Shown here: piece by piece, positions 1-64,000 of the stretch
Position numbering within the stretch: the stretch's first letter is position 1
Layout: the number at the start of each line of letters is the position of its first letter
From: Elusimicrobiaceae bacterium
Lineage (GTDB): Bacteria > Elusimicrobiota > Elusimicrobia > Elusimicrobiales > Elusimicrobiaceae
Length of the DNA stretch: 64,000 nt
Direction of reading: 5' to 3'
Assembly (NCBI GenBank): GCA_017520185.1
Contig: JAFXGO010000030.1
Location: 1 to 64,000, forward strand
Made by a program: the position numbers and the translations under genes
The notes under the pieces: model-generated
What the model was told of the DNA's origin: nothing
Databases searched by the model: none
Seen by the model: the letters and a program-made list of their open reading frames with translations, nothing else

Positions 1-9
1 CGGAGATGT

Positions 10-222
10 ATGAGCGATAAAATAGAAGTAGAAGGCAAAGTCTTGGAATCCTTGCCCAACGCAATGTTCAAAATTGAAATTCCGGGCGGCAAAGTGGTTT
101 TAGGACACATATCCGGGAAAATGAGAGTTCATCATATAAGAATTCTGCCCGGAGACAAAGTAAAGCTTGAATTGTCCCCGTATGACTTAACCAAAGGCAG
201 AATCACTTATAGGGAGAAATAA
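10..222 (+). CDS. infA: Translation initiation factor IF-1
   Basis: Cytosolic 70-residue single-domain OB-fold (S1-like) protein that binds the 30S A site during initiation. The family signatures are all visible: [16 protein letters not shown] near the N-terminus, GHISGKMR in the middle, [18 protein letters not shown] and GRITYR at the end. Length matches the usual 69-73 residues. The ATG follows a GGAG at positions 2-5. It opens the visible part of the alpha ribosomal operon, and the next gene starts one base after its stop. Whatever lies upstream (usually secY, adk or map) is outside the window. Confidence 0.97.
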
Positions 223-336
223 ATGAAAGTCAGAGCTAGTGTAAAGAAAATATGCCAAAAGTGCAAAATCATTAAGCGCAACGGCGTGGTACGTGTAGTG
301 TGCGAAGTCGCCAAACACAAACAACGCCAAGGTTAA
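223..336 (+). CDS. rpmJ: 50S ribosomal protein L36
   Basis: A 37-residue protein beginning [15 protein letters not shown]. It carries the L36 zinc ribbon: Cys11, Cys14, Cys27 and His32, so this is the zinc-binding (C+) form. The start codon directly abuts the infA stop codon, which implies translational coupling. The order infA-rpmJ-rpsM-rpsK-rpsD-rpoA-rplQ is the classic bacterial arrangement. Length and motif make the call secure despite the small size. Confidence 0.95.
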
Positions 337-357
337 TTTAGAGGAGTTCTATAAAAT

Positions 358-732
358 ATGGCTAGAGTCGCAGGTATTGATTTACCGAAAAATAAAAGAA
401 TTGATGTAGCGTTGGAATACATCTATGGTATTGGCAAAAAGAATGCGAAAGAAGTACTCGCTAAATTGGAAGGCCAAATTGACCCCGCTACCAGAGTAAA
501 AGACCTTACCGAACAACAGGCCGGTCTTTTGAACACCATCTTGCAAAAAGAATACAAGGTGGAAGGTGAATTGCGCAGAGAAGTAGCCCAAAACATTCAC
601 CGCTTTATTGAAATTGGTTCCTACAAAGGCCAACGCCACCGCAGAAACTTGCCGGTCCGTGGTCAACGTACCAAAACCAATAGCAGAACCCGCCGCGGCA
701 GAAGAAAAACCGTCGGTTCTAAGTCTAAATAA
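358..732 (+). CDS. rpsM: 30S ribosomal protein S13
   Basis: A 124-residue protein of the small-subunit head, contacting tRNA and bridging to the 50S. It starts [19 protein letters not shown] and contains the helix-two-turn-helix segment with YGIGKKNA. It ends with the basic tail region [13 protein letters not shown] typical of S13 and a Lys/Ser-rich extension. A good ribosome binding site (GAGGAG at 341-346) precedes the ATG. Confidence 0.97.
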
Positions 733-755
733 CTTTAAATTTTAGGATTTAACAT

Positions 756-1175
756 ATGGCAGAAGAAAAAGAAATTAAAACCGCCTCTGCTGCTCCTGCG
801 GCAAAAGGCAAAAAGAAAAACGCCAAAGCTCCTGCATTCGGCGTGGTGCATATTTATTGTTCTTTCAATAACACCATCGTGACCGTCAGCGACGACAAAG
901 GCAACACCATTGCTTGGTCCACCGCCGGTTCTCATGGTTTCAAAGGCACCAAAAAAAGCACTCCGTTTGCTGCTCAAATTACCTGCAACAAAGCTGCTGA
1001 AAAAGCCGTTGCTTTGGGCATGCGCGAAGTAGCCGTAAAAGTTTGTGGCCCCGGTCAGGGACGTGAAACCGCTGTACGTGCTGTACAACAAGCCGGCCTT
1101 ACGGTTTCCTCTATTAAAGACGTGACCCCCATCCCGCACAACGGATGCAGACCCCCTAAAGCCCGGAGAGTATAA
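756..1175 (+). CDS. rpsK: 30S ribosomal protein S11
   Basis: A 139-residue platform protein. The core from about residue 25 shows [41 protein letters not shown] and the C-terminal [18 protein letters not shown], all diagnostic of S11. The first 25 residues form an Ala/Lys-rich extension, common but variable in this family. It lies 23 bp after rpsM and 5 bp before rpsD in the same operon. Confidence 0.97.
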
Positions 1176-1180
1176 GATTT

Positions 1181-1822
1181 ATGTCTAGAAATACTGAAGC
1201 TAGCTGCAAAAAATGCAGAAAATTAGATTGCAAATTGTTCCTTAAAGGAACCAAATGCTACACCAACTGCGTTATTGATAAATTGGCCTCTGCCAAAGTA
1301 CGCGGTGGTAAAGGTGCCGGCAAAGTGCGCCGTGCCAAATTGTCCGAATATGGCATTCGTTTGCAGGAAAAACAGAAAGCCCGCTTTCAATCGGGTATGT
1401 CTGAAATTCCGTTCCGCAATATGTTTGATAAGGCTTCCAAATTGCAAGGTCAAACCGGTGAAAACTTCTTGCGCTTGTTGGAAACCCGCTTAGATAATAT
1501 CGTGCGCCGCTTAGGTTTTGCCGTATCTTTGAAAACGGCCCGCCAAATCGTATTGCACGGTTATGTGACGGTAAACGGAAAACCTGTCAATGTGCCCTCT
1601 TTCCAAGTAAAACCCGGTGATAAAGTGGCCTTGAGTGCTGCTTTGGCCGAAAATACGCAAGTAAAGCAAGGATTGGTAGAAACGGAAAAACGCAACCAAC
1701 GCCCCAGTTTCTTGGAATTTGATGCAGAAAAATTGACTGGTAAGCTTTTGAGATGGCCCGACAGAGCGGAAATGTCCTACCCTGTCAATGAGCAGCTCAT
1801 CGTAGAATACTATTCTAAATAG
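1181..1822 (+). CDS. rpsD: 30S ribosomal protein S4 (zinc-binding form)
   Basis: A 213-residue 16S-binding assembly protein. The N-terminus has a Cys cluster (CKKCRKLDCKLFLKG, then two further Cys within about 8 residues), the zinc-finger C+ form of S4. An S4 RNA-binding domain follows (RLDNIVRRLGFAVSLKTARQ and HGYVTVNGKPVNVPS). It ends in the usual PVNEQLIVEYYSK-type tail. In many bacteria S4 also represses its own operon by binding its mRNA; no operator structure was tested here. Confidence 0.97.
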   Translation: MSRNTEASCKKCRKLDCKLFLKGTKCYTNCVIDKLASAKVRGGKGAGKVRRAKLSEYGIRLQEKQKARFQSGMSEIPFRNMFDKASKLQGQTGENFLRLLETRLDNIVRRLGFAVSLKTARQIVLHGYVTVNGKPVNVPSFQVKPGDKVALSAALAENTQVKQGLVETEKRNQRPSFLEFDAEKLTGKLLRWPDRAEMSYPVNEQLIVEYYSK

Positions 1823-1835
1823 TGCGGAGGCTGAA

Positions 1836-2840
1836 ATGGCTTTTAATGAATTAGTTCTTCCCCAAAAGATACAGCTGGACGAAAAAACTGCTTCGGATCG
1901 GTATGCAAAATTTACCGCCGAACCGTATGAAAGCGGCTATGGTCACACCGTAGGCAATTCTTTGCGCCGCATTTTACTTTCCGGTATGGAAGGTGTTGCG
2001 GTGACGGCTGTGCGCATTAAAGGCGCCGTGCATGAATTCTGTACTTTGCCCAACGTGCGGGAAGACGTCATCAACATCTTGCTCAATTTGAAACAGTTGC
2101 GCATTAAGATGGACGGCAAAAACCGTGAATATGTCACTTTAAACGCTGCTAAACCCGGCGCAGTGACCGCTGCTGATATCGAAGAAGTAGACGGTGTCAG
2201 CATCGTAAACAAAGATTTGCAGTTGGCCACTTTGGAAGTGGGCGGCAGCATTGAAATGGAAATTGAAATTTCCCGCGGTAAAGGCTATGTGCCGGCTGAA
2301 GACTTGGCCAAGATTCAACGCCCTGCCGGTTTTATTCCGGTGGATGCCTTGTTCTCTCCCATTGTCAAAGTCCACTATGACGTTGAACCTGCTCGTGTTG
2401 GTCAAAAAACCGACTACGATCGCTTGATTTTGGAAATCACTACCGACGGTACTTTAGAACCTTCTCGTGCTTTGCACCGCGCTGCGGTCTTGCTCTCTGG
2501 TTCTTTACATATCTTCACCATCGAAGGTGAAGAACCGGGTACTGTGGCCGTCAGCACGGCCGCCGATATGGTTGAACCGATTTCCACCACCGGCAGCGTC
2601 AGCGGCGCTACTCCCGTCAATTCTAAACTTGACGAAGTGCTTAACCAGTCTATTGAGTTCATTGAACTCTCTTCTCGTTCCATTAATTGTTTGAAATCCG
2701 AGAACGTAAATACCGTTCGCGATTTAATCAAAATGACGGAAGATGATTTGAAAATGGTCAAAAATTTCGGTGCCAAATCTATGGACGAAATTAAAGAAAG
2801 ACTGGCCGAGATGAATTTGTCTCTGGGCATGAAAATTTAG
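1836..2840 (+). CDS. rpoA: DNA-directed RNA polymerase subunit alpha
   Basis: A 334-residue subunit that dimerises to nucleate RNA polymerase. The N-terminal domain (about 1-230) includes YGHTVGNSLRRILLSGMEG and the assembly-face segments. A flexible linker lies at about 235-255. The C-terminal domain (about 260-334) has the two helix-hairpin-helix motifs that contact UP elements and activators (SRSINCLKSENVNTVRDL and VKNFGAKSMDEIKERL). A GCGGAGG ribosome binding site precedes the ATG. Length is normal. Confidence 0.98.
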   Translation: MAFNELVLPQKIQLDEKTASDRYAKFTAEPYESGYGHTVGNSLRRILLSGMEGVAVTAVRIKGAVHEFCTLPNVREDVINILLNLKQLRIKMDGKNREYVTLNAAKPGAVTAADIEEVDGVSIVNKDLQLATLEVGGSIEMEIEISRGKGYVPAEDLAKIQRPAGFIPVDALFSPIVKVHYDVEPARVGQKTDYDRLILEITTDGTLEPSRALHRAAVLLSGSLHIFTIEGEEPGTVAVSTAADMVEPISTTGSVSGATPVNSKLDEVLNQSIEFIELSSRSINCLKSENVNTVRDLIKMTEDDLKMVKNFGAKSMDEIKERLAEMNLSLGMKI

Positions 2841-2869
2841 GGTATTACCCGTTATAAGGACTGTAAAAG

Positions 2870-3214
2870 ATGATTAAGAATACTGGATACCGTAAACTCG
2901 GCAAAACTTCTTCTCACAAGAATGCCATGCTTAAAAATATGGCTACCAGCATTATCTTGCACGAAGAAGTAAAAACCACTCTGCCCAAGGCCAAAGAAGT
3001 TCGCCGCGTGGTGGAAGGTTTGATTACTTTAGCCAAAGCCAATGATCATTTGGCCGTTAAAGATACCTTGAAAGATAAGAACGCCTACAAAAAATTGTTT
3101 GATGTGTTGGCGGCTCGTTATCAAAATCGCCCTGGTGGTTTCACTCGCATTTATCGTGCCGGTGTACGCCAAGGTGACAATGCCCAAGTGGCTATCATTA
3201 AATTGGTGGACTAA
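2870..3214 (+). CDS. rplQ: 50S ribosomal protein L17
   Basis: A 114-residue large-subunit protein near the polypeptide exit. Diagnostic segments are YRKLGKTSSHKNAMLKNM at the start, RRVVEGLITLAK in the middle and GGFTRIYRAGVRQGDNA near the end. It closes the ribosomal part of the operon. Its TAA stop (3212-3214) is followed immediately by the mreB ATG, leaving no spacer for a terminator. Confidence 0.97.
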   Translation: MIKNTGYRKLGKTSSHKNAMLKNMATSIILHEEVKTTLPKAKEVRRVVEGLITLAKANDHLAVKDTLKDKNAYKKLFDVLAARYQNRPGGFTRIYRAGVRQGDNAQVAIIKLVD

Positions 3215-4258
3215 ATGGTTATTGACTATCTGGGGGGGCTGTTTTCCTCTGACCTCGGCATGGACCTCGGCACTGCCAACTGCTTGATTTACGTCAAGGA
3301 TAAAGGCATTGTGCTCAGAGAACCCTCTGTCGTGGCTGTGGAACGCGAAACCGGCGAGGTAAAAGCCGTCGGCGCGAAGGCCAAGCAAATGTTAGGTCGC
3401 ACGCCCGCGAATATCATTGCCGTTCGTCCGATGAAAAACGGTGTAATTGCCGATTTCGAAGTGACGCAGGAGATGATTCGCTACTTTATTCGTAAGGTAC
3501 ATAGCCGCAGCAGTTTGTTGCGCCCTAGAATTGTCATTGGCATTCCCTCTGATATTACCGGTGTAGAACGCAGGGCCGTGGATGACGCGGCCCGGCAAGC
3601 CGGTGCTCGGGAAGTCTACTTGATTGAAGAACCTATGGCTTCAGCCATGGGTGCAGATTTACCTATTGCAGAACCCCACGCCAGTATGATTGTAGATATC
3701 GGTGGTGGTACCACAGAAGTGGCTGTGATTTCCTTGGGCGGCATGGTGGTGGCTAAATCCATCGATGTGGCCGGTGATGAGTTGACCGAATGTATCGTGC
3801 AGTATTTCCGCAAGAAATACAATTTGATTATCGGTGAAACGACTGCTGAAGAGGTAAAAATCAATTTAGGTTCTGTCTATCCGCTTAAAGAAGAAAAATC
3901 CATGGAAGTAAAAGGACGTGATCAAACACAAGGGTTGCCGCGTACATTGACGGTGACTTCTGAGGAGATCCGTCAGGCTTTAATGGAACCTGTTCGTTTG
4001 ATTATTGATGTAATCAAGAGCACCCTAGAAGAAACCCCACCCGAACTAGCGGCCGATTTGGTCGATCGCGGTTTGGTGGTTGCCGGCGGTGGAAGTTTGT
4101 TGCGCGGTATTACCGATTTGATCCGCAAAGAAACGGATATTCCGGTGCATCGTGCTGCAGACCCCTTAAGTTGTGTGGCATTGGGGACGGGTAAATTCTT
4201 GGAGCAACTGAACGAAAAAGGATCTCGTTTCTTTGGAAGCAGAGGTAAATCTTACTAA
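3215..4258 (+). CDS. mreB: Rod shape-determining protein MreB
   Basis: A 347-residue bacterial actin that organises lateral wall synthesis on the inner face of the membrane. The actin-fold phosphate loops are visible: [17 protein letters not shown] near residue 16, [16 protein letters not shown] near 160 and [11 protein letters not shown] near 287. The start is at zero distance from rplQ, with GGTGG inside the rplQ end serving as ribosome binding site. MreB is thus translated as the last gene of the ribosomal operon and the first of the mre-mrd operon. A promoter and terminator follow it. Confidence 0.96.
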
Positions 4259-4263
4259 GTTTT

Positions 4264-4273
4264 TTGCTACAAT
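4264..4273 (+). promoter_or_regulatory. Extended -10 promoter for mreC
   Basis: The sequence TTGCTACAAT carries a TG-n-TACAAT extended -10. It matches the promoter motif that recurs across the window. The predicted start, about 4280, falls inside the left arm of the adjacent hairpin, so transcripts made here would lack the complete terminator stem. A clear -35 is not visible. Confidence 0.5.
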
Positions 4274-4274
4274 G

Positions 4275-4319
4275 AGCGGACAGGGTTCTTAAGCCTGAGA
4301 ACTTTGTCCGCTTTTTTTT
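4275..4319 (+). terminator. Rho-independent terminator after mreB
   Basis: A 15-bp stem (AGCGGACAGGGTTCT with AGAACTTTGTCCGCT, two G-U pairs) is followed by eight T residues. It sits only 12 bp before the mreC start. It should end or attenuate the ribosomal-mreB transcript. Confidence 0.85.
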
Positions 4320-4331
4320 GAAATTTTATTT

Positions 4332-5195
4332 ATGCAACGAAAAAATAAACGCAAAATGAATGTGACTCAGGGAAGCCGCAGACGTAAAATTCTGCCGGTG
4401 GTTTTTTTGTTGCTTTCCTTGTTTTTGATGATTTTGCCTTTGGAAAGTCCCGTTGCTTCTGTAAAGGCTATTTTATCTTATGTCTTTATCCCTCAAATTC
4501 GTGCCGCTCATGGAACAGTAGAATATGCCGGAGAAGTAAATCAAACGGTACAAACACTTTTAAATGTTCATCAAGAAAATGAACGTCTGAAAGAAGAAAT
4601 GGAGCAATTACGCTTAGAAAATGCCCAAGCTAAGGAGATTATGGCGGAAAATGAAAGATTGACGGCCTCTTTGCAATTGAGTTCTCCGCAGGGGTGGAGC
4701 GGCATTTGGGCAAAAACTGCTTATCGTGAGCCGACACAGTGGAACAGTGTTATTATTGATAAAGGCACTTCTGCAGGCGTGCAAGAAAGGGCGGCTGCTA
4801 TTGCTTTAAAAGACGGCGTACCCGTGTTGGTGGGGGTCGTTATAGAATGTGCAGAAAATACGGCTAAGGTGCTTCTTTTGCAAGATGAAGATTTTTCAGC
4901 TGCAGTGTATGCGTTGCCTTCAAAAGAAGAGGGATTGATCAGCGGAAGCGGAAGCGGTCTGTTGAAAATGCAATATTTATCTGTCTTGTCCCAACTTCAA
5001 AAAGGAGAAAAAGTGTATACTTCTTCTTCCAGCACTATATTTCCTTCCGGAATTTTGGTAGGAGAAGTAGAACAAGTGGAAAAGGAAGTGGAAGGTGCCA
5101 CTGCCCCGTTGGCTAGGGTGATTCCTGCGGCCAATGCTTCTTTGGTGCGGGAATTATTTATTTTGATTGATCAGAAAAAGAAAGTGAACAAATGA
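4332..5195 (+). CDS. mreC: Rod shape-determining protein MreC
   Basis: A 287-residue periplasmic scaffold of the elongasome. A basic N-terminus is followed by one transmembrane helix at about 20-40, a coiled coil at about 75-115 (LNVHQENERLKEEMEQLRLEN) and the beta-rich MreC domain with WNSVIIDKGTSAGV and FPSGILVGEV. No Shine-Dalgarno is evident before the ATG, and the upstream hairpin ends 12 bp away. The last four bases overlap mreD. Confidence 0.92.
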   Translation: MQRKNKRKMNVTQGSRRRKILPVVFLLLSLFLMILPLESPVASVKAILSYVFIPQIRAAHGTVEYAGEVNQTVQTLLNVHQENERLKEEMEQLRLENAQAKEIMAENERLTASLQLSSPQGWSGIWAKTAYREPTQWNSVIIDKGTSAGVQERAAAIALKDGVPVLVGVVIECAENTAKVLLLQDEDFSAAVYALPSKEEGLISGSGSGLLKMQYLSVLSQLQKGEKVYTSSSSTIFPSGILVGEVEQVEKEVEGATAPLARVIPAANASLVRELFILIDQKKKVNK

Positions 5196-5680
5196 TAACG
5201 ATTATTAAACTTTTAATTTCATTTTTTTCGGCCACTATTTTTCATTGGGCATTTATGGCCATTTTCGGTGAAGTGGGAATCACTGTCAATATTATGCTTA
5301 TTTTTGCTATGGTGATTTGCGCCTATTTAAAACCGGAGTTTGGATATCCGACGGCCTTTTTGAGTGGTCTGTTTTTAGATTTTTTCGGAGTTAAACTATT
5401 TGGTTGTAATGCTTTTATTTTTACCTTATGCGCTTGTGCAATTTACGGTATGGAGAAGCGTTTGGATTTTGACGGAGTAATTCCGCAGGTTTTTAGTATA
5501 TTCTTTTTAACAGTAAGTGCTTCTTTGCTTAATTTGTTATTGCTCAAAGTTTTTACCGGTTTTTCGGCTTGGAGTGGTTTTTGGCCATGGATAGGCGGGA
5601 TAACTTTAAATGCGGTACTGACGCCTTTTGTCTTTAAAATTTTGCACCGCATTTTTGCTATAGAAATCAAAATTTCCTAA
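5192..5680 (+). CDS. mreD: Rod shape-determining protein MreD
   Basis: A 162-residue, very hydrophobic protein with about five membrane-spanning segments. It starts at an ATGA overlap with mreC and its stop overlaps the start of the next gene by one base. Sequence is poorly conserved in this family, but the segment EFGYPTAFLSGLFLDFFG matches the family signature around the third helix. Position between mreC and the PBP2 gene makes the assignment firm. Confidence 0.88.
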   Translation: MITIIKLLISFFSATIFHWAFMAIFGEVGITVNIMLIFAMVICAYLKPEFGYPTAFLSGLFLDFFGVKLFGCNAFIFTLCACAIYGMEKRLDFDGVIPQVFSIFFLTVSASLLNLLLLKVFTGFSAWSGFWPWIGGITLNAVLTPFVFKILHRIFAIEIKIS

Positions 5681-7500
5681 TGGCAACTACTAAAATTTGT
5701 TTTAATAACCGCTTAAAATCTTTGCTCATCGTGGCCTTTTTGGCAGGAGCGGTGGTGGCATTGCGTTTGGCGGATATACAGTTGATACGTCATACGCATT
5801 ATCTTCAATTGGCGGAACAAAACCGTACGCAAGTATTGTATCAGACGGCTCCTCGCGGTCGCATTTTTACTGCAGATGGCAAAGCCGTAGCCGCCAATGC
5901 CCCTTCTTTCAATTTGTATTACTTATCCGCAGGTCCTAAAGATAAAGAATATTTAGAGCGTTTGTCGCAGGATTTTGCGCCCTTATTGGGGGCTGAACAG
6001 AAAGTCTTGTTGGAAAAATTAAACAAAGGGGTCCGCAGCGGAAAAGCATTGGCTTTGGCGGAAAATCTCTCTCCCAAAACGGCTATTTCTTTAAAAGAAT
6101 TATTGCTTTATTATCCCGGTCTTTATTTAATCGAAGAAAACAAACGTGTTTATCCATACGGTGCTTTTGCCAGTCATTTGGTGGGGTATCTGGGGAGTAT
6201 GGAAGGAAAAGAATGGAAAAATAGAGATTTGTCGTTGGATTATCGTTTGAATGCCAAAATCGGAAAGAACGGGCTGGAAAAAAAGTTTGAAAAAGAAATG
6301 AAAGGACGTGACGGGGGCGTATATTTAGAAGTAGATTTTCGCGGACGGGTGAAAAGGGTAATTGAAGACCGCAAATGGCGTGCTGGACATGATGTGTATT
6401 TGACGTTAAATCACAATGTGCAGCAAGCAGCAGAAGAAGGATTAAAAAAATCTAAAACGGGACGTGGAGCCGCTGTGGCAATGGACCCGCGTACGGGGGC
6501 TATTTTGGCTTTGGTTTCAGCACCGGCCTTTAATCCGAATATGTTTATCCCCTACTCCGACGAGCCGGAAGTGAAATCCAAAAGAATCAACGAATATAAT
6601 TTGGCCGTACAAGGGATTTATCCTCCCGCATCCACCTTTAAAATCATTACCGCTATCGCCGCGATAGAAAAAGGCGATTTTGATCCTCATAAAATTATTG
6701 GTTGTCCCGGTCATTATGATGCCGGATCTCGATTATTTCGTTGTTGGAGTACACATGGTCCGGTGGATTTTTTTGGCGCCATGGCCGGATCTTGTGATGT
6801 TTATTTCTACACAATTGCCGCTCAAATGGGTTCTGCCGTGATAGAAAAAGTGCAAAGGATGTTTCAGTTCGGGCAACCGACCGGAATTGACTTGCCCGGT
6901 GAAAAAGCAGGCAACTTATATGGTCCTACCAAACGTGCGCGCAACCGTTCATATTGGTTTATCGGAGATACATTGAATTTATCTATCGGACAAGGAGAAT
7001 TGTTGGTGACTCCGATTAAAATGGCTCAGTTTGCCAGTGCAGTTGCCAGCAAAGGAAAATTATGGAAACCCTATTATTTAGACCGCTTAGTGCATAGTCA
7101 AACGGGTAAAGTGTTAGAAATCGGAAAAAGCCGGCAAATAGGAACTGTAAGTATCCAAAAAAGTACTTGGGATTTAATTTTTAAGGCCTTGAAACATACA
7201 GTGGATACCGGCACAGCCGCACGTGTAAAAATAAAAGGGTTGGACGTTTATGGCAAAACAGGAACGGCCCAAAATCCGCATGGGCCGGATCACGGTTGGT
7301 TTATGGCTTTTGCCGCTCCTGAAGGGAAAGAGCCGGAGATAGCCGTAGCGGTATTTGTGGAATATGGAGAGGGTGGATCTTCTGCGGCAGGCCCGATAGC
7401 CAGAGAAATGTTAAAGGCATATTTTTCTATTCAAGATCCCGTTAGGAGATTGAAAGTCGCCCCCGCTCAAAAGGAACAGGTGGCAGGAGGAAATGCATGA
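5680..7500 (+). CDS. mrdA: Peptidoglycan D,D-transpeptidase PBP2
   Basis: A 606-residue class B penicillin-binding protein that cross-links the side wall. One N-terminal membrane anchor lies at about 14-32. A dimerisation domain follows, beginning with TAPRGRIFTADG and including HLVGYLG. The transpeptidase domain has the catalytic Ser318 in STFK, the second motif as SCD at 371-373 and KTG at 526-528. It partners with the SEDS glycosyltransferase RodA encoded next, with a 4-bp ATGA overlap. Length is typical of PBP2. Confidence 0.95.
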   Translation: MATTKICFNNRLKSLLIVAFLAGAVVALRLADIQLIRHTHYLQLAEQNRTQVLYQTAPRGRIFTADGKAVAANAPSFNLYYLSAGPKDKEYLERLSQDFAPLLGAEQKVLLEKLNKGVRSGKALALAENLSPKTAISLKELLLYYPGLYLIEENKRVYPYGAFASHLVGYLGSMEGKEWKNRDLSLDYRLNAKIGKNGLEKKFEKEMKGRDGGVYLEVDFRGRVKRVIEDRKWRAGHDVYLTLNHNVQQAAEEGLKKSKTGRGAAVAMDPRTGAILALVSAPAFNPNMFIPYSDEPEVKSKRINEYNLAVQGIYPPASTFKIITAIAAIEKGDFDPHKIIGCPGHYDAGSRLFRCWSTHGPVDFFGAMAGSCDVYFYTIAAQMGSAVIEKVQRMFQFGQPTGIDLPGEKAGNLYGPTKRARNRSYWFIGDTLNLSIGQGELLVTPIKMAQFASAVASKGKLWKPYYLDRLVHSQTGKVLEIGKSRQIGTVSIQKSTWDLIFKALKHTVDTGTAARVKIKGLDVYGKTGTAQNPHGPDHGWFMAFAAPEGKEPEIAVAVFVEYGEGGSSAAGPIAREMLKAYFSIQDPVRRLKVAPAQKEQVAGGNA

Positions 7501-8834
7501 TAGGATATAAATCTTCTTCCCGCAAAGGAAAAATAGATTGGGTTTTATTGGGGGCCATGTTGGGGTTGGCCTTCTTGGGGGCTTTGTGCATTATGTCTGC
7601 GGTGAATGCTTTGTCTTTGTCTAATGCCGTAGTGCGGACTCATTTGGTTGCTTTGCCTTTAGCGTTGGGCGTTTTTGTGACGGCTTGGAGTTTTAATTAT
7701 CAAATTTTTGATGAACAGTGGAAGCCTTTGTATGGAGTTATTATGGCTTTACTGATAGGGGTATTGATTTTTGGTACCTATCAGCGGGGGAGCAAATCTT
7801 GGTTTGTTTTGCCTTTCTTTTCCATGCAACCGGCGGAAATTTGCCGCGTGTTAACTATTTTGGTGGCAGCGGCTTTTTTGGATAGACAGGGCAGGCGTAT
7901 CCGCGATATGCGCACATTGATTTTATTGGGGGTATTGGTGGGGCCGATTTTTGGCTTGATTATGATGCAGCCGGATTTTTCTTCTATTGTTATTACCTTT
8001 CCGGCTCTGATTGCGCTTTTGTACTGCGCAGGGATTAATGTCTTTTATTTGGCACTGATTGCCGTTTTTGCTTTGGTAGCCGGATTTTTTACCATTACTT
8101 GGACATATTTATACTTGCATCCTGCCTTGTTGGATTATAAGATTCTTTCTGTTTTTTATAAACTGTCTTCCTCCGTATGGTATATGGGAGGATTTTGTTT
8201 GTTATTGGCGGTGGGGGGATATGTTTTTTGGTGGATGTTTAAGCAGTTGCGCGTTTTCTTGCCTTCTTTTTATTTTGTATTGGCTACAATGGTTGTAATG
8301 GCCGGCTTTTTTGCAGGGGTTTTTGTGGACCACCAAATGAAACCTTATCAACGTAAACGTGTGGAGGCTTTTTTGGCACCGCAATCAGATCCGCAGGGGG
8401 CCTCTTATAATGTTTTGCAGGCTCAAATTGCGATGGGGTCCGGCGGGGTATTGGGAAAAGGATTATTTTCCGGTACGCAATCGCGCTTGGGCTTTGTGCC
8501 TGAAAAACATACTGATTTTATTTTGGCGGTAGTGGGGGAAGAATTAGGCTTGTGGGGGACGTTAACGGTGCTGGGTTTGTATTTGTTGATTTTATGGCGC
8601 ATTGCCATGATTGCCTATTTGTCCAGCGATCGGTACGGTTATTTGGTGTGTAGCGGCATTTTTGGTATGTTTTTGACGTATATGTTGATTAATTTTGGCA
8701 TGTTGATTGGTCTTTTCCCGGTGGCAGGAATTCCGCTGCCGTTTATTTCTTACGGGGGGTCCAATTTAGTGTCTAGTATGCTGGCTTTGGGTGTAGTACA
8801 ATCAGTATATGCCCGCAGGATTACTTTGGTATAA
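7497..8834 (+). CDS. rodA: Rod shape-determining protein RodA (SEDS glycosyltransferase)
   Basis: A 445-residue polytopic membrane protein of the SEDS family, which polymerises lipid II together with PBP2. Family motifs seen are FSMQPAEICRV, MMQPDFSS, YNVLQAQIAMGSGGVLGKG, GFVPEKHTDFILAVVGEELG and the C-terminal PVAGIPLPFISYGGSN. It is longer than the roughly 370 residues usual for RodA. The extra length lies around residues 190-280 and adds hydrophobic segments. It is the last gene of the mre-mrd operon. Confidence 0.94.
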   Translation: MIGYKSSSRKGKIDWVLLGAMLGLAFLGALCIMSAVNALSLSNAVVRTHLVALPLALGVFVTAWSFNYQIFDEQWKPLYGVIMALLIGVLIFGTYQRGSKSWFVLPFFSMQPAEICRVLTILVAAAFLDRQGRRIRDMRTLILLGVLVGPIFGLIMMQPDFSSIVITFPALIALLYCAGINVFYLALIAVFALVAGFFTITWTYLYLHPALLDYKILSVFYKLSSSVWYMGGFCLLLAVGGYVFWWMFKQLRVFLPSFYFVLATMVVMAGFFAGVFVDHQMKPYQRKRVEAFLAPQSDPQGASYNVLQAQIAMGSGGVLGKGLFSGTQSRLGFVPEKHTDFILAVVGEELGLWGTLTVLGLYLLILWRIAMIAYLSSDRYGYLVCSGIFGMFLTYMLINFGMLIGLFPVAGIPLPFISYGGSNLVSSMLALGVVQSVYARRITLV

Positions 8835-8843
8835 GAAAAGACT

Positions 8844-9530
8844 ATGAACAATGCCCCAAAAATTTATAAAATGCGAGTAGTGTTTACTGTGTCCGGCACG
8901 TGGGATCATAAGCGTATTTTTGCAGCTTTACGCAATATGGTTTTGCGCAGCGGATTGCCTTTTGAACCGGCAAAAGTGAACAAAAATTGGCCCAGACTTG
9001 CCTATGGCCCTGCTTTAGGATATGGGCAGTTTAGTTTGGCAGAATATGCGGATTTATATTTTTCTTCCCCCGTCAAGGAAGAAGCCGCCTTATCCGCATT
9101 AACCAAGTCAGCGGCAGGGATTCGTGTTTTGCATGTAAAAAGAGTTCCGTATGCGTTGCCTTCGGTTAGTCAGTTGGCGGAAGTAATGCAATATGCGGTG
9201 GAGGGGGATTTTAGTCGCTATACTCCCGTTCATTCGCTCGAAGCGTTTTTTGGCGGAGAACATATATATTTAACCGCACAAGCTCCTAATTCTATGACGG
9301 TTGTGCAAGATTTAAAACCGTTTGTTTTATCGGTTAGGCAGGTGCGTGCGGACAGGTTGGAACTGCTTTTGCAACGGCATTTTGACAAAACGGCTAAGCC
9401 GGAACATCTTTTGGCGGCATGGCTGAATATGGTAGTGCCAACGGAAGCAGAATTTACAATAGAAGGTTTAAAATTTACCAGAGAAGAGTTGTACTGGCGT
9501 GACGGACAAGGAAATTTACACGTCATATAG
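8844..9530 (+). CDS. DUF2344 family protein
   Basis: A 228-residue protein matching the DUF2344 / TIGR03936 family, recognised from the RVVFTVSGTWDHKRIFAALRN start and the RLAYGPALGYGQFSLAEYADLYF segment. In many bacteria this domain is fused to, or encoded next to, a B12-binding radical SAM protein and the ribonuclease G gene. Here only the ribonuclease G partner is present, 14 bp downstream. Its biochemical role is not established. It may be cotranscribed with rodA, since the gap is 9 bp. Confidence 0.75.
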   Translation: MNNAPKIYKMRVVFTVSGTWDHKRIFAALRNMVLRSGLPFEPAKVNKNWPRLAYGPALGYGQFSLAEYADLYFSSPVKEEAALSALTKSAAGIRVLHVKRVPYALPSVSQLAEVMQYAVEGDFSRYTPVHSLEAFFGGEHIYLTAQAPNSMTVVQDLKPFVLSVRQVRADRLELLLQRHFDKTAKPEHLLAAWLNMVVPTEAEFTIEGLKFTREELYWRDGQGNLHVI

Positions 9531-9544
9531 CTAAGAGGATTTGT

Positions 9545-10999
9545 ATGAGCAATATTTTAGAAGAAGCGCCGAAGGTAGAGGTGATTGTAAATACCTCTTT
9601 TGAAGAAACGCGCATCGCTATTTTAGAAAATGACCGTATCAATGAACTGATGTGGGAACGCAGAGGTTCTTTGAATATTGTGGGAAATATTTACAAAGCA
9701 ACCGTAGAAAATGTGTTGCCGGGTATTTCCAGTGCTTTTGCCAATATCGGATATGAAAAAAATGCCTATTTGTATATTTCCGATATTTTAGGTGCAGACC
9801 GTAAAAATATTGAAAAAGTACTCAAAAAAGGCCAACAAATTATGGTGCAAGTGGTCAAAGATGCCATTGGTACCAAAGGTATGAAAGTGACGATGGACGT
9901 CACTTTGCCGGGTCGTTATTTGGTGTTAACTCCGCATCAAAGTTTTGTAGGAGTATCTAAGAACATCGAAGATAGCGAAGCCCGTCACAAACTTAATGAA
10001 GTTATGCAAGAATTGGCCGAAAAACATTTGAACGGAATGGGTTGTATCGTGCGCACAGAAGCCGAAGAAGCCACCAAAGAGGAATTGGAACGGGAAGTTA
10101 AATACTTGTACCGCCAATGGCAATCGATTTTAAAGAAGTTTGATAATTTGCCGTCTCCGGCTTTGTTGCACGAAGATATGGATGCCGTTTTGCAGGTGGC
10201 GCGTGACGTGCTGAGTGAAAACGCCAAAATTTATTTATTAGACAATAAATCTGATTATGAACGCGTGCGCGATTTCGTGAAGAAAAATTCTCCGGAGTTG
10301 GAAGACAGAGTACAACTTTATAAAGGGAAAACCCCTATTTTTGAGGCTTATGGAATTGAGCCGGAAATTGATAACTTGCGCAAGACTAAACTTCCGCTTC
10401 CTAACGGGGGCAGTATTATCATACAAGAAGCGGAGTCTTTGTGTGCTATTGACGTCAATACGGGCAAATTTACCGGAAATAAATCTCAAGAAGAAACCGT
10501 CACTCAAACCAATATTGAAGCGGCGCAAGAAATTGCACACCAATTACGTTTGCGCAATATCGGCGGGATTATCGTGATTGACTTTATTGATATGCGCAAA
10601 GCCTCCAGCCGTCACCGCGTGGTAGAAGCCTTAGCCAATGCCGTACATGGGGACCGTGCCAAAATCCGCATTTTACCGATTACCCGTTTGGGGCTAGTGG
10701 AAATGACCCGCGAAAGAAAACGCGAAAGTACGGGCAGTTTTATCAGTGAGGAATGTCCGCAGTGTCATGGTTCGGGACGGGTGCTTTCCGCGGAAAGTAT
10801 GCGTATTAAAATTCAGCGTGAAGTGTATGATTTGACCAATGGCCGACCCGGTGGTACTTTGCGCGTGGTTTTACATCCTGTTTTGGCAGAAGCCATTAAA
10901 CAAAAACAGGCCGATATTGAGGAAAATATTCATCGTTCCCTCAAAATACAGTCTGACCCGCAGTTGGCTTGGGAAGACTATAAAATTGTCTTAGAGTAG
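9545..10999 (+). CDS. rng: Ribonuclease G (RNase E/G family)
   Basis: A 484-residue endoribonuclease acting on rRNA precursors and mRNA. An S1 domain at about 40-125 includes NVLPGISSAFANIGYEKNAYLYISD. The DNase I-like catalytic region shows the two metal-binding Asp segments, AIDVNTGKFTG and VIDFIDM. The zinc-link motif CPQCHGSG lies near residue 405. It lacks the long C-terminal degradosome scaffold of RNase E, so RNase G is the better name. AGAGGA serves as ribosome binding site. Confidence 0.93.
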   Translation: MSNILEEAPKVEVIVNTSFEETRIAILENDRINELMWERRGSLNIVGNIYKATVENVLPGISSAFANIGYEKNAYLYISDILGADRKNIEKVLKKGQQIMVQVVKDAIGTKGMKVTMDVTLPGRYLVLTPHQSFVGVSKNIEDSEARHKLNEVMQELAEKHLNGMGCIVRTEAEEATKEELEREVKYLYRQWQSILKKFDNLPSPALLHEDMDAVLQVARDVLSENAKIYLLDNKSDYERVRDFVKKNSPELEDRVQLYKGKTPIFEAYGIEPEIDNLRKTKLPLPNGGSIIIQEAESLCAIDVNTGKFTGNKSQEETVTQTNIEAAQEIAHQLRLRNIGGIIVIDFIDMRKASSRHRVVEALANAVHGDRAKIRILPITRLGLVEMTRERKRESTGSFISEECPQCHGSGRVLSAESMRIKIQREVYDLTNGRPGGTLRVVLHPVLAEAIKQKQADIEENIHRSLKIQSDPQLAWEDYKIVLE

Positions 11000-11010
11000 T
11001 ATATTTGTCT

Positions 11011-11040
11011 CCGCGCAGAGAAAGATCTGCGCGGAATTTT
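11011..11040 (+). terminator. Hairpin between rng and the amidase gene
   Basis: An 8-bp GC-rich stem (CCGCGCAG with CTGCGCGG, loop AGAAAGAT) is followed by AATTTT and then directly by the amidase ATG at 11041. The GGA that could act as Shine-Dalgarno lies at the 3' end of the stem. The structure could therefore act as a weak terminator or mask the start. Confidence 0.6.
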
Positions 11041-12642
11041 ATGAAAAAAATCCTTTTATTTTTACTTTCGTTTTTTTTCTTGTCTGCTCCGGCTCTTTAT
11101 GCACAGGGGAAGACGGACGTGTCCGTGCTGGGTAAAAATAAAGGGGTTGTATCTTCTATTCAAGTCAATGGTAAAGTGTTGGTGGATGCCAGAGCAACTG
11201 CCAAAAAATTGGGTGGGAGTGTGGAAGTTTTTTCCGCTGCCAAACAAATTAAAATTGCTTTTCCGGGCATGTATGCCATTTTAAGTGCACCGCTTAAAGA
11301 GGCCATTGTTAACGGAAATACGGTTGCTTTAAAAACGGAAGTGGTGGCTTCCGGCGGTAAAATTTATGTTCCGGTTTCTTTCTTTACCCTTCCTCAAATA
11401 GAAAAAGCCTTAGATCGCCAAATTACTTTTGAAAACAATACACTTATTGTAGAGAAAAATTATAATTTGGCTTTTGTAAAGAAAGAGCAAAAAGATAAGT
11501 ACGACCGTTTGATTTTTGATCGTAAGGGGGATATTTCTTTTTCTTCTGAGCAGCCCAATAAACATACGGTGAAAGCTCTTTTCCCCAATACCGTTCTAAA
11601 ACGCAATATTACACAAAGAGTAAAAGACGATTTTGTGCGTTCTTTCTCTTTGATTCAGCGCGGAAAAGATGTGGAACTTAAAGTTATTTTAGCCAAACAA
11701 GGTAAGCAGTGGGCTTTGCAAGAGGAAGGGGGAAAACTTGTTCTGTCTGTAGCGGCCCAAGCCTTGCCTGCAGAGGCACCTGTGATATCAGCCGTTTCGG
11801 AAGAAGCGGAAGAACTAGATTTAGAGGAACCGCAGTTGGTCCCTTCTGTGATAGCAGAGGCCAAGGAGTCACCTGCCGAGCCGAAGATGGTGTTAAAACC
11901 TGCTCCTGTACCGGTTATGACGGATGCTTCTCCTATTTTGAAAGGACCGCGTAAAATGCGGATTATGATAGATCCCGGACATGGCGGAAAAGATCCCGGT
12001 GCCGTTCGCCGAAAAAGCCTGAAAGAAAAAGATATCAATTTGACAGTAGCAAAGCACTTATACGACTATTTGAAAAAACAAGGCTTTGAAGTTAAAATGA
12101 CCCGCGACAATGATTCTTTTGTCACATTAGCAGGCCGTAGCAAAATGGCTAACGAGTTTAAGGCAGATTTGTTTGTTTCCATTCATACCAATGCCGCCAA
12201 ACGTACGGCTGCGCATGGGTTTGAGGTTTATTTCCGATCTGACAAAGCTACCGATAAAGAAGCCGCCGAAGTAGCCTCTTTTGAAAACGAAGCCTTACAA
12301 TACGAGGAAACACATTATAATTTTGTGGATATGTTGTTGCAATCTTTGGCCAAAAACGAATATATGAATGAAAGTTCTAAAGCGGCAGGGCACGTGCGTA
12401 ATTATGTATATAAAGAGCCGGGAATCGGTATTGCTGTGAGTCAAAACAATTCTATTCGCCAAGCAAATTTCTATGTATTAAAGGGTGTACAATCTCCGGC
12501 TATTTTGGTGGAAATGGGTTATATCAGCAGTCCGAAGGACATTCTTCGTTTAAACAATAAATCAGCACAAAAGAAAATAGCTGTTGGCATCGGAAAAGGC
12601 ATTTTATCTTATGCTAAAGCAGAAAATTGGATAAAGAAATAG
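11041..12642 (+). CDS. N-acetylmuramoyl-L-alanine amidase (AmiC type)
   Basis: A secreted peptidoglycan amidase of 533 residues. The ATG at 11041 gives a clear signal peptide (MKKILLFLLSFFFLSAPALYAQ); an in-frame upstream start at 11005 would put basic residues and the hairpin inside the gene. A copper-amine-oxidase-N-like domain spans about 30-140 (VNGKVLVDARATAKKLGG). An AMIN-like region spans about 160-240, followed by a Pro/Glu-rich linker. The Amidase_3 domain covers about 305-530, with zinc ligands in MIDPGHGGKDPGA, the metal-binding VSIHTNA and the catalytic Glu in ILVEMGYISSP. Probably acts in septal or lateral wall hydrolysis. Confidence 0.9.
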   Translation: MKKILLFLLSFFFLSAPALYAQGKTDVSVLGKNKGVVSSIQVNGKVLVDARATAKKLGGSVEVFSAAKQIKIAFPGMYAILSAPLKEAIVNGNTVALKTEVVASGGKIYVPVSFFTLPQIEKALDRQITFENNTLIVEKNYNLAFVKKEQKDKYDRLIFDRKGDISFSSEQPNKHTVKALFPNTVLKRNITQRVKDDFVRSFSLIQRGKDVELKVILAKQGKQWALQEEGGKLVLSVAAQALPAEAPVISAVSEEAEELDLEEPQLVPSVIAEAKESPAEPKMVLKPAPVPVMTDASPILKGPRKMRIMIDPGHGGKDPGAVRRKSLKEKDINLTVAKHLYDYLKKQGFEVKMTRDNDSFVTLAGRSKMANEFKADLFVSIHTNAAKRTAAHGFEVYFRSDKATDKEAAEVASFENEALQYEETHYNFVDMLLQSLAKNEYMNESSKAAGHVRNYVYKEPGIGIAVSQNNSIRQANFYVLKGVQSPAILVEMGYISSPKDILRLNNKSAQKKIAVGIGKGILSYAKAENWIKK

Positions 12643-12654
12643 TAGATTTAAATA

Positions 12655-12685
12655 AAAAAGCCGAGTCGTAAGACTCGGCTTTTTG
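12655..12685 (+). terminator. Bidirectional terminator
   Basis: AAAAAGCCGAGTC pairs with GACTCGGCTTTTT around a GTAA loop. It separates the amidase gene from the convergent repeat-protein gene and has T-tracts on both strands. Confidence 0.9.
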
Positions 12686-12694
12686 TTTGCTTTT

Positions 12695-13189
12695 TTATTT
12701 TATAAGAGAGGCTAAAATTTTTTCTATTTCTTTTTCTGCTTTATCTTTTGCTTCTGCTTTTTTTTCTTGTTCCGGCTGTTTGTCATCGGCTGGATAACCC
12801 TCTTGAGGGTAGCCTTCTTGAGGATATCCCGCTATCTGTTGAGGATAACCCTGCTCAGGAGTGTTTGCTTGTTGAGAGGGTTGCTCTTGTGTGCGATCTT
12901 CGCCCTGCCATTCTTGAGATAACTTTTGGGCCGGCGCCGGAGTTGGAGAGCCGGGGCAGACTGTAAATCTGTTGGCTTTATTTTCTGCTCCTTGTACTGC
13001 AGTTTTAGCAGGGCAAGTTTCTGCTTCAGTGCCGGCAGGCCAAGTATCCTGTGCAGAAGGCCAAGTGGAAGCGGTGTTTTCCGCAGGCCAAGTTTCTGTT
13101 TTTGTGTTAGCTGGCCATGTTTGGCTTTGAGCAGCATAAACAGTAGTGCCTAAACCGATCATTAATAAAAATATCCAAAATTTTTTCAT
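12695..13189 (-). CDS. Secreted Trp-Pro repeat protein, unknown function
   Basis: A 164-residue protein with a signal peptide ending at about residue 20 (VYAAQ). Five short repeats follow at residues 24, 33, 42, 49 and 58: TWPAN, TWPAE, TWPSA, TWPAG and TCPAK, with a period of mostly nine residues; the last has Cys in place of Trp. A Pro/Gln-rich zone contains GYPQ repeats near residues 115-135. The end is a charged Lys/Glu/Ala helix. I do not recognise a family. The second Cys near residue 79 could pair with Cys59. AGGATT precedes the ATG. Convergent with the amidase, divergent from the chromate transporter genes. Confidence 0.7.
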   Translation of the reverse strand: MKKFWIFLLMIGLGTTVYAAQSQTWPANTKTETWPAENTASTWPSAQDTWPAGTEAETCPAKTAVQGAENKANRFTVCPGSPTPAPAQKLSQEWQGEDRTQEQPSQQANTPEQGYPQQIAGYPQEGYPQEGYPADDKQPEQEKKAEAKDKAEKEIEKILASLIK

Positions 13190-13278
13190 AAGAAATCCTC
13201 ATCAAAATACAAAAGGTATCTTTATAGTATAACATAAAACGAAGCAAAAACAAGACCCTAAAATAGTAAAATACAGAT

Positions 13279-13815
13279 ATGAAATTTTATTGGGAACTTT
13301 TTTTTATTTTTTTTAAAATCGGCGCTTTTACTTTGGGCGGCGGATATGCCATGTTGCCTTTGATGGAGGCCGAATTGGTGAGCAAACATAAGTGGATCAG
13401 TAGAAAAGAATTTTTGGATATAACGGCTATGTCCCAATCAGCACCCGGTATTTTGGCGGTCAATATGGCTATTTTGTCCGGATACAAACTGCGCTCTTAT
13501 TCGGGGGCAGCAGTCTGTGCATTGGGCGCGGTGCTGCCTTCTTTTGTCATTATTTTAATAATTGCTCTATTTTTTAAAAATTTTAGGCAAAACTTATGGG
13601 TAGAGCGTATTTTTGCCGGTATCCGTCCCGCGGTGGTGGCTTTGATTGCTGTGCCGGTATTTCGCTTAAGCCGTTCTGCCGGTATCACTTGGAAAAGTCT
13701 CTGGTGGCCTGTATTGTGCGCTTTGATGGTATGGCTGGGCAAAGTATCCCCTGTTTATGTGGTATTAGTAGCGGCAATAGGGGGATATGTTTTTTGTCGT
13801 GGGGGGAAGAAATGA
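13279..13815 (+). CDS. Chromate transporter, first half-size subunit
   Basis: A 178-residue membrane protein of the CHR family (short-chain form). Diagnostic are FKIGAFTLGGGYAMLPLMEAEL, the AMSQSAPGILAVNMA motif and VLPSFVI. Short CHR proteins are usually encoded as adjacent pairs that work together, and the second one overlaps this stop codon. The physiological substrate is uncertain; chromate export is the family label. There is no Shine-Dalgarno. A TAAAAT box ends six bases before the ATG, so the mRNA may be leaderless. Confidence 0.85.
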   Translation: MKFYWELFFIFFKIGAFTLGGGYAMLPLMEAELVSKHKWISRKEFLDITAMSQSAPGILAVNMAILSGYKLRSYSGAAVCALGAVLPSFVIILIIALFFKNFRQNLWVERIFAGIRPAVVALIAVPVFRLSRSAGITWKSLWWPVLCALMVWLGKVSPVYVVLVAAIGGYVFCRGGKK

Positions 13816-14336
13816 TTTATTGGCAAATTTTTAAGACTTTCTTTAAAATCGGCCTATTTAATTTTGGCGGCGGATACCCCATGATTTCTTTTATTCAAAA
13901 TGAAGTAGTGTTGAAATATGGTTGGCTTTCCAATGGCGAATTTACCGATATTGTGGCCGTAAGCCAAATGACTCCGGGTCCGGTAGGAATTAATATGGCT
14001 ACTTACACCGGATATGCCGCCACTGATACCGTGTGGGGTGCTTTTTTAGCCACATTTGCCGTATGTCTTCCTTCTTTTATTGTCATGATTTTAGTGGCTC
14101 GCTATTTTTTGAAATATCAGGATAAACCTGCCGTACAGGCCGTATTTAAAGGGCTTCGTCCTGCTATTATAGGGTTAATTGCTGCTGCTGCCTTAGTCTT
14201 ATGCGACGGGCAAAATTTTATAGATAACAAAAGTTATCTGATTTTTATTATTTCTTTTCGTCTGCTTCTGCGTTTTAAACTGCACCCGATAGGGCTGATT
14301 TGTTTGGCCGGCATAACGGGAATCATATTTTATTAA
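13812..14336 (+). CDS. Chromate transporter, second half-size subunit
   Basis: A 174-residue CHR protein, paralogous to its upstream neighbour: FKIGLFNFGGGYPMISFIQNE, AVSQMTPGPVGINMATYTGY and LPSFIVM align with the first copy. The ATG at 13812 overlaps the upstream TGA (ATGA), supporting coupling and a heteromeric transporter. A longer reading frame extends upstream inside the first gene and is rejected because that region is coding in another frame. The end is hydrophobic (GITGIIFY). Confidence 0.85.
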   Translation: MIYWQIFKTFFKIGLFNFGGGYPMISFIQNEVVLKYGWLSNGEFTDIVAVSQMTPGPVGINMATYTGYAATDTVWGAFLATFAVCLPSFIVMILVARYFLKYQDKPAVQAVFKGLRPAIIGLIAAAALVLCDGQNFIDNKSYLIFIISFRLLLRFKLHPIGLICLAGITGIIFY

Positions 14337-14373
14337 TCCTCAAAATATATTGTGAAATTTTTGTCGTCGTGTA

Positions 14374-14428
14374 AAAAGTTAGGCAAACCTAAAAATATTT
14401 GTTAGTTTGGCCTAACTTTTGGTATAAT
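14374..14428 (+). promoter_or_regulatory. Palindromic operator-like site overlapping a promoter
   Basis: AAAAGTTAGGCAAAC (14374-14388) is repeated inverted as GTTTGGCCTAACTTTT (14405-14420) with one extra G. The right arm ends against TGGTATAAT (14420-14428), an extended -10. The inverted repeat therefore covers the -35 region of the next gene. It could bind a repressor, or act as terminator of the chromate genes. Confidence 0.55.
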
Positions 14429-14450
14429 ATGTAATTAAAAGGAGAAAAAG

Positions 14451-14942
14451 ATGAAAAGAATTTACATGAATATATTGTTGGGTTTTATTGTCATTACAAC
14501 CCCTGCTTATTTGACGGCAAACGAAAACCAAACCCCCTTGTTAACTAAAGTTTATGCTCAAGTGGAGCGCGCTTCTGCTCAAGCGGCTCAAGAAAAACGA
14601 AAGGAAGATGAAAGAAAGAATGGATATGTTTCTGTTGTGTGGTCTGTGCAAAAAGCCAAACAATATCGCATCAGACGTTTTGGAGGTTTAGGCGGAGGCA
14701 AGATGAAACTCGGTTGGGGGGCTGCTAGGCAAGAAAAACGAAGATGTTTGGGGGAGATTATAGAAAACAGAGGGGTAGTGGTAGAAAAAGACTGCATTTT
14801 GCCGGAGAATTATCAAGATAAAAGTTTTTCGTTGATTTCGGCTCAAGTGCAACACAAAGAAACCGGAAAAATTGTACGTTTAGGGAAGTTGAAGCGTCAT
14901 GCAAACAAGCAAAATCTAAGAGTTTTTTTGTTTGAAAACTAA
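14451..14942 (+). CDS. Small secreted protein, unknown function
   Basis: A 163-residue protein with an N-terminal signal-like helix (ILLGFIVITTPAYLTAN). The mature part is highly basic, with a Gln/Ala/Glu/Lys helix at about 35-60, a Gly-rich turn FGGLGGGKMKLGWG near 80-95 and two Cys near residues 102 and 118. I recognise no family. AAGGAG gives a good ribosome binding site. Its promoter overlaps the palindrome upstream, so expression is probably regulated. It stands alone between that site and a terminator. Confidence 0.6.
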   Translation: MKRIYMNILLGFIVITTPAYLTANENQTPLLTKVYAQVERASAQAAQEKRKEDERKNGYVSVVWSVQKAKQYRIRRFGGLGGGKMKLGWGAARQEKRRCLGEIIENRGVVVEKDCILPENYQDKSFSLISAQVQHKETGKIVRLGKLKRHANKQNLRVFLFEN

Positions 14943-15010
14943 AGAAAATTTGTCATGGAGTAGAGGCGTTGGCGCGTTGGCGCATGGGATCTGCGCCTCT
15001 CCTAAGAATA

Positions 15011-15045
15011 TGCCGCACTCTTTTCAGGGGGGTGCGGCATTTTTA
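15011..15045 (+). terminator. Terminator between convergent genes
   Basis: TGCCGCAC pairs with GTGCGGCA across a 13-base loop and is followed by TTTTTATT. A second, T-less stem (AGAGGCG with CGCCTCT, 14962-15000) lies just before it. Confidence 0.75.
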
Positions 15046-15666
15046 TTCTGCCGGTTTTTCTTCCTGCGCAATGTATTTTAAATCCAAATTGGCAAATATA
15101 GCCCCACGATTGTCATTAAGCCACTTGCGGCTATTTTTATATTCGGGGCAGAATTGAGCCACCAACTGCCAATATTCCGTACCGTGATTCATGTGTACTA
15201 AGTGGGAAAGTTCGTGTATGATTAGATAATCTCTAATAGCCTCAGGCATCTTAATAATGCGGTAAGTATAATTGATGTTTTTTTTGGCAGAGCAACTGGC
15301 CCAAAGCGTTTGTTGGTCTTTTACGACAATATTATTATATTCAACACCCATTTTTTGGGCCCACTGAGCCGTTTTGGCACGCAATACTTCGGCTGCTTTC
15401 TCTTTTAGCCATTTTTCCGCCATAGCATTGACGTCTGTTTGCGGATTCTGGATATAAATATCAAACGAATCCCCGGCGAAATCAACCCCTTCTTCTTGGT
15501 CGGGAGTTAAGTGAATGCGAACCGGCAATAAACGGCCTTGATACAGGATTTTACCGGATTCGGTTTCCGCATTGTCAGACGTAGTGCCAAAAACTTCCGG
15601 CAAGTCTTTTTTTAGCCGTTCAATAAATAATTTTACATCACTGATAACGCTTTGAGTATCGCTCAT
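15043..15666 (-). CDS. YgjP-like zinc metallopeptidase (DUF45)
   Basis: A 207-residue cytosolic protein with the YgjP/DUF45 signature: QTLWASCSAKKNINYTYRI, then IIHELSHLVHMNHGTEYW, which supplies the HExxH zinc motif and the third ligand His. Its cellular substrate is unknown; the family is usually annotated as a predicted metal-dependent hydrolase. The start has no Shine-Dalgarno, but TTGCTATAAT on this strand ends six bases before the ATG, consistent with leaderless transcription. It is divergent from gcvT. Confidence 0.85.
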   Translation of the reverse strand: MSDTQSVISDVKLFIERLKKDLPEVFGTTSDNAETESGKILYQGRLLPVRIHLTPDQEEGVDFAGDSFDIYIQNPQTDVNAMAEKWLKEKAAEVLRAKTAQWAQKMGVEYNNIVVKDQQTLWASCSAKKNINYTYRIIKMPEAIRDYLIIHELSHLVHMNHGTEYWQLVAQFCPEYKNSRKWLNDNRGAIFANLDLKYIAQEEKPAE

Positions 15667-15672
15667 ATTTTT

Positions 15673-15739
15673 ATTATAGCAATTTCATTTTTCGGACGGA
15701 AAAACAATCTTGTAGTTTTGAAGGGAATATTTATACAAT
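15673..15739. promoter_or_regulatory. Divergent promoters of the ygjP-like gene and gcvT
   Basis: On the minus strand an extended -10, TTGCTATAAT, has its TATAAT at 15678-15673. On the plus strand, TTGTAG (15710-15715) and TACAAT (15734-15739) with an 18-bp spacer serve gcvT. Between them lies TTTTTCGGACGGAAAAA (15688-15704), a near-palindrome also found before two pilin genes. Confidence 0.6.
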
Positions 15740-15763
15740 AATCCTATATCAGGAGGCCATGTT

Positions 15764-16843
15764 GTGACTTTAGATACCCTCAAGAAAACGCCCTTGTGGC
15801 AGGCTTGCGAAAAAGCAGGCGGAAAGATGGTGGATTTCCACGGGTGGTACTTGCCCGTGCAGTTTAACAGTATTATTGCCGAGCATAAAGCCGTACGTGA
15901 AAAAGCGGGAATGTTTGACGTGTCTCACATGGGGCAAGTATTTGTAGAAGGCCCTGATGCTTGGGCTTTTTTGCAATACATCGGCACCAATAATATCAAA
16001 AATACTCCTCCTTGCGGCACTTATTTTCATATTACCAATGAACAAGGTTGTATTATTGATGATGCTATTTCGTTTTGTTTAACGTCCGAAAAATTTTTAG
16101 TGGTAGTCAATGCCGCTTGTATTGATACGGATGTGGCTTGGTTTGAAAAACATGCCGCTAAATTTAATGTTAAAATCACCAATGACAGTGCCCGTTGGGG
16201 TATGATAGCCTTACAAGGTCCTGAAGCGGTTTGCCATGCGGAAAAGTTAATTGCCGGTGTGGAGGCTATGCCGCGTTTTACCATTAAAGAGGTGGAACTT
16301 TTCGGTGCAAACGGCTACGTGACGCGTACCGGCTATACCGGAGAAGACGGTGTAGAAATAATGTTGCCGCAGGACCATATTGTAAAAGTGTGGGATTGTT
16401 TGCTTCAAGACGGGGTCCTTCCCTGCGGATTGGGTGCCAGAGACGTGTTGCGTTTGGAAGCGGGCTACTTGTTAAACGGGGTGGATGCTGAAGGCACTCA
16501 AACCTCTTATGAGGCAGGTTGTGGCTGGGTGGTAAAACTCAGTAAAGAAAATTTTGTAGGAAAAGCCGCTTTAGAAGCGCAAAAAGCCGCCGGCTTATCT
16601 AAACGTCTGACGGGTTTTGTGCTGACGGGGGCCGGTGTCCCCAGAGGCGGTTGTAAGATTTGGCAAAATGGAGCAGAAATCGGTTATTTAACCAGCGGTA
16701 CGTACTCTCCGCTTTTTAAAGGAATCGCAGTAGGCTATGCTCCGGCAGATTTAGCCGAAGGAGCCGAAGTAGAGATAGAAGTGCATGGGCGGAAAATTCC
16801 GGCCAAGAAAGTGAAAACACCGTTTTATAAAAATCGGGTATAA
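15764..16843 (+). CDS. gcvT: Glycine cleavage system T-protein (aminomethyltransferase)
   Basis: A 359-residue tetrahydrofolate-dependent enzyme that takes the aminomethyl group from lipoyl-GcvH and releases ammonia and methylene-THF. Signatures: [13 protein letters not shown] near residue 23, [12 protein letters not shown] near 47, [10 protein letters not shown] near 188 and [18 protein letters not shown] near 221. The start is GTG at 15764, seven bases after AGGAGG; the nearby ATG at 15759 meets a stop at once. First gene of the gcv cluster. No glycine riboswitch is visible, because the leader is only about 20 nt. Confidence 0.95.
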
Positions 16844-16860
16844 AAATTAAGGAGAATCTT

Positions 16861-17235
16861 ATGCATACAGCAGAAAACAGTAAATATTCTAAAACCCATG
16901 AATGGGCTTATTTGGAAGGGGACGTTGCTACCGTAGGTATTAGCGAACATGCCCAACAAGAAATTGGAGATATTGTTTTTGTGGACTTGCCCAAAGTAGG
17001 CCAACAAGTGACGGCCGGACAGAATTGTTGTGTTATTGAGTCCGTTAAGTCCGCCTCTGAAATTTATGCACCGATGAGCGGTGAAATTGTGCAAGTCAAT
17101 GAAGCCTTAAACACAGATCCTGCTTTGGTCAACCGTTCTGCTCATACGGACGGCTGGCTCTTTAAAATCAAAGTCTCCGCTCCGGCAGAGTATGATGCTT
17201 TGTTAGACTTAAAATCCTATCAAGAAACGCTTTAA
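16861..17235 (+). CDS. gcvH: Glycine cleavage system H-protein
   Basis: A 124-residue lipoyl carrier shuttling the aminomethyl group among P, T and L proteins. The lipoylated lysine is Lys63 in [10 protein letters not shown]. Other marks are [11 protein letters not shown] near the start and [13 protein letters not shown] after the swinging-arm hairpin. AAGGAG provides the ribosome binding site, 17 bp after gcvT. A terminator follows before gcvPA. No L-protein gene occurs in the window. Confidence 0.96.
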
Positions 17236-17249
17236 TGTGTTTTTATTTT

Positions 17250-17276
17250 CCCCCGTCTGATCGGCGGGGGTTTTTT
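17250..17276 (+). terminator. Terminator or attenuator between gcvH and gcvPA
   Basis: CCCCCG pairs with CGGGGG around a nine-base loop, followed by six T residues. It ends only 10 bp before the gcvPA start, so it probably sets the ratio of downstream genes rather than closing the operon. Confidence 0.75.
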
Positions 17277-17286
17277 AGAGGTGCTT

Positions 17287-18609
17287 ATGTTTACGTCCAA
17301 TACCCCCGAAAATGAGAAAGAAATGCTGAAAAAAATAGGTGTTTCTTCTATCAAAGAACTTTTTAAATCTATTCCCGAAAATTTATTATATCCCTCTTTT
17401 TCCATGCCGTCTGCTTTGACGGAGGATGCCTTGCACAAACATCTGCATGCTTTGGCTGGCAAAAATAAGTCTTATCTTAATTTTATCGGTGCAGGCTGTG
17501 AGGAACATTTTATCCCAGCTGCCGTTAATGCTTTGAGTTCACGTGGTGAATTTTTGACGGCGTATACTCCTTATCAGGCAGAGGCCAGTCAAGGCACTTT
17601 GCAAACTATTTATGAGTTTCAAAGCAGCATTTGTGCTTTGTTTAATATGGATGTGTGCAGCGCTTCCCATTATGACGGAGCCACCGCTTTGGCAGAGGCC
17701 TGTTTGGCTTCTGTGCGTGTAAATAATAGAAAGAAAATTTTGTTCTCTGCCGGTCTTCATCCGCATTATAAAGAAGTTTTGCACACGTATCTGAAAAATG
17801 TGCCTGAAACTGTATTGCAGGAAGTTCCTCTTAAAGATGGACTGACCGATATTCAATCTCTGCAGACGGCTTTGGGAGAGGATACGGCTTGCGTAGTCAT
17901 AGCCGGCCCTAACTTTTTAGGACAGTTAGAACCCATGCAGTCTTTAAGTGATATGACGCATCAAGCGGGAGCTTTGTTCGTGGCGGTAGTAAATCCTTTG
18001 TCATTAGGTGTCTTGCAAACACCGGGTGAATATGGAGCCGATTTTGCCGTAGCCGAAGGCCAAAGTTTAGGAAATGCTATGCATTTTGGCGGTCCCGGAT
18101 TGGGTATTTTTACCTGCAAACAAGCCTATGTGCGTCAAGTGCCGGGCCGTATCGTAGGTATCGCCAAAGATAAAGACGGCAAACGTAGTTTTGTCTTGAC
18201 CTTACAGGCGCGTGAACAACATATTCGCCGCGAAAGAGCAGCCTCTAATATTTGTTCTAATGAAGCCCTATGTGCGCTCAATGCGGTTATTTATCTAACT
18301 TTGGTCGGTCCGGAAGGGCTGAAAGAAGTATCCTCTTTGAATTTATCGCATGCGCACGAATTAAAAGAAATGCTTGTAAAGGGTGGTCATAAAATAAAAT
18401 TTACGGGTCATTTTTACAATGAGTTTGTAGTGGAGCTAAACACTTCTGCCCAAGAAGTGATTGAAAAATTAGAAAAGCAAGGAATTGCTGCCGGTTATGA
18501 TTTGGGGCAAATTTGCGATAGTCTAAAAAACTGCTTATTGGTATGTGTGACGGAAACCAAAACTGCAGAAGATTTGCAGAAATTTGCAGAAGCATTGAGG
18601 GGGTTTTAA
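17287..18609 (+). CDS. gcvPA: Glycine dehydrogenase (decarboxylating) subunit 1
   Basis: N-terminal half of the split P-protein, 440 residues from the ATG at 17287; a GTG at 17281 is in frame but AGAGGTG fits the ATG better. Signatures include FIGAGCEEHFIPAAV, AYTPYQAEASQGTLQ, YDGATALAEA and HFGGPGLGIF. It forms a heterotetramer with GcvPB and decarboxylates glycine via pyridoxal phosphate, which is bound by the partner. The split form is found in many anaerobes and Gram-positives, unlike the fused gcvP of proteobacteria. Confidence 0.94.
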   Translation: MFTSNTPENEKEMLKKIGVSSIKELFKSIPENLLYPSFSMPSALTEDALHKHLHALAGKNKSYLNFIGAGCEEHFIPAAVNALSSRGEFLTAYTPYQAEASQGTLQTIYEFQSSICALFNMDVCSASHYDGATALAEACLASVRVNNRKKILFSAGLHPHYKEVLHTYLKNVPETVLQEVPLKDGLTDIQSLQTALGEDTACVVIAGPNFLGQLEPMQSLSDMTHQAGALFVAVVNPLSLGVLQTPGEYGADFAVAEGQSLGNAMHFGGPGLGIFTCKQAYVRQVPGRIVGIAKDKDGKRSFVLTLQAREQHIRRERAASNICSNEALCALNAVIYLTLVGPEGLKEVSSLNLSHAHELKEMLVKGGHKIKFTGHFYNEFVVELNTSAQEVIEKLEKQGIAAGYDLGQICDSLKNCLLVCVTETKTAEDLQKFAEALRGF

Positions 18610-18610
18610 T

Positions 18611-20059
18611 ATGCAAGAAATCATGAAAAAAAATACCTTAAGCATAGAAAAATCCGTTGTGGGGCGTCGTGGAATACGCTTTGAAAAAGCTGCCCTTGCT
18701 CCCCAAGATATCCTGCCAAAAGAACTTTTGCGTCAACACGCACCGAGACTGCCCGAAATGAGCGAATTGGATACAGTGCGCCACTTTACCAATCTTTCCC
18801 GACAGAACTATTGTTTGGATAGCCACTTTTATCCTTTGGGGTCTTGTACGATGAAATACAATCCCAAATCTTATGATGTTTTAAGCAGTCTGGAGGGCTT
18901 TGCTACGGCACATCCTTTTGCTCCGCAAACGGGGCTGCAGGGCACGTTGGAACTGCTGTATAACTTGCAAGAGTTGCTCAAAGAAGTGACGGGCCTGTCC
19001 GCTTTTACCTTACAGCCGGCTGCTGGCGCACATGGCGAATTGACGGGCATTTTGACGGCCAAAGCCTATTTTCAGGCACGTGGAGAACATCAACGTACGG
19101 AAGTCGTTGTCCCTGATACCGCACACGGCACCAACCCTGCCACCTCTAATATGGCAGGATATAAAGTTATAAATATCAAGTCCGGTGCTGATGGGTGTGT
19201 GGACAAGGAAGCATTGAAGAATGTTTTGTCTGAAAAAACGGCGGTAGTGATGCTGACCGTACCCAATACGGTGGGCCTTTTTGAAAAAGATATTTGCCAA
19301 ATTGCCGAAATGGTGCATGCAGCAGGTGCTTTGCTCTATATGGACGGGGCCAATTTCAATGCCATTATGGGTGTGGCTAAACCGGCTTTATTTGGGGTAG
19401 ATATGATGCATCTTAATTTGCATAAGAGTTTTGCCGCCCCTCATGGAGGCGGTGGACCCGGTTCCGGTCCGGTAGGAGTGGCAGCCCATTTGGCTGAGTT
19501 CTTGCCTAAGCCAACGGTGATGAAAAAAGACGGAAAATTTGTTTTGCAGGAAAATATGCCACGTTCTTTAGGCAAAGTCAAAGCCTTTTACGGTAATATT
19601 GCCGTATGCATCAGGGCTTATTGTTTCTTGCGTCAATACGATGAAAAGACGCTTCATCAAGTGGCCGAACAAGCGGTGTTAAATGCCAATTATATCCGCG
19701 TGCTATTAAGGGACTATTTCCCTGCATTTTTTGATGCTCCCTGCATGCATGAATGTGTGCTGACTTTGCAAAAAGACAAGATGAACGGCATTCGTACGGC
19801 GGATATTGCCAAACGATTGTTGGATTACGGTTTTTACGCACCGACCATTTATTTTCCGCTCATTGTACCGGAGGCCATGATGATTGAGCCGACGGAGACG
19901 GAAAATAAAGAAATGTTGGATTTATTTGCAGAAGCGATGAAAGCCATTTTTGCAGAAATCGTTTCTCAACCGCAAATCGTGCATGATGCTCCGCTACAAC
20001 AACCCGTCAAACGCATTGATGAGGTAAGTGCAGCACGCGAGCCTAATCTGCGCTGGTAA
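18611..20059 (+). CDS. gcvPB: Glycine dehydrogenase (decarboxylating) subunit 2
   Basis: C-terminal half of the split P-protein, 482 residues. The pyridoxal-phosphate lysine is Lys272 in LNLHKSFAAPHGGGGPG. Also diagnostic are SRQNYCLDSHFYPLGSCTMKYNP and VVVPDTAHGTNPATSNMAGY. It starts one base after gcvPA, with GAGGGGG upstream. A strong hairpin follows its stop. Confidence 0.95.
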   Translation: MQEIMKKNTLSIEKSVVGRRGIRFEKAALAPQDILPKELLRQHAPRLPEMSELDTVRHFTNLSRQNYCLDSHFYPLGSCTMKYNPKSYDVLSSLEGFATAHPFAPQTGLQGTLELLYNLQELLKEVTGLSAFTLQPAAGAHGELTGILTAKAYFQARGEHQRTEVVVPDTAHGTNPATSNMAGYKVINIKSGADGCVDKEALKNVLSEKTAVVMLTVPNTVGLFEKDICQIAEMVHAAGALLYMDGANFNAIMGVAKPALFGVDMMHLNLHKSFAAPHGGGGPGSGPVGVAAHLAEFLPKPTVMKKDGKFVLQENMPRSLGKVKAFYGNIAVCIRAYCFLRQYDEKTLHQVAEQAVLNANYIRVLLRDYFPAFFDAPCMHECVLTLQKDKMNGIRTADIAKRLLDYGFYAPTIYFPLIVPEAMMIEPTETENKEMLDLFAEAMKAIFAEIVSQPQIVHDAPLQQPVKRIDEVSAAREPNLRW

Positions 20060-20066
20060 TTTAGAA

Positions 20067-20096
20067 CGGCGCGGCGATAAACCGCGCCGATTTTTT
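20067..20096 (+). terminator. Terminator abutting the lipoate ligase start
   Basis: CGGCGCGG (20067-20074) pairs perfectly with CCGCGCCG (20082-20089), loop CGATAAA, followed by A and six T residues. The T-run is directly joined to the ATG at 20097. Release here would remove the lplA coding region from the transcript. Confidence 0.8.
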
Positions 20097-20789
20097 ATGG
20101 CTGATAACTTATTAACTCCCGCTTTAGATGTATATGAACAAATGGCCTTAGATGAGGTATTGGTGCATGCGTCACTGCAGGGGCCGGTGTTGCGTTTTTA
20201 CCATTGGAAAGAAGGACCGGCGGTGACATTTGGCTATGCTCAATTTTATCAAGAAGTGTCTAAGCAATGCTTTGCTACAGCAGGTCCGTTGTGTCGCCGT
20301 CCTACCGGTGGGGGAGTGGTGTTTCATGGGGAAGATTTAACTTTTAGTTTGGTGTTTGAAAGCAAGTGGTCCCGCCCAAAAGAAATTTATGCACAGTTGC
20401 ATAGCAGTATTGAAAATATACTTTTACAAAAAGCCTCTTTTTTCAGCAGCCGTCAAGAAGCGGTAGATTGCCAAGCATATGCTCCCAGTCATCAAGGAAA
20501 GGCGATGGGTTGCTTTGCAAATCCGGTGGAGGACGATTTGCTGGCTGGTGGCAGGAAAATTTTAGGCGGCGCTATTCGTCGATTTGGCAACAAAGTTCTT
20601 TATCAAGGTTCTTTGCAATGTGAGCAAGCCCGAACAAAGCCGATATTTAGGCATTGTGTGGCAGAAGCAATAGGAAAGGCATTAAATGTTTCTTTTCGGA
20701 TCAATCCTGTTTCTTCGGATATTTTACAACAAAGTAAACAATTGTCCGAACAACAATACCGCACTAAAAATTGGAATCAAAAATTTTAA
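20097..20789 (+). CDS. Lipoate-protein ligase family protein
   Basis: A 230-residue BPL/LplA/LipB-fold protein that probably attaches lipoate or octanoate to GcvH. Motifs are QMALDEVLVHA, LCRRPTGGGVVFHGEDLTFSL (the RRxTGGG lipoate loop) and the catalytic-lysine region GGRKILGGAIRR. The ATG at 20097 has no Shine-Dalgarno; a GTG at 20028 is in frame but lies inside gcvPB. It is shorter than LplA of E. coli, lacking the C-terminal accessory domain, so it resembles octanoyltransferase or LipM/LplJ-like forms. Context supports a role in lipoylating the glycine cleavage system. Confidence 0.82.
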   Translation: MADNLLTPALDVYEQMALDEVLVHASLQGPVLRFYHWKEGPAVTFGYAQFYQEVSKQCFATAGPLCRRPTGGGVVFHGEDLTFSLVFESKWSRPKEIYAQLHSSIENILLQKASFFSSRQEAVDCQAYAPSHQGKAMGCFANPVEDDLLAGGRKILGGAIRRFGNKVLYQGSLQCEQARTKPIFRHCVAEAIGKALNVSFRINPVSSDILQQSKQLSEQQYRTKNWNQKF

Positions 20790-21478
20790 TGAAAAATTTT
20801 ATTAAATTTCTTTTGGCTATTGTTTTACTGCCGCTTGCTTTTTTTGCGGTGGCGGAAGTTTTTGGTGTTTGTTGGCATGTTTTTGCCGATTTGCAAAATA
20901 CCGTCGGCTTTTTAAGCGGAGCCACTTTATACGCTGTGATTCATTTTTCAATCTATAAATTTGAACGGATGTATGTTTTTGGCCATGAGACGACGCATGC
21001 GGTGGCGGCGATGTTCTTTGGGTTTAGAGTTCATGATATGTCTGTAAAAAAAGACAGCGGTCACGTAAAAATGGATCGTTGCAATGCCGCAGTGGTGTTG
21101 GCCCCTTATTTTGTTCCGTTTTATGCCGTTATTGTGGGCCTTATTTATGTAGGGTGTGGGCTTTTTTGGCCGGTAGAGCAGTATCGTTCAATTTTTATTT
21201 TTATGGTAGGGTTTTTTATGGCATTTCATGGGGTGCAAACGTGCAAGACCCTGTGGGAAACGCAGCAACCGGATTTAAAAATGGCGGGTGGAAATATTTT
21301 TTCTATTGTAATTATTATTCTGTGTAATATGCTGGTGCTGGCTTTGGTTTTGAAATGTTTATTTCCGCAAAGGGTCGAACTTTTGGAAATGCTGCGCGGA
21401 ATGATTAACAGTACCTATAATTTGTGGAAAATTGTGATAAACTATATAGTAGACCTTCTAATAACGGCGCATCGCTAG
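20789..21478 (+). CDS. M50-like integral membrane protein with HETTH motif
   Basis: A 229-residue polytopic protein with about five hydrophobic segments. The metallopeptidase motif His66-Glu-Thr-Thr-His70 occurs in YVFGHETTHAVAAMFFG, a placing typical of membrane-embedded M50-type proteases or their inactive relatives. I do not see a clear NPDG/LDG second motif, so activity is uncertain. The ATG at 20789 overlaps the upstream stop by one base; a TTG at 20771 is in frame but less likely. It sits between a lipoate ligase and an AsmA-like gene, which gives no functional hint. Confidence 0.55.
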   Translation: MKNFIKFLLAIVLLPLAFFAVAEVFGVCWHVFADLQNTVGFLSGATLYAVIHFSIYKFERMYVFGHETTHAVAAMFFGFRVHDMSVKKDSGHVKMDRCNAAVVLAPYFVPFYAVIVGLIYVGCGLFWPVEQYRSIFIFMVGFFMAFHGVQTCKTLWETQQPDLKMAGGNIFSIVIIILCNMLVLALVLKCLFPQRVELLEMLRGMINSTYNLWKIVINYIVDLLITAHR

Positions 21479-21484
21479 GATTTT

Positions 21485-23800
21485 ATGAGCAAAAAAGAAA
21501 AAAAGCAAAAAAAAGAAAGCGGAAAAAAGCGTTCTAAAATATTTCGTTTTGCCAAAGGAACGATTTCCTTATTTTTCCGCACACTGTTATTTACGGTTAT
21601 GTTTCTGTTTTTGCTATTAATGGGTTTGTGGATAGCAGCTCAGAAAATGTTTAATGCGCAGCAAATCAGTGAACTTTTGGTCCATCAACTACAAGAATTG
21701 TTTGATAGACCGGTGGTGATCACCTCTTTGGATTTAAAGTTTTTAAATACGGTTCAATTAAACGGATTTGCCGTATTGGATACAGAAGTATTGCCGTCAG
21801 AGCCGTTTATTGCGGCAGAATCTGTGACCATTCGTTATAAAATACTTCCTTTGTTGGAACATAAATTGATTATTGACGAAGTGACTCTCAATCGGCCACG
21901 TATCAGTGTAGTGCGCGGGCCGGACGGCAATTATAATGTGCCGCCGGTGCGTGCGGCAGAAACGCAGAAAAATTTTGTCAGTCAAACCACCGGAGAAAAA
22001 ATAGATATCAGTATTGAAGATTGGCGTATCCATGACGGTGTGCTTAGTTATAAAGATTTAGGGCGCGGTGTCAGCCATGCGGTGTATGGGTTGGATGTTC
22101 ACTTCCCTAAATTAAAATTTGATGAATTATCCCGCTTTAGAATGGAAACGGTATTAAGAAATCGCTGGGGAGAAAATATTTCCGATTTGGAAATACGCGG
22201 AAACGGACAAGTTAATTTTGCCAATTTTGATTGGAGCAAGTTTGCTCTGCGCAATTTTAAGACGCAGGTGTCTCTGTTTCAAAAACCGGTTAGTTTGACG
22301 CTGGATTTGGATAATTTACGTACACCGTTTTTTAATATTTTGCTTTCCGCCCCTGCTTTTGATAATCAGGATTTATCCGTATTTCATAAAAATTTGCCCA
22401 CGTTTCGGGCTCCGACCAGTAAGATTTCTGCCAGAGGCGTATTGACGGAAGGGTACAGCTTTTTGACCATCAATGAGTTAACAAGTAAGACGGATAATTT
22501 GAATTTTACCTTATCAGGAAAGGCCGATTTTTCTGCCAAACCTATTAAAGCAGAATTTAATCTTAAAACTGCTTGGAACGATTTGGCTATACTTAGCAAA
22601 CGCTGGCCGTCTTTATCGCGTTTTGCGATGAAAGGCAAGGGCGCACTTTCGGCATCTGTCAAAAGAGAAAAAGGGAAGTTCTCTTTACCTTTAGTAGAAA
22701 TAAGTACTAAAGGAGTTTCCGGAGATTTTTGGGGATTTTTGGTTTCTGAATTAGATGGAAGTTTTGTAGCCAAAAAAGATTTTACGGATTTATATGTCCA
22801 AACGACCAACGGACAGGTAAAAGTGGCCGATACTTTGTTTGATGCATTAAAAATGACCGGTTCTTATCGAAAAGGCGATGTATATGCATTTATTTCTTCG
22901 GCTCTTTTAAATCAGGTTCCGCTAAAAATGCGCTTGTCTATTGATAATATTAAGAGCAAAAAACGCAATATAGACACTTCCATTTATTTGCAAAATTTTG
23001 AACCGATGAAATTTATTGCTACGGTCATGGATTTTGTAGAGGTTATTTTGGAAATTCCCAAAAAGAAACATAAACCTTTACCCGTTCAAACCGGAGATTT
23101 GGCTTGGATGCGCAATTTTAGAGATCGTTTACCTCAATTTATGCCTAATTTTTCGGGTACTTTGTTTGCAGATACTTTTACCAGCACTGTTTTGTCCGGA
23201 AATCGTTTTAATGCTGAATTTGCCTTTACAAATATGGTGGCCGGTGCAAAAGAACTAAACGGTACTTTAGACATGAAACTTGAAGAAGGCATTATCCATC
23301 AAATGGAAAAGTTGGCCGAAGAACAACAAGCCCTCAATATTACTTTTACGCCCTTTATTATGATGCATCGCATGGAAAGAAGCGGAAGTTTTAAAGTAGG
23401 GGAAGTATTGAAAGACGTTGCATTTAATGAAATGGCTGGCTCTGTAGACTTTAAAAACGGTACAATGATTATTAACAATGCTTTTACGCAAGGGCCGGTG
23501 ATATCGGCTGCTGTATCCGGTTGGGTAGATTGGGTGCGTGAAAACTTTGAGTTAGTGATTTGGACGATGTTTACTCCGTCCTCTAAAAAAGGTGGTATCT
23601 TGGCGGAAAACTTGACCGATGAGTCTGGCAATCCGGCATTGGCATTTAAGGTTTCTTCTTCTATGTTAAAGCCTAAATTAGAGATGTTGCGTGCCAAAAA
23701 AACCAAAGAACAAATAGATACCGCCCGCCGACGGGGATTAAGAACAGATTTTAATAAAAGCCGCGATTTTTTGAAAGGAGAATTCAATGCTAAAAAATAA
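21485..23800 (+). CDS. AsmA-family envelope protein
   Basis: A 771-residue protein with a very basic N-terminus, one membrane anchor at about 30-52 and a long beta-rich periplasmic region. The AsmA-type start is seen in LLVHQLQELFDRPVVITSLDLKFL, IAAESVTIRYKILPLLEHKLIIDEVTLNRPRISV, and the C-terminal part has repeated FKVGEVLKDVAFNEMAGSV-like strands. Proteins of this superfamily bridge the periplasm or tune outer-membrane lipid and protein traffic in diderms. The end overlaps pyrE by 14 bp. Membership of a precise subfamily cannot be settled by eye. Confidence 0.72.
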   Translation: MSKKEKKQKKESGKKRSKIFRFAKGTISLFFRTLLFTVMFLFLLLMGLWIAAQKMFNAQQISELLVHQLQELFDRPVVITSLDLKFLNTVQLNGFAVLDTEVLPSEPFIAAESVTIRYKILPLLEHKLIIDEVTLNRPRISVVRGPDGNYNVPPVRAAETQKNFVSQTTGEKIDISIEDWRIHDGVLSYKDLGRGVSHAVYGLDVHFPKLKFDELSRFRMETVLRNRWGENISDLEIRGNGQVNFANFDWSKFALRNFKTQVSLFQKPVSLTLDLDNLRTPFFNILLSAPAFDNQDLSVFHKNLPTFRAPTSKISARGVLTEGYSFLTINELTSKTDNLNFTLSGKADFSAKPIKAEFNLKTAWNDLAILSKRWPSLSRFAMKGKGALSASVKREKGKFSLPLVEISTKGVSGDFWGFLVSELDGSFVAKKDFTDLYVQTTNGQVKVADTLFDALKMTGSYRKGDVYAFISSALLNQVPLKMRLSIDNIKSKKRNIDTSIYLQNFEPMKFIATVMDFVEVILEIPKKKHKPLPVQTGDLAWMRNFRDRLPQFMPNFSGTLFADTFTSTVLSGNRFNAEFAFTNMVAGAKELNGTLDMKLEEGIIHQMEKLAEEQQALNITFTPFIMMHRMERSGSFKVGEVLKDVAFNEMAGSVDFKNGTMIINNAFTQGPVISAAVSGWVDWVRENFELVIWTMFTPSSKKGGILAENLTDESGNPALAFKVSSSMLKPKLEMLRAKKTKEQIDTARRRGLRTDFNKSRDFLKGEFNAKK

Positions 23801-24374
23801 CCTAGACCTCTTGTCACTTTTGCAGGAACATGGAGCCATTGTGGAGGGGCATTTTGTCATGCCTTCCGGCTTTCATAGTCAGACCTACATTCAGACATCA
23901 CTGCTTTTGCAACACCCTAATTTAGCGCAAAAAATCGCACAGGCTATGTCAGATAAATTCTCTGCCAAAGCCGATGTGGTAATGGCGCTTACTCCGTCTA
24001 ACTCTGTACTTGCGCAAGAAGTAGCGCGCGTACGCGGGGCTCGGGCTATTTTTGCTTCTCCGGCCGGAGACGGAAAAATGATTTTAAAACATAATTTTGT
24101 CATCAAACCCGGTGAAACGGTACTTTTGGTAGATGATGTGACTGTGGGTGGACGCAAAGTATTGCGTGCTGAGGAAATCGTTAAAGCGGCCGGAGCGAAA
24201 GTGTTGGGCATTGCTGTTATGGTGGACCGCTCTATGGGTATTTTGCCTTTGGAAATTCCGCTTCGTGCTTTGCTTTCTTACCCTATTCAAACCTTTACGG
24301 CTCAGGATTGTCCGTTATGTGCTTCCGGTGTGCCTGTAAATGAAGTAGATGATTTAAACAAGGAACTTAACTGA
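23787..24374 (+). CDS. pyrE: Orotate phosphoribosyltransferase
   Basis: A 195-residue enzyme making OMP from orotate and PRPP. The PRPP-binding motif is VLLVDDVTVGGRKVLRAEEIV near residue 112; the FVMPSGFHSQTYIQTSLLLQ start is typical of the longer bacterial PyrE type. GGAG inside the preceding gene's end serves as ribosome binding site. The stop overlaps the next start (TGATG). No other pyrimidine gene is nearby. Confidence 0.9.
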   Translation: MLKNNLDLLSLLQEHGAIVEGHFVMPSGFHSQTYIQTSLLLQHPNLAQKIAQAMSDKFSAKADVVMALTPSNSVLAQEVARVRGARAIFASPAGDGKMILKHNFVIKPGETVLLVDDVTVGGRKVLRAEEIVKAAGAKVLGIAVMVDRSMGILPLEIPLRALLSYPIQTFTAQDCPLCASGVPVNEVDDLNKELN

Positions 24375-25546
24375 TGATTGAAATCAAATTAAAACCGAAA
24401 GAACACCGCCGTATTGCGGCAGGACATTATTGGATTTTTTCTAATGAAATTGACGGGTTGGACACCTCTATCGAGCCGGGCAGTTTGGTGCGTGTATTAG
24501 ATAGTGATGGCAATTGCGTGGGTACAGGCTTTTTTAATCCGCACAGTTTGATTGCTGTGCGCATGATTCAAAAGGGGCCGGAGGAACTGCCGGAAGATTT
24601 CATTTTTCAAAATTTAGATACGGCTTATGAGTATCGCAAAGAAATCGGTGTGCGCAAATACGGCCGTATGTGTTATGGCGAGTCGGACAATATGCCGGGA
24701 CTTATTGTGGATCGTTATGGCGATGTGCTGGTGGTAGAAATTTTGACTGCCGGTATGGAAAAACAAAAAGAAGCCATTACTGCCGCTCTTAAAAAGATTT
24801 TTAAACCCAAAGGTATTTTGTACCGCGCTGATAGCGCTTTTCGCACGTTGGAAGGATTGGGTAATACACCTGAAATTGTGGGAGAAGTGCCCGATACGGT
24901 GCTGATTGAAGAAAATAAAGTGAAGTATGAGGTTCCCTTGCGTGTAGGTCAAAAAACAGGTTTTTACTTTGACCAACGTGAAAACCGCGAATTTTTAAAA
25001 CCGTATTTCAAAGATAAATTAGTGGTGGATTTGTACTCTTATATTGGCTCTTTCGGCATTACGGCCGCTTTAGAAGGGGCTGCTCAAGTGTGGGGGGTGG
25101 ATTCCTCCGCCGCGGCAGTGGAATTTGCCAATAAAAATGCTGAACTCAACGGTGTAAAAGATTTGGCCGTATTCCGCAGAGACGATGCCGAGCGTATTTT
25201 GTCTGCCATGAAGAAAAAGGAACTGCCTGAGCAACCAGATTTTGTGCTTTTGGATCCGCCGGCTTTTGCCAAAAGCCGCAAAAATTTGCCGCAAGCGGTG
25301 GGTTTGTATGTGAAGTTGGTTAAGATGGCCTTAGAAGGCTTGGAAACGGGCGGTTATTTGGCCTTTTCCACCTGTTCTCACCACATTTCACGCGAACTGT
25401 TTGTAGATATTATCCGTCAAGGCGTCAGTAAATCCGGTAAACGTGCGGTGATGTTGGAACTGCGCGGACAGGCCAAAGACCATCCGGTCCTAATCGGCAT
25501 GCCGGAGACGGATTACCTGCATTTTGCTTTACTCCAAGTGAGATAA
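24374..25546 (+). CDS. Class I SAM-dependent rRNA methyltransferase (RlmI-like)
   Basis: A 390-residue protein with a PUA-like N-terminal domain (LKPKEHRRIAAGHYWIFSNEI, then VLDSDGNCVGTGFFNP), a central EEHEE domain and a Rossmann methyltransferase domain. SAM-binding motif I is VVDLYSYIGSFGITAA; the catalytic loop is LLDPPAFAKSRKNL; the final motif is FSTCSHHISRELF. These match the YccW/RlmI family, which makes m5C in 23S rRNA. The exact target position is not deducible. Coupled to pyrE by overlap. Confidence 0.85.
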   Translation: MIEIKLKPKEHRRIAAGHYWIFSNEIDGLDTSIEPGSLVRVLDSDGNCVGTGFFNPHSLIAVRMIQKGPEELPEDFIFQNLDTAYEYRKEIGVRKYGRMCYGESDNMPGLIVDRYGDVLVVEILTAGMEKQKEAITAALKKIFKPKGILYRADSAFRTLEGLGNTPEIVGEVPDTVLIEENKVKYEVPLRVGQKTGFYFDQRENREFLKPYFKDKLVVDLYSYIGSFGITAALEGAAQVWGVDSSAAAVEFANKNAELNGVKDLAVFRRDDAERILSAMKKKELPEQPDFVLLDPPAFAKSRKNLPQAVGLYVKLVKMALEGLETGGYLAFSTCSHHISRELFVDIIRQGVSKSGKRAVMLELRGQAKDHPVLIGMPETDYLHFALLQVR

Positions 25547-25597
25547 AAGGAGGAAAAAAAGAAGTACTCGCAGTTTTTGCGAAAAATAAAATTTAAT

Positions 25598-25806
25598 CTG
25601 TTTTTGGAACCATATTCAGATATGGTGTATGCCGAGTAAAATCGGCACGCAAACAGGCCAAAAACAGTCGTTTTAGGCACAAAGTAAGCGGACTAATTAC
25701 CCGATTATTTTGTGCCGAGTGTTTGCCGTCCTATGGGCGGCAGACCACGGCTGTTTCTTAAGGGCTACCTGTTTGCGGCTCTGGGAAAACAGCCGTTTTT
25801 GTTTTT
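25598..25806 (+). ncRNA. Structured RNA with predicted pseudoknot and terminator
   Basis: About 200 nt between rlmI-like and a pilin gene fold almost completely. P1: CTGTTTTTGG (25598-25607) with CCAAAAACAG (25658-25667). Inside it: CCATAT/ATATGG (25610-25625, loop TCAG) and TGCCGA/TCGGCA (25630-25647). P3: a long hairpin 25676-25716 beginning GGCACAAA and ending TTTGTGCC. P4: TGCCGTCC/GGGCGGCA (25724-25742). Final stem: ACGGCTGTTT (25747-25756) with AAACAGCCGT (25787-25796), followed by a T-run to 25806. The loop of this last stem holds CCTGTTTGCG (25768-25777), an exact 10-bp complement of CGCAAACAGG (25648-25657) inside P1. I match it to no known RNA family. It may be a free-standing RNA or a leader that controls the pilin gene. 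Confidence 0.7.
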
Positions 25807-25833
25807 TGGGGCCCGACAAAAGGAGTGGAAAAT

Positions 25834-26304
25834 ATGAAAAAAGGTTTTACGTTGATTGAACTACTGGTTGTTGTTTTGATTATCGGCATTTTGTCGGCAG
25901 TTGCTTTGCCGCAATACACCAAAGCAGTCACCAAAACACGCTTTGCCGAAGCAATTACTTTGCTGAAAAGCATTAAAACAGCCAAAGATGTGTGTTTTTT
26001 AGAAAAGGAGAATGAATGTTCCGAGTTATCTGAGTTAGATATAGAAGTTCCCAGTGAAACAAAGTATTTTGAATTTTTTGCTTCGGATCCTCAAAGTGGT
26101 CTTTTTGGTCCTTCTGTTGGATATAAAAATGAACAAGTTTGTATATGTTATTACGATGAAGAAAATCCTGAAAGCGGTCAAAATGCTAAATTGGTGTTGT
26201 CTCAAAATCACGAATGGTCTTGCTCGGATACTCCGGCAAGTTTTGACTATGCTAAACTATTAAATATTCCTGAAGTTTCTGAAGAAGACTGTGGTTGTTG
26301 TTAA
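25834..26304 (+). CDS. Type IV pilin-like protein (orphan)
   Basis: A 156-residue prepilin. The leader MKKG is followed by FTLIELLVVVLIIGILSAV, giving prepilin peptidase cleavage after Gly4 and the conserved Glu5 of the mature protein. The head domain is unique and acidic, with seven Cys (ending CGCC). The ATG at 25834 is eight bases after AGGAG. No assembly ATPase, platform or secretin gene is nearby. It lies directly behind the structured RNA and 57 bp before tRNA-Phe. Could be a major or minor pilin, or a pseudopilin. Confidence 0.85.
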   Translation: MKKGFTLIELLVVVLIIGILSAVALPQYTKAVTKTRFAEAITLLKSIKTAKDVCFLEKENECSELSELDIEVPSETKYFEFFASDPQSGLFGPSVGYKNEQVCICYYDEENPESGQNAKLVLSQNHEWSCSDTPASFDYAKLLNIPEVSEEDCGCC

Positions 26305-26341
26305 GAAATTAAAAAGGAATGTTTTCAAACTCATTTATTTT

Positions 26342-26350
26342 TGTTATAAT
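26342..26350 (+). promoter_or_regulatory. Extended -10 promoter of tRNA-Phe
   Basis: TGTTATAAT with TATAAT at 26345-26350, 11 bases before the first base of the tRNA. Confidence 0.65.
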
Positions 26351-26361
26351 ATATGAGTAAT

Positions 26362-26433
26362 GCCGAGGTAGCTCAGTGGTAGAGCACTGGTCTGAAAAAC
26401 CAGGTGTCGACAGTTCGATCCTGTCCCTCGGCA
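26362..26433 (+). tRNA. tRNA-Phe (anticodon GAA)
   Basis: Cloverleaf with acceptor GCCGAGG/CCTCGGC and discriminator A. D-arm GCTC...GAGC, anticodon stem CTGGT/ACCAG with loop CTGAAAA, and T-arm ACAG-TTCGATC-CTGT. CCA is not encoded. Confidence 0.95.
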
Positions 26434-26450
26434 TTTCTTTTTTTACTATT

Positions 26451-26482
26451 ACCGCGCTTTTTATAAAAGCGCGGTTATTTTT
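26451..26482. terminator. Bidirectional terminator, tRNA-Phe / msrC
   Basis: ACCGCGCTTTT pairs with AAAAGCGCGGT around TAT, followed by TATTTTTT. The msrC stop codon lies within the stem, so the hairpin serves both strands. Confidence 0.8.
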
Positions 26483-26901
26483 TGTAATTCTTGGCTATCT
26501 TGTAAAGAAAATCTGTTTTCAGTCGGAGAATCTATATCCAATACACCCCATATTGCCCCGTCTTTAAATAAAGGCAACACGATTTCACTTTTAGAAGCAC
26601 TATCACAGGCAATGTGCCCCGCAAATTGATGTACGTCAGGCACAATTAATATTTTTTGTTGAGCCACTGCTGTTCCGCAGACCCCCTTGCCTATTTCGAT
26701 TTCGGTGCAGGCGGGCTTTCCTTGAAAGGGGCCTAAGCGCAGAATATCGTCATCTAATATATAAAATCCGGCCCAATTAATATCCGGCATATATTGATAT
26801 AAAAGCGCCGATAAGTTGGCCATGTTGGACAAACGGCCATACTGAGGATTTAATAAAGTTTTTGCATGGGAAAATAATAAATAATAATCTGTTTTTTGCA
26901 T
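26461..26901 (-). CDS. msrC: Free methionine-(R)-sulfoxide reductase (GAF domain)
   Basis: A 146-residue single GAF-domain enzyme that reduces free Met-R-sulfoxide. The family signature is near complete: NWAGFYILDDDILRLGPFQGKPAC, IGKGVCGTAV, VPDVHQFAGHIACDSASKSEIV and GVLDIDSP. The three redox Cys (in KPAC, GVCG and IACD) are present. There is no Shine-Dalgarno; TGTTAAAAT on this strand ends six bases before the ATG, suggesting a leaderless mRNA. Oxidative protection in an anaerobe is the likely role. Confidence 0.92.
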   Translation of the reverse strand: MQKTDYYLLFSHAKTLLNPQYGRLSNMANLSALLYQYMPDINWAGFYILDDDILRLGPFQGKPACTEIEIGKGVCGTAVAQQKILIVPDVHQFAGHIACDSASKSEIVLPLFKDGAIWGVLDIDSPTENRFSLQDSQELQKITALL

Positions 26902-26994
26902 AAAAATATTTTAACAAATCATCTTTGTTTTTTATTGCATATCTGCCTGTAAAAGACATATACTTTAAGGGAGTCCTTTTCAAGGAGGCATCTT

Positions 26995-27201
26995 ATGCCT
27001 AGAATAGAAGTAGATGTAAACCGCTGTAAAGCCTGTTATTTATGTGTGAATGCATGCCCTAAAAAATGCTTGGGTAAATCTACCACCATCAGCAAAAAAG
27101 GATATTTCCCCGCTGAAATGCAACGGCCGCAAGATTGCATCGGTTGTACGATGTGCTATATGATGTGCCCCGATGTGGCCATCACGGTAATCAAGGAATA
27201 A
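26995..27201 (+). CDS. Ferredoxin-like subunit of 2-oxoacid:ferredoxin oxidoreductase
   Basis: A 68-residue 2[4Fe-4S] protein. The two cluster motifs are CKACYLCVNACPKKC near residue 11 and CIGCTMCYMMCP near residue 46. CAAGGAGG provides an ideal ribosome binding site. It begins a four-gene operon in the order delta, alpha, beta, gamma, as in KorDABC or VorDABC enzymes, and passes electrons from the TPP subunit to free ferredoxin. Confidence 0.9.
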   Translation: MPRIEVDVNRCKACYLCVNACPKKCLGKSTTISKKGYFPAEMQRPQDCIGCTMCYMMCPDVAITVIKE

Positions 27202-27214
27202 ATTTGAGGATTTT

Positions 27215-28378
27215 ATGACAGAGAAAACTTTAAGAAAAGGCAATGAAGCTTTGGCCGAAGGTGCTATTCGGGCCGGAGCTCGTTTTTTTGCCGGATATCC
27301 CATTACTCCGCAAAATGAAGTGCCGGAATATATGTCTGCTCACATGGCAGACGCCGGCGGTGCTTTTGTGCAAGCCGAGAGCGAAGTAGCTGCTATCAAC
27401 ATGGTCTACGGTGCTGCTGCTACCGGTACACGCAGTATGACTTCTTCTTCATCACCTGGTATCAGTTTGAAACAAGAAGGTATTACTTATTTAGCCAGTG
27501 CCGATTTGCCCTGTCTGATTGTCAATGTAATGCGCGGTGGACCCGGTTTGGGCAGTATTAACGGAGCGCAGGGGGATTATTTTCAAGCCACTCGCGGTGG
27601 CGGTAATGGGGACTATCGTGTCATTGTTTTGGCCCCGAACTCTGTGGAGGAATTGGGTAATTTTCCGAAACTAGGATTTGAATTAGCCGAAAAATACCGC
27701 ATGCCTTGCATGATTTTAGCAGACGGTATTTTGGGACAAATGATGGAAAGTATGTCTTTTAATTTTGATCCCATTGATCCGAACCGGTTGGGTAAATTGG
27801 ATTGGGCAGTGGATATTGAAAAGAACGGCCGGCCCAAAAGAAAAGTATTTTCCTATAAAGGCGATAATCTCATCGCTGATGTTGAGCAACGTGCCAAACG
27901 CTACGGCTTGATGGAAAAAACAGAAGCTCGCTGGGAAGAAAGAAATGCCGAAGATTGCGATGTTTTATTAGTCGCTTATGGTTTGTCTTCTCGTGCTTGT
28001 TTAGAAGCTGTCAACAAAGCCAAAGAAGAAGGGCTGAAGGTAGGGCTTTTCCGCCCGATCACCTTATGGCCTTTTCCGTCCAAACGCTTGGCGGAGTTAG
28101 CCGCAAAAACAAAAGCCGTTTTAACAGTGGAACAAAGTTTGGGACAATTGGTGCAAGATGTAAAATTGGCCGTAGGCGGTGCCGCTACAGTATATTTAAA
28201 TGCATATCCGGCCGGAGGTCAACCGGACGGGAAAAGTATTTTGACGGCTGTTCAATCTTGTCTAAACGGTGAGAAGGAAGGCTTGTTTGACCTGCAGGAT
28301 CATGCAGGAGATTTTGCTTACAGTTGTGAGCGCGACACGTCTTTGGGTGTGCAAGGCGATTGCAAGGGGGGCAAATAA
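27215..28378 (+). CDS. 2-oxoacid:ferredoxin oxidoreductase subunit alpha
   Basis: A 387-residue subunit bearing the pyrimidine-binding part of the TPP site. Diagnostic are GNEALAEGAIRAGARFFAGYPITPQNEVPEYMS, QAESEVAAINMVYGAAATG and SSSSPGISLKQEGI. The C-terminal domain II includes LVAYGLSSRACLEAV. The FAGYPITPQNE form is what I associate with VorB-type (branched-chain 2-oxoacid) enzymes, but 2-oxoglutarate (KorA) specificity cannot be excluded. In anaerobic amino-acid fermenters these enzymes make acyl-CoA and reduced ferredoxin. Confidence 0.88.
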   Translation: MTEKTLRKGNEALAEGAIRAGARFFAGYPITPQNEVPEYMSAHMADAGGAFVQAESEVAAINMVYGAAATGTRSMTSSSSPGISLKQEGITYLASADLPCLIVNVMRGGPGLGSINGAQGDYFQATRGGGNGDYRVIVLAPNSVEELGNFPKLGFELAEKYRMPCMILADGILGQMMESMSFNFDPIDPNRLGKLDWAVDIEKNGRPKRKVFSYKGDNLIADVEQRAKRYGLMEKTEARWEERNAEDCDVLLVAYGLSSRACLEAVNKAKEEGLKVGLFRPITLWPFPSKRLAELAAKTKAVLTVEQSLGQLVQDVKLAVGGAATVYLNAYPAGGQPDGKSILTAVQSCLNGEKEGLFDLQDHAGDFAYSCERDTSLGVQGDCKGGK

Positions 28379-28379
28379 G

Positions 28380-29123
28380 ATGACTATTTTAGCTAAAAAA
28401 CCGCAAAGTTTAACCGATATTCCCATGCATTACTGTCCCGGTTGCGGGCATGGTATTGTGCACCGTTTAATGGCAGAAACCTTTGACGAACTAAAAATCG
28501 CAGATCGCGTGATTGGTGTAGCACCGGTTGGTTGCGGGGTGTTTGCCGATGATTATTTTGCTTGCGATATGGTGCAGGGAGCGCATGGTCGTGGCCCGGC
28601 CATTGCCACAGGCATTAAACGCTCTAAACCGCAAGCGATTGTGTTTTCTTATCAAGGTGATGGAGATTTGGCCTCTATCGGTATGGCCGAAATTGTGCAT
28701 GCGGCCGTTCGCAGTGAAAATATTACGGTGGTCTTTATCAATAATGCTATTTACGGTATGACCGGCGGTCAAATGGCTCCGACTACATTAGTTGGTCAAG
28801 TGGCTACTACCGCTCCTAAAGGACGCGATCCAAAATTGCAAGGTTGGCCGATTAACATGTGCGAAATGCTTTCCCAAATTACCGGTGCTAAGTATTTAGA
28901 ACGTGTGGCCGTAGATACACCCCAACATGTGATGGCCGCTAAAAAAGCCATTAAAAAGGCTTTTGAAAATCAAGTGAAAGGAGTGGGCTTTTCTATGGTG
29001 GAAGTGTTATCTCAGTGTCCTACCAATTGGCATGCCAGCGTAGAGCAAGCCTTAGAATTTGTGCGTACACAAATGATGCCGCAATATCCTTTAGGCGTGT
29101 TTAAAAACGAGGAGGCTAAATAA
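28380..29123 (+). CDS. 2-oxoacid:ferredoxin oxidoreductase subunit beta
   Basis: A 247-residue TPP-binding subunit. The diphosphate-binding motif is SYQGDGDLASIGMAEIVHAA, ending with INNAIYGMTGGQMAPTT. The N-terminal MHYCPGCGHGIVHR holds Cys residues often used for an Fe-S or structural role in this family. I set the start at ATG 28380 with the G-run upstream; a longer frame starts inside the alpha gene and is rejected. One-base overlap with the gamma gene. Confidence 0.9.
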   Translation: MTILAKKPQSLTDIPMHYCPGCGHGIVHRLMAETFDELKIADRVIGVAPVGCGVFADDYFACDMVQGAHGRGPAIATGIKRSKPQAIVFSYQGDGDLASIGMAEIVHAAVRSENITVVFINNAIYGMTGGQMAPTTLVGQVATTAPKGRDPKLQGWPINMCEMLSQITGAKYLERVAVDTPQHVMAAKKAIKKAFENQVKGVGFSMVEVLSQCPTNWHASVEQALEFVRTQMMPQYPLGVFKNEEAK

Positions 29124-29659
29124 TGTACCAAGGAATTAGAATAGCCGGTTTCGGCGGACAAGGGGTTGTTTCAGCCGGTATTTTATTAGCCCAAGCCGGA
29201 GTGGAAGACAAGAAAAATGCCAGCTGGTTGCCCTCTTACGGGCCGGAAATGCGCGGCGGTACAGCCAACTGCTCGGTGGTGGTGACTGACGGTGAAGTTT
29301 ACACTCCTATCGTTTCGGCACCGGATACGGTGATTGTGATGAATGAGCCTTCTTTACCTAAGTTTGAACCGTTGCTGAAAAAAGACGGTGTGTTGATTTT
29401 AAACAGCTCGCTTATTAATTCTCGTCCTACTCGGACTGATATCAACGTGTTTTGTGTGCCTTGCAACCAAATTGCTGAAGAATTGGGCATGGCCCGTATT
29501 GCCAATTTGGTGGCTTTGGGTGCTTTTATTAAGTTGACAGGAGCGGTAAGCCTGCAAAGTGTGGCTGATGCGATGAAAAAGGTGTATAAACGCGCCAAGC
29601 CTGAAATGTTGGAACTGAATAAAAAAGCCTTACAAGCAGGATATGATTTCGTGAAATAA
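29123..29659 (+). CDS. 2-oxoacid:ferredoxin oxidoreductase subunit gamma
   Basis: A 178-residue subunit forming the CoA-binding side of the complex. Signatures are RIAGFGGQGVVSAGILLAQAG, then WLPSYGPEMRGGTANCSVVVTD and a C-terminal AMKKVYKRAKPEMLELNKKALQAG. It closes the operon, and a bidirectional terminator follows. All four subunits are present and intact. Confidence 0.92.
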   Translation: MYQGIRIAGFGGQGVVSAGILLAQAGVEDKKNASWLPSYGPEMRGGTANCSVVVTDGEVYTPIVSAPDTVIVMNEPSLPKFEPLLKKDGVLILNSSLINSRPTRTDINVFCVPCNQIAEELGMARIANLVALGAFIKLTGAVSLQSVADAMKKVYKRAKPEMLELNKKALQAGYDFVK

Positions 29660-29674
29660 GAAACGAGAACATTT

Positions 29675-29705
29675 AAAAGCCGCTCTTTTGAGAGCGGCTT
29701 TTTTA
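29675..29705. terminator. Bidirectional terminator, kor/vor operon / MFS
   Basis: AAAAGCCGCTCT pairs with AGAGCGGCTTTT, loop TTTG, with T-runs on both strands. Confidence 0.9.
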
Positions 29706-30935
29706 TTATTCAGCACAATCTTCTGCGTAGTAGCGGATTAAACGGCCCTCAGCACGGGCAAATTTGGCGGCATAATACATAAGGATACTAGCAGGCAGCA
29801 TCACCGCAGAACAACTTAAAACGGCGATTGCAAGGCCAAAAGCATCTGAAATACGGCCTATTAAAGCAGGGGAGATGGCATCGCCCAGCGCATGAATTAA
29901 AAAGATGTTCAGTGCAAAAGCCATAGAGCGCACTTTTCTTCCACTTAAAGCCACCAAAGAAGCGCTGATGGGCCCCAGCGGCATAAAGATAAAGGTAATA
30001 GCTAAAAAGAACGAAAAAATGGTTAAAGGCAAAGAAGAACTGATGACCCCGATGGCGGCAAAAGGGATAAAAGTGATAAAACTGGCCAAGATAACGATAA
30101 AATGGGCGGAATTGGTTTTTTGCAGGAATTTATCAGAAAGTTTTCCTCCGATGAAAGTGCCCAATGCACCGGCCAAAATAACCATTATTCCAAATAATGT
30201 GCCCGCTTGTGCAATGCCTAAATCAAAGAAACGGTGGAAGTAAGTCGGCATCCAGGCAGATAGACCGCCTAAAGTAAAAGTTTGCATGGCATGGCCCAAA
30301 CAGAGCAACAAAAAAGGTGTATTTTTCAGTAGTGTAAAGTACTGAGATAAACCCGGTTTTTTACGCTTTTCCAAATGGCGATGCTCCCGGTCTTTAATGT
30401 GGAAGAAAGTCAATAAACCCAGCAAAAAGCCCGGCACCCCCACAATCATAAAGGCTGCTCTCCACCCCCAACCGGCTCCGATAACGGCCCCCAATAAATA
30501 GCCTAGCGCACTGCCGGCGGGTAAGGCTAAACCGAAATAAGAAAGGATAGTAGCCCTTTTGTTTTTAGGATATTGTTCCGCCAAAAAAGGTTGGGCAATG
30601 GTGGTGAAGCCTCCTTCTCCGATACCGATAAAAGAACGCGTTGTTAAAAGAGAAGTGTAGTTTTGGACAAATCCGCTTAAAAAAGTAGCTCCGCTCCAAA
30701 TAAGAGCGCTGGAAGCAATCCAATATTGGCGTGGGTGCCTGTCGGCAAAGAAACCTACAATCGGCGCGTAGCACATATACACCACCATAAATACAGAGGC
30801 CAAAAAGCCTAATTGAAAATCCGAGATATGCAATTCTTGCTGAATAAGTGGGAAGACGGAAAAAAGCACTTGCCTGTCTATGTAGTTGAACAGGTTGAGA
30901 AAAAATAAAATCCAAAAAAGTTTGCGAACGTTCAT
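29706..30935 (-). CDS. Major facilitator superfamily transporter
   Basis: A 409-residue protein with about twelve membrane segments. MFS landmarks are NLFNYIDRQVLFSVFPLIQQE in the first helix, the loop 2-3 motif GFFADRHPRQYW, GIGEGGFTTIAQPFLAEQYPKNKRA in helices 4-5 and GGKLSDKF in the second half. The NYIDR start resembles sphingolipid/hexuronate-type MFS proteins (Spns/ACS-like), but the substrate is not deducible. No Shine-Dalgarno is seen; TATAAA ends ten bases before the ATG. Confidence 0.85.
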   Translation of the reverse strand: MNVRKLFWILFFLNLFNYIDRQVLFSVFPLIQQELHISDFQLGFLASVFMVVYMCYAPIVGFFADRHPRQYWIASSALIWSGATFLSGFVQNYTSLLTTRSFIGIGEGGFTTIAQPFLAEQYPKNKRATILSYFGLALPAGSALGYLLGAVIGAGWGWRAAFMIVGVPGFLLGLLTFFHIKDREHRHLEKRKKPGLSQYFTLLKNTPFLLLCLGHAMQTFTLGGLSAWMPTYFHRFFDLGIAQAGTLFGIMVILAGALGTFIGGKLSDKFLQKTNSAHFIVILASFITFIPFAAIGVISSSLPLTIFSFFLAITFIFMPLGPISASLVALSGRKVRSMAFALNIFLIHALGDAISPALIGRISDAFGLAIAVLSCSAVMLPASILMYYAAKFARAEGRLIRYYAEDCAE

Positions 30936-31008
30936 TTACTTATATTTTATAAAAAACAGCTGTCCGTGTGCTCTCAAAATGAACAGAGAATGCAAAATAA
31001 TATTGATT

Positions 31009-31017
31009 TGCTATAAT
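31009..31017 (+). promoter_or_regulatory. Extended -10 promoter of the SMI1-pilin unit
   Basis: TGCTATAAT with TATAAT at 31012-31017, about 27 bases before the ATG at 31044. Confidence 0.6.
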
Positions 31018-31043
31018 AAAAAAAGATTATGGAGGATATTTTT

Positions 31044-31685
31044 ATGACAACCGAAAACTATGGAATGTGGGACCAATATAAATGGCAGCTTTCTACAAAA
31101 TTTCCTGCTTTGTTGGAGCAGTTGGCCCCGGGTGCCGATGAAGAAGCTATTAAACGCGCCGAAGCGGAAATGGGTATTTCTTTTCCGGAAAGTTTGAAGA
31201 ATGTTTATCGCAAAAACAATGGTGAAAAAGATTGTTTTATTTGTGGAGTGTTATTGGGGTTTCCGTTATACAGCTTAGATCAAATGGTACAAGCGTGGAA
31301 AGAATGGCAAGCCGTGAAAAAAGATTTGAGCGAAGAAGATTTAAAAGATATAGAAGAATTCGCCACTTCCGTACCCGAAGGGCACATTAAAAAGAATTAT
31401 GTTAACGCAAAATGGATTCCTCTTTGTGACGATGCCGGCGGTAATCATATCGGGGTGGATTTAGACCCGGACACGGAAGGGAAAGTAGGACAAATTATTA
31501 CTTTCGGCCGCGATGAAGATGAAAAAATAGTAGTGGCGGAAGATTTAGATGCTTTCTTTTTAAGAATGTGCGGCATTGTGGCCAGCAATCACTTTGCCAT
31601 AGAAGATTATGAAGGAAACAATGTTATTATTTTAAATGGTCATGCACATTTGATAGACTATTTAAAAGATGAAGAATCTTTATAA
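31044..31685 (+). CDS. SMI1/KNR4 family protein
   Basis: A 213-residue acidic cytosolic protein. The SMI1/KNR4 fold is recognised from ADEEAIKRAEAEMGISFPESLKNVYRKNNGEKD, a following GVLLGFPLYSLDQMVQ, and WIPLCDDAGGNHIGVDLDPD with a late DLDAFF. Many bacterial members are immunity proteins for polymorphic toxins; others have no known role. The start at 31044 follows GGAGG; an in-frame ATG at 31029 lies before that site. It forms a two-gene unit with a pilin-like gene 12 bp downstream. No toxin gene is visible. Confidence 0.8.
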   Translation: MTTENYGMWDQYKWQLSTKFPALLEQLAPGADEEAIKRAEAEMGISFPESLKNVYRKNNGEKDCFICGVLLGFPLYSLDQMVQAWKEWQAVKKDLSEEDLKDIEEFATSVPEGHIKKNYVNAKWIPLCDDAGGNHIGVDLDPDTEGKVGQIITFGRDEDEKIVVAEDLDAFFLRMCGIVASNHFAIEDYEGNNVIILNGHAHLIDYLKDEESL

Positions 31686-31697
31686 GGAAGAAGAAAT

Positions 31698-32144
31698 ATG
31701 AAAAAAGGATTTACGTTGGTAGAACTTTTAATTGTTATGGTAGTAGTAAGTGTGTTGGCCACGTTGGCGGTATCCAAATACAAGGTGGCAATGGAAAAAG
31801 GACGCGGGCTGGAAGGTCTGCATAATGCCGCCGCCATCAGTGATGCTTTGAATGCTTTTTATATTCAAGATGGCAATGTATATAACTGGGAGCGTGTTCC
31901 TTGGGCGTTGGATGCGGCAGCTACAACGAAAAGCAAGTATTTTTCTTGTGAAATTAGAGATGGAAATACGAATTTTCAAGATGTTTTGTGTGAAAGGACC
32001 ACCGGCGCTTATAACCTTTATTTTACGAATGAAGAAGGAGAAACAACAAAGAAGATTTGTACCGGGACGCAAAAATATTGTAAAGCATTAGGTGCCATAC
32101 AATCTGTGAAGCTTGAATCGGGAGAAACAGGGTGGAGTTTTTAA
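31698..32144 (+). CDS. Type IV pilin-like protein, divergent
   Basis: A 148-residue prepilin: MKKG leader, FTLVELLIVMVVVSVLATL helix, then a unique head with four Cys. The N-terminal helix differs from the four other pilins of the window (KYKVAMEKGRG instead of QYTKAV), so this is a separate subfamily, closer to type II secretion pseudopilins. Cleavage after Gly4 and Glu5 are intact. It is cotranscribed behind the SMI1/KNR4 gene and closed by a terminator. Confidence 0.8.
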   Translation: MKKGFTLVELLIVMVVVSVLATLAVSKYKVAMEKGRGLEGLHNAAAISDALNAFYIQDGNVYNWERVPWALDAAATTKSKYFSCEIRDGNTNFQDVLCERTTGAYNLYFTNEEGETTKKICTGTQKYCKALGAIQSVKLESGETGWSF

Positions 32145-32150
32145 TAAAAT

Positions 32151-32177
32151 AAAAACCCGACTTTAAGTCGGGTTTTT
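32151..32177. terminator. Bidirectional terminator, pilin / trmL
   Basis: AAAAACCCGACTT pairs with AAGTCGGGTTTTT, with T-tracts on both strands. Confidence 0.9.
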
Positions 32178-32184
32178 ATTTTGT

Positions 32185-32646
32185 CTATTTGCAATATTTG
32201 GTTTGCCGTAAGGCTTCAAAAAGCGTAATAGCGGCCGATGAAGACAAGTTTAAAGAGCGAACGGGGCCCGTCATGGGAATAGTAAACAAACGGTCTTGGT
32301 ACGTTTGGTAAAACTCTTTAGGAAGACCACAGGATTCTGCACCAAAGCACAAAAAATCCCCATCTTTAAACTGTGCCTGAAAATAACTTTTTTCTCCTTT
32401 GGTGGACATAAAAAAAAGTTGTTCTTGAGAAGGGTTATTTTCCTGTAAAAATTCTTCCCATTTTTCATATCTTTTGTAGTCCAAGTTGGGCCAATAGTCC
32501 AGCCCCGAACGGCGGATTTCTTTGGACTCTATTTTAAAACCCAACTTTCCTACCAAGTGCAGGCGCGTTCCGGTAGCCACACAGGAACGGCCAATATTGC
32601 CGGTATTAAAAGGAATTTCAGGATTTATCAGTACAATGTTTAGCAT
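32185..32646 (-). CDS. trmL: tRNA (cytidine(34)-2'-O)-methyltransferase
   Basis: A 153-residue SPOUT methyltransferase modifying the wobble base of tRNA-Leu. Signatures: VLINPEIPFNTGNIGRSCVATG at the start, GLDYWPNLDY in the middle, and the knot FGAESCGLPKEFY and IPMTGPVRSLNLSSSAAI. Length is normal. No obvious Shine-Dalgarno precedes the ATG. It follows glgP on the same strand, separated by two hairpins. Confidence 0.93.
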   Translation of the reverse strand: MLNIVLINPEIPFNTGNIGRSCVATGTRLHLVGKLGFKIESKEIRRSGLDYWPNLDYKRYEKWEEFLQENNPSQEQLFFMSTKGEKSYFQAQFKDGDFLCFGAESCGLPKEFYQTYQDRLFTIPMTGPVRSLNLSSSAAITLFEALRQTKYCK

Positions 32647-32689
32647 GCCATGTGTTAAGATTTTTTCAATCTTCGGGGGTCTAAAAATA

Positions 32690-32782
32690 AGCGGACGAAA
32701 GGAAAATATTTTTATGGAAATAACTGTAAAATATCCTTTCGCCCGCTAAATTTTTGGCTGCTTTATCGACAGAAAAAGCAGC
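32690..32782 (-). terminator. Tandem hairpins after glgP
   Basis: Reading on the minus strand, GCTGCTTT/AAAGCAGC (32782-32757) comes first. Then a long imperfect hairpin, AGCGGGCGAAAGGA with TCCTTTCGTCCGCT (32747-32690), is followed by TTATTTTT. Together they should end glgP transcription before trmL. Confidence 0.7.
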
Positions 32783-32788
32783 GAAGAA

Positions 32789-35347
32789 CTATTCTTCCCA
32801 GCGGATAAAGAACGGCGTTAACACATTGGGGATTTTGTCACAAGCAGGCAAAATGCGCAAGACATAGTCTTGGCGACCGCTGTTAAACGGAGAGATTTGC
32901 ACTTCATAAATATAGGCATCTCCCTCATTTCCTACCACGTGCATATTGACGGCGTTTTCTTTTTCAATTCCGCCCAAAGTACCGCGAGTACCCAAGTAAA
33001 GTTCTACTTGTACATCTTCCGGAGCCAAACCGCCTAAAAATACGCGCGCGCGGAAAGTAAGCTGGTCTCCCATCAAAATGGCTTTATCAAAGGCCGGCGT
33101 AATATCGGTAATGCTGACGCGATACCAATTTTCCGCAATTTTTTTGCGCCAAGAAGAAACATTGGCTGCTGTTTCACCTTGATTTAAAATTTGGCCAAAG
33201 TTGTTGGCTCCTACATAGAATTTCTCGTAATATTCTTTTACCATGCGGTTGGTATTGAAGAAAGGAGCAATTTCCTGAATGGATTTCTTCATCAAAGCCA
33301 ACCAGGCAGCAGAGAAACCTTTCTCATTTTTAGCATAGTAAGAGGGAGCAATTTCTTGTTCAAGCAAGTTGTACAAGGACTCGGCTTCCACTGCGTCGCG
33401 TTCTGCTTCGGAGCCATACTTTTCGGCTCCGCCGATGGACCACCCAAAGTCGCACGGTCCCACTTCGTCCCACCAACCGTCTAAGATAGAAAGCATTAAG
33501 GCGCCGTTTAACGCAGCTTTCATGCCGGAGGTGCCGCTGGCTTCCATCGGGCGAATCGGGTTATTAAGCCACACGTCCACGCCTTGCACCATATAACGGG
33601 CAATGTTCATATTGTAGTCTTCCACAAATACGATTTTGTTTTTGAAACGCGGGTCGTTTTGGGTTAATCCGTAAATAGTTTTAATGAACTCTTTGCCTGC
33701 AGTATCGGCCGGGTGGGCTTTACCGGCAAAGACAAATTGAATCGGGCGCAAGGGATTGTTGATGATTTTATCCAAGCGATCCAAATCTTTAAACAAAAGT
33801 GTGGCACGTTTGTACGTGGCAAAGCGGCGTGCAAAGCCAATGGTCAGCACGTCCGGTTTTAAGACATGGCTGGCTTTATTGACCGTCATCACATCAAAGC
33901 CCTGACGTTTTAGCTGGCGTTTGATGCGAGTGCGGGCCATATTGATAAGTTTTGCTTTGCGTTGTACGTGAATGTTCCAAATTTCTTCGTCGGGGATTTC
34001 ATTTACTTTGTCCCACATCGGTTTGTCGGAGGGGTCAAACTCACCCAATTGATTGCCGTTTAATAAGTATTTGCGGAACAAGTCGTTCATTTCGTGAGAA
34101 ATCCAAGAAGCACTGTGGATACCGTTGGTAATGCTGCCGATGGGTACTTCATTTTCCGGCAAGGTCGGCCACAAATTGGCCCACATTTCGCGGCTTACTT
34201 TTCCATGCAATTTGGCTACGCCGTTAGCATAAGCGGTCAAGCGCAAAGCCAAAACGGTCATGCAGAAAGTGGCAGAGTCTTCTTTTTCTTTACCCAAAGC
34301 CAAGAATTCATTCCAAGAAATACCCATTGCTTGTGCATAATATTCCATATATTTGCGCACGAGTACAGGATCAAAGTGTTCATTACCTGCGATAACGGGC
34401 GTATGGGTGGTAAATACAGAGGATGCCCACACAATCTCACGTGCTTGAGCAAAACTCATTTGGCGTTGGGTCATAATGTCAATGATGCGTTGCAATAAGA
34501 GGAAGGCACTGTGCCCTTCGTTAATGTGATAAACGGTGGGATGGAGCCCCATTGCATTTAAAGCCTTTACACCGCCGATGCCCAAAACAATTTCCTGACG
34601 GATACGATTTTCACGATCGCCACCGTACAATTTTTCGGTGATTAAGCGTTGGGCGGGGGTGTTTTCTTGCAAGTTGGTGTCTAATAAGTATAAATCTGTA
34701 CGACCCACTTTTACACGCCAGACACAGGCTTTTACGGTTTCGTTAAAACCTAACGGAATATCCACTACGATTTCGTGCCCGTTTTGGTCTAACACATGCT
34801 CTACAGCCATGTGGGCCCAATCGTTATCGGGGAATTCTTCGTTTTGCCAACCTTCGCGGTTTAAGAGTTGTTGACCATAGCCTTTTTTATAGAAAAGACC
34901 AACGCCAATGATGGGAAGGCCCAAGTCGCTGGCGGATTTAATATGATCTCCGGCCAACATACCCAAGCCGCCAGAATAAATGGGCAAACCTTCACCAATA
35001 CCGTACTCCATAGAGAAATAGGCTGCCAACATATCGCCCTGTTCTTGCTTGTGTTGTTTGTACCAGGTATTGGAATTGTTTTTGTAGTTATAATAAATTT
35101 CTTTTACTTTGTTGACTTGTTCTACAAAAGCAGGGTCTTTGCTTAATTCTTCAAATCTTTTTTGAGGAACGCACCCGAGCATCCATTTGGGGTTGCGGTT
35201 GGAGTCGTTCCATAATTTGGCATCAATTTGTACAAAAAGCATGATGGCCGGCCAGTTCCAAGTGAACCACATATTATTGGCTAGTTCTTCTAAGAACTTG
35301 ATATTTTCCGGCAAATTGGGTTGTACGTTGAAAGAATGAATTTTCAT
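32789..35347 (-). CDS. glgP: Alpha-glucan (glycogen) phosphorylase
   Basis: An 852-residue GT35 enzyme releasing glucose 1-phosphate from glycogen or maltodextrin. It belongs to the alpha-glucan phosphorylase type with the DUF3417-like start (NIKFLEELANNMWFTWNWPA). Substrate and cofactor motifs are AAYFSMEYGIGEGLPIYSGG, HINEGHSAFLLLQ, FAGKAHPAD and EASGTSGMKAALNG, the last containing the pyridoxal-phosphate lysine. The ATG at 35347 follows AGGAG; a longer frame starts at 35377. A TATAAT lies at 35384-35379. With the GH57 enzyme at 50.5 kb it points to storage polysaccharide use. Confidence 0.93.
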   Translation of the reverse strand: MKIHSFNVQPNLPENIKFLEELANNMWFTWNWPAIMLFVQIDAKLWNDSNRNPKWMLGCVPQKRFEELSKDPAFVEQVNKVKEIYYNYKNNSNTWYKQHKQEQGDMLAAYFSMEYGIGEGLPIYSGGLGMLAGDHIKSASDLGLPIIGVGLFYKKGYGQQLLNREGWQNEEFPDNDWAHMAVEHVLDQNGHEIVVDIPLGFNETVKACVWRVKVGRTDLYLLDTNLQENTPAQRLITEKLYGGDRENRIRQEIVLGIGGVKALNAMGLHPTVYHINEGHSAFLLLQRIIDIMTQRQMSFAQAREIVWASSVFTTHTPVIAGNEHFDPVLVRKYMEYYAQAMGISWNEFLALGKEKEDSATFCMTVLALRLTAYANGVAKLHGKVSREMWANLWPTLPENEVPIGSITNGIHSASWISHEMNDLFRKYLLNGNQLGEFDPSDKPMWDKVNEIPDEEIWNIHVQRKAKLINMARTRIKRQLKRQGFDVMTVNKASHVLKPDVLTIGFARRFATYKRATLLFKDLDRLDKIINNPLRPIQFVFAGKAHPADTAGKEFIKTIYGLTQNDPRFKNKIVFVEDYNMNIARYMVQGVDVWLNNPIRPMEASGTSGMKAALNGALMLSILDGWWDEVGPCDFGWSIGGAEKYGSEAERDAVEAESLYNLLEQEIAPSYYAKNEKGFSAAWLALMKKSIQEIAPFFNTNRMVKEYYEKFYVGANNFGQILNQGETAANVSSWRKKIAENWYRVSITDITPAFDKAILMGDQLTFRARVFLGGLAPEDVQVELYLGTRGTLGGIEKENAVNMHVVGNEGDAYIYEVQISPFNSGRQDYVLRILPACDKIPNVLTPFFIRWEE

Positions 35348-35401
35348 GTATTCTCCTTTTAAAGTGTATTTCCTCAATATTATATTAAAAATAGGAAATC
35401 A

Positions 35402-36460
35402 TTACAGAATGATGGTCAAAGCAATGAAATAACCCACCATGAGGACAACCCCCAAAGGTAAAGCGGCTTTAGCCCATTCTTTACTTTTAATTTTGAGTTT
35501 AGAAGCACAAATAATGTTGGGGATATTGCCAGGGATTAACATACCGCCGGAAATAATTAAACTCAGTAAAAGGAACATTAAGTTGCGCAAAGAAATGTCG
35601 GGTGTGATTTCAATAGCAGCCAAGGTTGCATTATCTAAAATAGCGGAAAGCATATTGATAAAATACAAAACATTGGAAGACAAGTGAGAAATGGTTTTTT
35701 CAGCCAGCGGCTTCAAGCCATCACCCAACATAACCAAAGCCATCACGAAAAGATATACTTTGGCAGCGCGTACAAAGATATTTTTGATGCTGTGTTCTGT
35801 GACGGATACTTCTTTTTTGGATTCGATGTTTTCTTTTTGTTCTTCACATTTAATGCGAGAGGCTAAAACAGCTAATAAGACGTTGCCGGCTAATACGTAC
35901 CATCCCAAATGTTCTACTAAAAACCAGAAACCGGCATTATAGGGTTCTCCCTTGAGTTTGGAAAGAACAATCGTTCCCAAAGGTTCTCCGATAGAGGTGA
36001 GCACCGCGCCCATACCGATGGCATAACAACAATAAACAACCAATTGAATGCGGGCTTTGCGTTGCAAGGGAAGTAAAAGGACAATTTCAGACAAAATAAG
36101 TGCAGCGATGATGGCGGTAATCAAACTAGAGGTTATACCCAATAAGAAAACAGTCAAAGCCATCGTGGCGCGCAAGCCGATGAAAGCAACGGTTTTATGT
36201 GTAAGAATTTGCAACAGTTTGTGGCTGAATTTAAATAAAAGACCGGCCACAAAAACGGCAACAGTAATAGTGATAGGGTCTTCTAAAGCAGTTGTAATCA
36301 GGTGCCAACTCCAACTGTTGGTGACGGTGACGGCAAAAGCACCACAGCAGAAAAGGAAAACTTCCAAATTTTCCTCTACCTTATGTACGGACAAAGGTAA
36401 GACCAACACTAATAAAATTAGTGCGTAAAGCAAGACATTTTGTAATACAGACAGTTCCAT
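35402..36460 (-). CDS. DUF1646 family membrane protein (putative cation transporter)
   Basis: A 352-residue protein with about ten hydrophobic segments. It matches the DUF1646 family: NSWSWHLITTALEDPITITVAV, GAVLTSIGEPLGTIVLSKL and GGMLIPGNIPNIICASKLKI. The family is placed in the ion transporter superfamily and often annotated as a possible cation antiporter; the substrate is unknown. GGAGA precedes the ATG. It lies just downstream of tRNA-Glu and its terminator. Confidence 0.8.
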   Translation of the reverse strand: MELSVLQNVLLYALILLVLVLPLSVHKVEENLEVFLFCCGAFAVTVTNSWSWHLITTALEDPITITVAVFVAGLLFKFSHKLLQILTHKTVAFIGLRATMALTVFLLGITSSLITAIIAALILSEIVLLLPLQRKARIQLVVYCCYAIGMGAVLTSIGEPLGTIVLSKLKGEPYNAGFWFLVEHLGWYVLAGNVLLAVLASRIKCEEQKENIESKKEVSVTEHSIKNIFVRAAKVYLFVMALVMLGDGLKPLAEKTISHLSSNVLYFINMLSAILDNATLAAIEITPDISLRNLMFLLLSLIISGGMLIPGNIPNIICASKLKIKSKEWAKAALPLGVVLMVGYFIALTIIL

Positions 36461-36478
36461 TTTATTTCTCCATTCAAC

Positions 36479-36523
36479 AAAAAAACCCGGTAAAACCGGG
36501 TTAAAAACCCTAATTTGTAGGGT
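36479..36523 (-). terminator. Terminator of tRNA-Glu
   Basis: Two small stems read on the minus strand: ACCCTA/TAGGGT (36523-36507), then AACCCGGT/ACCGGGTT (36502-36484) followed by a T-run. They end just before the DUF1646 ribosome binding site. Confidence 0.75.
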
Positions 36524-36530
36524 AAAAGAA

Positions 36531-36604
36531 CGTCCCGTACGAGATTCGAACTCGTGATCTCCGCCTTGAGAGGGCGGCGTCCTGGGCCGCTAGACGAACG
36601 GGAC
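36531..36604 (-). tRNA. tRNA-Glu (anticodon CTC)
   Basis: On the minus strand: acceptor GTCCCGT/ACGGGAC with discriminator G, anticodon stem CCGCC/GGCGG with loop CTCTCAA, and T-arm ACGAG-TTCGAAT-CTCGT. CCA is not encoded. A TGCTAAAAT box (36624-36616) lies 11 bases upstream. Confidence 0.95.
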
Positions 36605-36694
36605 TGAACACTTATATTTTAGCAAATTATGACAAAAGATGAATAGTAAAAGAAAAAAATGGCTCCACGCGGCAGGGCTTTTTATGTTTTAAAA

Positions 36695-36703
36695 TGGTAA
36701 AAT
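36695..36703 (+). promoter_or_regulatory. Extended -10 promoter of ychF
   Basis: TGGTAAAAT, with TAAAAT at 36698-36703, 43 bases before the ychF ATG. Confidence 0.5.
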
Positions 36704-36746
36704 AGATATATATCTTGAAGTTTTATTCCTACCTAAGGAGATTTTC

Positions 36747-37820
36747 ATGGAAATTGGTATCGTAGGACTGCCCAATGTAGGCAAATCCACCCTTTTTAAT
36801 GCACTTACTTGTGCCGGCGCAGAAGCCAGCAATTATCCTTTTTGTACCATTGAGCCCAATGTGGGTATCGTGGCTATTCCGGACAAACGGTTGGACCAAT
36901 TGTTTGATATGTTTAAACCTCCCAAGAAAACGGCTGCTTTTATCAAATTCGTAGATATTGCCGGTATTGTAAAAGGGGCCAGCCAAGGAGAGGGACTGGG
37001 CAATAAATTTTTGGCCAATATTCGTGAAGTGGACGCCATTATTCATGTGGTGCGTTTGTTTGAAGACGAAAATGTCACCCATGTTATGAACTCTGTAGAT
37101 CCTTTGCGCGATATTGAGGTCATCAATACGGAACTTATGTTGGCTGATTTGGAATCTGCCAGCAAAATTTGCGATCGTTTAGGCAGTAATGCCAAAAGCG
37201 GCAAGAAAGAAGCAGTGGCTGCCTTTGAAACCATGAAAAAAATCAAAGCCGCATTGGAAGATGGAAAACCGGTGTCTGCTTTGGGCTTAGAACCGGAAGT
37301 CTTGCGCGAATATCAATTTTTAACGGCAAAACCCGTTTTGTATGTGGGGAATAACTCTGAAACGCGCAACGTGGCCAATGCTGAAAAAGTGGCCCAATAT
37401 GCCCAAGAAACCAATGCCGGATTTGTGGAACTTTCCGTAAAATTTGAAGCCGACATTGCCGAATTTTCTGAAGAAGAAAAGAAAGCCTTTTTAGCCGAAA
37501 CCGGCAATGATTACACCGGTTTGGAGCGTGTGGTGCGCGAAGGCATGAAATTGTTAAACCTTTGTACCTATTTTACGGCAGGGCCGGAAGTGGAAGTGCG
37601 CAGTTGGCTGATTCCTGTAGGTTGTACCGCTCCTCAAGCGGCGGGAAAAATCCACAGTGATTTTGAAAAAGGTTTTATTCGCGCCGACGTTTATACTTTT
37701 GACGATTTGGCTAAATACGGTGATGAAAAGTCTTTGCGTGAGCATGGGCTGATTCGCTCTGAAGGAAAAGAATATATTGTAAAGGACGGCGATGTCTGCC
37801 TGTTTAAAGTCAATGCCTAA
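36747..37820 (+). CDS. ychF: Redox-regulated ATPase YchF (Obg family)
   Basis: A 357-residue ribosome-associated ATPase. Motifs are G1 [16 protein letters not shown]3 [20 protein letters not shown], the YchF-specific G4 variant VGNNSE (NxxE in place of NKxD, giving ATP preference), and a C-terminal TGS domain with [17 protein letters not shown] and [18 protein letters not shown] is the ribosome binding site. Length is normal. Confidence 0.95.
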
Positions 37821-39033
37821 GATTACTTGCAAACATTTCAAACAATGCGGCGGTTGCGCCATGTTGGATTTGGCTTATGAAGATCAAGTAGCCAAAAAAC
37901 AAGAACGTTTAAAAGAAATTTTAAAAGATTTTTGGTCTGCGGATATCCCCGCTACCAAAACGGACAATCCCGTTTTCTTTCGCAATAAAGTGGAGTTGGG
38001 CTTTTGCCGTCAGCCCATTTGGAAAGAGCCTTTTGATAAAAAAGTAAAGCGCGATAAAACCGTTCCGTTGGAGTTTGAGCAAACTTTGGGTTTTAAACTC
38101 AAAGGCCGTTGGGACCGCGCAGTAGATATTGAGCAATGTTATCTTTTTGATGAGCATTTAATTCCGCTTTTGCAAGCGGTACGCGCATGGGCCCAAGCGG
38201 AAAATTTGGAGTATTACGATCACCGTAAACATACGGGTATATTGCGCCATATTATGTTGCGCGTGGGAAAAAATACCGGTGAGGCGATTGTAGTCTTGTT
38301 TGTGACGGACGACGTGCCCGAAAAAAGTTTTGTAAATGCGGTAGAAAGCGTTTGGCCTGAAGCGAATATTATGATAGCGGTCAATACTGGCTTAGCCGAT
38401 ACGGCCGCACCGGAAAGTTTGCGCGTATTGAAAGGGAAAGACTTTATCAGTGAAAAAATTATTTTATCTTCTCCCGCCGGCAAACAAGAGCGTGAAGTGA
38501 CGTTTAAACTTTCTCCGCAGTCTTTCTTTCAAACCAATACGTTATCTGCACAGAAGATGTACTCTCGCGTGCGGGCTTTGGTCAAAGAAATTTCCCCCAA
38601 AGTGATTTATGATTTGTATGGCGGAGCGGGCAGTTTTTCACTTTCTTGTGCCGATTTGTGCGAAAAAAGCCTGTGTGTGGAGTCTGTAGCACCGGCTATT
38701 TACAACGGTATTGAAAACGCCAAAATCAATGACGTCAAAAACGTGCAATTTTTCTGCGCTAAAGTAGAAGATTTTGTAAAGCAACAACCGTTGGAACGCA
38801 AAGACGTGCTGATTATTTTGGACCCTCCTCGCTCGGGCATGCACCCCAAAGCAGCCAAAGCGGTGGCCGAATCTGGCGTAAAAAATATATTGTATATTTC
38901 TTGCAATCCCGTCACTTTGGCGGCAGATTTAAAAATCCTGACTCAATATTATGATGTAAAAGATGTGGAAGCCTTTGATTTCTTTCCGCATACGGACCAT
39001 ATTGAAACCTTGGTACAACTGAAACTGAAATAA
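37792..39033 (+). CDS. 23S rRNA uracil-C5-methyltransferase (RlmD/TrmA family)
   Basis: A 413-residue SAM-dependent RNA methyltransferase. A [4Fe-4S] Cys set begins with CKHFKQCGGC. The SAM-binding motif is YDLYGGAGSFSLSCADLC. The catalytic region has LDPPRSGMHPKAAKAV followed by YISCNPVTLAADL with the nucleophilic Cys. No TRAM domain is evident. The start at 37792 is five bases after AAGGA and overlaps ychF; the ATG at 37813 is an alternative. Target position (m5U747 or m5U1939) is not deducible. Confidence 0.85.
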   Translation: MSACLKSMPKITCKHFKQCGGCAMLDLAYEDQVAKKQERLKEILKDFWSADIPATKTDNPVFFRNKVELGFCRQPIWKEPFDKKVKRDKTVPLEFEQTLGFKLKGRWDRAVDIEQCYLFDEHLIPLLQAVRAWAQAENLEYYDHRKHTGILRHIMLRVGKNTGEAIVVLFVTDDVPEKSFVNAVESVWPEANIMIAVNTGLADTAAPESLRVLKGKDFISEKIILSSPAGKQEREVTFKLSPQSFFQTNTLSAQKMYSRVRALVKEISPKVIYDLYGGAGSFSLSCADLCEKSLCVESVAPAIYNGIENAKINDVKNVQFFCAKVEDFVKQQPLERKDVLIILDPPRSGMHPKAAKAVAESGVKNILYISCNPVTLAADLKILTQYYDVKDVEAFDFFPHTDHIETLVQLKLK

Positions 39034-39042
39034 GAAGGAATT

Positions 39043-39600
39043 ATGCAGAAATCAAATTTTTGGCGGTTATTTGGTGCATATTTGGTCGATTTTGTGCTTA
39101 CTTTTTTTGCCACTTGGTTAATGTGGAAACTTTTTGAGGCATGTTTCCCTCAAGCATTAATTGGTAAAAATGGCGCTTCTGTGTTTTTTTGTGTTCTTAC
39201 AATGTGCGCTTTTATTCCTAACTTATCGTATTTTGTGTGGAGTGAATACTTGTGGAAAAAGACTCTTGGGAAGAGAGTGCTGTGTATAGAAGTGCTCGAG
39301 GGGAACCGACGGCCATCCGTAAAAAAATTATTGAAAGCATATGGGATAGATTTTTTACTTTCCATTCCTGTGACGACCGCATGTATCATGGTAGGGTTAT
39401 TTTTGCAAGCTATCATTATTTTTGATCGTCGTATGAATACTCTTGATTATTGCATAATGCTAGGAATCGTACTATTGTTTTTGAGTATGATTGTGTTATA
39501 TTTTTCCATTTGTGAAAGTGTATGGGGTAAAACCCTCGGTAAAAAACTAATGGATTTGCAAGTGGTGCAAGCTGCCCCTGCTAAAACTAAATTCTTATGA
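39043..39600 (+). CDS. RDD family membrane protein
   Basis: A 185-residue protein with about four membrane helices. The RDD family pattern is seen as FWRLFGAYLVDFVLT in the first helix, then LWKKTLGKRVLCIEV and a second copy VWGKTLGKKLMDLQVV near the end. Function in the family is poorly known; ion transport has been suggested for some. AAGGAA precedes the ATG. The stop overlaps the helicase start (ATGA). Confidence 0.75.
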   Translation: MQKSNFWRLFGAYLVDFVLTFFATWLMWKLFEACFPQALIGKNGASVFFCVLTMCAFIPNLSYFVWSEYLWKKTLGKRVLCIEVLEGNRRPSVKKLLKAYGIDFLLSIPVTTACIMVGLFLQAIIIFDRRMNTLDYCIMLGIVLLFLSMIVLYFSICESVWGKTLGKKLMDLQVVQAAPAKTKFL

Positions 39601-42116
39601 CCATACAAGAAGCTTTAAAATCTTTAAATCCGCAGCAACTTTCGGCCGTAGATTACAATGAAGGGCCTTGTTTAATTGTGGCCGGTGCCGGTACGGGTAA
39701 AACCAAAACCTTAACCACCAAAATTGCCAAACTTATTCACGATGGGTATGCACCGTACCGCATTTTGGCGGTGACGTTTACCAATAAAGCCGCCCAAGAA
39801 ATGAGGGATCGTGTGGAAGTTTTAGTGCCGGGTCAAAGCCGCAATGTATGGATTCACACATTCCACTCTTTCGGTGTACGTCTTTTGCGCCAAAACGCAG
39901 AAAAATTGGGACTTACGCGTGATTTTGCTATTTATGACGATAATGAACAAAAGAAACTCGTCACCTTGCTTTTAGAACAAATGGGCGTCAAAGACCCTAA
40001 AAAAGAAGCAGGTCAAATTGTGAGTTTGATTTCTCGTGCGAAAGACGATTGTATTTCTCCGGAAATGCTTTCCACTTCCGCCACAGCCAGCGGATTAGAT
40101 TTTAAAATCCGCGCAGCTGAGATTTACAAACGTTATGAGCAAAAACTCAAAGAGGCAGGAGCTTTGGATTTTGGTGATTTGCTCGTTAAAACTTTGCAAC
40201 TCTTGCGCGATCACCAAGACATTCGGGAGTATTACCAACAGTTTTTCCAATATATTTTAGTCGATGAGTATCAGGATACCAACCATACCCAATACCTCAT
40301 TACGCGTATGCTCGCTGAAAAGCACCGCAAATTGTGCGTAGTGGGAGACCCTGACCAAAGCATTTATTCTTGGCGTGGTGCGAATATTCGCAATATTTTG
40401 GAATTTGAAAAAGATTTTCATGACGCCAAAACCATTACGTTGGAGCAAAACTACCGCTCTACCAAAGTGATTTTGGATGCTTCCAATAAACTGATTGCCA
40501 AAAATAGCAAGCGCAAAGAAAAAAGTTTGTTTACAGACAAACAACATGGCGATGACATCGAAGTACATCAATCTGCCACCGAAGGACAAGAGGCCGTATG
40601 GGTGGCGCAAAATGTGAAGGCTTTGGTGGGGCAAGGGGGATATTCGCTAAATGAAATAGCCGTTTTTTATCGTACCAATGCGCAGAGTCGTAATTTTGAA
40701 GACACATTCCGTCGTTATCAAATCCCCTACCGTTTAATCGGTACGGTACGTTTCTATGACCGTAAAGAAATTAAGGATATCCTGTGTTATGCGCGGCTAC
40801 TGATTAATCCGCATGACGATATTAGTCTGTTGCGTGTAATCAATACACCGACGCGCGGTTTGGGTAAGACGGCGCAAGAACGCTTGCTTGCGTATGGGCA
40901 GACCAACGGACTTTCTTTGTATGGGGCACTAAAAGCAGTGCAAAGTGTGCCGGATTTAACACCGATGGCCAGACGTGCGGCAGTGGAATTTGTACGTTTG
41001 GTGGAAGGGTGGCGCGCGGATATGTTTATCGCCACACCTACAGATGTAATGGATAAGATTTTAAAGACGTCCGGTTATACCAAAATGATCGAGGCCGAGA
41101 TAGAAAAAGACCCCGAAGCCGAAAGTCGTTTGCAAAACTTGGACGAATTGATGAACGCAGTAAAAGAGTATGAAGACCGTTGCGCCAAGTATGACAAAGA
41201 GGCCTCTTTATCTGATTTCTTGCAAGAAATTTCTTTGTTAACGGGTACAGATGAAACCCAAGTGGGCGAGGGCGGTGCCGTCACTTTAATGACGGTACAC
41301 TTGGCCAAAGGGCTTGAGTTTAACGGAGTTTTTGTGACGGGTCTTGAAGAAAATCTATTTCCTTTAGACCGTGATGATAGTGATGAAATGGAAGAAGAAC
41401 GGCGTTTGTGTTATGTGGCTATGACTCGCGCGCGGGAAAAACTATTCATGACCTATTCGGCCCAACGTCGTAAATACGGTAAAACGTATGAAAATATACC
41501 GTCACGTTTTTTGTTTGAGAGCGGGCTTTTGAGTGAAGAAGACCGCGAGCAATTTGAGCAAAGCCAACCCCGCTACGATAATTTTAAAACCAAATACGGC
41601 TTGTATGGGCAAGGCGGCGGTTTTTACGGTGGAAGTAAAAATAAAAGCGGCTATCAGGGCAGTACGGGCCGCAGCAACAGTAGTTATAACGGATTTGAGG
41701 GTTTTGTCAGCCGTAGCCAATTCCAAAAAAAATATGATGAACACGGCTATGAGGTGCAAGACAATGATTTAGATTATACATCTTCTTCTTACAAGCGTTC
41801 TTCAGGTTTAGGTTCTTTGTATGCCAGCGGTTCTTCTTATGGCGGCAGAGGTTTTTCGTCTTCTGACAATCGCCGGCAGTTTCCTACCGGTTCCTCTTAC
41901 GCCTCCGCCGCACCTAAACAAGAAAAAGGTACTTCCACTACTGCAGGAAATGGCAAGACGGTGGTCGTGGGGGGAAAAGTGAAACATGGGGCCTTTGGCG
42001 AAGGAACGATTACGGCAGTGGCCGGTTCAGGCGATAATTGCAAAATTACGGTGGTGTTTAACAATCGCGTAAGCCGGACATTTATGCTCAAGTTTGCTCC
42101 GCTGGAAATATTGTAA
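39597..42116 (+). CDS. pcrA: ATP-dependent DNA helicase, UvrD/PcrA type
   Basis: An 839-residue superfamily 1A helicase. Motifs in order: Q motif LNPQQLSAV; I (Walker A) VAGAGTGKTKTL; Ia AVTFTNKAAQEMRDR; II VDEYQDTN; III VVGDPDQSIYSWRGA; IV LEQNYRS; V VTLMTVHLAKGLEF; VI RRLCYVAMTRAREKL. The C-terminal 160 residues form a Gly/Ser/Tyr-rich tail ending in a small domain (VKHGAFGEGTITAV) typical of PcrA. It acts in repair and in removal of proteins from DNA. Confidence 0.94.
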   Translation: MTIQEALKSLNPQQLSAVDYNEGPCLIVAGAGTGKTKTLTTKIAKLIHDGYAPYRILAVTFTNKAAQEMRDRVEVLVPGQSRNVWIHTFHSFGVRLLRQNAEKLGLTRDFAIYDDNEQKKLVTLLLEQMGVKDPKKEAGQIVSLISRAKDDCISPEMLSTSATASGLDFKIRAAEIYKRYEQKLKEAGALDFGDLLVKTLQLLRDHQDIREYYQQFFQYILVDEYQDTNHTQYLITRMLAEKHRKLCVVGDPDQSIYSWRGANIRNILEFEKDFHDAKTITLEQNYRSTKVILDASNKLIAKNSKRKEKSLFTDKQHGDDIEVHQSATEGQEAVWVAQNVKALVGQGGYSLNEIAVFYRTNAQSRNFEDTFRRYQIPYRLIGTVRFYDRKEIKDILCYARLLINPHDDISLLRVINTPTRGLGKTAQERLLAYGQTNGLSLYGALKAVQSVPDLTPMARRAAVEFVRLVEGWRADMFIATPTDVMDKILKTSGYTKMIEAEIEKDPEAESRLQNLDELMNAVKEYEDRCAKYDKEASLSDFLQEISLLTGTDETQVGEGGAVTLMTVHLAKGLEFNGVFVTGLEENLFPLDRDDSDEMEEERRLCYVAMTRAREKLFMTYSAQRRKYGKTYENIPSRFLFESGLLSEEDREQFEQSQPRYDNFKTKYGLYGQGGGFYGGSKNKSGYQGSTGRSNSSYNGFEGFVSRSQFQKKYDEHGYEVQDNDLDYTSSSYKRSSGLGSLYASGSSYGGRGFSSSDNRRQFPTGSSYASAAPKQEKGTSTTAGNGKTVVVGGKVKHGAFGEGTITAVAGSGDNCKITVVFNNRVSRTFMLKFAPLEIL

Positions 42117-42130
42117 AAGTTAAACATTAC

Positions 42131-42158
42131 AAAACCCCACGTCATGACGTGGGGTTTT
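42131..42158. terminator. Bidirectional terminator, pcrA / dispanin
   Basis: A perfect 28-bp palindrome centred on ATGACG/CGTCAT, with AAAACCCC and GGGGTTTT ends. It separates two convergent genes. Confidence 0.9.
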
Positions 42159-42182
42159 GTTTCGGTAAATCTCCGTCCAGAT

Positions 42183-42545
42183 TTACAAAGCGCTGATTAG
42201 AGCCGCCAGACCAGCTAATATTGCACCCCCGAAGAAAATGAATAAGAGAACGGGTATCAATACCGCCAAAACGGTAATCCACCCGAACAAGCCGGCCCAA
42301 AATGCAGTATTTCTTGCTTCCTCCGTCCGTCCTTGCGCCAGTTGATCTTGTACGCGCAAAGAAAGGATCAGCCCCCCCAACGCCAGCGGAATGGCAAAAA
42401 ACCCTGTAAAACAAGATAAACACACCGCCACTACAGACAGCGCAAAGTGCGTATTGACGGGCTTGCCATTATGGCAAGCACCGTCCTGCAATTGGTCGTT
42501 TACCGGCAAGGCGCCCGGTTGTGTTTTTTTGAAATCTTTGTTCAT
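42183..42545 (-). CDS. CD225/dispanin family membrane protein
   Basis: A 120-residue protein with two membrane helices. The CD225/dispanin region is recognised from NTHFALSVVAVCLSCFTGFFAIPLALGG, then SLRVQDQLAQGRTEEARNTAFWA, and a last hydrophobic helix. Bacterial roles of this family are unknown. The ribosome binding site is ACGGAGG. It is preceded on the same strand by the Cys/Gly microprotein, with 42 bp between. Confidence 0.75.
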   Translation of the reverse strand: MNKDFKKTQPGALPVNDQLQDGACHNGKPVNTHFALSVVAVCLSCFTGFFAIPLALGGLILSLRVQDQLAQGRTEEARNTAFWAGLFGWITVLAVLIPVLLFIFFGGAILAGLAALISAL

Positions 42546-42587
42546 AGTTTTTTGCCTCCGTATATGTTCAGCGCAACCCTGTGCGGG

Positions 42588-42641
42588 TTATTTTTTCTTG
42601 CCGATATCTTTGTCTTTACCGCATCCACATCCGCATCCCAT
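42588..42641 (-). CDS. Cys/Gly-rich 17-residue microprotein
   Basis: The open frame encodes MGCGCGCGKDKDIGKKK: alternating Gly-Cys (three Cys) followed by a Lys/Asp tail. It is preceded by AAGGAGG seven bases before the ATG, the best ribosome binding site in this stretch. A small hairpin (AACCC/GGGTT) lies just after its stop, then the dispanin gene. The Cys spacing could bind a metal or be acylated; both ideas are inference. Too short for ordinary gene finders. Confidence 0.55.
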   Translation of the reverse strand: MGCGCGCGKDKDIGKKK

Positions 42642-42716
42642 AACGGCACCTCCTTGATTGGTATAGTCAACTTCAAAATTATTATATAAAATGTAATTTC
42701 AAAGGAGTCTTTCAAA

Positions 42717-42998
42717 ATGAGATTAGATGAAAAACACGCCACGACGTGCGCACGCATGGTCAAAATGGCACTAACTGAAAAAGAGGCCCAAAAATATCAG
42801 GCCGAACTGCAAGAACTTTTTGCTTGGGTAAAACAACTTTCTGAAGTAGACGTAAGCCAAGTGCAAACGTCTGCTGCCGTACGTGCGGCTTATTTACGTC
42901 CGGACGTTGCTGTCACCGATGAGGCTTTGTCTGAACAATTGGTGGGTGCTTTCAGTGCTCAGGAAGGGCACTGTGCTAAAGTGAAGAAGGTGCTTTAA
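42717..42998 (+). CDS. gatC: Asp-tRNA(Asn)/Glu-tRNA(Gln) amidotransferase subunit C
   Basis: A 93-residue subunit that stabilises GatA-GatB. Recognised from VKMALTEKEAQKYQAELQELFAWVKQLSEVDVSQVQ and LRPDVAV. The AAGGAG ribosome binding site lies ten bases before the ATG. It shares an AT-rich promoter region with the divergent microprotein-dispanin unit. gatA follows after one base; gatB is not in the window. Confidence 0.88.
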   Translation: MRLDEKHATTCARMVKMALTEKEAQKYQAELQELFAWVKQLSEVDVSQVQTSAAVRAAYLRPDVAVTDEALSEQLVGAFSAQEGHCAKVKKVL

Positions 42999-42999
42999 T

Positions 43000-44415
43000 A
43001 TGAAAACTGTTTTTGAAATTGCTCAAGCCGTACAAGCCGGCACTTTAAGCGCGCGTAAAGCGGTAGAAGATGCTTTGCAAAAAATAAAAGAATTAAACCC
43101 TCAAATTAATGCTTTTGTAGAAGTGTGGGCAGACGAGGCTTTGCAAAGAGCCGACGAAATAGATGCCCGTCGTGCCAAAGGGGAAAAATTGGGACCATTG
43201 GCCGGAGTGCCGATTGGCATTAAAGATAATATTTTATACAAAGGCCACAAGGCTACTTGCTGTTCTGAAATGTTGGCCAACTATGTAGCTCCGTATAACG
43301 CAACGGTGGTGGAAAAGTTGCTGGCGGCCGATGCCGTAATTGTGGGGCGTACCAATATGGACGAATTTGCTATGGGTAGCAGCAATCAAACTTCTGTGTA
43401 TGGCCCTGTGCATAATCCGATAGATTTTGACCGTGTTCCAGGCGGAAGTTCCGGCGGAAGTGCCGCCGCTGTGGCAGCCGGTATGGTGCCTGCTTGTTTG
43501 GGCACTGATACAGGCGGTTCTGTACGTCAACCGGCTTCTTTCTGCGGTGTTGTCGGTATTAAGCCGGGATACGGCCGCGTATCGCGTTATGGGGTGGTGG
43601 CGTTTTCTTCCAGCGCTGACCAAGTGGGCGTGCTGGCCTCTGATGTAAAAGGGGCGGCCTTAGTTTTGGAAACTTTGTGCGGAGTAGATGAAAATGACTC
43701 CACTTCTTTGGAAAATGAAGTACCCGCATTTAGCCAAAATTTTACGGCAGATCTGAAAGGTTTAAAAATAGGTATGCCCAAAGGATTTTTAGATGACTTG
43801 GGTGCGGAAGTAAAAGAGAAAATTTTAGCCTCAGCGGAAAAATTTAAAACATTGGGTGCAGAAGTTGTGGAAGTGGATGTTCCGCATGCCAAATATTCTG
43901 CCTCTTGCTATTACATTATCACCAGTGCCGAAGCCAGCTCTAATTTGGGCCGTTTTGACGGACTGCGTTATGGATATAATGATGATCAAGCCACAGATTT
44001 AAATGCCAATTACGAGTCAAACCGTTCCGTTTTTGGCGAAGAAGTCAAAAAGAGAATTATCATCGGGGCTACGGCTTTAAAATCTGAAAATTTTGAAGAA
44101 TGTTATATGCAGGCCTTCAAAGTAAGGGAACTGATTAAAAAAGATTTTGAAAAAGCCTTTGCCAATGTAGATATTATTTTGACACCTACTTCTCCTACGA
44201 CGGCTTTTCACTTGGGAGAACATAAAGATAATCCGCTGGCTGTTTATTTGGCTGATTTGTACACTTGCCAAGGCAATATGGGCGGACTGGCTGGCATCAG
44301 CATTCCATGCGGAGAAGATAAATTGGGCTTGCCGATAGGTTTGCAATTATACGGACCTATTTTGCAAGAGGAAAAAATACTTAACGCAGCTTATCATTTT
44401 GAGAAAGCATTATGA
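43000..44415 (+). CDS. gatA: Asp-tRNA(Asn)/Glu-tRNA(Gln) amidotransferase subunit A
   Basis: A 471-residue amidase-signature enzyme that releases ammonia from glutamine for transamidation of mischarged tRNA. The Ser-cisSer-Lys triad lies in VPIGIKDN (Lys), GGSSGGSAAAVAAG (Ser) and GTDTGGSVRQPASFCG (Ser). DEFAMGSSNQTS is the GatA-specific loop. Ends ...KIL-NAAYHFEKAL as usual. The stop overlaps the NUDIX start by four bases. Confidence 0.95.
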   Translation: MKTVFEIAQAVQAGTLSARKAVEDALQKIKELNPQINAFVEVWADEALQRADEIDARRAKGEKLGPLAGVPIGIKDNILYKGHKATCCSEMLANYVAPYNATVVEKLLAADAVIVGRTNMDEFAMGSSNQTSVYGPVHNPIDFDRVPGGSSGGSAAAVAAGMVPACLGTDTGGSVRQPASFCGVVGIKPGYGRVSRYGVVAFSSSADQVGVLASDVKGAALVLETLCGVDENDSTSLENEVPAFSQNFTADLKGLKIGMPKGFLDDLGAEVKEKILASAEKFKTLGAEVVEVDVPHAKYSASCYYIITSAEASSNLGRFDGLRYGYNDDQATDLNANYESNRSVFGEEVKKRIIIGATALKSENFEECYMQAFKVRELIKKDFEKAFANVDIILTPTSPTTAFHLGEHKDNPLAVYLADLYTCQGNMGGLAGISIPCGEDKLGLPIGLQLYGPILQEEKILNAAYHFEKAL

Positions 44416-44867
44416 TTGTTTCGGAATTTTCTTGCGGCGGCGTGATTTTGGACGGGCGCAAAGTGTTGCTTGTGCAAGTCAAAAACATGAAAGGCCGAAA
44501 AATTTGGACGTTTCCCAAAGGGCATATTGAACCGGGGGAAACGCCCCGTCAGGCCGCGTTGCGTGAAGTGTTGGAAGAAACCGGTTATAAAGCCGTTATC
44601 GTTCGTCCGATGATTCGTGTGAAATATGCATTTACGTTTCAAGGTAATTACATCAAAAAAATGGTGCAATGGTACTTGATGAAAAAATTGGGCCGTATCG
44701 GCAAGCATGACGCGTCTGAAATTTTGGCCATTCGTTGGGTCTCTTTGGCCAAAGCAAGAGAGTTGGTGCAGTACCCCAGCGATATTAGGTTAGTAGAGAT
44801 GTTGATGTCGTCTATGGGGGTGGCGCCGGCCACCGAAGAGCCTGAAACGGAGAATGAAGTGGAATAA
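44412..44867 (+). CDS. NUDIX hydrolase
   Basis: A 151-residue pyrophosphohydrolase. The Nudix box is GHIEPGETPRQAALREVLEETGYK, matching Gx5Ex7REUxEExGU. The preceding FSCGGVILDGRKVLLVQVKNMKGRKIWTFPKG resembles diadenosine polyphosphate/bis-type Nudix proteins; the substrate is not deducible. It is coupled to gatA (ATGA) and closed by a strong terminator. The last 20 residues are acidic. Confidence 0.87.
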   Translation: MIVSEFSCGGVILDGRKVLLVQVKNMKGRKIWTFPKGHIEPGETPRQAALREVLEETGYKAVIVRPMIRVKYAFTFQGNYIKKMVQWYLMKKLGRIGKHDASEILAIRWVSLAKARELVQYPSDIRLVEMLMSSMGVAPATEEPETENEVE

Positions 44868-44893
44868 AAGGTTTTGCAGTTGCTTGTTTTTTG

Positions 44894-44932
44894 AACACCG
44901 CGTAAAACTTTATGTTTTACGCGGTGTTTTTT
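44894..44932 (+). terminator. Terminator after the NUDIX gene
   Basis: A 15-bp perfect stem (AACACCGCGTAAAAC with its complement) around TTTAT, followed by six T residues. Confidence 0.92.
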
Positions 44933-44937
44933 AGTTA

Positions 44938-44992
44938 TTTTTCCGACGGAAAAAAGAAAAAGACTTGACTTGTTTTTTTTTTTTGCTACAAT
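44938..44992 (+). promoter_or_regulatory. Promoter and upstream motif of the 45-kb pilin
   Basis: TTTTTCCGACGGAAAAA (44938-44954) precedes TTGACT (44965-44970), a 16-base T-rich spacer and TGCTACAAT (TACAAT 44987-44992). The leader then contains a hairpin AGACCCAA/TTGGGTCT at about 45008-45040. Confidence 0.65.
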
Positions 44993-45065
44993 TTCAGTGT
45001 TGCCCTCAGACCCAAATTCTACGTGTTGTTTGTTGGGTCTTAAAGCCATGTAAAAGGAGAGAAAA

Positions 45066-45527
45066 ATGAAAAAAGGTTTTACTTTGATAGAACTTTTAGT
45101 AGTGGTGTTAATTATCGGTATATTGTCATCGGTTGCGCTTCCGCAATATACCAAAGCGGTGCATAAAGCGAGACTTTCTGAAGGTGCAACCGTCTTAAAA
45201 AGTATTTATGATGCTTGTGATTTATTGATGTTGGAAAAAGGATTTTCTTCTTGTGATGATAATGTAGGATCAAATCTAAATCTTTCTGAATTAAGTATTG
45301 AAGTTCCCGGTACATCTACAGATGATTGGACCAGCGAAACAAAAGATTTTTTGTACTCTTTAGGCTCACCGTATGGCAATCCAGCAGCTTATTATAAAAA
45401 ATTAAATAATAGTCTTTGTTTTATTAGGGTTGATAAACAAATGATTTGTGACTATGATACCGAAGAAGCGGAAAAACTTTGTAAAACGACAGGTTTTGTC
45501 ATGGGAGACGGATCTTATTGTTGGTAA
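45066..45527 (+). CDS. Type IV pilin-like protein (orphan)
   Basis: A 153-residue prepilin: MKKG leader, FTLIELLVVVLIIGILSSV helix and QYTKAV as in the 25.8-kb copy, then a unique head with six Cys ending CW. AAAGGAGAG gives the ribosome binding site. The gene has its own promoter and terminator, forming a complete single-gene cassette. Synonymous differences from the other copies are many, so the conserved N-terminus reflects selection rather than very recent copying. Confidence 0.87.
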   Translation: MKKGFTLIELLVVVLIIGILSSVALPQYTKAVHKARLSEGATVLKSIYDACDLLMLEKGFSSCDDNVGSNLNLSELSIEVPGTSTDDWTSETKDFLYSLGSPYGNPAAYYKKLNNSLCFIRVDKQMICDYDTEEAEKLCKTTGFVMGDGSYCW

Positions 45528-45532
45528 ATGAC

Positions 45533-45562
45533 ACACCCCGTCAATTGGCGGGGTGTTTTTTT
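45533..45562 (+). terminator. Terminator of the 45-kb pilin
   Basis: ACACCCCG/CGGGGTGT stem with loop TCAATTGG and a T-run. It is nearly identical to the terminator of the 48.5-kb pilin. Confidence 0.92.
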
Positions 45563-45579
45563 ATAAACTTATTCAGCCG

Positions 45580-45963
45580 TTATCTTAATTTTTTGGCGGC
45601 TTTTTCCAGGCCGTCGGCGGCTTTGTTGCGCAAGTCTTCAGTTTTTTCTTCCGCAATTTGTTTGAATTCTTCAGCTTTTTCACCAAAGCGTTCTTTCAAA
45701 GCGCCTGCCCGTTCGGCCAAAGCCTCTTTGGCTTGGGATACTTTGCCTTTTACTTCTTCTGCATGGCCAAGTACTTTGGCTTTTAAATCTTTGGTGTGTG
45801 ACAAAAATTCGTCTTTGCCGTCTTCATAGGCATTCTCGGCCCATTTTTTGAGTTTTTTGCGAGTAGTTTCCCCTTTTGCGGGCGCAAACAAAACTCCCAC
45901 CGCCGCGCCAATCAAAGCACCTAATACAAAAGTAGCCAATCCTTCTCCATGTTTATTGCACAT
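45580..45963 (-). CDS. YtxH domain-containing protein
   Basis: A 127-residue protein. The Gly/Ala-rich helix GLATFVLGALIGAAVGVLFAPAKGETTRKKL is the YtxH signature; the rest is a long charged amphipathic helix rich in Lys, Glu and Ala (about 35-127). Family members are small membrane-associated proteins linked to stress; the molecular role is unknown. AGGAGGGG is the ribosome binding site. It stands alone, divergent from nfnB. Confidence 0.82.
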   Translation of the reverse strand: MCNKHGEGLATFVLGALIGAAVGVLFAPAKGETTRKKLKKWAENAYEDGKDEFLSHTKDLKAKVLGHAEEVKGKVSQAKEALAERAGALKERFGEKAEEFKQIAEEKTEDLRNKAADGLEKAAKKLR

Positions 45964-46089
45964 AACCCCTCCTATCTTGCTATTTTATTATATATTGTAT
46001 AACAAATCTTTGTCTTTTCAATATACTATAATAAATATACGGGATTTTTTGTATTTTTCCCACTGTTTTTTTAGATTAGGAGATAAAAT

Positions 46090-47478
46090 ATGCCCAATCC
46101 GTCAGCCCCGCGCCAAAACGGTCATCAGCAAGAGCCGTCTGTGCGCAAAAATAATTTTGAAGAAGTAGCCCATACTTTTACTAAAGAGGAAGCCTTGTTA
46201 GAGGCGGAGCGTTGTTTAAATTGCCCTACGCACCCTTGCCAAAATTCTTGTCCTGTCGGAGTTCATATTCCGGCTTTTATTGCTAAGATTAAAGAAGGTG
46301 ATATCGGCGGTGCTGCCAGTGAAATTATGAAAACCAGCCTTTTGCCGGCTATTTGTGGCCGCGTTTGTCCACAGGAGAAACATTGTGAAGGCCACTGTGT
46401 GCTTAAGGCTAAATTCGGCTCTGTTAATATTGGCGGATTGGAACGTTTTGTGGCCGATACCGCACGCGCGCAAGGCCTTTTGAAACCGCCTACACCAGCT
46501 GAAAATACGGGCAAGAAAGTGGTTTGTATCGGCTCGGGTCCGTCTTCTTTGGCTTGCGCGGCCGAGCTTCGCCGCGCCGGACATGACGTCACCGTATTGG
46601 AGGCTTTGCATGCTTATGGCGGTGTGTTGCGTTATGGGATTCCTTCTTTCCGCTTACCGCGTGAAGTAATTAATAAAGAAGTGGAAACGGTGCAACAAAT
46701 GGGTGTGAAATTTAAAACAGATGTGTTGGTAGGGGCGACTATTACCTTGCCTGAACTTTTAAAAGAGTATGATGCTGTTTATATCGGCTCAGGGGCGGGA
46801 CTGCCGATGATGTTGGGCATTAAAGGGGAAAATGCCGTAGGCGTTTACAGCGCCAATGAATTTTTAACTCGCGTAAACTTGATGCAGGCTTATAAATTCC
46901 CGCAAACCGATACGCCGATTAAAGTGGGCAAGAACGTGATAGTATTAGGCGGAGGGAATAGCGCTATGGACGCGGCGCGGTGTGCGATGCGCTTGGCTCC
47001 GGAAACGGTGACGATTGCGTACCGCCGAAGTAGCGAGGAAATGCCTGCTCGTGCCGCCGAAGTGGAACACGCCCAAGAAGAAGGTGTGGTATTTGAATAT
47101 TTGGTGACGCCTAAAGAAATGGTCAAAGATGACAACGGACACGTGAGAGGAGTGCGTTTTACACGCAATGAGTTGGGCGCACCTGATGAAAAGGGACGTC
47201 GCCGTCCGGTAGAGATAGTTGGATCAGACTTTGTGATGCCTGCCGATACGGTGATTGTGGCTATCGGTCAACGTCCTAACCCTACTATTACCAAAACAAC
47301 GCCGGATTTAAAAACAACCGAGCGCGGAGTTATTGCTTTAAACGAAAAAAGGGAAACCTCTTTGGAGGGTGTGTTTGCTGGTGGAGATATTATTCGCGGC
47401 GGAGCTACGGTGCTTTTGGCAATGAATGACGGTATTGCCGCAGCGGGCAAAATCAATGAATATTTGGAGAGAAAATAA
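46090..47478 (+). CDS. NfnB-like / NADPH-dependent glutamate synthase-type flavoprotein
   Basis: A 462-residue protein with N-terminal Fe-S Cys clusters (CLNCPTHPCQNSCPVGVHIPAF and AICGRVCPQEKHCEGHC). An FAD-binding GSGPSSLACAAEL follows near residue 145, and an NAD(P)-binding GGGNSAMDAARCA near 283. This is the GltD/NfnB fold. Next to an NfnA-like gene it is best read as the large subunit of NADH-dependent reduced ferredoxin:NADP oxidoreductase (electron-bifurcating transhydrogenase); a stand-alone glutamate synthase small subunit is the alternative. AGGAG ribosome binding site. Confidence 0.85.
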   Translation: MPNPSAPRQNGHQQEPSVRKNNFEEVAHTFTKEEALLEAERCLNCPTHPCQNSCPVGVHIPAFIAKIKEGDIGGAASEIMKTSLLPAICGRVCPQEKHCEGHCVLKAKFGSVNIGGLERFVADTARAQGLLKPPTPAENTGKKVVCIGSGPSSLACAAELRRAGHDVTVLEALHAYGGVLRYGIPSFRLPREVINKEVETVQQMGVKFKTDVLVGATITLPELLKEYDAVYIGSGAGLPMMLGIKGENAVGVYSANEFLTRVNLMQAYKFPQTDTPIKVGKNVIVLGGGNSAMDAARCAMRLAPETVTIAYRRSSEEMPARAAEVEHAQEEGVVFEYLVTPKEMVKDDNGHVRGVRFTRNELGAPDEKGRRRPVEIVGSDFVMPADTVIVAIGQRPNPTITKTTPDLKTTERGVIALNEKRETSLEGVFAGGDIIRGGATVLLAMNDGIAAAGKINEYLERK

Positions 47479-47479
47479 A

Positions 47480-48334
47480 ATGCAAGAAAATGAAATTTTG
47501 CTCAAAGAACAACTTAATGAAGTAGTGGTCAAGTTTGTTATTTATAAACCGCTTATCGCCAAAGCGGCTAAGGCGGGCCAATTTGTTATTTTGCGCGGTA
47601 GAGAAGGCGGAGAACGTGTGCCCGTCACCTTAGTAGATTGGGACGCGCAGAAAGGCACGATTACCGTGATTATTCAATCTATCGGTAAATCTACCTTTAT
47701 GTTTAACTCTTTAAAACAAGGGGATCGTTTTTTAAATATTTTGGGTCCCTTAGGTACACCGGTGGAAATTGCCAACTACGGCACAGTGGCCGTAGTGGGT
47801 GGCGGAGTGGGTATTGCCGAAGTATATCCCATCGCCAAAGCCTTGAAAGAAGCCGGCAACAAAGTGATTTCCATTTTAGGGGCGCGCAGTAAAGATTTGG
47901 TAATTTTGGAACCGGAAATGAAGGCAGTGTCTGATATTATTTTGCCCTGCACCGATGATGGCTCTCATGGACAAAAAGGCATGGTGACCGATGTGCTTAA
48001 ATCCGTAGTAGGGCAGGGGGAAAGAATAAATGCAGGTTTTATTATTGGGCCGATCCCGATGATGAAATTTACGGCTAAACTAATGTTGGAGTTAGGTGTT
48101 GAGCCGTATGCCAGTTTAAACCCCATTATGTTAGACGGTACAGGCATGTGCGGCGGTTGCCGTGTGACGGTGGAGGGGAAAGTGCGCTTTGCCTGTGTAG
48201 ATGGCCCGATGTTCCCTGCACGTACGATTGATTTTGATGAATTAATTCGTCGTACCGGAGAATATAAAGACAGAGAGAAAGCGGCGGTGGAACATTACGA
48301 AAAAGACCATCAATGTAAATTGGGCTTGCATTAA
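47480..48334 (+). CDS. NfnA-like / sulfide dehydrogenase-type FAD/NAD-binding protein
   Basis: A 284-residue protein of the PyrK/NfnA type. FAD-binding region at about 60-75 (ERVPVTLVDWD), NAD-binding GGGVGIAEVYPIAKAL near 103, and [2Fe-2S] Cys in DGTGMCGGCRVTV with a later FACVDGP. The start ATG at 47480 follows nfnB by one base; a longer frame begins inside nfnB and is rejected. Together the pair balances NADH, NADPH and ferredoxin pools. Confidence 0.86.
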   Translation: MQENEILLKEQLNEVVVKFVIYKPLIAKAAKAGQFVILRGREGGERVPVTLVDWDAQKGTITVIIQSIGKSTFMFNSLKQGDRFLNILGPLGTPVEIANYGTVAVVGGGVGIAEVYPIAKALKEAGNKVISILGARSKDLVILEPEMKAVSDIILPCTDDGSHGQKGMVTDVLKSVVGQGERINAGFIIGPIPMMKFTAKLMLELGVEPYASLNPIMLDGTGMCGGCRVTVEGKVRFACVDGPMFPARTIDFDELIRRTGEYKDREKAAVEHYEKDHQCKLGLH

Positions 48335-48522
48335 TGAGTTTTTCGGTTAAAACGATTAGTACAAGAGAAACCCGATGCGCAGAGTATCGGGTTTCATTGG
48401 CAAAACGTAAGCAAAAAGGCTTTTTATTGATGGGTTGTTTCCCGACGGAGAGAATTTGACAGGGCTTGATTTTTTTTGATAAATTTTATTCGTTGGGAAA
48501 TATGATATAAAAAGAGGATTTT
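48335..48522 (+). promoter_or_regulatory. Intergenic region with hairpin and pilin promoter
   Basis: A 10-bp stem GAAACCCGAT/ATCGGGTTTC (about 48368-48396) lacks a T-run. Further on, GTTTCCCGACGGAGAGA (48437-48453) precedes TTGACA (48456-48461), a T-rich spacer and GATAAA (48478-48483). This layout repeats that of the 45-kb pilin. Confidence 0.55.
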
Positions 48523-49002
48523 ATGATAAAAAACAAATGTAAAGGCAATATCGGCGGTTTTACACTGATTGAATTATTAGTAGTGGTACTGATTATCGGT
48601 ATTTTGTCTGCGGTGGCATTACCGCAATATCAAAAGACGGTGCTTAAAAGCAGAACAGCAGAAGCGTGGGCAAACTTAAGTGCTTTAAAAAAAGCCCAAC
48701 AAGTATTTTGTATGGAAAATGAGGGCTCTACTACTTCTGGACATAGAGTTTCTGATTTGGCAATAGAGGTAGAAGATTCTGCTTATTTTGGTTATACGTT
48801 GCCCACTTGTTCAGGTGCGCAATCCGGTGCACACATTTATGCATATTATAAAAAATCTCCTTCCTTTTATTTGGCGATTGGAGATAGCGGAATGAGACTT
48901 TGTGAAGGAGACGGTTGTAGAGATCTAGGTTTTTCATCGTATGGTTCCGGAGTTTCTTGTATTTGTGGTGGGGAAGGATCTTCTTGTTATTATATAGAGT
49001 AA
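48523..49002 (+). CDS. Type IV pilin-like protein (orphan)
   Basis: A 159-residue prepilin with a longer leader (MIKNKCKGNIGG) before FTLIELLVVVLIIGILSAV and QYQKTV. The head has seven Cys after the leader, including CSG, LCEGDGC and CICGG, and is Gly/Ser/Tyr-rich. AGAGGA serves as ribosome binding site. It is a self-contained cassette with own promoter and terminator, 3 kb from the related one at 45 kb. Confidence 0.85.
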   Translation: MIKNKCKGNIGGFTLIELLVVVLIIGILSAVALPQYQKTVLKSRTAEAWANLSALKKAQQVFCMENEGSTTSGHRVSDLAIEVEDSAYFGYTLPTCSGAQSGAHIYAYYKKSPSFYLAIGDSGMRLCEGDGCRDLGFSSYGSGVSCICGGEGSSCYYIE

Positions 49003-49018
49003 TATCGAATATATAAAA

Positions 49019-49048
49019 ACACCCCGTCAACTTGGCGGGGTGTTTTTT
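49019..49048. terminator. Terminator of the 48.5-kb pilin / phoH
   Basis: ACACCCCG/CGGGGTGT stem with loop TCAACTTGG and a T-run; one base longer in the loop than the terminator at 45533. Confidence 0.92.
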
Positions 49049-49061
49049 GTGATAAAACTGT

Positions 49062-50387
49062 TTACAACAGTTTGGAGGCCAAGTCTGCTAAGCGGCTGCG
49101 CTCGGTCTTGGTAAAGGTAATGTGCCCATGAGAGGGTTGTCCTTTGAGGCGGTCCACCAGATAGGTAAGGCCGTTGGATTCTACATCCAAATACGGGGTA
49201 TCAATTTGATACGGGTCGCCCGTCACCACGATTTTAGTGCCTTCTCCGGCACGCGTAAGAATAGTTTTCATCTCGTGCGGAGTGAGGTTTTGCGCATCGT
49301 CTACAATCATGTATTGTCCCGGTAAAGAGCGTCCGCGCATGTGAGTGACAGAGGCAATTTCAATTTTGCCGCTATCTAAGAGATAATGGGCTTTTTCTTC
49401 TCCCTCGTCAGGATTTTTACGGTCAGCCAAGAAAGCCAAGTTGTCATAAATAGCACCCATCCATGCCTCTAACTTTTCTTCTTTGGTACCGGGCAAGAAA
49501 CCTAAATCTTTTCCCACAGGTACAATGGAGCGGCACACCACCATACGTCTGTAGGCATTTTCGTCCATCGTGCGTTGCAATCCGGTGGCTAAGGTAATCA
49601 ATGTTTTGCCGGTGCCTGCTGTACCTACTAAGGTGACAATATCCAAACTGTCATCAAGCAAGAGTTCCATCGCAAATCGTTGCTCTTTGTTAAGCGGTTT
49701 AATGCCCCATGCCATCGGCTCTTGTGAGGAGAGCGGTCTTAAGCAAAATTCTCCATGATTAGACACGCGTCCCATAGCAGATTTTTTACTGCCGTCATTG
49801 GCTTTTAAAATCAAAAATTCATTGGGAAAATATAATCCTTCTTTCAATGGAAGTTTTTTATCCCGATAAAAAGCATCAATTTGCGCGCTGTCCACTTCCA
49901 CTTCCGCTACACCGGTGTAGAGTTCATCTAAATTTACTTTGTCGGAGGTATAATCTTGCGCTTGCAGACCTAAGGCCTCCGCTTTTAAACGCATATTAAT
50001 ATCTTTGGTGACTACGATTACGGGGCTTTGGTCTTTTTTATAAGAGCCCTCTTTTTTAGCCATTGTGTAGGCAATGTTTAAAATAGAATTGTCGGACTTG
50101 TTGATGGAAAAAACTTGCGGTAAAATGCCGGGTTTATCCAGCTCTATCTTAAGGGTTCCGCCATTATCAAGAGGCACACCCTCATTCAAACGTCCTTTGG
50201 CACGCAAAGCATCTAACTCACGCGATACCATACGGGCACATTTGCCACGATTGTCCCCTTCACTTTTAAAAGTGTCCAATTCCTCTATAACAACCATAGG
50301 AATAATGACGTGATTGTCTTCAAAAGCATACAAAGAGTTAACGTCATGGAGTAAAACGTTTGTATCTAGGATAAAAGTTTTTTTCAT
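49062..50387 (-). CDS. PhoH family protein (PIN-PhoH, PhoH2 type)
   Basis: A 441-residue protein joining an N-terminal PIN ribonuclease domain (KTFILDTNVLLHDVNSL, VVIEELDTFKS) and a C-terminal PhoH ATPase. Walker A is GTAGTGKTLITLA, Walker B IVDDAQNLTPHEMKT and sensor VVTGDPYQIDTPY. PhoH2 proteins are RNA helicase-ribonucleases, sometimes tied to toxin-antitoxin function; no antitoxin gene is adjacent here. GAGGTGA ribosome binding site. Confidence 0.92.
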   Translation of the reverse strand: MKKTFILDTNVLLHDVNSLYAFEDNHVIIPMVVIEELDTFKSEGDNRGKCARMVSRELDALRAKGRLNEGVPLDNGGTLKIELDKPGILPQVFSINKSDNSILNIAYTMAKKEGSYKKDQSPVIVVTKDINMRLKAEALGLQAQDYTSDKVNLDELYTGVAEVEVDSAQIDAFYRDKKLPLKEGLYFPNEFLILKANDGSKKSAMGRVSNHGEFCLRPLSSQEPMAWGIKPLNKEQRFAMELLLDDSLDIVTLVGTAGTGKTLITLATGLQRTMDENAYRRMVVCRSIVPVGKDLGFLPGTKEEKLEAWMGAIYDNLAFLADRKNPDEGEEKAHYLLDSGKIEIASVTHMRGRSLPGQYMIVDDAQNLTPHEMKTILTRAGEGTKIVVTGDPYQIDTPYLDVESNGLTYLVDRLKGQPSHGHITFTKTERSRLADLASKLL

Positions 50388-50502
50388 AGTTCACCTCGTC
50401 CCGTCTGAAAATGCGATGACTTACCTATAGTATAAAGATTAGAACCAAATTTATCAAGTGTTTTTTCGGCGTAGAAATGTGCAAAACAGGTGTATTAATT
50501 GC

Positions 50503-50508
50503 TATAAG
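50503..50508 (+). promoter_or_regulatory. Extended -10 of the GH57 gene
   Basis: TTGCTATAAG, with its -10 hexamer ending seven bases before the ATG at 50516. The predicted transcription start coincides with the start codon. Confidence 0.55.
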
Positions 50509-50515
50509 TATATAT

Positions 50516-52888
50516 ATGAAATATCTTTGTATTCACGGACACTTTTATCAACCTCCGCGCGAAAATGCCTGGCTGGAAACTGTAGAACGTCAGGATAGCG
50601 CTTTTCCTTTCCATGATTGGAATGCACGCATTACGGCCGAATGCTATGGCCCGAATGCTTCTGCCCGCGTACTTAATACGAAGGGGGAACTGACGCATTT
50701 AATTGATAATTATTCTTATATCAGTTTTAACTTTGGCCCTACTCTATTGTCTTGGTTGGAAGAATATACACCTCAAGTTTATCAGGCTATTTTAAATTCA
50801 GATAAAAAAAGCCAACAGCATTTTAATGGTCATGGCTCTGCGATTGCGCAAGTGTATAATCATATGATTATGCCGCTGGCCAATGCGCGTGATAAAGAAA
50901 CGCAAGTAAAGTGGGGACTGGCTGATTTTAAAAAACGTTTTGGACGTGAGCCGGAATCAATGTGGTTAGCGGAGACGGCTTGTAATACCGAAACGTTAGA
51001 AGTTTTGGCTGAACATGGCATGAAATATGTTATCTTGGCTCCCGGTCAATGTGCGCGCGTGCGCAAAATCGGAGAAAAAAATTGGACCGATGTTTCCGGT
51101 GCTAAGGTAGACCCCAAACGTCCCTATTTGTGTGTGCTTCCCAGTGGGCGTAAAATTGCATTATTCTTTTATGATGGGCCGATTTCGCAGGGGATTGCTT
51201 TTTCCGATACATTAAAAAGCGGAGAAAACTTTGCCGGTCGGTTGCTCAGCACATATAATAACGTTGCAGAACCGCAGTTAATGCATATCGCTACAGACGG
51301 AGAAACTTATGGCCATCACCAACATTTTGCGGAAATGGCTTTGGCGTATTGTTTGAAATTTGTCAAAGAAAAACCGGATGTGAATATTACGATATACGGT
51401 GAATTTTTAGAAAAATTTCCACCTCAATATGAAGCGCAGATTTTTGAAAATACCTCTTGGAGTTGTTTTCATGGAGTAGAGAGATGGCGCTCTGACTGCG
51501 GTTGTAATTCCGGCGGAAAACCCGGCTGGAATCAAAAATGGCGCGGTCCTTTGCGTGCAGCCTTAGACTTTATCCGAGATGAAATGGCTAAAACCTTTCA
51601 GACCAAAGGGGCGGAGTATTTCAAAGACCCTTGGGCGGCGCGTAATGATTATATTGATTTGATTTTAGACAGAAGTTTAGATGCTCAACATCGCTTTTTC
51701 TTAAAACATGCTACGGAAAAAGCATGGAATGACCGCAGCGGTGCGCTCAAACTTTTGGAAATGCAGCGCCATTGTATGCTGATGTATACCAGCTGTGGGT
51801 GGTTTTTTGATGAAATCAGTGGTATAGAAACGGTGCAAATTTTGCAGTATGCAGCACGCGCCTTAGAGTTAAACCGCAAAATGGGTGGTGCCGAGTTGGA
51901 ACCGCAGTTTATTAAAATGTTGCAGGCTGCTCCCAGCAACATCAAAGATTTTAAAAACGGGGCGGTGGTATATGAGCGGTTTGTGAAGCCTTCTGCTATG
52001 TCTGCAAGTAAAATTGCTTTACAGGCCGTATTGCAAGATTTACCTGCCAAGAAAAAAGCCCCTTCTCAATCTTATTGTTGCGATATATTGGATTATCAAC
52101 GGGAACAAATTCGTTTCAAAGATGGGATTTTGTGCTTAGGAAACATGAAACTCAAAAACCGTATTACGTTGGAAGAAAACGATATTGTTTTTGCAGTTTG
52201 CCAGACGGGTGAAACCCGTTTGACGTGTGGAGCCGGCCAAAGAGAAGATATCAACCAGGCAGATGTTTTTGCGTTGTTAAAAGAAACGGCTCAAAAAGAA
52301 ATGCCTGCGCAACTGCACCAGCAAATTGAGCAATATTTTAAAGAGAAGTATCCTTTTACTTCTTTCTTTAAAGATGCCCAACGTAATGTGGTGGACCAAG
52401 TATTAGAGGGTATTTCTCAAATAACGTCGGAAGAATTTGGCCGTATTTTTGAAAAACAATACCCGACAGTACGCGGTTTAAAATATATAGGAGCTCCGCT
52501 TCCGCCTGCTTTTAATACGGTGGCCGATTTTGTGCTTACCTCCGATTTGAAGGCTGAATTGGAAAAAGATCCTATTGATATTAATGCCTTAGAGGAATTA
52601 ATGGACGATGCCCGCACGTTGGGGTTGTCTCTTAATCAAGAGCAGATTAATCAGGTGGCGCAGAAGCGATTGGTTGCTTATGCAAAGCAATTCTTTGCCT
52701 CGCCTACATCGTTAGATACGGCCGTTAAAATGGTGGAGTTTATGAATTATCTGGAGATTTTTGGTTTTAATCCGGATACGGCCCAAGCGCAACAATGGGT
52801 TTTTAAAGGTCTTGAAACTCTGCCCCAAGAGAAGCGGGATAAGAGCATATTAAAAGCCTTGTCGCGCAAATTAAAAATCGCTCTTTAA
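50516..52888 (+). CDS. GH57 family glycoside hydrolase with DUF3536
   Basis: A 790-residue enzyme. The GH57 start KYLCIHGHFYQPPRENAW is clear, followed by the catalytic-region motifs GHGSAIAQVYNHMIMPLA and WLAETACNTETLEVLAEHG (with a Glu in the nucleophile position) and IATDGETYGHHQHFAEMAL. The DUF3536 region occupies the second half. The family includes alpha-amylases and related glucan enzymes; specificity is not deducible. An ATG at 50477 is in frame, but the promoter box lies between it and 50516, so I chose the latter. No Shine-Dalgarno. Confidence 0.88.
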   Translation: MKYLCIHGHFYQPPRENAWLETVERQDSAFPFHDWNARITAECYGPNASARVLNTKGELTHLIDNYSYISFNFGPTLLSWLEEYTPQVYQAILNSDKKSQQHFNGHGSAIAQVYNHMIMPLANARDKETQVKWGLADFKKRFGREPESMWLAETACNTETLEVLAEHGMKYVILAPGQCARVRKIGEKNWTDVSGAKVDPKRPYLCVLPSGRKIALFFYDGPISQGIAFSDTLKSGENFAGRLLSTYNNVAEPQLMHIATDGETYGHHQHFAEMALAYCLKFVKEKPDVNITIYGEFLEKFPPQYEAQIFENTSWSCFHGVERWRSDCGCNSGGKPGWNQKWRGPLRAALDFIRDEMAKTFQTKGAEYFKDPWAARNDYIDLILDRSLDAQHRFFLKHATEKAWNDRSGALKLLEMQRHCMLMYTSCGWFFDEISGIETVQILQYAARALELNRKMGGAELEPQFIKMLQAAPSNIKDFKNGAVVYERFVKPSAMSASKIALQAVLQDLPAKKKAPSQSYCCDILDYQREQIRFKDGILCLGNMKLKNRITLEENDIVFAVCQTGETRLTCGAGQREDINQADVFALLKETAQKEMPAQLHQQIEQYFKEKYPFTSFFKDAQRNVVDQVLEGISQITSEEFGRIFEKQYPTVRGLKYIGAPLPPAFNTVADFVLTSDLKAELEKDPIDINALEELMDDARTLGLSLNQEQINQVAQKRLVAYAKQFFASPTSLDTAVKMVEFMNYLEIFGFNPDTAQAQQWVFKGLETLPQEKRDKSILKALSRKLKIAL

Positions 52889-52916
52889 AAAAACCCCGCT
52901 TTAAGCGGGGTTTTTT
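52888..52916. terminator. Bidirectional terminator, GH57 / lolD
   Basis: AAAAACCCCGCTT pairs with AAGCGGGGTTTTT, T-runs on both strands. Confidence 0.92.
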
Positions 52917-52926
52917 GATAGGAAAC

Positions 52927-53598
52927 TTATTTCGTTTTGATAAGTTTTTTGTCTTGTAATGTGTAGACTACATCTGCAAAGTGGGCCGCGTGTACATCGT
53001 GGGTGACCATGAGAATTGTTAAACCGTCTTTGGCCAAAGCGGCAAAATCTTGAAAGACCTGCTCTTTGCGTGCTACATCTAAATTGCCGGTGGGTTCATC
53101 TGCCAAAAGTAAGGCAGGGCGATTGCATAAAGCGCGAGCAATGGCTGCGCGTTGCTTTTCACCGCCGCTTAAATCCGCCGGCATTTTGTGGCTGATATTG
53201 CCGATGCCGAAATTGGTTAAAAGTTCTTGGGCACGTTTTTTCTTGTCTTTTCCGTTCATAAGACCGGGCATAGATACATTCTCCAAGAGAGTAAACTCTG
53301 GCAATAATCCGTCAAATTGAAAGACAAATCCCATCTTGTTTAAGCGCAAATCAGACCGTTTGGATTCGCTTTTAATGGCGGTAATTTCTTGCCCTTGAAA
53401 GAAAATTTGCCCTGTAGTGGGTTTATCCAACATGCCTATTAAGTTCAGCAGGGTGCTTTTTCCGCTTCCGCTGGGGCCTAAAAGTACTACAAAAGTACCT
53501 TCGGCAATGGACAGAGAAACATCTTGTAATACGCACAAGTTTTCTTTGCCTTGTCCGTAAATTTTAGTTAAATTTTTAATCTCAATAATATCAGCCAT
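52927..53598 (-). CDS. lolD: Lipoprotein-releasing ABC transporter ATP-binding protein LolD
   Basis: A 223-residue ATPase. Walker A GPSGSGKS, signature LSGGEKQR, Walker B ALLLADEPTGNLD and the switch His in VTHD are all present. It pairs with the FtsX-type permease upstream. The start at 53598 overlaps the permease stop by eight bases; an in-frame ATG at 53610 is possible. LolCDE extracts lipoproteins from the inner membrane for delivery to the outer membrane, so a diderm envelope is implied. MacB-type systems are the alternative. Confidence 0.88.
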   Translation of the reverse strand: MADIIEIKNLTKIYGQGKENLCVLQDVSLSIAEGTFVVLLGPSGSGKSTLLNLIGMLDKPTTGQIFFQGQEITAIKSESKRSDLRLNKMGFVFQFDGLLPEFTLLENVSMPGLMNGKDKKKRAQELLTNFGIGNISHKMPADLSGGEKQRAAIARALCNRPALLLADEPTGNLDVARKEQVFQDFAALAKDGLTILMVTHDVHAAHFADVVYTLQDKKLIKTK

Positions 53599-54811
53599 AA
53601 CGTATTGCATCCGTTGGATTTACGCGGGAGGCTTTGATTGCCGGATATAACCCCGCAAAGAAACAGACTAAATAACTGCCAAAAATAACAGCCAGCACAT
53701 CCATCGTTTGTATGCGTACCGGCACTTTAGTTAAATAATAAATATCGCCCGGCAGTTCTACGATATTAAATGTAGCAATGACCCAGCATAAAAGCAAAGC
53801 AAGCCCTACTCCTAACACAATGCCTACGGTGGCAGTCATCATGGCTTCCCACATAAAAATACCACGTATCATTTTAGGGCTGGCTCCCAACGCACGCATA
53901 ATGCCGATATCGCGCAGTTTTTCGGTGCCGAGCAAAATCAAATTAGACGCGATGTTCAAAGAAGCCACCAAGATAATGAGAAACAAAATAATAAACATAA
54001 CGGCCTTTTCCAATTTCAGGGCAGCATATAAGGTGCTGTTCATTTGGGCAAAAGTGCGTACAGCATATCCATATCCTACAGCTTCTTGAATTTCTTTGGC
54101 CACCGTTTCGGCTTTGTTCATATCTTTTAAGCGTACAGCAATACCGGTGACCCCTTGTTTAAGACCTAAAAAGTCACTGGCATCGGACAAAGGCGCGTAA
54201 GCGATGGTATTGTCAAATTCATAATACCCCGTTCGCAAAAGACCACTAACACGAAAGCGTTTCATTTTAGGGAACATACCTGCACTGGTGGAAATAGACT
54301 GCGGAGAAATAAGCACCACTTCATCACCTACAAAAGCATTGATGTTGCCGGCTAATTCCGTACCTAACACAAGGGGGGAGGGGGCATCTTCTTCCCAGTC
54401 TGAAGGACGGAAAGAACCTTCCACTAAAGAATTGTTCAAATTATTGATTTTGGCTTCTTGCTCAGGGATTAAGCCTCGTATAACTACTCCGATGCTTTGC
54501 CCTCGATGCGAAATAATGGCTTGTCCGTAAACATTGGGGGCCGCTCCCACTACTTCGGGCAAGGCCTCTACTTTTTTTATATTTTCCGGATAAACTTCAG
54601 CCGCCATACGACCAAAGACTAAAATATGGCTCTGCGCCCCGACGATTTTATCTTTAATATCGGTTTGGAATCCGGTCATTACGGCTAAAGTGGTAATCAG
54701 GGCCGCCACTCCCACACTAACCCCTGCTATTCCGATTAAAGTGGTAATAATGGCAAAAAGTCCTTTGCGTTTAAGCATATAACGCGTAGCTATAAATCGT
54801 TGAAATTTCAT
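53591..54811 (-). CDS. lolC: Lipoprotein-releasing permease LolC/LolE type
   Basis: A 406-residue permease: N-terminal FIATRYMLKRKGLFAIITTLIGIAGV with the first membrane helix, a periplasmic MacB-like domain (about 45-260) and three C-terminal FtsX helices with GTEKLRDIGIMRALGASPKMI. Only one permease gene is present, so the complex may be a homodimer (LolF-like). No Shine-Dalgarno; TACAAT on this strand ends six bases before the ATG. Confidence 0.87.
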   Translation of the reverse strand: MKFQRFIATRYMLKRKGLFAIITTLIGIAGVSVGVAALITTLAVMTGFQTDIKDKIVGAQSHILVFGRMAAEVYPENIKKVEALPEVVGAAPNVYGQAIISHRGQSIGVVIRGLIPEQEAKINNLNNSLVEGSFRPSDWEEDAPSPLVLGTELAGNINAFVGDEVVLISPQSISTSAGMFPKMKRFRVSGLLRTGYYEFDNTIAYAPLSDASDFLGLKQGVTGIAVRLKDMNKAETVAKEIQEAVGYGYAVRTFAQMNSTLYAALKLEKAVMFIILFLIILVASLNIASNLILLGTEKLRDIGIMRALGASPKMIRGIFMWEAMMTATVGIVLGVGLALLLCWVIATFNIVELPGDIYYLTKVPVRIQTMDVLAVIFGSYLVCFFAGLYPAIKASRVNPTDAIRYG

Positions 54812-55271
54812 AGATATATTGTACTTAATATGAGGTGTCTTTGGCTAAGGAACAGATTTTGATCCGTATTATGTAAAAAGGGGATTGAAAGAGTAATGAA
54901 AAAATAAAAGCCCCTAAGCGGTAAGTGTGGGGCGCTGCATGAACACTTGTTATTGAGAAACGACCCTTTCTCTACCCTTAGAGGATTTAATAAAGAGAAA
55001 TTTTTCAAGAAAAAAGGCTTAAAAGGTAGGAAGATTTAATGCCGCGTCCTCCATTTGCTGTCTTTCCGCCTCAGTCCAGACTCCTTTTAAACCCTTATTT
55101 TAAACCGATTAACTTGGGTGGCCCCCCAAAGGCATAAGGTTGAAACCTTTACCAGTATTGCCCCACCATAAGCCAATCATTGGCCAGCATCCGAGGGGGA
55201 AAATTTATGCGTGTCAAATTAATCGGCTTGTAAATATTGTATTTAATAAATAAATATTTTACAAGAAATCT
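54812..55271 (-). pseudogene. Intergenic region with decayed coding traces
   Basis: About 460 bp without an intact gene. On the minus strand one frame reads INFPPRMLANDWLMVGQYW, a TAA (55151-55149), then RFQPYAFGGPPKLIGLK and another stop (55097-55095). A different frame then reads GVWTEAERQQMEDAALNLPTF to a stop at 55021-55019. These look like protein but are split by stops and a frameshift. The same DNA also has inverted repeats: CCGATTAA/TTAATCGG enclosing 55105-55225, AAGGTTGAAACCTT, and CTTGTAAA/TTTACAAG near 55228-55265. It may be a gene remnant, a repeat element or a structured RNA. Confidence 0.4.
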
Positions 55272-55273
55272 TA

Positions 55274-55301
55274 AAACCCCCTGCCAATCAGCAGGGGGTT
55301 T
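55274..55301 (-). terminator. Terminator of lysS
   Basis: AAACCCCCTGC pairs with GCAGGGGGTTT around CAATCA; on the minus strand it ends in TTTT. Confidence 0.85.
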
Positions 55302-55306
55302 AAAAA

Positions 55307-56839
55307 TTATTTTTCTTCTTCCTTTTCAGCACTTAATGATTTAAGTGTGGGGAAGAAAATAATTTCGCGGATAGAATCCTGTCCGGTTAGCAACATGACC
55401 AAACGGTCAATGCCGATGCCCATACCACCCGTCGGCGGCATGCCAGATTCTAAGGCTTCAATGTAATCACCGTCTAAAATGTCGGCATTTTCAGCATCTT
55501 CGCCTTGCGCTTTGGCTTTGGCTACGGCTTGATCTTTCAGACGTTGCAATTGGTCGGCAGGGTCATTAAGTTCGGTATAAGCATTGCCCAATTCTCCACC
55601 ACATACAAAAGCCTCAAAGCGTTCCACCAATTCGGGATCGTTGGGTTTTGTTTTGCTGAACGGACTGACTGCGGTAGGATAGTCCAACGCAATAACAGGG
55701 CAGTTGTAGCCGGCTAACAATTTGGTTTCAAACAATTCGTCAAAAAGTTTACTGTCGGGGTCGGCAGCGGAGAAAGAAATGCCTTGCTCTTTGGCCAACT
55801 TAGCCAACGGTTCACGTTTGAACTGACGCCCGTCTAACACTTCGTGAATATCTTGACCGAAGGTTTCTTTCCACGCTTCGGGAATGTATAAACGCTTAAA
55901 CGGCGGGACCAAGTTAATTTCTTGACCGCGATACATCACCTTTTCTACGCCGATGGCTTTGGCGGCATTACCCACGATTTCTTCAAACAGATCGGCCATC
56001 GTGTTTACGTCTCCGTAGGCTTGATACAGTTCCATCATGGTAAATTCAGGATTGTGGGTGGTGTCGATGCCTTCGTTGCGGAACATGTGCCCGATTTCAT
56101 AAATGCGGTCAAATCCGCCCACGATTAAACGTTTGTGATACAACTCTAAAGCGATGCGCAAACGAAGCGGCATTTTCAGTGCGTTGTGGTATGTTTGGAA
56201 CGGACGAGCTACCGCACCGCCAGAATCCGGTGTTAAAACAGGGGTTTCTACTTCCAAATAGTTTTTGTCTTCCAATGTGCGGCGAATGGAAGAAATGATT
56301 TTGGCGCGTTTGACAAAAATATCCTTTACGTCTTCATTGGCAATTAAATCCAAATGACGTTTGCGAAAGCGCACTTCCGTATCTTGCAAACCGTGAAATT
56401 TTTCCGGCATGGGGCGAATGGCTTTGGAAATTAACTCCAAGTGGCTGGCTTTAATGGTCTTTTCGCCGGTTTTCGTCACAAACATATGTCCTTTAACGGA
56501 TACAAAATCTCCTACGGCCATATGTTTTTTGAAAAAGGTGTAGGCTTGATCGCCTAAATTATCTTTGGCAATATAAAGTTGAATCTTGCCGGAAAAATCG
56601 CGCAAATGAGCAAAAGCGGCTTTACCCATCAAGCGAAGTTGTACCAAACGGCCGGCGGTGCTGACTTCGGCTTCTTCAGCGGCTTGTTTTGCTTCGGCAC
56701 AGGTGTGCGTTTTGTCACAGTGATTGGGATAAGGATTAATACCGGCGGCTTTCAGTTCTTCGGCCTCGGCGTAGCGTTGGGCAATGATGCCATCTAATGC
56801 ATTATTATGTTTTTCTGTGGGTTTTGTTGTGTTTTCCAT
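55307..56839 (-). CDS. lysS: Lysyl-tRNA synthetase, class II
   Basis: A 510-residue enzyme with an N-terminal OB-fold anticodon-binding domain (about 60-165: STAGRLVQLRLMGKAAFAHLRD) and the class II catalytic core. Motif 2 is FRNEGIDTTHNPEFTMMELYQAYGD and motif 3 GGMGIGIDRLVMLLTG. The start MENTTKPTEKHNN at 56839 follows AGAGGC; a longer frame to 56917 would read through a terminator and is rejected. Length is typical. Confidence 0.95.
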   Translation of the reverse strand: MENTTKPTEKHNNALDGIIAQRYAEAEELKAAGINPYPNHCDKTHTCAEAKQAAEEAEVSTAGRLVQLRLMGKAAFAHLRDFSGKIQLYIAKDNLGDQAYTFFKKHMAVGDFVSVKGHMFVTKTGEKTIKASHLELISKAIRPMPEKFHGLQDTEVRFRKRHLDLIANEDVKDIFVKRAKIISSIRRTLEDKNYLEVETPVLTPDSGGAVARPFQTYHNALKMPLRLRIALELYHKRLIVGGFDRIYEIGHMFRNEGIDTTHNPEFTMMELYQAYGDVNTMADLFEEIVGNAAKAIGVEKVMYRGQEINLVPPFKRLYIPEAWKETFGQDIHEVLDGRQFKREPLAKLAKEQGISFSAADPDSKLFDELFETKLLAGYNCPVIALDYPTAVSPFSKTKPNDPELVERFEAFVCGGELGNAYTELNDPADQLQRLKDQAVAKAKAQGEDAENADILDGDYIEALESGMPPTGGMGIGIDRLVMLLTGQDSIREIIFFPTLKSLSAEKEEEK

Positions 56840-56852
56840 AAAAGCCTCTATG

Positions 56853-56884
56853 AAAAAAGCCGCCGCAATCTGCGCGGCGGCTTT
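56853..56884 (-). terminator. Terminator between tRNA-Gln and lysS
   Basis: AAAGCCGCCGC pairs with GCGGCGGCTTT; on the minus strand it continues into six T residues, which end just upstream of the lysS ribosome binding site. Confidence 0.85.
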
Positions 56885-56938
56885 AATAAATCTAGTTCCC
56901 TTTTGCAAGTAAATCAACTTACTTTTTGTGATAAAAAA

Positions 56939-57009
56939 TTCCGGGACTAGGATTCGAACCTAGAATTAATGTTCCAGAGACATTCGTGTTACCATTACAC
57001 CATCCCGGA
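56939..57009 (-). tRNA. tRNA-Gln (anticodon CTG)
   Basis: Minus strand: acceptor TCCGGGA/TCCCGGA, discriminator A, anticodon stem AATGT/ACATT with loop CTCTGGA, T-arm CTAGG-TTCGAAT-CCTAG. U1-A72 is usual for tRNA-Gln. TGGTAGAAT (57029-57021) forms its extended -10. Confidence 0.93.
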
Positions 57010-57085
57010 TTAACATGTACATTCTACCATTTGTAGAGGAGAGGTGCAAGGGGCATTGTTTTTTTAGCCAAGCTAATGCGTAATT

Positions 57086-57094
57086 TGTTATAAT
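57086..57094 (+). promoter_or_regulatory. Extended -10 promoter of the tRNA-CAT/tRNA-Pro unit
   Basis: TGTTATAAT, with TATAAT at 57089-57094, 12 bases before the tRNA. Confidence 0.65.
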
Positions 57095-57106
57095 AAAGTT
57101 AGTTAA

Positions 57107-57180
57107 GCGCCTATAGCTCAATTGGTTAGAGCAGCCGACTCATAATCGGCCGGTTTCAGGTTCAAGTCCTGATGGGCGCA
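57107..57180 (+). tRNA. tRNA with CAT anticodon (elongator Met or Ile2)
   Basis: Acceptor GCGCCTA/TGGGCGC (one G-U pair), D-arm AGCTC...GAGC, anticodon stem GCCGA/TCGGC with loop CTCATAA, T-arm TCAGG-TTCAAGT-CCTGA. It lacks initiator features. Elongator methionine and lysidine-modified isoleucine tRNAs share this anticodon, and I cannot decide between them by eye. Confidence 0.9.
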
Positions 57181-57199
57181 TTTTTTTTTAGAAATTTTA

Positions 57200-57271
57200 C
57201 GGGGCATGGCCCAATGGTAGGGCGTCCGCTTTGGGAGCGGAAGGTTCCGAGTTCGAGTCTCGGTGCCCCGA
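57200..57271 (+). tRNA. tRNA-Pro (anticodon TGG)
   Basis: Acceptor CGGGGCA/TGCCCCG with discriminator A, anticodon stem TCCGC/GCGGA with loop TTTGGGA, T-arm CCGAG-TTCGAGT-CTCGG. It follows the CAT tRNA by 19 bp, probably on one transcript. Confidence 0.94.
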
Positions 57272-57292
57272 TTTTTAGTATTAGGTTTTGAG

Positions 57293-58252
57293 ATGAATTG
57301 TGCAGCAGTCAAACTGCCATACCTTACCTTTTCTCACCGTCCGTGCCGCGGTTATGAACTGAGCGGGGACGGGGCGGAACATATCATCTTGTCTCCTGTT
57401 TTAGAATCCCCTGTTTCCTTTTCTTCTCTTGTTTTATCGGTAGATTTTGTCGCTAAGGGCCAAGACTGGCTGATGAGTGAGGTGCAGATTTGCCAAAATG
57501 AACAGTGGAGCCCTTTTTACAAATTGGCTATCTATTCCCAAAAATTAAATCATAGTTTTGATGAACAAGAAGACGAATTTGCCAAAGTATGTGTAGACGT
57601 TTTGCAACTTAAACAACCGGCTCAAGCCTATCGCTTTCGTTTGACGATTGGGGGGGAGGCTTCTTTGCCTAAAGTGACGGTATGCTTGACCGATGCACAA
57701 GCGCGATATGATGTTTGCGATGCTTTGCTGCCGGAAGGGAAAAAAGAAATAGAAGTTAAGCCCATTTCTCAAATGCGTTTAAACGTGACAGAAAATGATA
57801 GAGTGCGTTTGTGTAGCCCAACTTCTTTGACGATGGCTTTAAACACGTTGGGCATTGCAGCTGACCCTTTGCAAACGGCGGAGTCAGTGTATGATGAAAA
57901 AGCCGCTATTTATGGGAATTGGACTTTTAATACTGCTTATGCTTGCCAAAAAGGGGCAGATGCTTTTGTGACACGTTTTCAGCGGTTGAGTCAATTAAAG
58001 GAATTTGTAAATAAAAACAGTTTAGTGTTGGCTAGTATTGCTTTTAAGAGAGGAGAATTACAAGGCTCGGCCGTACGGCAAACTCCCGGACATTTGGTGT
58101 TAATTTGTGGTTGGAATGACGGTAAAATACGGGTAGCCGATCCGGCGGCTTCTTTGACCAAAGAAGTAATCCGCTACTACAATGCGGAAGAATTTGCCCG
58201 CGCGTGGCTGGTGCGCAAGCGCGGCTTAGCATATATTGTGAGGAAAAAATGA
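57293..58252 (+). CDS. C39-like cysteine peptidase domain protein
   Basis: A 319-residue protein without an obvious signal peptide. The C-terminal half has a papain-like C39 arrangement: Cys174 in LCSPTSLTMAL, His267 in PGHLVLICGWN and Asp283 in RVADPAA. The N-terminal 140 residues are beta-rich, of unknown fold. The ATG at 57293 has AGG seven bases before it; an in-frame GTG at 57263 lies inside tRNA-Pro. It overlaps the downstream lipoprotein gene (ATGA), suggesting joint use of peptides. True protease activity is unproven. Confidence 0.72.
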   Translation: MNCAAVKLPYLTFSHRPCRGYELSGDGAEHIILSPVLESPVSFSSLVLSVDFVAKGQDWLMSEVQICQNEQWSPFYKLAIYSQKLNHSFDEQEDEFAKVCVDVLQLKQPAQAYRFRLTIGGEASLPKVTVCLTDAQARYDVCDALLPEGKKEIEVKPISQMRLNVTENDRVRLCSPTSLTMALNTLGIAADPLQTAESVYDEKAAIYGNWTFNTAYACQKGADAFVTRFQRLSQLKEFVNKNSLVLASIAFKRGELQGSAVRQTPGHLVLICGWNDGKIRVADPAASLTKEVIRYYNAEEFARAWLVRKRGLAYIVRKK

Positions 58253-59976
58253 AAAAAGTATTAATCGTAGTATTAGGGTTATTTTGTTTGCAGGCATGCC
58301 AAAAGCAAGATGATAAGCAGACGCTTGTGGTGGCACATACCGGAGAAATGCAATCTTTAGATCCGGTATATTCTTATGACGGTGTCACGCAAGGCATGAT
58401 GATTAATGTATATGATACTTTGCTTAAGTTTAACGGTAGTTCCATGACGGACTTTTTGCCTTCCGTATCTGAAAAAGTGCCTTCAGTGGAGAACGGACTC
58501 ATTTCCAAAGATGGGTTAACGTATACATTCCCTATAAGAAAAGGAATTAAATTTCATGATGGAACGGAACTTACCCCCGAAGATGTGCGTTATTCTCTTT
58601 TGCGTTTTATGATTTCGGATATTTCCGGCGGGCCGTCTAGTTTGTTGTTGGAGCCAATTTTGGGCATTACTTCTACGCGTAATGAAAAAGGGGAAATAAT
58701 TCTGGATTTTAAAAAAGCCGAAAAAGCCATAGAAATAAAAGAGAATAATGTAATTATTCATTTACAACAGCCTTTTGCCCCTTTTTTGGGAGTGATTGCC
58801 CGTTGGGGGTATATCGTGCCGAAAAAATGGGTCGTGCGAAACGGCGGTTGGGACGGAACAGAAGAAACATGGAAAAATTTTAACAATTTTGAAAAGCAAA
58901 ACTCTTATCTTTTTGATCACATGAACGGCAGTGGTCCTTTTAAATTGGTTCGTTGGGATAATTCCGCTCGCCGTTTGCAGTTGGCTGCCCATGAGGATTA
59001 TTTTGAAGGGGCTGCCTCCATTAAAAATATTCATATGATGACAGTGACCGAAGCCAGCATGCTGCGCTTAATGCTGGAAACGGGCGATGTTGATATTTCT
59101 GAGATTCAGCCTCAATTTGCCGATCAACTTCGCGGCAAAGAAGGGGTGATAGTGTACGACAATTTGCCCCGTTTACGCACCGATCCGGTGATTTTCTTTA
59201 CGTTGGATATTAATACAAAAGCAAACCCGGACGTAGGCTCCGGTAAGTTGGACGGTGCAGGCATTCCGGCTGATTTCTTTAGCGATGAAGATGTGCGAAA
59301 GGGGTTTTCTTATGCCTTTGATTATGATTCTTTCTTAGATGAAAGTTTAAACGGCAGAGGGACGCGTGCCTATGGCCCAGCACCGGAAGGCTTGCTTCAT
59401 TATGATGATGCCGACCCTCATTATGAATTTGATTTGAAAAAAGCCGAAGAACATTTGCGAAAAGCCTGGGGTGGGCAAGTGTGGGAAAAAGGTTTTGTAT
59501 TTACCATTACCTACAATAACGGCAGTACACAACGGCAAATTGCTGCTGAAATGTTGAAAAGAAATATAGAAAAGTTAAACCCCAAATTTAAAGTAGATGT
59601 GCGCGGTGTAATGTGGGCTTCTTTCTTGGAGAAAACTATCTCTCGTCAAATGCCGGTATGGGTGCGCGGTTGGGTGGCAGATTATGCAGATGCGCATAAT
59701 TTTTACTTTGCCTTTATGCATGGGGACGGCCGCTATGCTATTTCTCAAGGATATAAAAATCCGAAAGCAGAAGATTTAGTCAAAAAAGCCGTTGTACAAA
59801 CTAATCCGGAGAAACGTGTGGCGCTCTACAAGCAGTTGCACCGTATCGCTTATGAAGATGCTATGCAAATCTATACCATTCACCCTACGGGCTTGTGGGC
59901 GATGAGAGATCGGGTAAAAGGTTTTGTAGATAATCCGGTGTATATGGGGCTATACTTCTACCCCATGTATAAATAA
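58249..59976 (+). CDS. Peptide-type ABC transporter substrate-binding lipoprotein
   Basis: A 575-residue extracytoplasmic binding protein (SBP_bac_5). The lipobox LQAC gives a lipidated Cys at about residue 20. Family marks are GEMQSLDPVYSYDGVTQGMMINVYDTLLKF, FPIRKGIKFHDGTELTPEDVRYSL and NGSGPFKLVRWD, then DEDVRKGFSYAFDYDSF. Probably binds oligopeptides. No permease or ATPase genes are adjacent, so the transporter must be encoded elsewhere. Confidence 0.9.
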   Translation: MKKVLIVVLGLFCLQACQKQDDKQTLVVAHTGEMQSLDPVYSYDGVTQGMMINVYDTLLKFNGSSMTDFLPSVSEKVPSVENGLISKDGLTYTFPIRKGIKFHDGTELTPEDVRYSLLRFMISDISGGPSSLLLEPILGITSTRNEKGEIILDFKKAEKAIEIKENNVIIHLQQPFAPFLGVIARWGYIVPKKWVVRNGGWDGTEETWKNFNNFEKQNSYLFDHMNGSGPFKLVRWDNSARRLQLAAHEDYFEGAASIKNIHMMTVTEASMLRLMLETGDVDISEIQPQFADQLRGKEGVIVYDNLPRLRTDPVIFFTLDINTKANPDVGSGKLDGAGIPADFFSDEDVRKGFSYAFDYDSFLDESLNGRGTRAYGPAPEGLLHYDDADPHYEFDLKKAEEHLRKAWGGQVWEKGFVFTITYNNGSTQRQIAAEMLKRNIEKLNPKFKVDVRGVMWASFLEKTISRQMPVWVRGWVADYADAHNFYFAFMHGDGRYAISQGYKNPKAEDLVKKAVVQTNPEKRVALYKQLHRIAYEDAMQIYTIHPTGLWAMRDRVKGFVDNPVYMGLYFYPMYK

Positions 59977-60263
59977 AGCAGAAAGGATTGTTCGGTTATT
60001 AATATTTTGCATCTACAGGGTAAAACTTTCCGTTTTGCCCTGTGTTGCTTTTGTACTCAAGCATTTTCCGAATTTAAGTCCTTTGCCGTTTCTTTGTATT
60101 TATATATCTGGCACTACAGCACGCTTATACTTGCGTTTTCTCATTGCCCAGAAAAAAGCAGAGTTTAGCTAAATCTTTTTTGCTACAATTTTGGGGTCGA
60201 GCCGGATAGTCTGATATTAAAATTTGTTTGATTAGTCTTAAATACGTTTAAAAGGAGATAAAA
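59977..60263 (+). promoter_or_regulatory. Intergenic region: hairpin and pilin promoter
   Basis: ACAGGGTAAAAC pairs with GTTTTGCCCTGT (60015-60043), probably ending the upstream gene although its T-run is weak. TTTTGCTACAATTTT (TACAAT 60184-60189) is the pilin promoter. The leader shares GTCTTAAA and TAAAAGGAGA with that of the 45-kb pilin. Nothing else is evident. Confidence 0.55.
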
Positions 60264-60731
60264 ATGAAAAGAGGTTTTACTTTGATAGAACTGTTAGTCG
60301 TAGTGTTGATTATAGGTATTTTGTCTGCGGTAGCACTGCCAAAATATACTATAGCGGTAGAAAAATCACGCGTGGCAGAAGCATTGACCATGCTGAAGTA
60401 TATGCAAAAACAACAAATAATAAATTTTATGGAAGGGGGAAACGGTCTCGGAGAAGAGATTATGGACCTTTCCGGCGGGGAGTGGAATGAGAATGGTGTA
60501 GAATATTGCACTAAAAACTTTCTCTACGTAAATGATGAACTACAGTCCGTAGGCGCATATCGTACAAAAAATTGTAGTACAGAAAGTGCAGAATATGAAA
60601 TTTCCTTATTCACTCCTTTTGATGGAGAAGGTTGGGAAGATGGAACTTGCAATGCAAGAGAAACAGAGATAGGCGAAAAAATATGCAAGGGTTTGCAAGC
60701 ACAAGGGTTTCGTTTTGAGAATTATCTATAG
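60264..60731 (+). CDS. Type IV pilin-like protein (orphan)
   Basis: A 155-residue prepilin: MKRG leader, FTLIELLVVVLIIGILSAV helix, then KYTIAVEKSRVAEALTMLKY. The head has four Cys and is acidic. AAAAGGAG is the ribosome binding site. It has its own promoter and lies 66 bp before the initiator tRNA gene. As with the other copies, no pilus assembly genes are close. Confidence 0.86.
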   Translation: MKRGFTLIELLVVVLIIGILSAVALPKYTIAVEKSRVAEALTMLKYMQKQQIINFMEGGNGLGEEIMDLSGGEWNENGVEYCTKNFLYVNDELQSVGAYRTKNCSTESAEYEISLFTPFDGEGWEDGTCNARETEIGEKICKGLQAQGFRFENYL

Positions 60732-60784
60732 TTTGTTTGTTATGTAAGGCGGAAAACTAAAATTTGCAACACTTGCACACTATT

Positions 60785-60793
60785 TGCTATAAT
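60785..60793 (+). promoter_or_regulatory. Extended -10 promoter of the initiator tRNA
   Basis: TGCTATAAT, with TATAAT at 60788-60793 and TTGCAA 18 bases before it. The tRNA begins five bases later, so its 5' leader must be very short. Confidence 0.65.
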
Positions 60794-60797
60794 AAAG

Positions 60798-60871
60798 TGC
60801 GGGGTAGAGAAGCCTGGTATCTCGCAAGGCCCATAACCTTGAGATCACTGGTTCAAATCCAGTCCCCGCAA
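60798..60871 (+). tRNA. Initiator tRNA-fMet (anticodon CAT) with C33
   Basis: Acceptor TGCGGGG/CCCCGCA, A73; D-arm GAGA/TCTC containing the initiator-type A11-U24 pair; CCTGG in the D-loop; T-arm ACTGG-TTCAAAT-CCAGT. The anticodon arm is CAAGG-CCCATAA-CCTTG. Position 33 is C (60831) instead of the near-universal U. Only two of the three G-C pairs usual in bacterial initiators are present (29-41 is A-U), and position 1-72 is U-A rather than a C-A mismatch. Confidence 0.88.
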
Positions 60872-60881
60872 TAGATTTTAT

Positions 60882-60909
60882 AACCGCCCGCCAGGGGGCG
60901 GTTTTTTTA
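60882..60909 (+). terminator. Terminator of the initiator tRNA
   Basis: AACCGCCC/GGGCGGTT stem followed by a run of T residues. Confidence 0.9.
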
Positions 60910-60922
60910 TATATAAATTCTT

Positions 60923-60931
60923 TGCTACAAT
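60923..60931 (+). promoter_or_regulatory. Extended -10 promoter of the glycosyltransferase genes
   Basis: TTGCTACAAT, with TACAAT at 60926-60931, 45 bases before the ATG at 60977. Confidence 0.5.
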
Positions 60932-60976
60932 TTATATAAATAATTTTCAATAGCATCAAACAGCAGGGAGACGATT

Positions 60977-61975
60977 ATGAAGTATGTGGTATATGTTGGA
61001 CATCATAAAACTTTTTCGGGACTTCGGTTAGGGGTTCGTTTGGCCCAAAATTTGGCTTGGAACGGAAACGACGTGATTTTGGCCGGTCCTAAGGGGAAAT
61101 TGCCTGATTATACAGGGCTGAAAACAATTGAATTTGCCCCTACCGCCACCACTAAAAAAATGGCGGAAATGCTGAAAAAAGAAGAAACGGAAAAAGTGCT
61201 TTCAATAGCTGCTTTACCTATTTGCGAAGCGGCTATATTAAACAAAGTGCCTTTTGTATATTGTGAGCCGGAAAACTTTAAAGAAGAAAAAGCCGTAAAG
61301 AATAAAAAAACTATTTTGAAGAAAGCCAAAAAGGTGGTTGTGTTAGCACAAACGGAAAAACCGTTGGATAAAAAAATCTACGGTTCCAATGCCGTACGTG
61401 TCATCAATCCTGCCGTTTGGGTGGAACACTTAAATCATAGCAGACCGTCCTGTTTTAAGAAAGAAAACAACATCTTGGCTTCCGGTAAATTGACCAAAAC
61501 GGGCGGTTTTGATGTGTTGATAAAAGCCTGGGCGCGTTTATCGGTGGGGCACCCCTCTTGGCATTTAACAATTGTCGGCGACGGCCCGAGCAAAACCTCT
61601 CTCAAAAAATTTATTGAAAAAAATAATCTCTCTGCCGGTACGGAAATTATTGCCGCCGGAAGTGACTTGTATAGTCTTATGCGCAGTGCCGATATTTATG
61701 TAAATCCGGCTCGCGAAGCGGAAGATGTGAACGAACTTTTAGATGCGATGGCCAGCAAATTGCCGGTTATTTCTACCCAAGTTGCAGGGGCGGATGTCTT
61801 GATAAAAGATGCAAGAAACGGTTTGTTGGTGCAGGCAAAAGAAGACGAAATGGCCGCTGCTTTAGATCTTTTGATGATTGATTGGGGAAAAAGGGTTTCT
61901 CTGGCAGTGGAGGCTTCCCGTTTGAAAGAGCGGTATCCGTTTGAAGCCTTTATGGCCTTTTTTGAACAAGATTAA
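60977..61975 (+). CDS. Glycosyltransferase family 4 protein
   Basis: A 332-residue GT-B enzyme. The N-terminal domain starts YVVYVGHHKTFSGLRLGVRLAQNL. The donor domain shows ASGKLTKTGGFDVLIKAW, HLTIVGDGPSKTSLKK, DIYVNPAREAEDVNELLDAMASKLPVI and a GADVLI loop, typical of GT4. It is shorter than average. Probably adds a sugar to lipopolysaccharide or another surface glycan. GGGAG ribosome binding site. Confidence 0.85.
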   Translation: MKYVVYVGHHKTFSGLRLGVRLAQNLAWNGNDVILAGPKGKLPDYTGLKTIEFAPTATTKKMAEMLKKEETEKVLSIAALPICEAAILNKVPFVYCEPENFKEEKAVKNKKTILKKAKKVVVLAQTEKPLDKKIYGSNAVRVINPAVWVEHLNHSRPSCFKKENNILASGKLTKTGGFDVLIKAWARLSVGHPSWHLTIVGDGPSKTSLKKFIEKNNLSAGTEIIAAGSDLYSLMRSADIYVNPAREAEDVNELLDAMASKLPVISTQVAGADVLIKDARNGLLVQAKEDEMAAALDLLMIDWGKRVSLAVEASRLKERYPFEAFMAFFEQD

Positions 61976-61977
61976 TT

Positions 61978-63180
61978 ATGCACTATCACAGCGAGCAAAC
62001 GCGGCTTTCTTTACTCAGAATGCAATCTGCCGTAGAAATGTATGGTAGAGATTGCCGCGTGGTTCGTTGGGCATATATATATCGTCGATTACGTAATAAA
62101 ATTTGGTGGCAGTATCGCCGTCAGTTCTTATCTTTGTTTACCAAAGGACCGGTGCAAGATAATCGCTTACACGTTTTTTGGCATTTGCGCGGTGGCGTAG
62201 GCGATGTGGCAGCGGCACGTTTGGCGGTGTTGGCGATGCGTCAGCAATTACCGCACGCAGTATTTTATTATCATGCCGATTCCGCACAGGCTTGTTCGGC
62301 TGTATTTGTGCAAGATGAAAAAAATATATTTTTACCCTCAGGTGAACCTTTGTGGTATAAATATGATATTGCCTTTGAGTTGTGTCAAAGTTTCCAACTG
62401 GTCCATATCAAACAGAAACGAGTGGAAGTTTTGGCTCCGGATTTTTTGCCGATATTGGAAAAAATCCAACAACGCCAAAAGGATTTTTCTTTCTTTTTAA
62501 AAGATAGTTATTTGTTGGAAGATTTGTTAGGACAATGGATGTGGAATCAAGGGCTAAAACGATTGGATTTGCACAGTTATTTGAGCGGTTTGGATTTTGA
62601 TGTGGAGGCCACACCTGCTTTACCTGCCGGACTTATTCATCAAGAAATCCTTAAAAAATACAACCTGTCGGGAAAAAAATACATTACACTTCATGATGGG
62701 ATTGATGCTGGTTTTCAGTTAAACGGTGCACGCGCACTAAAATGTTGGAGTATTGAAAATTGGAGAGATTTGGCCCGTCTTATTAAAGCCGCTTATCCGG
62801 ATTTTCTATTGGTACAATTAGGGGGGAAAAACAGCCCTAAATTTGATTTTGCAGATATTTGCCTGGTGGGGAAAACGGCTTTGGCGGATTTGCCATCTTT
62901 GTTAAACAGTTCTTCCCTGCATATAGACGGAGAAAGCGGGTTGGTGCAGTTATCTCGTTATTTACAAAATAAGTGTCTGGTTTTGTTTGGCCCTACGGAT
63001 AAACCGTACTTTCAAATCTCTAAAAATATAAATGTAAAAGAAAATGCCTGCCAAAGTTGCATGTGGTTGTTTGGTCCTCAATGGCATACCCAGTGTGTAC
63101 TAGGACATGAAACCTGCCTTAATATGAAAGCCCTTACCTCTTCCCATGTTTTTCAATTTGTGAAAGATGTTTTAAAATAG
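61978..63180 (+). CDS. Glycosyltransferase family 9 (heptosyltransferase-like) protein
   Basis: A 400-residue GT-B protein. WHLRGGVGDVAAARLAVLAMRQQLP corresponds to the GT9 start (GD-L motif); KKYITLHDGIDAG and LVQLGGKNSPKF mark the second domain, and LHIDGESGLVQLSRYLQNKCLVLFGPTD the donor site. A late Cys set (CQSCMW, QC, TC) resembles the C-terminal Cys cluster of GT9 enzymes. Likely acts on lipopolysaccharide core. It overlaps the convergent flippase gene by nine bases. Confidence 0.82.
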   Translation: MHYHSEQTRLSLLRMQSAVEMYGRDCRVVRWAYIYRRLRNKIWWQYRRQFLSLFTKGPVQDNRLHVFWHLRGGVGDVAAARLAVLAMRQQLPHAVFYYHADSAQACSAVFVQDEKNIFLPSGEPLWYKYDIAFELCQSFQLVHIKQKRVEVLAPDFLPILEKIQQRQKDFSFFLKDSYLLEDLLGQWMWNQGLKRLDLHSYLSGLDFDVEATPALPAGLIHQEILKKYNLSGKKYITLHDGIDAGFQLNGARALKCWSIENWRDLARLIKAAYPDFLLVQLGGKNSPKFDFADICLVGKTALADLPSLLNSSSLHIDGESGLVQLSRYLQNKCLVLFGPTDKPYFQISKNINVKENACQSCMWLFGPQWHTQCVLGHETCLNMKALTSSHVFQFVKDVLK

Positions 63181-64000
63181 ATTTTTCGCAATTTTGGAAA
63201 TTTCCGTAGATTTAAGGAAAAGTTCCAAATCTCTACTCTTGTAAGAAATTAAAAGCAAGACAGTCATGTATAAAGAACCGCAGAAAAGTAAAGTCCAAAA
63301 ATAATTCATCTCCGGCAATAAAATCCGCAGAATTGCCGCCGGTACGAGCGAAATAATATTAATGGCGAGCAATCTTAGCAACTCCCAGAAAGAGCGGAAA
63401 TAATTTACAAATGGAAAGTGTTTGCGAAACAAGAAATAATTAAGCAAAAAACCAAATATGGTGCTTGCCAATAAAATATAAGGATAACTGAAGGCCCCCC
63501 ATTTCGGAAGTAAAAACCAAACGGCTCCCGTTAAAGCTAATGAGGATACAATTGCATAAGGGAAACTTTCTTTCATTTTTAACCAAGCGGCAATCGTGTT
63601 GTTTTGCAAATAAGCCGGCACTAATAAAATAAGCATAAAAATCATGGGCCGCAAAAAGCGAACGGTATTTTGCGCATCTTGAAGGTTAAAAGCGCCCCTT
63701 TCAAAGAAAAGACCTACAATATCCAATGCAAAGTAAGAACTAAATACAGCTACAGGGGTCAGTAAAAACAGCAAGAGATGATTAGTGGATAAAAAGTTTT
63801 TATTAAACACATTTACTTGCCCTTTAGAGGCATTTTCCGTTAGTTCTATTTTAGATACATTGGCTACGCGGATAGTGATAATTTCTGTCGGGGAATCGCT
63901 GAGTTGCTTGCAGTAGCTTAAAGCGCTTACAATCCCATACCCCATACCGCTGATTAAGAAAACCGGTAAAAGATTGTTTATGATGTCTATAATGGCTAAT
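63172..64000 (-). CDS. MurJ/MviN-type flippase, 5' end outside the window
   Basis: The frame is open to the window edge; 275 residues are visible. Features of the MOP/MurJ superfamily are NLLPVFLISGMGYGIVSALSYCKQL and IVGLFFERGAFNLQDAQNTVRFL (the RGAF motif), followed by several membrane helices. It is likely the lipid II flippase or a polysaccharide exporter of that fold. An internal ATG at 63945 should not be taken as the start, since coding sequence continues upstream. Confidence 0.8.
   Translation of the reverse strand, partial: LAIIDIINNLLPVFLISGMGYGIVSALSYCKQLSDSPTEIITIRVANVSKIELTENASKGQVNVFNKNFLSTNHLLLFLLTPVAVFSSYFALDIVGLFFERGAFNLQDAQNTVRFLRPMIFMLILLVPAYLQNNTIAAWLKMKESFPYAIVSSLALTGAVWFLLPKWGAFSYPYILLASTIFGFLLNYFLFRKHFPFVNYFRSFWELLRLLAINIISLVPAAILRILLPEMNYFWTLLFCGSLYMTVLLLISYKSRDLELFLKSTEISKIAKNLF

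Follow-up and report, generated by a model that had tools for sequence, protein, structure and literature searches.

The RNA encoded on the + strand at 25598-25806 of the window, a 64,000-nucleotide stretch of an Elusimicrobiaceae genome, is a member of an undescribed RNA family of gut Elusimicrobia that reaches more than 100 copies per genome. Judged from its sequence and from modelled folds, it is probably a cis-acting transcription attenuator, a bistable leader that would adopt either a terminator or an antiterminator state. Attenuation by competing helices is already known as a working principle. The novelty would lie in the family itself, with its number of copies, its palindromic loops and a putative copy-specific toehold; Rfam 15 does not contain it, and a search of mainly open-access literature gave no paper describing it.

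The segment folds at −90.3 kcal/mol with RNAfold, against a mean of −57.3 (sd 4.5) for shuffled sequences (z = −7.4), and none of 200 dinucleotide shuffles folded as well; the complementary strand also folds (z = −5.8). All the helices named in the initial annotation (P1, two inner hairpins, a long hairpin, the next hairpin and a final stem) are present in the sequence, and all the features that follow lie on the + strand. A 5′ flank with a conserved AAAATTTAAT-like element, recognized from the upstream consensus, stands immediately before P1 (25581-25597). The P1 5′ arm CTGTTTTTGG (25598-25607), identical in 124 of 157 copies, is 99.2% paired with the 3′ arm CCAAAAACAG (25658-25667), and P1 encloses the predicted hairpins P2 (25609-25626) and P3 (25627-25647) as well as a segment that we call PKa (CGCAAACAGG, 25648-25657). 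The 3′ arm is followed by the three-base extension YYG, here TCG (25668-25670), then by the long hairpin P4 (25676-25716), whose apical loop of 2 + 6 + 1 nt holds the palindromic hexamer TAATTA (25694-25699), and by hairpin P5 (about 25721-25746). The last stem, P6, consists of a 5′ arm CGGCTGTTT (25748-25756) and a 3′ arm AAACAGCCG (25787-25795); between them lies PKb (CCTGTTTGCG, 25768-25777), the exact reverse complement of PKa, as had been noted over its ten nucleotides. P6 runs into the U-tract TTTTTGTTTTTT (25796-25806), in agreement with the earlier description of a terminated structured RNA. The ribosome-binding site (RBS) AAAGGAG (25819-25825) and a pilin gene of 156 aa (25834-26304; PF07963, N_methyl), the predicted target of the leader, come next, with the start codon 34 nt past the end of the RNA model.

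BLASTN revealed many dispersed homologues of this RNA within the genus. Of the 61 genomes searched in the genus, 57 had matches to a covariance model (R1) built from 26 of these homologues, and four had none. R1 also matched every one of the 18 genomes in a sister genus (g15) and 14 genomes in f21, another family of the phylum; the other family of the same order gave almost no matches. Three copies lie in the window's own genome (G000); model matches number 60 in G064 and 136 in the 1.7-Mb genome G084. Because 35 of the 37 matches in the 391 kb of G084 that were examined correspond to sense-strand places, a realistic total for it is roughly 130. Diverged copies that lack P4 gave a second model (R2), which extends the family by a type-2 branch in g1, g12, g13, g15 and f21. 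Most of the named carrier records are rumen and gut MAGs of Elusimicrobiaceae or Elusimicrobium, and further carriers are Elusimicrobiota MAGs with termite-type isolate names. One weak R1 match of 27.9 bits (L140:3355-3502, JAIROK010000093.1) comes from a termite-type MAG labelled Campylobacteraceae and may represent a type-2-like RNA or reflect misbinning of the contig. Matches in viral contigs and other phyla were discounted, as they scored below 28 bits and were mostly the palindromic P1 alone in a short-pattern search.

The initial annotation had assigned the RNA to no known family, and the Rfam comparison bears this out: the window gave tRNAs only, with nothing relevant at the gathering score, and a permissive scan of the region (E ≤ 10) gave only chance-level matches. 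Candidate structured RNAs have been described from termite hindgut bacteria, among them Termite-flg and Termite-leu (PMC2864571); neither of their Rfam entries, RF01729 and RF01730, matches the window RNA. Our literature search, covering mainly open-access papers, found no report of such an RNA or of any Elusimicrobia leader family.

The helices are kept among the homologues. In an alignment of 26 sequences, 92.4% of the cells of the structure, pseudoknot included, were paired, compared with 79.5% for shuffled sequences and 36-49% when the partners were slid, and covariation reached 0.438 against 0.204, with 0 of 500 shuffles as high; since shuffle controls leave relatedness uncorrected, the slid controls and the swap test below are the better guides. 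The PKa/PKb helix pairs in 26 of 26 homologues, and all ten of its pairs have changed on both sides in this alignment. The same holds for 16 of 16 pairs in P4 (93.6% of cells paired) and for seven of eight in P5, and the P6 hairpin is 99% paired across homologues. When we looked at 157 copies, at least seven uninterrupted Watson-Crick pairs joined PKa to the PKb of its own copy in 98.7% of cases and in 1.5% when the strands were swapped between copies. This conserved pairing is carried by very different sequences, with 135 different 9-mers of PKa among the 157 copies, and the 34 copies from G084 that were compared all differ from one another. Neither of the outcomes named in the initial annotation as refuting, absent covariation and an Rfam match, was observed.

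In P1, P4, P5, P6 and the antiterminator helix of the homologues, G-U combinations outnumber A-C combinations by 117 to 11, and this excess indicates that the + strand RNA is the selected one. Such selection on one RNA strand speaks against a mobile repeat, a folded DNA resembling a MITE or an attC site that has spread with pilin cassettes, an explanation that the dispersed, multicopy and hyper-structured nature of the element would otherwise invite, as would a copy number ranging from 1 to more than 100 between related species. However, no two G084 copies share more than 71% identity, and one copy is kept after an RlmI-like gene in four genomes (G000, G027, G013 and G084). A phage or plasmid origin was also considered, and the lack of any BLASTN match to phages or plasmids ruled against it. 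We regard the mobile repeat as very improbable.

The attenuator reading rests on a second pairing scheme. The terminator 5′ arm (CGGCTGTTT) finds a complement in AAACAGTCG (25662-25670), which consists of the end of the P1 3′ arm and the three bases after it. The YYG extension is what pairing with CGG would need, although it lies outside P1; it lengthens the antiterminator helix and not P1, and its three positions are conserved (Y in 150, Y in 155 and G in 131 of the 157 copies). The antiterminator helix has 99% of its cells paired, with Y facing G, and its changes in type-1 RNAs are mostly one-sided changes of this kind, not strict two-sided covariation. PKa lies directly 5′ of the P1 3′ arm and PKb 3′ of the terminator 5′ arm; the PKa:PKb helix is therefore nested in this arrangement and extends the alternative helix, and the combined helix excludes both P1 and the terminator. 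Since PKa sits in the P1 loop beside the 3′ arm, the same pairing makes a pseudoknot only in the state that contains P1 and the terminator. Thus, the 10-bp pseudoknot of the initial annotation is real as a pairing but turns into a nested continuation of the antiterminator in the other state. The switch suggested there, a competition of P1, through its AAAAACAG arm, for the CTGTTT of the terminator, is strongly supported by the YYG conservation and the 99% pairing of the alternative helix.

The predicted folds back this competition. In RNAfold predictions for growing transcripts of the window copy, P1 forms first, the alternative helix takes over from about nt 160, and P1 returns together with the terminator when the last arm is added. 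Among the 157 copies, transcripts cut before the terminator 3′ arm contain the antiterminator in 150, and of the full transcripts, 147 contain P1 and 148 the terminator. When the P6 loop was swapped between copies, the truncated folds had the antiterminator in 81.5% of cases and P1 rose from 2.5% to 29%; with shuffled loops these values were 53% and 49%. As swapped loops still give the antiterminator in 81.5%, the truncated fold alone is no proof of it. The two states are close in energy, at −90.2 (terminator) and −87.3 (antiterminator) kcal/mol for the window copy, a gap of 2.9, and the median gap in the family is about 5-6 kcal/mol. A subtype with changed yet complementary helices provides further support. 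In type-2 RNAs the topology is kept with exchanging arms that read differently (AATAATCG faces CGATTATT, for instance); their PK helix is 99.6% paired, with both-side changes in eight of eight pairs. RNAalifold picks the antiterminator state unprompted for the type-2 consensus, and the full-length minimum free energy folds divide 14/17 between antiterminator and terminator, about half having the antiterminator as minimum, and show no clear default state. Both types have a conserved alternative helix that is incompatible with the terminator.

We propose the following scheme, in which A and B are the P1 arms (B including YYG) and C and D the P6 arms. In the OFF state, P1 (A:B) and the terminator (C:D) would form and transcription would end before the gene. 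In the ON state, B would pair with C, PKa:PKb would extend the helix, and the resulting disruption of P1 and the terminator would let RNA polymerase read into the pilin gene or another surface or DNA-modification gene. PKa, located beside B, may act as a copy-specific toehold helping C to invade P1. As in classical attenuators and transcriptional riboswitch platforms, the helices are mutually exclusive and use common strands, and the terminator lies just before the RBS. Unlike in classical attenuators, the antiterminator is extended by a copy-specific helix of 8-12 bp whose pairing is conserved and whose sequence is almost free. A further difference is that arms A and C, like arms B and D, are near-repeats, which is why both states can swap partners.

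The choice between the states might be made by an RNA-binding factor, by a metabolite or other small molecule, by loop-loop contacts or dimerisation through P4, or by plain kinetics. No second NusG paralogue of the RfaH or LoaP style was found: 16 genomes have a single NusG domain each, and none was found in the incomplete G000. Hfq and CsrA gave no match above cut-off in 15 genomes. GGDEF genes are present in genomes with and without the RNA, and their presence is uninformative as to a cyclic-dinucleotide signal. A ligand is the essence of one rival explanation, a riboswitch in which P1-P2-P3 (or P4/P5) would form the aptamer and the ligand would stabilise P1, hence the terminator. Sharing a P1 arm between aptamer and expression platform is indeed the architecture of transcriptional riboswitches, GGDEF proteins are encoded in these genomes, and in Clostridioides difficile pilA1 is under the control of a c-di-GMP riboswitch (PMC6200980). 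That riboswitch (Cdi-2-4) is likewise a leader that sets readthrough before a type IV pilin gene, and c-di-GMP riboswitches likewise occur in many copies per genome: strain 630 has 16, a number called exceptional (PMC6200980), and G084 holds about eight times more. Unlike them, however, the present family has no conserved aptamer core that we could see and also stands before sugar-coat and DNA-modification genes. The c-di-GMP-I and c-di-GMP-II covariance models gave no gathering-level match to the window RNA and none up to E = 10, nor did any other Rfam riboswitch match. Moreover, the sequences of P2, P3 and the junction are variable, hardly any unpaired position is invariant, and GGDEF genes also occur in G028 and G005, genus members in which no copy was found. 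A ligand-binding riboswitch is therefore unlikely in our view.

The attenuator reading also relies on the position of the RNA relative to genes. Upstream consensus sequences drawn from 35 and from 105 copies show that many relatives have boxes resembling −10 elements some 20-40 nt before P1; the window copy's own promoter is weak or uncertain. At the G084 loci L217-L236 a conserved AAAATTTAAT / ACAATTT element lies just before P1; as it is downstream of the −10 box in many copies, it is probably transcribed. On the other side, P6 and its U-tract form an intrinsic terminator placed between the promoter side and the RBS. A wider set of 193 copies showed an RBS-like motif and a same-strand start codon downstream in 147, with a median distance of 38 nt from RNA to start codon (interquartile range 34-54); 33 (about 17%) had no downstream ORF call. 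These figures turn against the stand-alone RNA that the initial annotation had offered as an alternative. A family of trans-acting small RNAs, each with its own promoter and terminator and followed only incidentally by a gene, would account for the −10-like boxes, the strong terminator, the compact fold and the possible kissing loops. However, the translation signals usually follow at a narrow distance, about 40 nt leave no room for a promoter of the gene, and a zinc-ribbon gene is kept behind type-1 (L128, L025, L084) and type-2 (L252) leaders; we find this explanation distinctly improbable. The small zinc-ribbon family concerned (MALIKC...) follows type-1 leaders in g1 and g15 and the type-2 leader in g12, which suggests that leader and gene have been retained together over the long term.

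The pilin named as target in the initial annotation does follow the window RNA, but across the family the targets are not pilins alone. In G084 a pilin follows 31 of 35 copies by motif, and one more by eye; the prepilin motif has its GF codon 44-88 nt past the RNA. Elsewhere the genes include sugar-coat enzymes (glycosyltransferases of families 8, 2, 61 and 9, LicD, polysaccharide pyruvyl transferase), outer-membrane barrels, EcoRI-type methylases and zinc-ribbon proteins, and the 25 Pfam families listed downstream include N_methyl, GT8, GT2, EcoRI_methylase and OMP_b-brl. Directly behind the third G000 copy, on the minus strand, lies a type III restriction-modification-like operon (L340:2197-8198, G000:C8), whose products are an HKD/SNF2 helicase, a protein with DUF4391 and a type III methylase (MTase_III). 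Type III toxin-antitoxin loci have a comparable order, in which the pseudoknotted ToxI RNA is followed by a terminator and then a gene. The present RNA is a single unit, whereas ToxI consists of repeats, and no toxin family of the ToxN kind is found among the 25 listed. Leaders accompany only part of the pilins: the 1.4-Mb G000 has 61 N_methyl (PF07963) genes and three leaders, so most pilins are without one, including those of the window at 31692 and 45060. Relatives carry 60 to 150 or more prepilin-type genes, with 82 in the single-contig genome G118. At seven loci (L017, L070, L072, L089, L131, L134 and L203) the pilin ORF has some 40-60 extra codons ahead of the prepilin motif, possibly an inserted repeat.

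The apical loop of P4 contains a palindrome of at least 6 nt in 69% of copies, against 14% of shuffled loops, and of at least 4 nt in 93% against 52%. The palindrome is kept while its sequence varies (TAATTA, TTATAA, TTGCAA, TCATGA, TTCGAA, GATC, AGCT, GGCC, GTAC and others), and for some classes many related copies owe their palindrome to common inheritance. The 2 + 6 + 1 nt geometry, present in 95 of 157 copies, is like that of the HIV-1 DIS loop, in which 2 nt, a 6-nt palindrome and 1 nt follow each other; here the RNA is bacterial, the palindromes are many and dimerisation is putative. Because adjacent bases cannot pair within one loop, intermolecular kissing would be the natural reading of these palindromes. 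According to one account, functional RNA oligomers are seldom seen in nature (PMC7357161). Type-2 RNAs are without P4, and dimerisation is therefore not essential to the switch. We speculate, with considerable doubt, that up to more than 100 bistable leaders per genome form a network in which P4-palindrome dimerisation, rather than a metabolite or protein, picks the pilin, glycosyltransferase and modification genes to be read. If this were true, the network of P4 contacts, in which the same palindrome means the same group, would be an RNA-based system of surface variation.

If the attenuator reading is right, the family would rank among the largest expansions that any single cis-regulatory RNA has undergone in a bacterial genome. 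It also supplies a new covariance model for annotation and, through its palindromic loops, opens RNA dimerisation in gene control to direct testing. Pilins, sugar-coat enzymes, outer-membrane proteins and restriction-modification systems form a set that resembles phase-variable genes elsewhere. Here such a set would be controlled by an RNA switch and not by DNA repeats or inversions, and this would explain how gut Elusimicrobia with tiny genomes could choose among 60 to 150 or more pilin genes.
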